Notes under the pieces: model-generated
What the model was told of the DNA's origin: nothing
What the model saw: the letters and a program-made list of their open reading frames with translations, nothing else
The model's database searches: none
Source: JBDROU01 sp043809745 [NCBI: bacterium]
Lineage (GTDB): Bacteria > Elusimicrobiota > JBDRMW01
Reading direction: 5' to 3'
NCBI GenBank assembly: GCA_043809745.1
Contig: JBDROU010000075.1
Coordinates: 1-10,961, forward strand
DNA: 10,961 nucleotides
Shown: piece by piece, positions 1 through 10,961 of the stretch
Layout of the letters: the number at the start of each line of letters is the position of its first letter
How positions within the stretch are numbered: position 1 is the first letter of the stretch
Translations under genes and position numbers: made by a program

Positions 1-139
1 GTACATCGAGATATTTTATAATAGACAAAGACGTCATTCTTTGTTAGGTTATAAAAGCCCCGAGGCGTTTGAACAGATCATGTTTGAACAAGTCTTAAAA
101 GTCTCTTAACTCCATGTCCACTTTTTCGGGGGAACATCA
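1..139 (+). mobile_element. 3' end of an IS3-family insertion sequence (IS150-like)
   Basis: The window opens inside an insertion sequence. It holds the last 35 codons of an IS3-family OrfB transposase and then a terminal sequence, TGTCCACTTTTTCGGGGGAA at 115-134, continuing to about CA at 138-139. Read inward on the minus strand the end begins TGATGTTCCCCC, the TG...CA type of end usual in IS3 elements. The left end and most of the transposase lie outside the window, so completeness and the target duplication cannot be judged. The element sits directly beside the repeat-rich AT-rich block. Confidence 0.8.
2..109 (+). CDS. IS3-family transposase OrfB, C-terminal fragment (cut by window edge)
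   Basis: Frame 2-109 encodes 35 residues and a TAA stop. It carries the hallmark C-terminal segment of IS3-family OrfB transposases, YNRQRRHSLLGYKSPEAFEQ, which lies after the last catalytic glutamate of the DDE/rve integrase domain. The catalytic residues are outside the window. The protein would carry out cut-and-copy transposition together with an upstream OrfA. The stop lies 5 nt before the start of the terminal inverted repeat, normal spacing for the family. Whether the complete gene is intact cannot be seen. Confidence 0.85.
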   Translation, partial: YIEIFYNRQRRHSLLGYKSPEAFEQIMFEQVLKVS

Positions 140-263
140 ATTTTAATAAATTTTTCAATAGGTTTTTAATAAAATTTTTAATCATTTTTTGAAATTATAC
201 CCTTTTCATATATAGTGTAACTTAATATGCAGTTTTTAAGCAATAAAAAACCATTATAAATGT

Positions 264-290
264 GTGTCAAATTTGTGATACCTTAGATGT
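264..290 (+). repeat. Intergenic repeat motif, copy 1 (also the start of the long repeat)
   Basis: This is the first of five same-orientation copies of a motif whose consensus is GTGTCAAATTTGTGACAC followed by CTTAGATGCA. Here the arms are GTGTCA (264-269) and TGATAC (276-281), which can pair with one G-U wobble. The motif continues as ATGTAACAAAGG into the 154-nt long repeat. It lies outside any recognised gene. Confidence 0.8.
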
Positions 291-417
291 AACAAAGGAT
301 TATAAACGGTTAAAAAGCGTTAAGAAGGGTAAGGGGGCTATTTGGTTTGGTTATCGTCTGAAAAATCATTTTCCGTCGGAAAGTTGAAGGTCAGTTGTAA
401 GCGTTTTAAGTCCTGTG
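264..417 (+). repeat. Long direct repeat, module 1, left copy
   Basis: This segment aligns without gaps to 5976-6129. By hand I count about 120 identities in 154 positions (about 78%). It begins with the short inverted-repeat motif and ends GTTTTAAGTCCTGTG, which on the minus strand is the anticodon arm of a tRNA-Leu(UAA)-like sequence. Both copies keep one open frame on the plus strand over most of the module (262-387 here), giving a short peptide starting VCQICDTLDVTKDYK with a CxxC pair. Only a GTG could start it here and I see no ribosome binding site, so I do not call it a gene. Confidence 0.8.
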
Positions 418-440
418 CGTCTGCCAGTTCCGACACCCGC
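404..440 (-). pseudogene. tRNA-Leu(UAA)-like 5' half, truncated after the anticodon loop
   Basis: Read on the minus strand from 440, the sequence matches the 5' half of a tRNA-Leu: acceptor strand GCGGGTG, a D-arm with GGAACTGGCAGACGC, an anticodon-stem strand ACAGGA and the loop CTTAAAA with anticodon TAA. The 3' side is missing: instead of the complementary TCCTG the sequence runs into CGCTTACAACTGACC of the long repeat, and no CACCCGC acceptor partner follows in the next 140 nt. It is therefore not a functional tRNA. It may be an attachment-site remnant or a recombination scar. The match rests on recalled tRNA-Leu consensus, not on a covariance model. Confidence 0.5.
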
Positions 441-509
441 CCAATAAAACCTACTTAAAAGATCAAACTTAGATACATAATTACAATTACCAACCTAAAA
501 CCCACAGGA

Positions 510-532
510 ACGGCTTGCCAAAGGCAAGCCGT
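510..532. repeat. Perfect 10-bp hairpin
   Basis: ACGGCTTGCC (510-519), loop AAA, GGCAAGCCGT (523-532) form a perfect 10-bp stem with a 3-nt loop. It is G+C-rich in an AT-rich noncoding stretch and is not followed by a T-run on either strand, so it does not look like an intrinsic terminator. It occurs only in the left long-repeat copy, at the junction with module 2. Confidence 0.7.
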
Positions 533-604
533 GGAGTTTATCCTGAGCTATTAGCAGTTAGCCTGGCCGAAGGGCCACCCGCCTAATATCTTTAATTTGC
601 TTAT
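531..604 (+). repeat. Long direct repeat, module 2, left copy
   Basis: This aligns without gaps to 6188-6261. I count about 57 identities in 74 positions (77%). The shared core is GTGGAGTTTA, then CTGAGCTATTAGC, GCCGAAG, GCCACCC and AATTTGCTTAT. TGGCC-GAAG-GGCCA (564-577) forms a small hairpin here that is lost in the right copy. GGAGTTTATCCTGAGC resembles widespread dispersed repeats of the form CCTGAGCTTGTCGAAGG. Together with module 1 it fills most of the 636-nt gap between the transposase fragment and the P-loop gene; I see no other gene in 110-745. Confidence 0.7.
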
Positions 605-652
605 TATACAATAAGTTTTTAGAAATTGTAAAATACTTTATAAAAACCCTTT

Positions 653-680
653 GTATCAAATTTGTGATACCCTGGATGCA
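653..680 (+). repeat. Intergenic repeat motif, copy 2
   Basis: Arms GTATCA (653-658) and TGATAC (665-670) pair perfectly around AATTTG, followed by CCTGGATGCA. Compared with copy 4 (GTGTCA and TGACAC), both members of one base pair have changed together, which supports selection on, or origin from, a paired structure. It lies 66 nt beyond the stop of the minus-strand P-loop gene. Confidence 0.75.
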
Positions 681-732
681 AAACTATATTTGGGTGCGTT
701 AACCTTAAAACCGAAGTAATTTAGAGAAAACT

Positions 733-753
733 CACTTTTAATACATTAAAGTG
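733..753 (-). terminator. Weak AT-rich hairpin over the stop of the P-loop gene
   Basis: On the minus strand CACTTT pairs with AAAGTG across the stop codon of the P-loop gene, and AGTTTTC follows. The stem is only 6 bp plus imperfect pairs and the T-run is short. It could be a weak terminator or chance in AT-rich DNA. Confidence 0.25.
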
Positions 754-1465
754 AACCCTGAAGATAACAATTATCCGCTTCAACATCTTGGGATAATATA
801 TTTTCAGTACGTTTGACATCGTTACCCGACTGAATTTGTGAGTTAATAATATTCTCTATTATCATAATAATTCTTTCATACTGAGCCCTAGTCTTTAACG
901 TAAACTTAACATTGATAAGATTGACGCAAAAATCATCAATTGAAAGACCCAAATTCTTCTTCGATGCAATTTCATTGCACACAAAATCGAAATACTGGTC
1001 GAACATAATAATATAATCTAACGGAAACATTTTATCTGACACTGCTATATCATAATCCACATGACCTAACATCCTAGAATTTATTACATTTATATTTGGT
1101 ACTTTCTGTCTGCCAACAAGAAATATTTTATCTGACGAGATCTCCTTAGCCAATGAAACCAGAGCAACAGCAGAAGAAACAATCCTCCAATCAGGATATT
1201 CAATAGCAGCGATACATGAAAATGTTGTTTTGCCTATATTATTATAACCCGATAGCAAAATGACCTTGTCCTTATAAGTTAGCAACTCACCATTATTTCC
1301 CACCCAGCCTATTTCCGGAATTAGCATGAAATCATTCTCACAATCTCTAAGTGATATTCCTAGTTCACTTTTCCCTGGAGGCGCCAGCAAAATATAAGCG
1401 AATGATTCTCCCGAAAAGATATTGCAAGCGATAATTATTAAGATAAAATTAATTATAACTTTCAT
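746..1465 (-). CDS. Unrecognised P-loop protein with an N-terminal hydrophobic segment
   Basis: The protein has 239 residues and I do not recognise its family. Residues 3-19 are strongly hydrophobic and end in SFA, like a signal peptide or membrane anchor. Residues 73-80, GYNNIGKT, after the strand KVILLS, fit a Walker A motif (GxxxxGKT), and LDYIIMFD (149-156) could act as a Walker B strand. The hydrophobic segments are otherwise typical of an a/b fold. No good ribosome binding site precedes the ATG at 1465; a start at Met47 would remove the hydrophobic segment and keep the P-loop, so the start is uncertain. A nucleotide-binding protein with a secretion signal would be odd. The gene is AT-rich like its neighbours, and repeat motifs lie on both sides of it. 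A link to HPr-kinase-like proteins crossed my mind but is not supported. Confidence 0.6.
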   Translation of the reverse strand: MKVIINFILIIIACNIFSGESFAYILLAPPGKSELGISLRDCENDFMLIPEIGWVGNNGELLTYKDKVILLSGYNNIGKTTFSCIAAIEYPDWRIVSSAVALVSLAKEISSDKIFLVGRQKVPNINVINSRMLGHVDYDIAVSDKMFPLDYIIMFDQYFDFVCNEIASKKNLGLSIDDFCVNLINVKFTLKTRAQYERIIMIIENIINSQIQSGNDVKRTENILSQDVEADNCYLQGSL

Positions 1466-1531
1466 TCAGTTCGAATATACGGCATATTGTTAAAATATTA
1501 TCTTCTAAGAAAAGATAAGTAAGATAGAAAA

Positions 1532-1624
1532 TTAATTGCGCCTGTCACTTTTTTTTACAAAAATAATCATTAACAAAGGTATACTTAATCCGATTATTAA
1601 AGGAAGTCTCTTCTTTATATCCAT
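1532..1624 (-). CDS. Possible 30-residue membrane peptide or N-terminal gene remnant
   Basis: A short frame starting at ATG 1624 encodes a lysine-rich start (MDIKKRL), one hydrophobic segment of about 17 residues (PLIIGLSIPLLMIIFV) and a positively charged tail (KKSDRRN). This is the layout of a single-pass membrane peptide, or of the first 30 residues of a larger anchored protein that has lost the rest. No clear ribosome binding site precedes it. It lies in the 276-nt gap between the hydrolase and the P-loop gene, on the same strand as both. No function can be given. Confidence 0.3.
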   Translation of the reverse strand: MDIKKRLPLIIGLSIPLLMIIFVKKSDRRN

Positions 1625-1672
1625 ATGTAAGTATATTACACCATAAAATTAGAGTATGTTCAATATTCTTCT

Positions 1673-1700
1673 GTGATAGATTTGTGACACCTTAGAAGCA
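1673..1700 (+). repeat. Intergenic repeat motif, copy 3
   Basis: GTGATA (1673-1678), GATTTG, TGACAC (1685-1690), then CTTAGAAGCA. The right arm and tail match the consensus; the left arm has diverged, leaving an imperfect stem. It lies 42 nt beyond the stop of the minus-strand hydrolase gene. Confidence 0.7.
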
Positions 1701-1741
1701 TCAATAAGAAAAATTTGGATGTACTTTGCTTTTTGCTAATC

Positions 1742-2731
1742 TTATATAGTAATGCTATTTTTGGGAAGATCTTTTTTCATAGTCAATTTGTTATAGATTT
1801 TCTTTATCTTATTCCAAATACTTTCCTTTTCAAAAAACTCATCAATAAAGGTTGCAACCTGCTCTGTTCGCAAGTAGCCGTATGATTTATGACGATTTTC
1901 CCTACCAGCCATTTCATAATCATTACATACATCCTGGTCTATTACTGATATATAATCACTATTAGGTAAAAATATATTGGCCAGTTGTTGACCCTGGCTC
2001 ACAACATCCAGAGGATCATGCAAATTAATCCAATATCCTTTTATAGCACTCGGCACTAACAATCTTTCGTTATAATGTTGTTTATGCTCTTCGTAAATAT
2101 TATTTTTAATTACCGCATTATTTAGCGGGGCCCCGATGGTAATAAATCCATGAATTTTAATTTCAGGCGGTAACATTGATAACACATCATAAGCAATAAT
2201 TGACCCCATTGAATGTGCGATTAGAAGTATTTCTTTATTTTTATTTTTGATCAGACAATTATATAGCCTTTCCCTAATAATATCTTTTACTTTTTTTCCA
2301 TAGTTTTCTTTTACATTAGATTCTCCTTTATAATATTCATATAAATCCTTAAATTTCTTCTTAATAATTGCGTATGCAACTCTATTAAAATTAAAATACC
2401 TAGTGCGGTTAAAAATTACATTTTCAATTACGTTATATATATTTTTACGCACATATCTTTTAATGGCACCGATTTTCCCCTTACCATTGCACCCCACTCC
2501 TTTAATATATGGGTCATCAATATATAACACATGAGCGCTATTTTTCTCAAAAGGATTTAAAGGTTTCTCATACAGACAATCCGCCCAATATACAAGGGTA
2601 AAATTTAAGAAATATCTTGACCTTCCAATTCTTTTCAATCCCTCTTTAATAGATTTTTTCCACCATTTTTCTAATACAGACTTTGGTGGTTTATTACTCA
2701 ACCCATGTATGCCAATGATGATTTTACTCAT
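1742..2731 (-). CDS. Alpha/beta hydrolase (lipase/esterase-like)
   Basis: The 329-residue protein opens with a beta strand and oxyanion-type turn, IIIGIHGLSN (residues 4-13). The nucleophile elbow LLIAHSMGS (169-177) gives Ser174 in the GxSxG-like setting AHSMG. Downstream lie LHDPLDVV (238-244), with Asp242 or Asp239 as the likely acid, and RENRHKSYG (277-285), with His281 as the likely base, in the order expected for a Ser-Asp-His triad. The fold suggests hydrolysis of an ester, thioester or amide; the substrate is unknown. The lysine- and tyrosine-rich stretch at about 81-165 between the first strand and the elbow is longer than in a minimal hydrolase and may be a lid or insertion. There is no signal peptide, so it is probably cytoplasmic. 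GAGAG lies 5 nt before the ATG. It stands alone between two copies of the intergenic motif. Confidence 0.8.
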   Translation of the reverse strand: MSKIIIGIHGLSNKPPKSVLEKWWKKSIKEGLKRIGRSRYFLNFTLVYWADCLYEKPLNPFEKNSAHVLYIDDPYIKGVGCNGKGKIGAIKRYVRKNIYNVIENVIFNRTRYFNFNRVAYAIIKKKFKDLYEYYKGESNVKENYGKKVKDIIRERLYNCLIKNKNKEILLIAHSMGSIIAYDVLSMLPPEIKIHGFITIGAPLNNAVIKNNIYEEHKQHYNERLLVPSAIKGYWINLHDPLDVVSQGQQLANIFLPNSDYISVIDQDVCNDYEMAGRENRHKSYGYLRTEQVATFIDEFFEKESIWNKIKKIYNKLTMKKDLPKNSITI

Positions 2732-2828
2732 AATATTACTCTCAAAGAAAAAGAATATTGCATAAATAACAAATATTTTATGTTGAGATTTTAGAATATT
2801 ATATTACCTTTTACCACACCTATTTTAT

Positions 2829-2856
2829 GTGTCAAATTTGTGACACCTTAGATGCC
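2829..2856 (+). repeat. Intergenic repeat motif, copy 4 (best match to consensus)
   Basis: GTGTCA (2829-2834), AATTTG, TGACAC (2841-2846) is a perfect 6-bp inverted repeat, followed by CTTAGATGCC. On the minus strand it lies 26 nt beyond the stop of the CcdA gene, so RNA from the operon would carry a small hairpin there, but with no U-run after it. Confidence 0.8.
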
Positions 2857-2881
2857 TTAAGGGAAGAAAATGGAGAGAATA

Positions 2882-3583
2882 TTATCGTTGGAATAATAGA
2901 TATATGCCTGCAGCGAAAACAAGAACTCCGCATAGTTTTTTCAGATATAGTGCTCCACGGGATTGCTCGTTCCAGTTAAGATACTGCTGTACAATTTCAG
3001 TAAATGTACCTGCCAATATAATTACTGAGCAATGTCCTACACCATAAACAGTAAGCAATAATACGCCATAGAGAAATTTCGTTGAAGCAACATTAAATGT
3101 TATGGCAAGCATAGGTGCCATATAAGCGAATGTACAAGGACCTAACGCTATGCCGAAGATAAGCCCCAGCAGAAAAGAAGCAAATATACCTTTCTTTTTT
3201 GCAAACGTATGCTTTGGTTGAGATAATGACGGTATTGGTATAACATCAAAAAGGATCAATCCAACAAGTATAAATACACCCCCTACAAAGTAATTCCCCC
3301 ATGGACCAATATCTCCAAGCATTCTCCCCATTAGTCCGGTAATCACCCCTATCAAAGCAATAGTTATCAATATTCCTATTGAAAAAAGTGTTGAAAGCAA
3401 ACTTGCTCGTTTTGTAGTTATTTTACCCTGACCGTTTATAAAACCTACTATGAGCGGAATACTCGCCAAATGACAAGGACTCAAGAGAATGCTCATAACC
3501 CCCCATATAAAGGCTCCACTTAAGGCAATAATGGGTGTTGACTGCACCGCATTTGTCAACCACTCAAAAACATTAATTATCAT
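2882..3583 (-). CDS. ccdA: CcdA/DsbD-type thiol-disulfide electron-transfer membrane protein
   Basis: The protein has 233 residues and about six membrane segments, the size and layout of the CcdA family (the membrane core of DsbD). Two cysteines sit in the family positions: Cys37 in SPCHLASIPL of the first segment and Cys150 in GPCTFAYMAP of the fourth; each Cys-Pro context is internal to the membrane. Cys185 is an extra cysteine. CcdA takes electrons from cytoplasmic thioredoxin and passes them to an extracytoplasmic CxxC protein. Its ATG overlaps the stop of the thioredoxin lipoprotein gene by 4 nt (ATGA), so the two are probably translationally coupled and the lipoprotein is its likely partner. 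It is the last gene of the ArsR operon. A role in cytochrome c maturation is possible, but no cytochrome gene is nearby. Confidence 0.88.
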   Translation of the reverse strand: MIINVFEWLTNAVQSTPIIALSGAFIWGVMSILLSPCHLASIPLIVGFINGQGKITTKRASLLSTLFSIGILITIALIGVITGLMGRMLGDIGPWGNYFVGGVFILVGLILFDVIPIPSLSQPKHTFAKKKGIFASFLLGLIFGIALGPCTFAYMAPMLAITFNVASTKFLYGVLLLTVYGVGHCSVIILAGTFTEIVQQYLNWNEQSRGALYLKKLCGVLVFAAGIYLLFQR

Positions 3584-4065
3584 TCTTTAAGACCACCTTC
3601 TTTGAGTTTTTCAATGATTTCATCAAGCGGGTAAAATCCTTCGTGCCGAAAATACTCTTTCCCGGATTTATCAAGGAATACCTGCGTAGGGATAAGACGG
3701 ATCTTATACTTTTCAGCATCCCGTCCACCTTCTTTCGTCCAGACATCATGAAAAACAACATCTACCTGTTCGCTATATTTTGTTTCAATTTCGTCAAGTA
3801 TCGGCTTCATCTTCTTACAAGGGATACATTTAACAGAACCTAATTCAACAAGTATCAGTTTCTGGTTCTTTTTAAGTTCATCACTGAAAACTGGAGTTTC
3901 AATATTTGTCTGATTTTTATGAGTTTCCTCTATTTTCTTTGAAGATTTTTGAACAGCCTGCTTTGTCTCTGAACTTATTTTTTCAGAAGGCTGTTGAGCA
4001 CATCCCATACCTGATATCACAAAAAGCCCAAAAATAACAAATATACCTTGTTTCATTTTACACAT
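3580..4065 (-). CDS. Extracytoplasmic thioredoxin-fold protein, probable lipoprotein
   Basis: I place the start at ATG 4065 (161 residues), because GGAGG lies 4 nt upstream (4070-4074). A longer TTG start at 4098 would put that site inside the gene and overlap the preceding gene. The N-terminus is a lysine-flanked hydrophobic signal ending SGMGC, so Cys22 may be lipidated, although the lipobox is not canonical. A charged linker rich in lysine, serine and glutamate follows (about 25-60). The thioredoxin domain holds VKCIPCKKMKP with Cys80 and Cys83, and the cis-proline segment IRLIPTQVF (Pro126). The protein should exchange thiols outside the cytoplasmic membrane, and CcdA, encoded with a 4-nt overlap, should reduce it. 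Whether its target is a metalloid compound, the permease or another protein is unknown. Confidence 0.85.
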   Translation of the reverse strand: MCKMKQGIFVIFGLFVISGMGCAQQPSEKISSETKQAVQKSSKKIEETHKNQTNIETPVFSDELKKNQKLILVELGSVKCIPCKKMKPILDEIETKYSEQVDVVFHDVWTKEGGRDAEKYKIRLIPTQVFLDKSGKEYFRHEGFYPLDEIIEKLKEGGLKE

Positions 4066-4069
4066 ATTA

Positions 4070-4074
4070 CCTCC
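4070..4074 (-). promoter_or_regulatory. Ribosome binding site that sets the start of the thioredoxin lipoprotein
   Basis: On the minus strand GGAGG is followed by TAAT and ATG. It falls between the stop of the preceding gene (4086) and the ATG at 4065, which argues against the longer TTG reading. Confidence 0.8.
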
Positions 4075-4085
4075 AAAACTAATAT

Positions 4086-4316
4086 TTATTTTATCCAACC
4101 AGCAATTTTTTCTTTAGTTGGTATTTTCCCCGCTGATTTAACATTACCATCAATAGCAAGTGCAGGTGTTACCATAACGCCAAAATTCATAATTTCATTG
4201 ATGTTAGTTACTTTTACAATTTCAGATTCAATACCCGCTTCATTAACCGCTTCCTGGACTATTTCAGCAAGTTTTTTGCATTTCGGACAACCCGTACCTA
4301 AAATTTGTATTTTCAT
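4086..4316 (-). CDS. Small CxxC thioredoxin-fold protein (redox-active disulfide protein 2 family)
   Basis: The start chosen is ATG 4316 (76 residues), 6 nt after GGGGAGG (4323-4329); a TTG at 4331 would include that site in the coding region. The sequence begins MKIQILGTGCPKC, with the active-site pair Cys10 and Cys13, and has the cis-proline strand VMVTPALAIDG near residue 52 and a short C-terminal helix. Length and motifs fit the compact thioredoxin/glutaredoxin-like proteins typified by archaeal and Thermotoga TM0996-like proteins. There is no signal, so it acts in the cytoplasm. In many genomes such proteins are encoded beside UPF0718/ArsP permeases, as here. It may deliver or reduce the permease substrate; this is inference from context. 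Confidence 0.85.
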   Translation of the reverse strand: MKIQILGTGCPKCKKLAEIVQEAVNEAGIESEIVKVTNINEIMNFGVMVTPALAIDGNVKSAGKIPTKEKIAGWIK

Positions 4317-4322
4317 TCTATA

Positions 4323-4329
4323 CCTCCCC
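4323..4329 (-). promoter_or_regulatory. Ribosome binding site that sets the start of the small thioredoxin
   Basis: GGGGAGG on the minus strand, 6 nt before ATG 4316. It follows the permease stop (4332-4334) directly. Confidence 0.8.
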
Positions 4330-4331
4330 AA

Positions 4332-5504
4332 TCATTTAACAATCATCCCAAATAATATGCCTGAAAGAGTAGCCATCACTAAAACCAAACTTACATACAT
4401 GGCTGTTTTTTTTGTTCCTATCACACCCCGTATAACCAGCATATTCGGCAAACTTAATGCGGGTCCTGCTAACAGCAGTGCAAGCGCAGGACCTTTACCC
4501 ATTCCAGCCCCTATCAGCCCTTGTAAAATAGGCACTTCTGTAAGCGTAGCGAAATACATGAAAGCACCGACAAAAGAAGCGAAAAAGTTAGCAAACAAAG
4601 AATTCCCACCCACAAGCCCTGCAATAAAGCGGGATGGTATAATACCTTCAGTTCCAGGTCTTCCGAGCAAAAACCCTGCTATCAAAACACCTATGAGTAG
4701 TAACGGCATTATTAGTTTTGCATATGCCCAGGATTCTATCACCCACTCTTTCAGTTCGCCTCTCGTAAACCATAAAATAAGCATACCAACAAGTGCAATG
4801 CAGAAAAAAATGGTTATATACCATTTTGCAGTAAAAACTGCCATCCATATCCCATTATCAGAACTTTGAGGTCTTGCCCAATTCGCAAACACTAAAACAC
4901 TAACCATTGAAAAGAAATAGAGGATATTTTTCCAGAGTAGTTTGCCTTTTTTTTCATCACCCATCACAAGAGGTGTTTCTTCTTGCCTTTTGCTTTCTTC
5001 TTTTAGGAAAAACACTTGCATGAGAAGTCCGATTACGATACTGAAAACTACAGCCCCTACAGCCCGTGCAATTCCTAACTGCCATCCTAATACTTTTGCG
5101 GTTAGTATTACCGCCAGAACATTTATGGCAGGTCCTGAGTACAAAAATACGATTGCTGGTCCCAACCCTGCTCCCCGCTTATAGATGCCTGAAAAAAGAG
5201 GCAGCACAGTACAGGAACAAACTGCAAGTATAGCACCTGACACTGATGCAATACTGTATGCAAGTATTTTATTTGCTTTAGCACCAAAATATTTTATAAC
5301 AGATGCTTGACTTACAAAAACCGATATAGCACCCGCAATAAAGAACGCGGGTATAAGACATAACATCACATGTTCACGCGCATACCACTTTGCTAATGCG
5401 AGTGACTCATAAACGGCATTTTTGAATACATTGATTTCAATCGGAAGATAATAAAATCCAAGAAATACCGAGACAATAAGCAGTAATTTTTTCCATTCTT
5501 TCAT
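4332..5504 (-). CDS. UPF0718/ArsP-type permease, probable metalloid or metal efflux
   Basis: The 390-residue membrane protein has two blocks of hydrophobic segments separated by a charged cytoplasmic loop (about 168-190, KEESKRQEETPLVMGDEKKG), the layout of the DUF318/UPF0718 permease family. The family signature is present: AVCSCTVLPLFSGIYKRGAG with Cys96 and Cys98, then GPAIVFLYSGPAINVLA. A second, related block lies near the C-terminus (FFASFVGAFMYFATLTEVPI, then LLLAGPALSLPNML), suggesting an internal repeat. Members include ArsP, which exports trivalent organoarsenicals, and permeases tied to copper or zinc export, so the substrate is uncertain. GGAGAG precedes the ATG. It lies 49 nt after the arsR gene, and that gap holds a second repressor-type palindrome. 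Confidence 0.85.
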   Translation of the reverse strand: MKEWKKLLLIVSVFLGFYYLPIEINVFKNAVYESLALAKWYAREHVMLCLIPAFFIAGAISVFVSQASVIKYFGAKANKILAYSIASVSGAILAVCSCTVLPLFSGIYKRGAGLGPAIVFLYSGPAINVLAVILTAKVLGWQLGIARAVGAVVFSIVIGLLMQVFFLKEESKRQEETPLVMGDEKKGKLLWKNILYFFSMVSVLVFANWARPQSSDNGIWMAVFTAKWYITIFFCIALVGMLILWFTRGELKEWVIESWAYAKLIMPLLLIGVLIAGFLLGRPGTEGIIPSRFIAGLVGGNSLFANFFASFVGAFMYFATLTEVPILQGLIGAGMGKGPALALLLAGPALSLPNMLVIRGVIGTKKTAMYVSLVLVMATLSGILFGMIVK

Positions 5505-5518
5505 TCGTTACTCTCCAC

Positions 5519-5534
5519 ATAGCATACTTGCTAT
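5519..5534. promoter_or_regulatory. Second ArsR-type operator, between repressor and permease genes
   Basis: ATAGCA-TACT-TGCTAT has the same 6-nt arms and the same 16-nt length as the palindrome in the arsR promoter (5911-5926); only the central four bases differ. It lies 15 nt upstream of the permease start, overlapping its leader. It may tune an internal promoter or act as a roadblock. I see no convincing promoter hexamers beside it. Confidence 0.7.
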
Positions 5535-5553
5535 ATAATTTTGCTAAATTTTT

Positions 5554-5895
5554 TTACTTTCTGCAAAGTCTGTTTCTATCAGCCTTTATTGCCTTTTCCT
5601 TGTCCTTTTTTACTGTCTCATTATCATTCATCCAAGCACTCAGATTTCCCAAAAGTATTTTAACTGTATTATTTCCTTGTCTATTCAGTGAATAATTAGT
5701 CCAGAAACTCTCCTGATAACTTGTGATAAGGCCAGTTTTCCTAAGTTTTGTAAGATGTCGTGATATACTGGGTTGTGCTATGCCTATGATAAAAGCAAGT
5801 TCGCATACACAAAAATCCTTATACTCAAGAAGTTTTAATATCCTAAGTCTGTTTTTATCAGCAAATGCCTTGAATATTTTCTCATACTCCTGCAT
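5554..5895 (-). CDS. arsR: ArsR/SmtB-family metalloid-responsive repressor
   Basis: I choose the ATG at 5895 (113 residues), with GGGAG 8 nt upstream; an ATG at 5910 would add MGVLV but has no ribosome binding site and would leave almost no leader. The protein has the winged-helix layout of the family: EYEKIFKAFADKNRLRILKLL, then CVCEL, then the recognition helix AQPSISRHLTKLRKTGLI and a wing with YSL. The CVC pair (Cys29 and Cys31 from this start) matches the ELCVCDL arsenite-binding site of plasmid ArsR proteins, so binding of As(III), Sb(III) or a similar soft metalloid should release DNA. A lysine-rich C-terminal tail ends LCRK; its cysteine could be a third ligand, as in some methylarsenite sensors. 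It is first in the operon and probably represses itself through the palindrome at 5911-5926. Confidence 0.9.
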   Translation of the reverse strand: MQEYEKIFKAFADKNRLRILKLLEYKDFCVCELAFIIGIAQPSISRHLTKLRKTGLITSYQESFWTNYSLNRQGNNTVKILLGNLSAWMNDNETVKKDKEKAIKADRNRLCRK

Positions 5896-5910
5896 AACCA
5901 GCACTCCCAT

Positions 5911-5926
5911 ATAGCAATATTGCTAT
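5911..5926. promoter_or_regulatory. Perfect 16-bp palindrome, probable ArsR operator
   Basis: ATAGCAATATTGCTAT is its own reverse complement. It begins 4 nt downstream of the -10 box on the minus strand and covers the expected transcription start, so a bound repressor would block initiation. The arms recur at 5519-5534. Confidence 0.85.
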
Positions 5927-5929
5927 TTA

Positions 5930-5958
5930 ATTATACTGCTTCTCAAATAAAATGTCAA
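5930..5958 (-). promoter_or_regulatory. Consensus promoter of the arsR operon
   Basis: On the minus strand TTGACA (5958-5953), a 17-nt spacer and TATAAT (5935-5930) match the housekeeping sigma factor consensus in all twelve bases and in spacing. A start near 5923 gives a leader of about 28 nt to the ATG at 5895. A promoter this strong would need tight repression, which the adjoining palindrome can provide. Confidence 0.9.
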
Positions 5959-5975
5959 TCTCTTATGAAGTATAT

Positions 5976-6003
5976 TTGCCAAATTTGTGACACATTAGAT
6001 GCA
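5976..6003 (+). repeat. Intergenic repeat motif, copy 5
   Basis: TTGCCA (5976-5981), AATTTG, TGACAC (5988-5993), ATTAGATGCA. The left arm has diverged and no longer pairs well. The motif continues into the right copy of the long repeat and lies just upstream of the arsR promoter. Confidence 0.75.
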
Positions 6004-6129
6004 ACAAAGGATTATAAAGCGTTAGAAAGCATTAAGAAGGGCAAACTCAAGCTTCTGTGGTTTTATCATCTGAAAAATCTTTTGTCATCGGAAAGTCAAA
6101 GGTGAGCTGTAAGTGTTTTAAGTCCTGTG
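5976..6129 (+). repeat. Long direct repeat, module 1, right copy
   Basis: Ungapped partner of 264-417, about 78% identical by hand count; the least similar stretch is about 6046-6065. It ends GTTTTAAGTCCTGTG, the same tRNA-Leu anticodon-arm match as in the left copy, but the rest of the tRNA half is interrupted after this point. A plus-strand frame (5965-6105, 46 codons from an ATG, starting MKYICQICDTLDATKDYK) parallels the peptide frame of the left copy; it lacks a visible ribosome binding site, so I do not list it as a gene. Confidence 0.8.
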
Positions 6130-6180
6130 TCCTTCGACCTGGTTCGACTTTGCTCACCACAAGCCGCTCAGGACAGGCCG
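6130..6180. repeat. Dispersed CCTTCGAC/GCTCAGGACAGG-type repeat inserted in the right long repeat
   Basis: CCTTCGACCTGGTTCGAC, GCTCACCACAAG and GCTCAGGACAGG resemble short dispersed repeats of the CCTTCGACAAGCTCAGGAC type known from many environmental bacteria. In the left copy GTCCTGTG runs directly into CGTCTGC; here these two parts (ending 6129, resuming about 6180) are split by about 50 nt, so this looks like an insertion. It is followed by module 2. I see no gene in 5911-6404. Confidence 0.5.
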
Positions 6181-6187
6181 TCTGCTA

Positions 6188-6261
6188 GTGGAGTTTACAC
6201 TGAGCTATTAGCCGTATGAATAGCCGAAGTGCCACCCACCCATCTGTTTGAATTTGCTTAT
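6188..6261 (+). repeat. Long direct repeat, module 2, right copy
   Basis: Ungapped partner of 531-604, about 77% identical by hand count, sharing GTGGAGTTTA, CTGAGCTATTAGC, GCCGAAG, GCCACCC and AATTTGCTTAT. The distance from module 1 is 58 nt here and 113 nt in the left copy. Confidence 0.7.
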
Positions 6262-6358
6262 TTACAACATGTTTTGTAAATAAGTAAATCTATTTTTTAT
6301 GTGTGATAGCAATACAAACACAATATATAAAATATAATGCTAAATATCAACCTTTTTA

Positions 6359-6371
6359 GGGGACGCTCCCC
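6359..6371. repeat. Short GC hairpin beyond the RND gene
   Basis: GGGGA-CGC-TCCCC forms a 5-bp stem with a 3-nt loop, 34 nt beyond the stop of the RND gene. On the minus strand it is followed by TAAAAAGG, not by a T-run, so it is a poor intrinsic terminator. Its GGGGACG...TCCCC form resembles REP-type palindromes mobilised by IS200/REP transposases, but a single copy is weak evidence. Confidence 0.35.
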
Positions 6372-6404
6372 CATTCCAGGGGTTATGCCACTGCTAAAAA
6401 CCGT

Positions 6405-9400
6405 TTATTCTTTCGCCGCCTCTAATGCCGCCATCGCATCGTGCACCGCGCGGTGATGCTTTCCGCTTTCAAGCTTCGCCAACAGGCTATACGCGCACGG
6501 CACTACGAACAATGTCAAGACCGTCGAAACAAGCACCCCACCGATCACCACAATAGCCATCGGAATGCGCGTTTCCGCACCCGGCCCCAGCGCTAGCGCC
6601 GGCGGCACAGCGGCCGCGATCGTGGCGACCGAGGTCATAAGAATAGGCCGCAGCCGTATCGGACAAGCATGCATAAGCGCCGCGCGTACGTCCATGCCGC
6701 TTTCCCTGCTGGTATTAGTGAAGTCAACTAACAGGATCGAGTTCTTTTTTACTATGCCCATCAGCAAAATAATCCCTATCATGCTGTAGATATTCAGCGA
6801 CTGCCCGCTGATTGCCAAGGCAAGGAAAGCGCCAGACACGCTGAATGGCAGGGCCAGCAAAACAGTAAACGGATGAACAAAACTGTTGAACTGCACACCC
6901 AACACCATATACGCGACGAATATGCCCAGTAAAAGCGCCACATAAAGGCTTGAGAACGACTCCTTAAATGTCTGAGCGCTGCCGGAAAATTCCACCCGGT
7001 ACCCTTCAGGCAGTATCTCTTTGCTAATAGACTCGATAGCCTGGATCGCTTCGCCCTGCGATTTACCCGGCGTGACATTGGCATACATGCGTATGGCCCG
7101 CTCGCGATTCTTGCGCGTTATGGATAAAAGGGTCGGCTCTTCAACGATACTGACTACTTCCGAAAGCCTGATCACTTCACCTCGGTTATTGCGCACCCAT
7201 ATCGAGCTGATATCCTGCGGGCGGCGTCGGTCTTCTGAAACAAGCTGTACCCGCACATCATATCGCCTGCCGCCCCGCGTGAATTTGCCAGCGCGCACCC
7301 CGCCGATCATGGCGTTGATTGTGTTCCCGATAGAGGCGATGCTAACCCCTCGCTCGGCCGCATTCACGCGATTGGGTACAACTCGCACCTCAGGCATACC
7401 GACATCATAATCTGTATCGACATCAACCATAAGGCCCGATGCTTCCATACGAGAGGTCATCTCGGCGCTCAGGGCTGCAAGCTTGCCCCAATCCGAACCG
7501 CTTAAGGTAAACTCAACCGGGAAACCGCGCCGCGCGGTAAGCCCCATAAGCGACGGGTCCTGCACAACAACGCGCGCGATACCGGCGATGCCATTCAATT
7601 CTTTCCGGAATACAGGCATAAGGTCCTGCTGGCTCAGCGGGCCTTTTGACGCGGGATCAACCGGCCGCTGTGCCGGATCCTTCAAAGTGAGCATCATCAT
7701 GCCGGAATTTGAATTATGCCCCCCACTGATACTGTAGAATGTGTCCACGTTCGGGTCCTTCATAACCTTCTCTTCAACCGTTTTCATAACGGAGCTGGTA
7801 AAGTCAATAGACGAACCCGTCGGCATTTGGAATCGCATCATAAGCCGGCCCTGGTCCTGCGGCGGGATAAACTCCTTTTTCACCAGTTTTAACAGAAGAA
7901 ATGATGCGATAAAAATAAGGAATGAACCGATTAACACTTTCCAGCGGTTATCGAGGCATACACCAAGCAGCGCATTATATTTCACTCTGAGCCAATTCAT
8001 CAGCGAATCCATCGCCCTGCCCAACCACGTGGTATGGCCCAGCTTGAGGAACTGCGCGCAGAACATGGGCGTCAGGGTAAGCGCGCCCAGCAGTGATATC
8101 ATAACCGCGGCCGATATTGTGACTCCAAACTGGAAAAAATACCGACCAATAATCCCCTTCATGAAAATAACCGGCACGAATATGGCAAGAATCGCCACCG
8201 ATGCCGCCACTGCCGCGAATGTAATCTCGCGCGCACCTTTGATCGCGGCGGTAACCTTTGACTCTTTATTCTCACGGTGACGGGCAATATTTTCGAGCAT
8301 CATAATGGCATCGTCAACCACAATGCCAATAACCAGCGACAGTCCCAGCAGAGTAAATGTGTTCAGCGTAAATCCCATCAGGTAGATAATAAAAAACGTG
8401 CCGCATACCGACAACGGAATAGCCAGAAATACATTGAATGCCGAGCTGAACGACCCCAGGAAAAGCCAGCATACCAAACCGGTCAGGGCGATCGATAAAA
8501 TAATAACGAAGTACATTTCGCGCATGGCATCCTTGACAAAGGCCGTCATGTCAAAGCGCATACCCAAACGCATGCCTTCGGGCAAATCTTTCTGGACTTT
8601 TTGCATTCTTTTCTTGACGGCATCAGCAATCGCCACAGCATTGGTGCCGCGCTGTTTGCGAATCCCGATCCCTACGGCAATGCCGTCCTCTGTCCGCGAA
8701 ATCCGGCGTATGTTGGCGAGGCCGTCCTCAATCTCGGCGACATCGCCGATACGGAATATACGCCACAAAGGCGAGCCCTTGCGCGCGGGGATAATAATCG
8801 AGCTGAATTCTTTGGTAGTGCCTGCTTCGCCCACCACCCGGACGTTGAGCTCTTTACTTCCAGTATCGATATAACCAGCGGGAACCTCAACATGCTCGGA
8901 GCTGATCGCCGAAATAAGGTCATCCACGGTAAGCTCACGTTCGCGCATTTTCGCGGCATCAAGCCATACCCGCAAAGCGGGGTCCACAAACCCGCCTAGC
9001 GTGATCTCGCCCACACCCGGCACTGTCGAGAAGATGTCCTTTAAATGATCGCGCGTGTATTCCATAAGGTCTTTAGTGGACCGGTTGCCGGTTAAGGCCA
9101 GCCACAGAATAGGTTGGTCCTCGGGGTTGCTTTTATTAATAACGGGCGGGTCCATATCGCGCGGAAGAAGCCGCTGTGCACGGGCTATTCTACTTTGTAC
9201 TTCCTGCAAAGCGAAATCGATATTCTTGTTCAGATCGAACTGAATAGTTATTCTCGATTCGCCCTGCTGTGAGGTTGATGCTATTTCGGTAACATCCTGA
9301 ATGCCGATGATTGCGTCCTCAAGCACATCGGTAATCTGGGTCTCAATAACCTCAGGGGATGCCCCTTCCCAAGCGCAGGAAACCGACAATACAGGAAAAT

Positions 9401-9521
9401 CAACATCCGGGAGCTGGCTGATGCCCAATCTGAAAAAACCGATAATACCGAAAACGATAATCCCCAGCATGAGCATCCAGGCAAACACCGGATTTTTTAT
9501 AGATGTATCTGAAAGTGACAT
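6405..9521 (-). CDS. RND efflux transporter, HAE1 (AcrB-like) permease subunit
   Basis: I start the protein at ATG 9521 (1038 residues, usual for the family), 9 nt after GGGGG (9531-9535) and 4 nt after the tolC stop; an upstream ATG at 9590 would overlap tolC by 65 nt and add an atypical leader. It begins MSLSDTSIKNPVFAWMLML, the family's first helix, followed by the porter domain start LPDVDFPVLSV. The proton-relay helix LGLSLVIGIVVDDAIMMLEN carries the paired aspartates at about 403-404, and the later helix GIVKKNSILLVDF supplies the conserved lysine. The second half repeats the first. It works as a trimer in the inner membrane, driven by protons, and drives substrates out through an adaptor and a TolC channel. 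Drugs or other amphiphiles are more likely substrates than metal ions because it lacks the CusA methionine pattern. Its base composition is richer in G+C than the arsR block. Confidence 0.93.
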   Translation of the reverse strand: MSLSDTSIKNPVFAWMLMLGIIVFGIIGFFRLGISQLPDVDFPVLSVSCAWEGASPEVIETQITDVLEDAIIGIQDVTEIASTSQQGESRITIQFDLNKNIDFALQEVQSRIARAQRLLPRDMDPPVINKSNPEDQPILWLALTGNRSTKDLMEYTRDHLKDIFSTVPGVGEITLGGFVDPALRVWLDAAKMRERELTVDDLISAISSEHVEVPAGYIDTGSKELNVRVVGEAGTTKEFSSIIIPARKGSPLWRIFRIGDVAEIEDGLANIRRISRTEDGIAVGIGIRKQRGTNAVAIADAVKKRMQKVQKDLPEGMRLGMRFDMTAFVKDAMREMYFVIILSIALTGLVCWLFLGSFSSAFNVFLAIPLSVCGTFFIIYLMGFTLNTFTLLGLSLVIGIVVDDAIMMLENIARHRENKESKVTAAIKGAREITFAAVAASVAILAIFVPVIFMKGIIGRYFFQFGVTISAAVMISLLGALTLTPMFCAQFLKLGHTTWLGRAMDSLMNWLRVKYNALLGVCLDNRWKVLIGSFLIFIASFLLLKLVKKEFIPPQDQGRLMMRFQMPTGSSIDFTSSVMKTVEEKVMKDPNVDTFYSISGGHNSNSGMMMLTLKDPAQRPVDPASKGPLSQQDLMPVFRKELNGIAGIARVVVQDPSLMGLTARRGFPVEFTLSGSDWGKLAALSAEMTSRMEASGLMVDVDTDYDVGMPEVRVVPNRVNAAERGVSIASIGNTINAMIGGVRAGKFTRGGRRYDVRVQLVSEDRRRPQDISSIWVRNNRGEVIRLSEVVSIVEEPTLLSITRKNRERAIRMYANVTPGKSQGEAIQAIESISKEILPEGYRVEFSGSAQTFKESFSSLYVALLLGIFVAYMVLGVQFNSFVHPFTVLLALPFSVSGAFLALAISGQSLNIYSMIGIILLMGIVKKNSILLVDFTNTSRESGMDVRAALMHACPIRLRPILMTSVATIAAAVPPALALGPGAETRIPMAIVVIGGVLVSTVLTLFVVPCAYSLLAKLESGKHHRAVHDAMAALEAAKE

Positions 9522-9525
9522 ACTA

Positions 9526-10770
9526 TTATTCCCCCGTGATAATATCCAGTAAAATTTTATTACGCTGCGCGTCAAGCCGCGCGCTGTCAAACCGTTGTTT
9601 TACATCAAGCAGCTGCCGCATTACATCAAGAACTTCCAGATTATTCACCAGCCCCAGACTATACTCCCTTAACTGCGCTTTATAGCTTTGCGTGGTTTTA
9701 TCATAGGCCAGGCCGTACTCGCGAGATTGTTCAAGCGACGACACAAAAGCGTGATAGGCAACCCGCGTTTCAGTAATGGCTTCGCGCTGCGCGTAAGAAA
9801 GCGCCAGTTCGGCCTCGCGTAATTTTGAGCTGTTTTCTTTGACTAACGCTGCGGTTTGGCCGCCCTGGGAAATCGGCATATCAAGCGAAAACACCACATC
9901 CCAGTCATTCCTCAGTGTTTTTGTATCGCGTTCGAGATACCGCGAAGCATTCAAATCAATTGCGGGCAGAAAATCGCCCCGCGCTGCTCTCAAGCGCATC
10001 TGCGCTACCAATACAGCTTCCTGAAGCGCCAGAATATCAGGCCTGTGGGAAACTTTAGCGGCATAGGCCTCCAAAGACTCCGCTGATTCTGGCACAGCCG
10101 CGTCATCGGCAAACACCGCCGATCCCATATCCGTACCTACTATAAAGGAAAGCCGTTCGCGTGCGATTGCCGCATCGCCCGTATTCTTCGCCAGCTGAGA
10201 TCGCAAGGTAGCTATACTCGATTCAATCAACAGCGCCTCGCTCGGGCGAGATTTGCCGAGCTCTATTCTTTTCTTGAGCTCGTTTAACCGGGTATTCCAG
10301 ACGGCAAAAGCCTCTTCGGTATTCTTCTTCTCATACTCGTTCTGCAAAACGGAAAAATATGCGACGGCCACGTCTTGCCTAAGCGCGCGCAAATATTCCT
10401 GATAGATTAGTTGGGCGCTTCGCTGGCTGCCGGAAGCAATTTTAAGCGCGTTATATTTTTTGAACCCATCGAATAACGGCTGGGTAGCGGTCAGTTTGGT
10501 TTCGGATGTTTCGCGGGCAAGGTCGCCCGCAGCCGAATCCTGAAAAGTTTTGCGATAGCGGAAATACACATCCGGCAGCACCGTGCCCCGCGCCTGATGC
10601 AGCTGCTGGAGCGCCTGCAATGTATGCTCGGCCGAAATGCGCGCCTGTTCATTATTGGCTTGCGCGAGGTTAAAACATTGCTGAATAGTAATGGTATTAA
10701 TCACCGGCTCAGCGCAAAGCATTGCCCCTGAAAATGCAAACGTTAGTCCCCAGTATAATTTATAGTTCAC
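9526..10770 (-). CDS. TolC-family outer-membrane efflux channel
   Basis: The 414-residue protein begins with a GTG at 10770 and a signal peptide ending AMLCA. It shows the two-fold repeat of the family: ARGTVLPDVYFRY then TATQPLFDGFKK in the first half, ARGDFLPAIDLNA then SLDMPISQGGQTA in the second. Each is followed by long alanine-, glutamate- and leucine-rich helices of the periplasmic barrel. Length is normal. It would trimerise in the outer membrane and form the exit duct for the RND pump encoded 4 nt downstream. No ribosome binding site precedes the GTG (upstream bases ATACTCC), and the promoter -10 box ends only 8 nt before it, so the message may be leaderless. The next in-frame Met (residue 17) would destroy the signal peptide. 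Confidence 0.9.
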   Translation of the reverse strand: MNYKLYWGLTFAFSGAMLCAEPVINTITIQQCFNLAQANNEQARISAEHTLQALQQLHQARGTVLPDVYFRYRKTFQDSAAGDLARETSETKLTATQPLFDGFKKYNALKIASGSQRSAQLIYQEYLRALRQDVAVAYFSVLQNEYEKKNTEEAFAVWNTRLNELKKRIELGKSRPSEALLIESSIATLRSQLAKNTGDAAIARERLSFIVGTDMGSAVFADDAAVPESAESLEAYAAKVSHRPDILALQEAVLVAQMRLRAARGDFLPAIDLNASRYLERDTKTLRNDWDVVFSLDMPISQGGQTAALVKENSSKLREAELALSYAQREAITETRVAYHAFVSSLEQSREYGLAYDKTTQSYKAQLREYSLGLVNNLEVLDVMRQLLDVKQRFDSARLDAQRNKILLDIITGE

Positions 10771-10778
10771 GGAGTATG

Positions 10779-10808
10779 ATTGTATCTGTTTTTAGGATTC
10801 ACTGTCAA
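10779..10808 (-). promoter_or_regulatory. Promoter of the tolC-RND operon
   Basis: On the minus strand TTGACA (10808-10803), an 18-nt spacer and TACAAT (10784-10779) match the housekeeping consensus at 11 of 12 positions. Transcription should start within about 0-3 nt of the GTG start codon at 10770. Confidence 0.7.
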
Positions 10809-10869
10809 TAGCAGCGGTAAACCCAGAAAATCGGTTAACAATACATAAAAGCAATTGGAAATAAAAAAA

Positions 10870-10941
10870 CACCTCGCTGGCCGTCGAAAAATGATATAAT
10901 ATTTTTATTGAAAAGTCAGACCATTTTTCACCAACGAGGTG
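10870..10941. repeat. Long imperfect inverted repeat at the edge of a probable insertion sequence
   Basis: CACCTCGCTGG (10870-10880) pairs with CCAACGAGGTG (10931-10941) at 10 of 11 positions, and after a small internal loop GAAAAATG (10886-10893) pairs with CATTTTTC (10922-10929). A TATAAT (10895-10900) lies in the 28-nt loop. The right arm holds the GAGG ribosome binding site of the gene that starts at 10947. The left arm may be the terminal repeat of an insertion sequence. Confidence 0.7.
10895..10900 (+). promoter_or_regulatory. Possible -10 box for the gene at the right edge
   Basis: A perfect TATAAT on the plus strand, 46 nt before the ATG. I find no good -35 hexamer at 16-18 nt, so the promoter is weak or uses another element. 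If it works, the transcript starts near 10907 and leaves out the left arm of the inverted repeat. Confidence 0.4.
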
Positions 10942-10946
10942 ATAGC

Positions 10947-10961
10947 ATGATTATACAAAAT
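10947..10961 (+). CDS. Start of a gene cut by the window edge, probably a transposase
   Basis: Only five codons are present (MIIQN). GAGG at 10936-10939 is 7 nt before the ATG. The inverted repeat in front of it, the divergent orientation relative to tolC and a second insertion sequence at the other window edge suggest the first gene of an insertion sequence. An IS1380-type transposase is one possibility; five residues cannot establish the family. Confidence 0.4.

What the first reader, a model, noticed from the sequence alone, without database searches (positions are those of the whole stretch)
2882..5895. Metalloid-type efflux operon with a built-in transmembrane thiol relay
One operon encodes a CxC ArsR sensor, an ArsP/UPF0718 permease, a cytoplasmic CxxC protein, an extracytoplasmic CxxC lipoprotein and CcdA. 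The last two genes overlap by ATGA, as expected for partners. The arrangement suggests electrons from the cytoplasm are delivered outside the membrane to act on the exported compound or to keep permease cysteines reduced. Permease plus small thioredoxin is a known pairing; the added CcdA-lipoprotein branch makes a two-sided redox system whose chemistry is not obvious.
Basis: partly seen in the sequence, partly recalled or inferred. Interest (0 to 1): 0.65.

Follow-up and report, generated by a model that had tools for sequence, protein, structure and literature searches.

The report
Arsenic operon with membrane-crossing thiol relay
A bacterial arsenic-export operon carries its own pair of proteins that probably passes electrons through the membrane to a thioredoxin outside; the layout is a variant of a known arsenic gene set, and it suggests that one protein now named an arsenic exporter may really be an electron carrier.

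Summary
In detail: window 2882-5910 (minus strand) is one operon of arsR, ArsP-type permease, small thioredoxin, exported thioredoxin and CcdA. The two-sided design is not new, though; it is a variant of the known permease + ArsE + ArsF + ArsG layout. The small thioredoxin passes the curated ArsE cut-off; the last two proteins hold the ArsF and ArsG places but miss those models. Of 80 related permease loci, 51 carry ArsF+ArsG and 6 the window-type pair. The window-type CcdA is a separate clade found in ars neighbourhoods (64 of 75 loci within 1.5 kb; 0 of 23 ordinary CcdA/DsbD paralogues). Its two conduit cysteines and the thioredoxin CxxC are conserved, three loci fuse the two proteins, and the permease tree rejects a single origin of the pair. 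Best reading: an arsenic-inducible thiol relay, from cytoplasm to outside, beside an As(III) or organoarsenical exporter. What the outer thioredoxin reduces is unknown. ArsG, named an efflux permease, may be an electron conduit too. Side result, tentative: the permease model resembles ArsB. New variant of a known kind.

The parts
5911..5958 (-). Promoter TTGACA-17-TATAAT (5958-5930) followed by palindrome ATAGCAATATTGCTAT (5911-5926), probable ArsR operator 1
   Evidence: 12 of 12 match; 2 sites in window, 0 of 200 shuffles with 2; role inferred
5554..5910 (-). arsR: ArsR/SmtB repressor with CVC; likely start 5895
   Evidence: CxC conservation
5519..5534 (.). Palindrome ATAGCATACTTGCTAT, probable second ArsR operator in front of the permease gene
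   Evidence: role inferred
4332..5504 (-). ArsP_1 (PF03773) permease, 390 aa; invariant Cys49, Cys96, Cys98; carries the published ArsP cluster-1 motifs
4086..4331 (-). Small cytoplasmic thioredoxin of the MTH895/ArsE family, CPKC; likely start 4316
3580..4065 (-). Exported, probably membrane-tethered (possibly lipoprotein) thioredoxin, CIPC; holds the ArsF place but gives no ArsF hit
2882..3583 (-). CcdA/DsbD_TM protein of the ars-associated type; redox cysteines Cys37 and Cys150; starts inside the stop of the thioredoxin gene (ATGA)

Best explanation
An arsenic-inducible detoxification operon of the ArsP + ArsEFG layout, in which the usual ArsF-ArsG pair is replaced by an exported thioredoxin and an ars-dedicated CcdA. 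Shown from sequence: gene content and order, conserved cysteines, ars neighbourhoods in several phyla, more than one exchange between the two kinds of pair. Inferred: ArsR releases the promoter when As(III) or an organoarsenical binds its CxC; the permease, perhaps an ArsB-like elevator with a CSC motif at its substrate site, exports the trivalent arsenical; CcdA takes electrons from a cytoplasmic thioredoxin (ArsE or TrxA) through Cys37/Cys150 and hands them to the tethered thioredoxin outside. There it most likely reduces envelope thiols or arsenic-thiol adducts hit by the exported metalloid, or the exported (organo)arsenical itself. By the same logic ArsG is probably an electron conduit rather than, or as well as, an exporter.
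For: Window small thioredoxin passes MTH895/ArsE. In related loci the same places hold ArsF (111.9 bits, cut-off 60) and ArsG (276.5, cut-off 200), with ArsM in 34 of 80 and Acr3 in 37 of 80; one or two representatives of each were checked against curated models (ArsM 365.3, cut-off 263; Acr3 406.7, cut-off 282.8). Of 80 permease loci 75 have the ArsE-type thioredoxin, 51 ArsF+ArsG, 6 the window-type pair, 0 both pairs. Window-type CcdA: 64 of 75 loci have an ars marker within 1.5 kb (55 of 75 counting only permease, ArsE-type thioredoxin, Acr3 or ArsM) and 65 of 75 an adjacent thioredoxin or ArsF; 71 of 75 a marker within 6 kb; control 0 of 23 ordinary paralogues from the same genomes within 1.5 kb. 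Cys37 81 of 83, Cys150 83 of 83; ArsG both Cys 51 of 51, ArsF CxxC 52 of 52, window-type thioredoxin CxxC 8 of 8, ArsE-type CxxC 74 of 74. Thioredoxin-CcdA fusions in 3 of 82 loci, each beside an ArsF-profile hit. First Foldseek match of the CcdA model is the electron transporter CcdA 5vkv. AU test rejects one origin of the pair on the permease tree (p 9.6e-6 for 7 strict rows).
Against: No experiment on this set; the substrate is inferred from neighbours. In the window itself only arsR, permease and the ArsE-type thioredoxin point to arsenic; no arsC, arsM or acr3 was found among the nine window proteins scanned. The permease also scores 111.7 and 111.4 bits with the Cu/Zn exporter SO_0444 and SaoE models, both far under their cut-offs. 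Support for the CcdA fold is modest (Foldseek E 0.025, TM 0.50) and 5vkv does not stand out in VIA-align (Z 6.1). The second ArsG cysteine is one residue off the CcdA position, so equivalence is likely, not shown. ArsF also occurs together with the window-type pair or fusion in 6 of 82 loci, so the two pairs are not strict alternatives everywhere. Twelve of 70 loci have the permease and neither pair.
Confidence: 0.6

Rival explanations
1. The CcdA-type protein is a second arsenical exporter, as the ArsG family name says (aromatic aminobenzylarsenical efflux permease), and the exported thioredoxin helps it.
For: NCBIfam names ArsG an efflux permease; PMC9144182 (passages) lists ArsG among efflux transporters and cites the 2019 ArsEFG paper among its references (that paper is not held and was not read).
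Against: Two conduit-type cysteines are kept in ArsG (51 of 51) and in window-type CcdA (Cys150 83 of 83, Cys37 81 of 83), with a CxxC partner; three thioredoxin-CcdA fusions in 82 loci; an ArsP-type permease is already in these operons.
Confidence: 0.15
2. The outer thioredoxin keeps the permease cysteines reduced.
For: Permease Cys49, Cys96, Cys98 invariant in 81 of 81; co-occurrence of permease and a relay of either kind.
Against: The model (pLDDT 75) puts Cys96/98 at a hairpin tip in mid-membrane, which by my topology reading enters from the cytoplasm; 12 of 70 loci have the permease with neither pair; window-type CcdA also occurs beside an RND pump with no ArsP seen nearby.
Confidence: 0.1
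3. Ordinary CcdA for cytochrome c maturation or disulfide repair that happens to sit here.
For: The protein is a DsbD_TM member.
Against: Window-type CcdA is its own clade (25 of 25 sampled rows, support 100); of 25 genomes searched with PF02683, 23 gave a locus of an ordinary paralogue, and 0 of those 23 had ars markers within 1.5 kb against 64 of 75.
Confidence: 0.06
4. Same machine, but for another thiophilic metal or organometal (Hg, Cu/Zn) rather than arsenic.
For: Permease scores 111.7 bits with the SO_0444 Cu/Zn exporter and 111.4 with SaoE.
Against: Both far under cut-offs 300 and 325; neighbours in relatives include arsM, acr3 and arsC.
Confidence: 0.07

Closest known systems
ArsEFG gene set (NCBIfam TIGR00412 MTH895/ArsE, NF040494 ArsF, NF040495 ArsG) beside a permease, e.g. 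Prevotella nigrescens plasmid NZ_CP072340
   Same: Thioredoxin family protein, ArsF, ArsG, permease, winged-helix regulator, ArsC and ACR3 in one cluster as annotated
   Different: Window lacks ArsF and ArsG proper: its thioredoxin gives no ArsF hit and its CcdA scores 51.5 bits against a cut-off of 200
CcdA + thioredoxin + redox-active disulfide protein 2 in ars operons (PMC2963123, 2010, passages read)
   Same: Same three kinds of protein in ars operons; transmembrane electron flow considered
   Different: They report 8 instances in 7 organisms, 7 with arsC, propose a link to ArsC and call transmembrane flow less likely; no split into two lineages in the passages I read
ArsP cluster 1 permeases (PMC4435449, passages read)
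   Same: C(S/T)C, LAV before it, and Hv(L/I)xClvPAfFIAG; window has LAVCSC and HVMLCLIPAFFIAG
   Different: No difference in these motifs; substrate of this branch untested
DsbD / CcdA-thioredoxin electron relays
   Same: Two membrane cysteines plus extracytoplasmic CxxC thioredoxin; the two are fused in 3 of 82 loci
   Different: Dedicated ars lineage; Cys185 in 72 and Cys218 in 73 of 83 rows, seen in 0 of 23 ordinary paralogues and 0 of 20 ArsG sampled
RND pump + thioredoxin + CcdA of Sulfuricella denitrificans plasmid pSCD
   Same: CcdA 57% identical to the window's, thioredoxin gene overlapping it by four bases, arsC and arsenite methyltransferase upstream
   Different: No ArsP-type permease in the stretch read; the pump directly before the pair is RND

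Membership tests
ArsEFG system | ArsE-family small thioredoxin over curated cut-off | tested here: met
   106.6 bits, cut-off 62
ArsEFG system | ArsF over curated cut-off (60) | tested here: not met
   No ArsF hit for the window's exported thioredoxin
ArsEFG system | ArsG over curated cut-off (200) | tested here: not met
   51.5 bits; separate clade from ArsG, supports 100 and 99 on sampled rows
ArsEFG system | Reduction of nitrophenylarsenicals and export of aminobenzylarsenicals | not testable with these tools
   Known here only from NCBIfam names and the title of the 2019 paper, which is not held
ArsP permease, cluster 1 | C(S/T)C with LAV before it and HvLxClvPAfFIAG motif (PMC4435449) | tested here: met
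   Window LAVCSC and HVMLCLIPAFFIAG; Cys49/96/98 in 81 of 81
ArsP permease, cluster 1 | Export of organoarsenicals | not testable with these tools
   No assay
CcdA/DsbD_TM electron conduit | DsbD_TM over gathering score and the two redox cysteines | tested here: met
   55.5 bits, cut-off 27.1; Cys37 and Cys150 aligned with those of ordinary paralogues, 22 and 23 of 23
CcdA/DsbD_TM electron conduit | CcdA fold | tested here: inconclusive
   Foldseek best 5vkv, probability 1.00 but E 0.025, TM 0.50; VIA Z 6.1, rmsd 5.1, 185 aligned, not above other rows
ArsR/SmtB metalloregulator | HTH_metalloreg over cut-off and CxC | tested here: met
   77.9 bits, cut-off 55; CVC at the conserved place, first Cys 31 of 34, second 28 of 34 rows
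ArsB / IT-superfamily fold (permease) | Two inverted repeats, each a hairpin and a broken helix, with cytoplasmic linker | tested here: inconclusive
   Model pLDDT 75, helix order fits; top VIA match ArsB 10tp Z 14.5, rmsd 5.5, 337 aligned, but the tool warns that helical models often reach such Z; Foldseek gave no match with E under 0.001

The most novel reading that the evidence does not exclude
ArsFG and the window-type thioredoxin-CcdA pair are two exchangeable forms of one arsenic-dedicated transmembrane reductase; ArsG is an electron conduit and not an exporter, its natural job in anoxic groundwater and sediment bacteria is older than synthetic nitroarsenicals, and the ArsP-type permease beside it is an ArsB-fold elevator in which cysteines replace the polar As(OH)3 ligands.
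Probability: 0.33. Interest if true: 0.68.

Novelty: new variant of a known kind. Interest (0 to 1): 0.45.

Why it matters
It gives a natural exchange experiment: two separate DsbD_TM lineages fill the same place in arsenic operons. That makes a testable case against the current name of ArsG as an efflux permease, and points to an unexplained need for reducing power outside the membrane during arsenic export. It also describes an ars-dedicated CcdA lineage that falls far under the cut-off of the ArsG model, and a possible fold relation (ArsP-type permease to ArsB) at odds with the published placing of ArsP in the TOG superfamily (PMC7176098, passages read).

Tried and rejected
Whole-genome context of the window: none held. 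The exported thioredoxin as query in viral contigs: 7 pattern matches, none a relative. Literature on Sao organometal systems: the 20 papers listed of 77 were unrelated. The 2019 ArsEFG paper is not held. Further searches for ArsE/ArsF/ArsG, ArsEFG and CcdA with ars operon (listings, of which one search showed 20 of 110) turned up the 2010 paper and a few papers that name ArsEFG; in the two looked into for it the name stood in the reference list only. That the two-lineage split is not in print rests on these searches of open-access papers only.

A second cysteine pair (Cys185/Cys218) in window-type CcdA was considered as a redox or metal site. The two are mostly lost one at a time (64 rows with both, 17 with only one, 2 with neither or missing), so pairing is not supported. 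Loss of permease Cys17 together with the exchange of the pair: 6 of 10 window-type rows keep it against 47 of 51 ArsFG rows, but losses occur in both kinds and in distant rows, so I make nothing of it. A common ArsR operator across relatives: the palindrome was found in only 2 of the 23 other loci with arsR next to the permease. A close tie of the window's RND pump to the Sulfuricella RND that stands before thioredoxin-CcdA: only 23% identity. PHROGs gave nothing for the two unnamed flanking genes. PDB sequence searches with CcdA and permease found nothing. VIA-align did not set the CcdA structure apart.

Weak points of the counts. Of the 88 loci L084-L171, 75 score at least 200 bits with the window CcdA and were counted; 11 score less (7 of these have ars markers; the other 4, L091-L094, came with the seed genomes and have none) and 2 gave no CcdA hit. 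Five of the 75 (L084-L088) were first found through the permease; without them 59 of 70 have an ars marker within 1.5 kb and 66 of 70 within 6 kb. The markers are my own profiles, either strand; ArsR and ArsC profiles may catch general relatives, hence the stricter 55 of 75. Two of the seven added at 6 kb (L174, L175) rest on an ArsE-like thioredoxin alone. Of the four left, one has an RND pump and adaptor (L172), two are cut by contig ends (L176, L177), one has nothing (L182). The control was scored at 1.5 kb only. Six of the 36 Spirochaetota hits came without a locus and were not examined. The genome tallies include the seed genomes G001, G002, G004, G005 and G007. The permease survey uses the best 80 of 220 relatives, so it says nothing of distant ArsP. 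L080 has its pair 3 kb from the permease, not in the same place. The row counts leave out ORFs of 70 aa or less. The DsbD_TM tree used 25 of 83 window-type and 20 of 51 ArsG rows and warns of long branches.


Full report
What is there. The minus strand of 2882-5910 codes for five proteins in one run: ArsR (5554-5910), an ArsP_1 permease (4332-5504), a small thioredoxin (4086-4331), an exported thioredoxin (3580-4065) and CcdA (2882-3583). Gaps are under 50 bases, and the last two genes overlap by ATGA. A perfect sigma-70-type promoter stands in front of arsR, with a palindrome ATAGCA-N4-TGCTAT at 5911-5926; a second copy lies 14 bases before the permease gene. Two copies in the window were matched by 0 of 200 shuffles. 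That ArsR binds them is an inference. The motif recurs beside arsR in only 2 of 23 related loci, so it is not a clade-wide operator.

The known layout. The permease found 220 relatives in the genome collection, of which the best 80 were kept, mostly Omnitrophota. I built profiles from the window and from neighbouring genes and mapped them on the 80 loci. The commonest operon is permease, ArsE-type thioredoxin, ArsF and ArsG, with ArsM in 34 and Acr3 in 37 of 80. Representatives were checked against curated models: ArsF 111.9 bits (cut-off 60), ArsG 276.5 (200), ArsE 105.2 (62), Acr3 406.7 (282.8), ArsM 365.3 and 342.9 (263). Counts: ArsE-type thioredoxin 75 of 80, ArsF+ArsG 51, window-type thioredoxin + CcdA 6, only part of the window type 3, none of these 20, some of them cut by contig ends. 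A fourth partial case, L045, also has ArsF+ArsG and is counted there. With at least 1.5 kb downstream: 69, 49, 6, 3 and 12 of 70. A Prevotella plasmid carries a winged-helix regulator, ArsF, ArsG, thioredoxin, permease, ArsC and ACR3 as annotated. So the coupled design is a known one.

The variant. In the window and a few relatives the ArsF-ArsG place is taken by another exported thioredoxin and another DsbD_TM protein. The window CcdA scores 51.5 bits with the ArsG model (cut-off 200) and its thioredoxin gives no ArsF hit. In a tree of 68 DsbD_TM proteins the window type (25 rows) and ArsG (20 rows) are each one clade, supports 100 and 99 (a sample of 83 and 51). On the permease tree the loci with the window-type pair do not form one clade (AU p 4.7e-39 for 10 rows including partial cases; 9.6e-6 for the 7 strict rows and 1.1e-4 for 5 rows). 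The two kinds of pair have therefore changed places more than once, or the operons were reassembled by gene transfer.

Is the window-type CcdA truly an arsenic gene? I searched samples of five phyla with a profile of seven members (E up to 1e-50): hits in 5 of 384 genomes of the phylum of L061 (Omnitrophota), 24 of 395 (that of L080, Thermodesulfobacteriota), 36 of 198 (that of L075, Spirochaetota), 8 of 199 (that of L068, Planctomycetota) and 12 of 35 (that of L011, Ratteibacteria) (seed genomes included). Of 75 loci with at least 200 bits to the window protein, 64 have an ars marker within 1.5 kb (55 by the stricter set) and 65 a thioredoxin or ArsF directly beside it; with 6 kb, 71 of 75. 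Without five seeds that came from the permease search the marker figures are 59 and 66 of 70. As a control, ordinary DsbD/CcdA paralogues from the same genomes were fetched with PF02683: 0 of 23 have an ars marker within 1.5 kb. This is a dedicated lineage.

Does it look like an electron relay? The two membrane cysteines stand in 81 of 83 (Cys37) and 83 of 83 (Cys150) rows and align with those of ordinary paralogues (22 and 23 of 23). ArsG keeps two cysteines in 51 of 51, the second one residue away from the CcdA position. The partner CxxC is kept in 52 of 52 ArsF, 8 of 8 window-type thioredoxins and 74 of 74 ArsE-type thioredoxins. In 3 of 82 loci thioredoxin and CcdA are one protein, each beside an ArsF-profile hit (the one checked against NCBIfam, L112, scored 68.6 bits with a cut-off of 60). 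ArsF-profile hits occur in 6 of 82 window-type loci, so ArsF may also work with this CcdA. A model of the window CcdA (pLDDT 82) finds the electron transporter CcdA 5vkv first in Foldseek (probability 1.00, E 0.025, TM 0.50), though VIA-align does not set it apart (Z 6.1). Electron transfer is inferred, not shown.

The permease. Its three invariant cysteines, Cys49, Cys96 and Cys98 (81 of 81), and the motifs HVMLCLIPAFFIAG and LAVCSC match ArsP cluster 1 of a 2015 survey (PMC4435449, passages read). The model (pLDDT 75) shows two repeats, each with a hairpin and a broken helix, joined by a charged linker. The best structural match is ArsB of Leptospirillum ferriphilum (10tp, Z 14.5, rmsd 5.5, 337 aligned), followed mostly by dicarboxylate, sulfate and phosphate carriers of the kind that the ArsB paper counts in the IT superfamily. 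The tool warns that helical models can reach such Z without kinship, and Foldseek alone gave nothing under E 0.001, so this stays tentative. The ArsB paper (PMC13381914, passages read) puts As(OH)3 between hairpin and loop motifs, held mainly by Asn and Ser. The CSC motif falls at the first hairpin tip, which suggests a thiolate form of the same site. A 2020 paper places ArsP in the TOG superfamily (PMC7176098, passages read); the model speaks for ArsB instead.

Mechanism. Shown: gene content, conserved cysteines, dedicated lineage, exchange, fusion. Inferred: arsenic lifts ArsR; the permease exports a trivalent (organo)arsenical; CcdA moves electrons outward to the tethered thioredoxin. What is reduced outside is open: envelope disulfides and arsenic-thiol adducts, or the exported compound. 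The nitrophenyl reduction named in the ArsF family title can hardly be the native role in uncultured anoxic lineages if such arsenicals are only man-made (recalled, not tested here). The cysteines of the permease are a less likely target.

Verdict. The new points are the unnamed ars-dedicated thioredoxin-CcdA lineage, its repeated exchange with ArsFG, the doubt this throws on ArsG as an exporter, and the ArsB-like permease model.

Noticed in passing
window 6405-10770, minus strand: An RND pump and a TolC-type outer membrane protein lie upstream of the operon on the same strand, with G+C of 47-56% against 35-41% over the operon. No adaptor is visible before the window ends.
   Followed up: partly
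window 260-605, 650-688, 1670-1708, 2826-2864, 5972-6262: An interspersed repeat with the core TGTCAAATTTGTGACACCTTAGATGC occurs five times; in two places (260-605 and 5972-6262) further matching pieces extend it to about 300 bases, and copies flank the arsenic operon on both sides. Possibly a mobile or repeat element.
   Followed up: no
window 1742-2731, minus strand: Alpha/beta hydrolase-like protein (LCAT and PGAP1 Pfam hits), probably a lipase or esterase; no sign of a link to the operon.
   Followed up: no
window 746-1465, minus strand: 239-aa protein with a signal-like N terminus and no Pfam, NCBIfam or PHROGs hit.
   Followed up: no
L112, L114, L159: Thioredoxin fused to window-type CcdA beside an ArsF-profile hit: a DsbD-like fusion in an arsenic setting.
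   Followed up: partly
45 of the 80 permease loci, e.g. L003:5690-6001: A DUF134 helix-turn-helix protein stands near the permease in 45 of 80 loci (one confirmed in Pfam), mostly where no arsR was found; it may be an alternative arsenic regulator.
   Followed up: no
L122 and L140 (radical SAM-like protein beside window-type CcdA); L109 (nitroreductase-like protein downstream): Possible further partners of window-type CcdA, named by eye from the printed sequences; L108, L110, L111 and L113 have a gene of similar length in the place of the L109 one that I did not read.
   Followed up: no
L014:9282-9689, L125, L126: A cysteine-rich protein of about 136-172 codons recurs between the ArsE-type thioredoxin and ArsF or the exported thioredoxin; no NCBIfam hit for the L014 one.
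   Followed up: no
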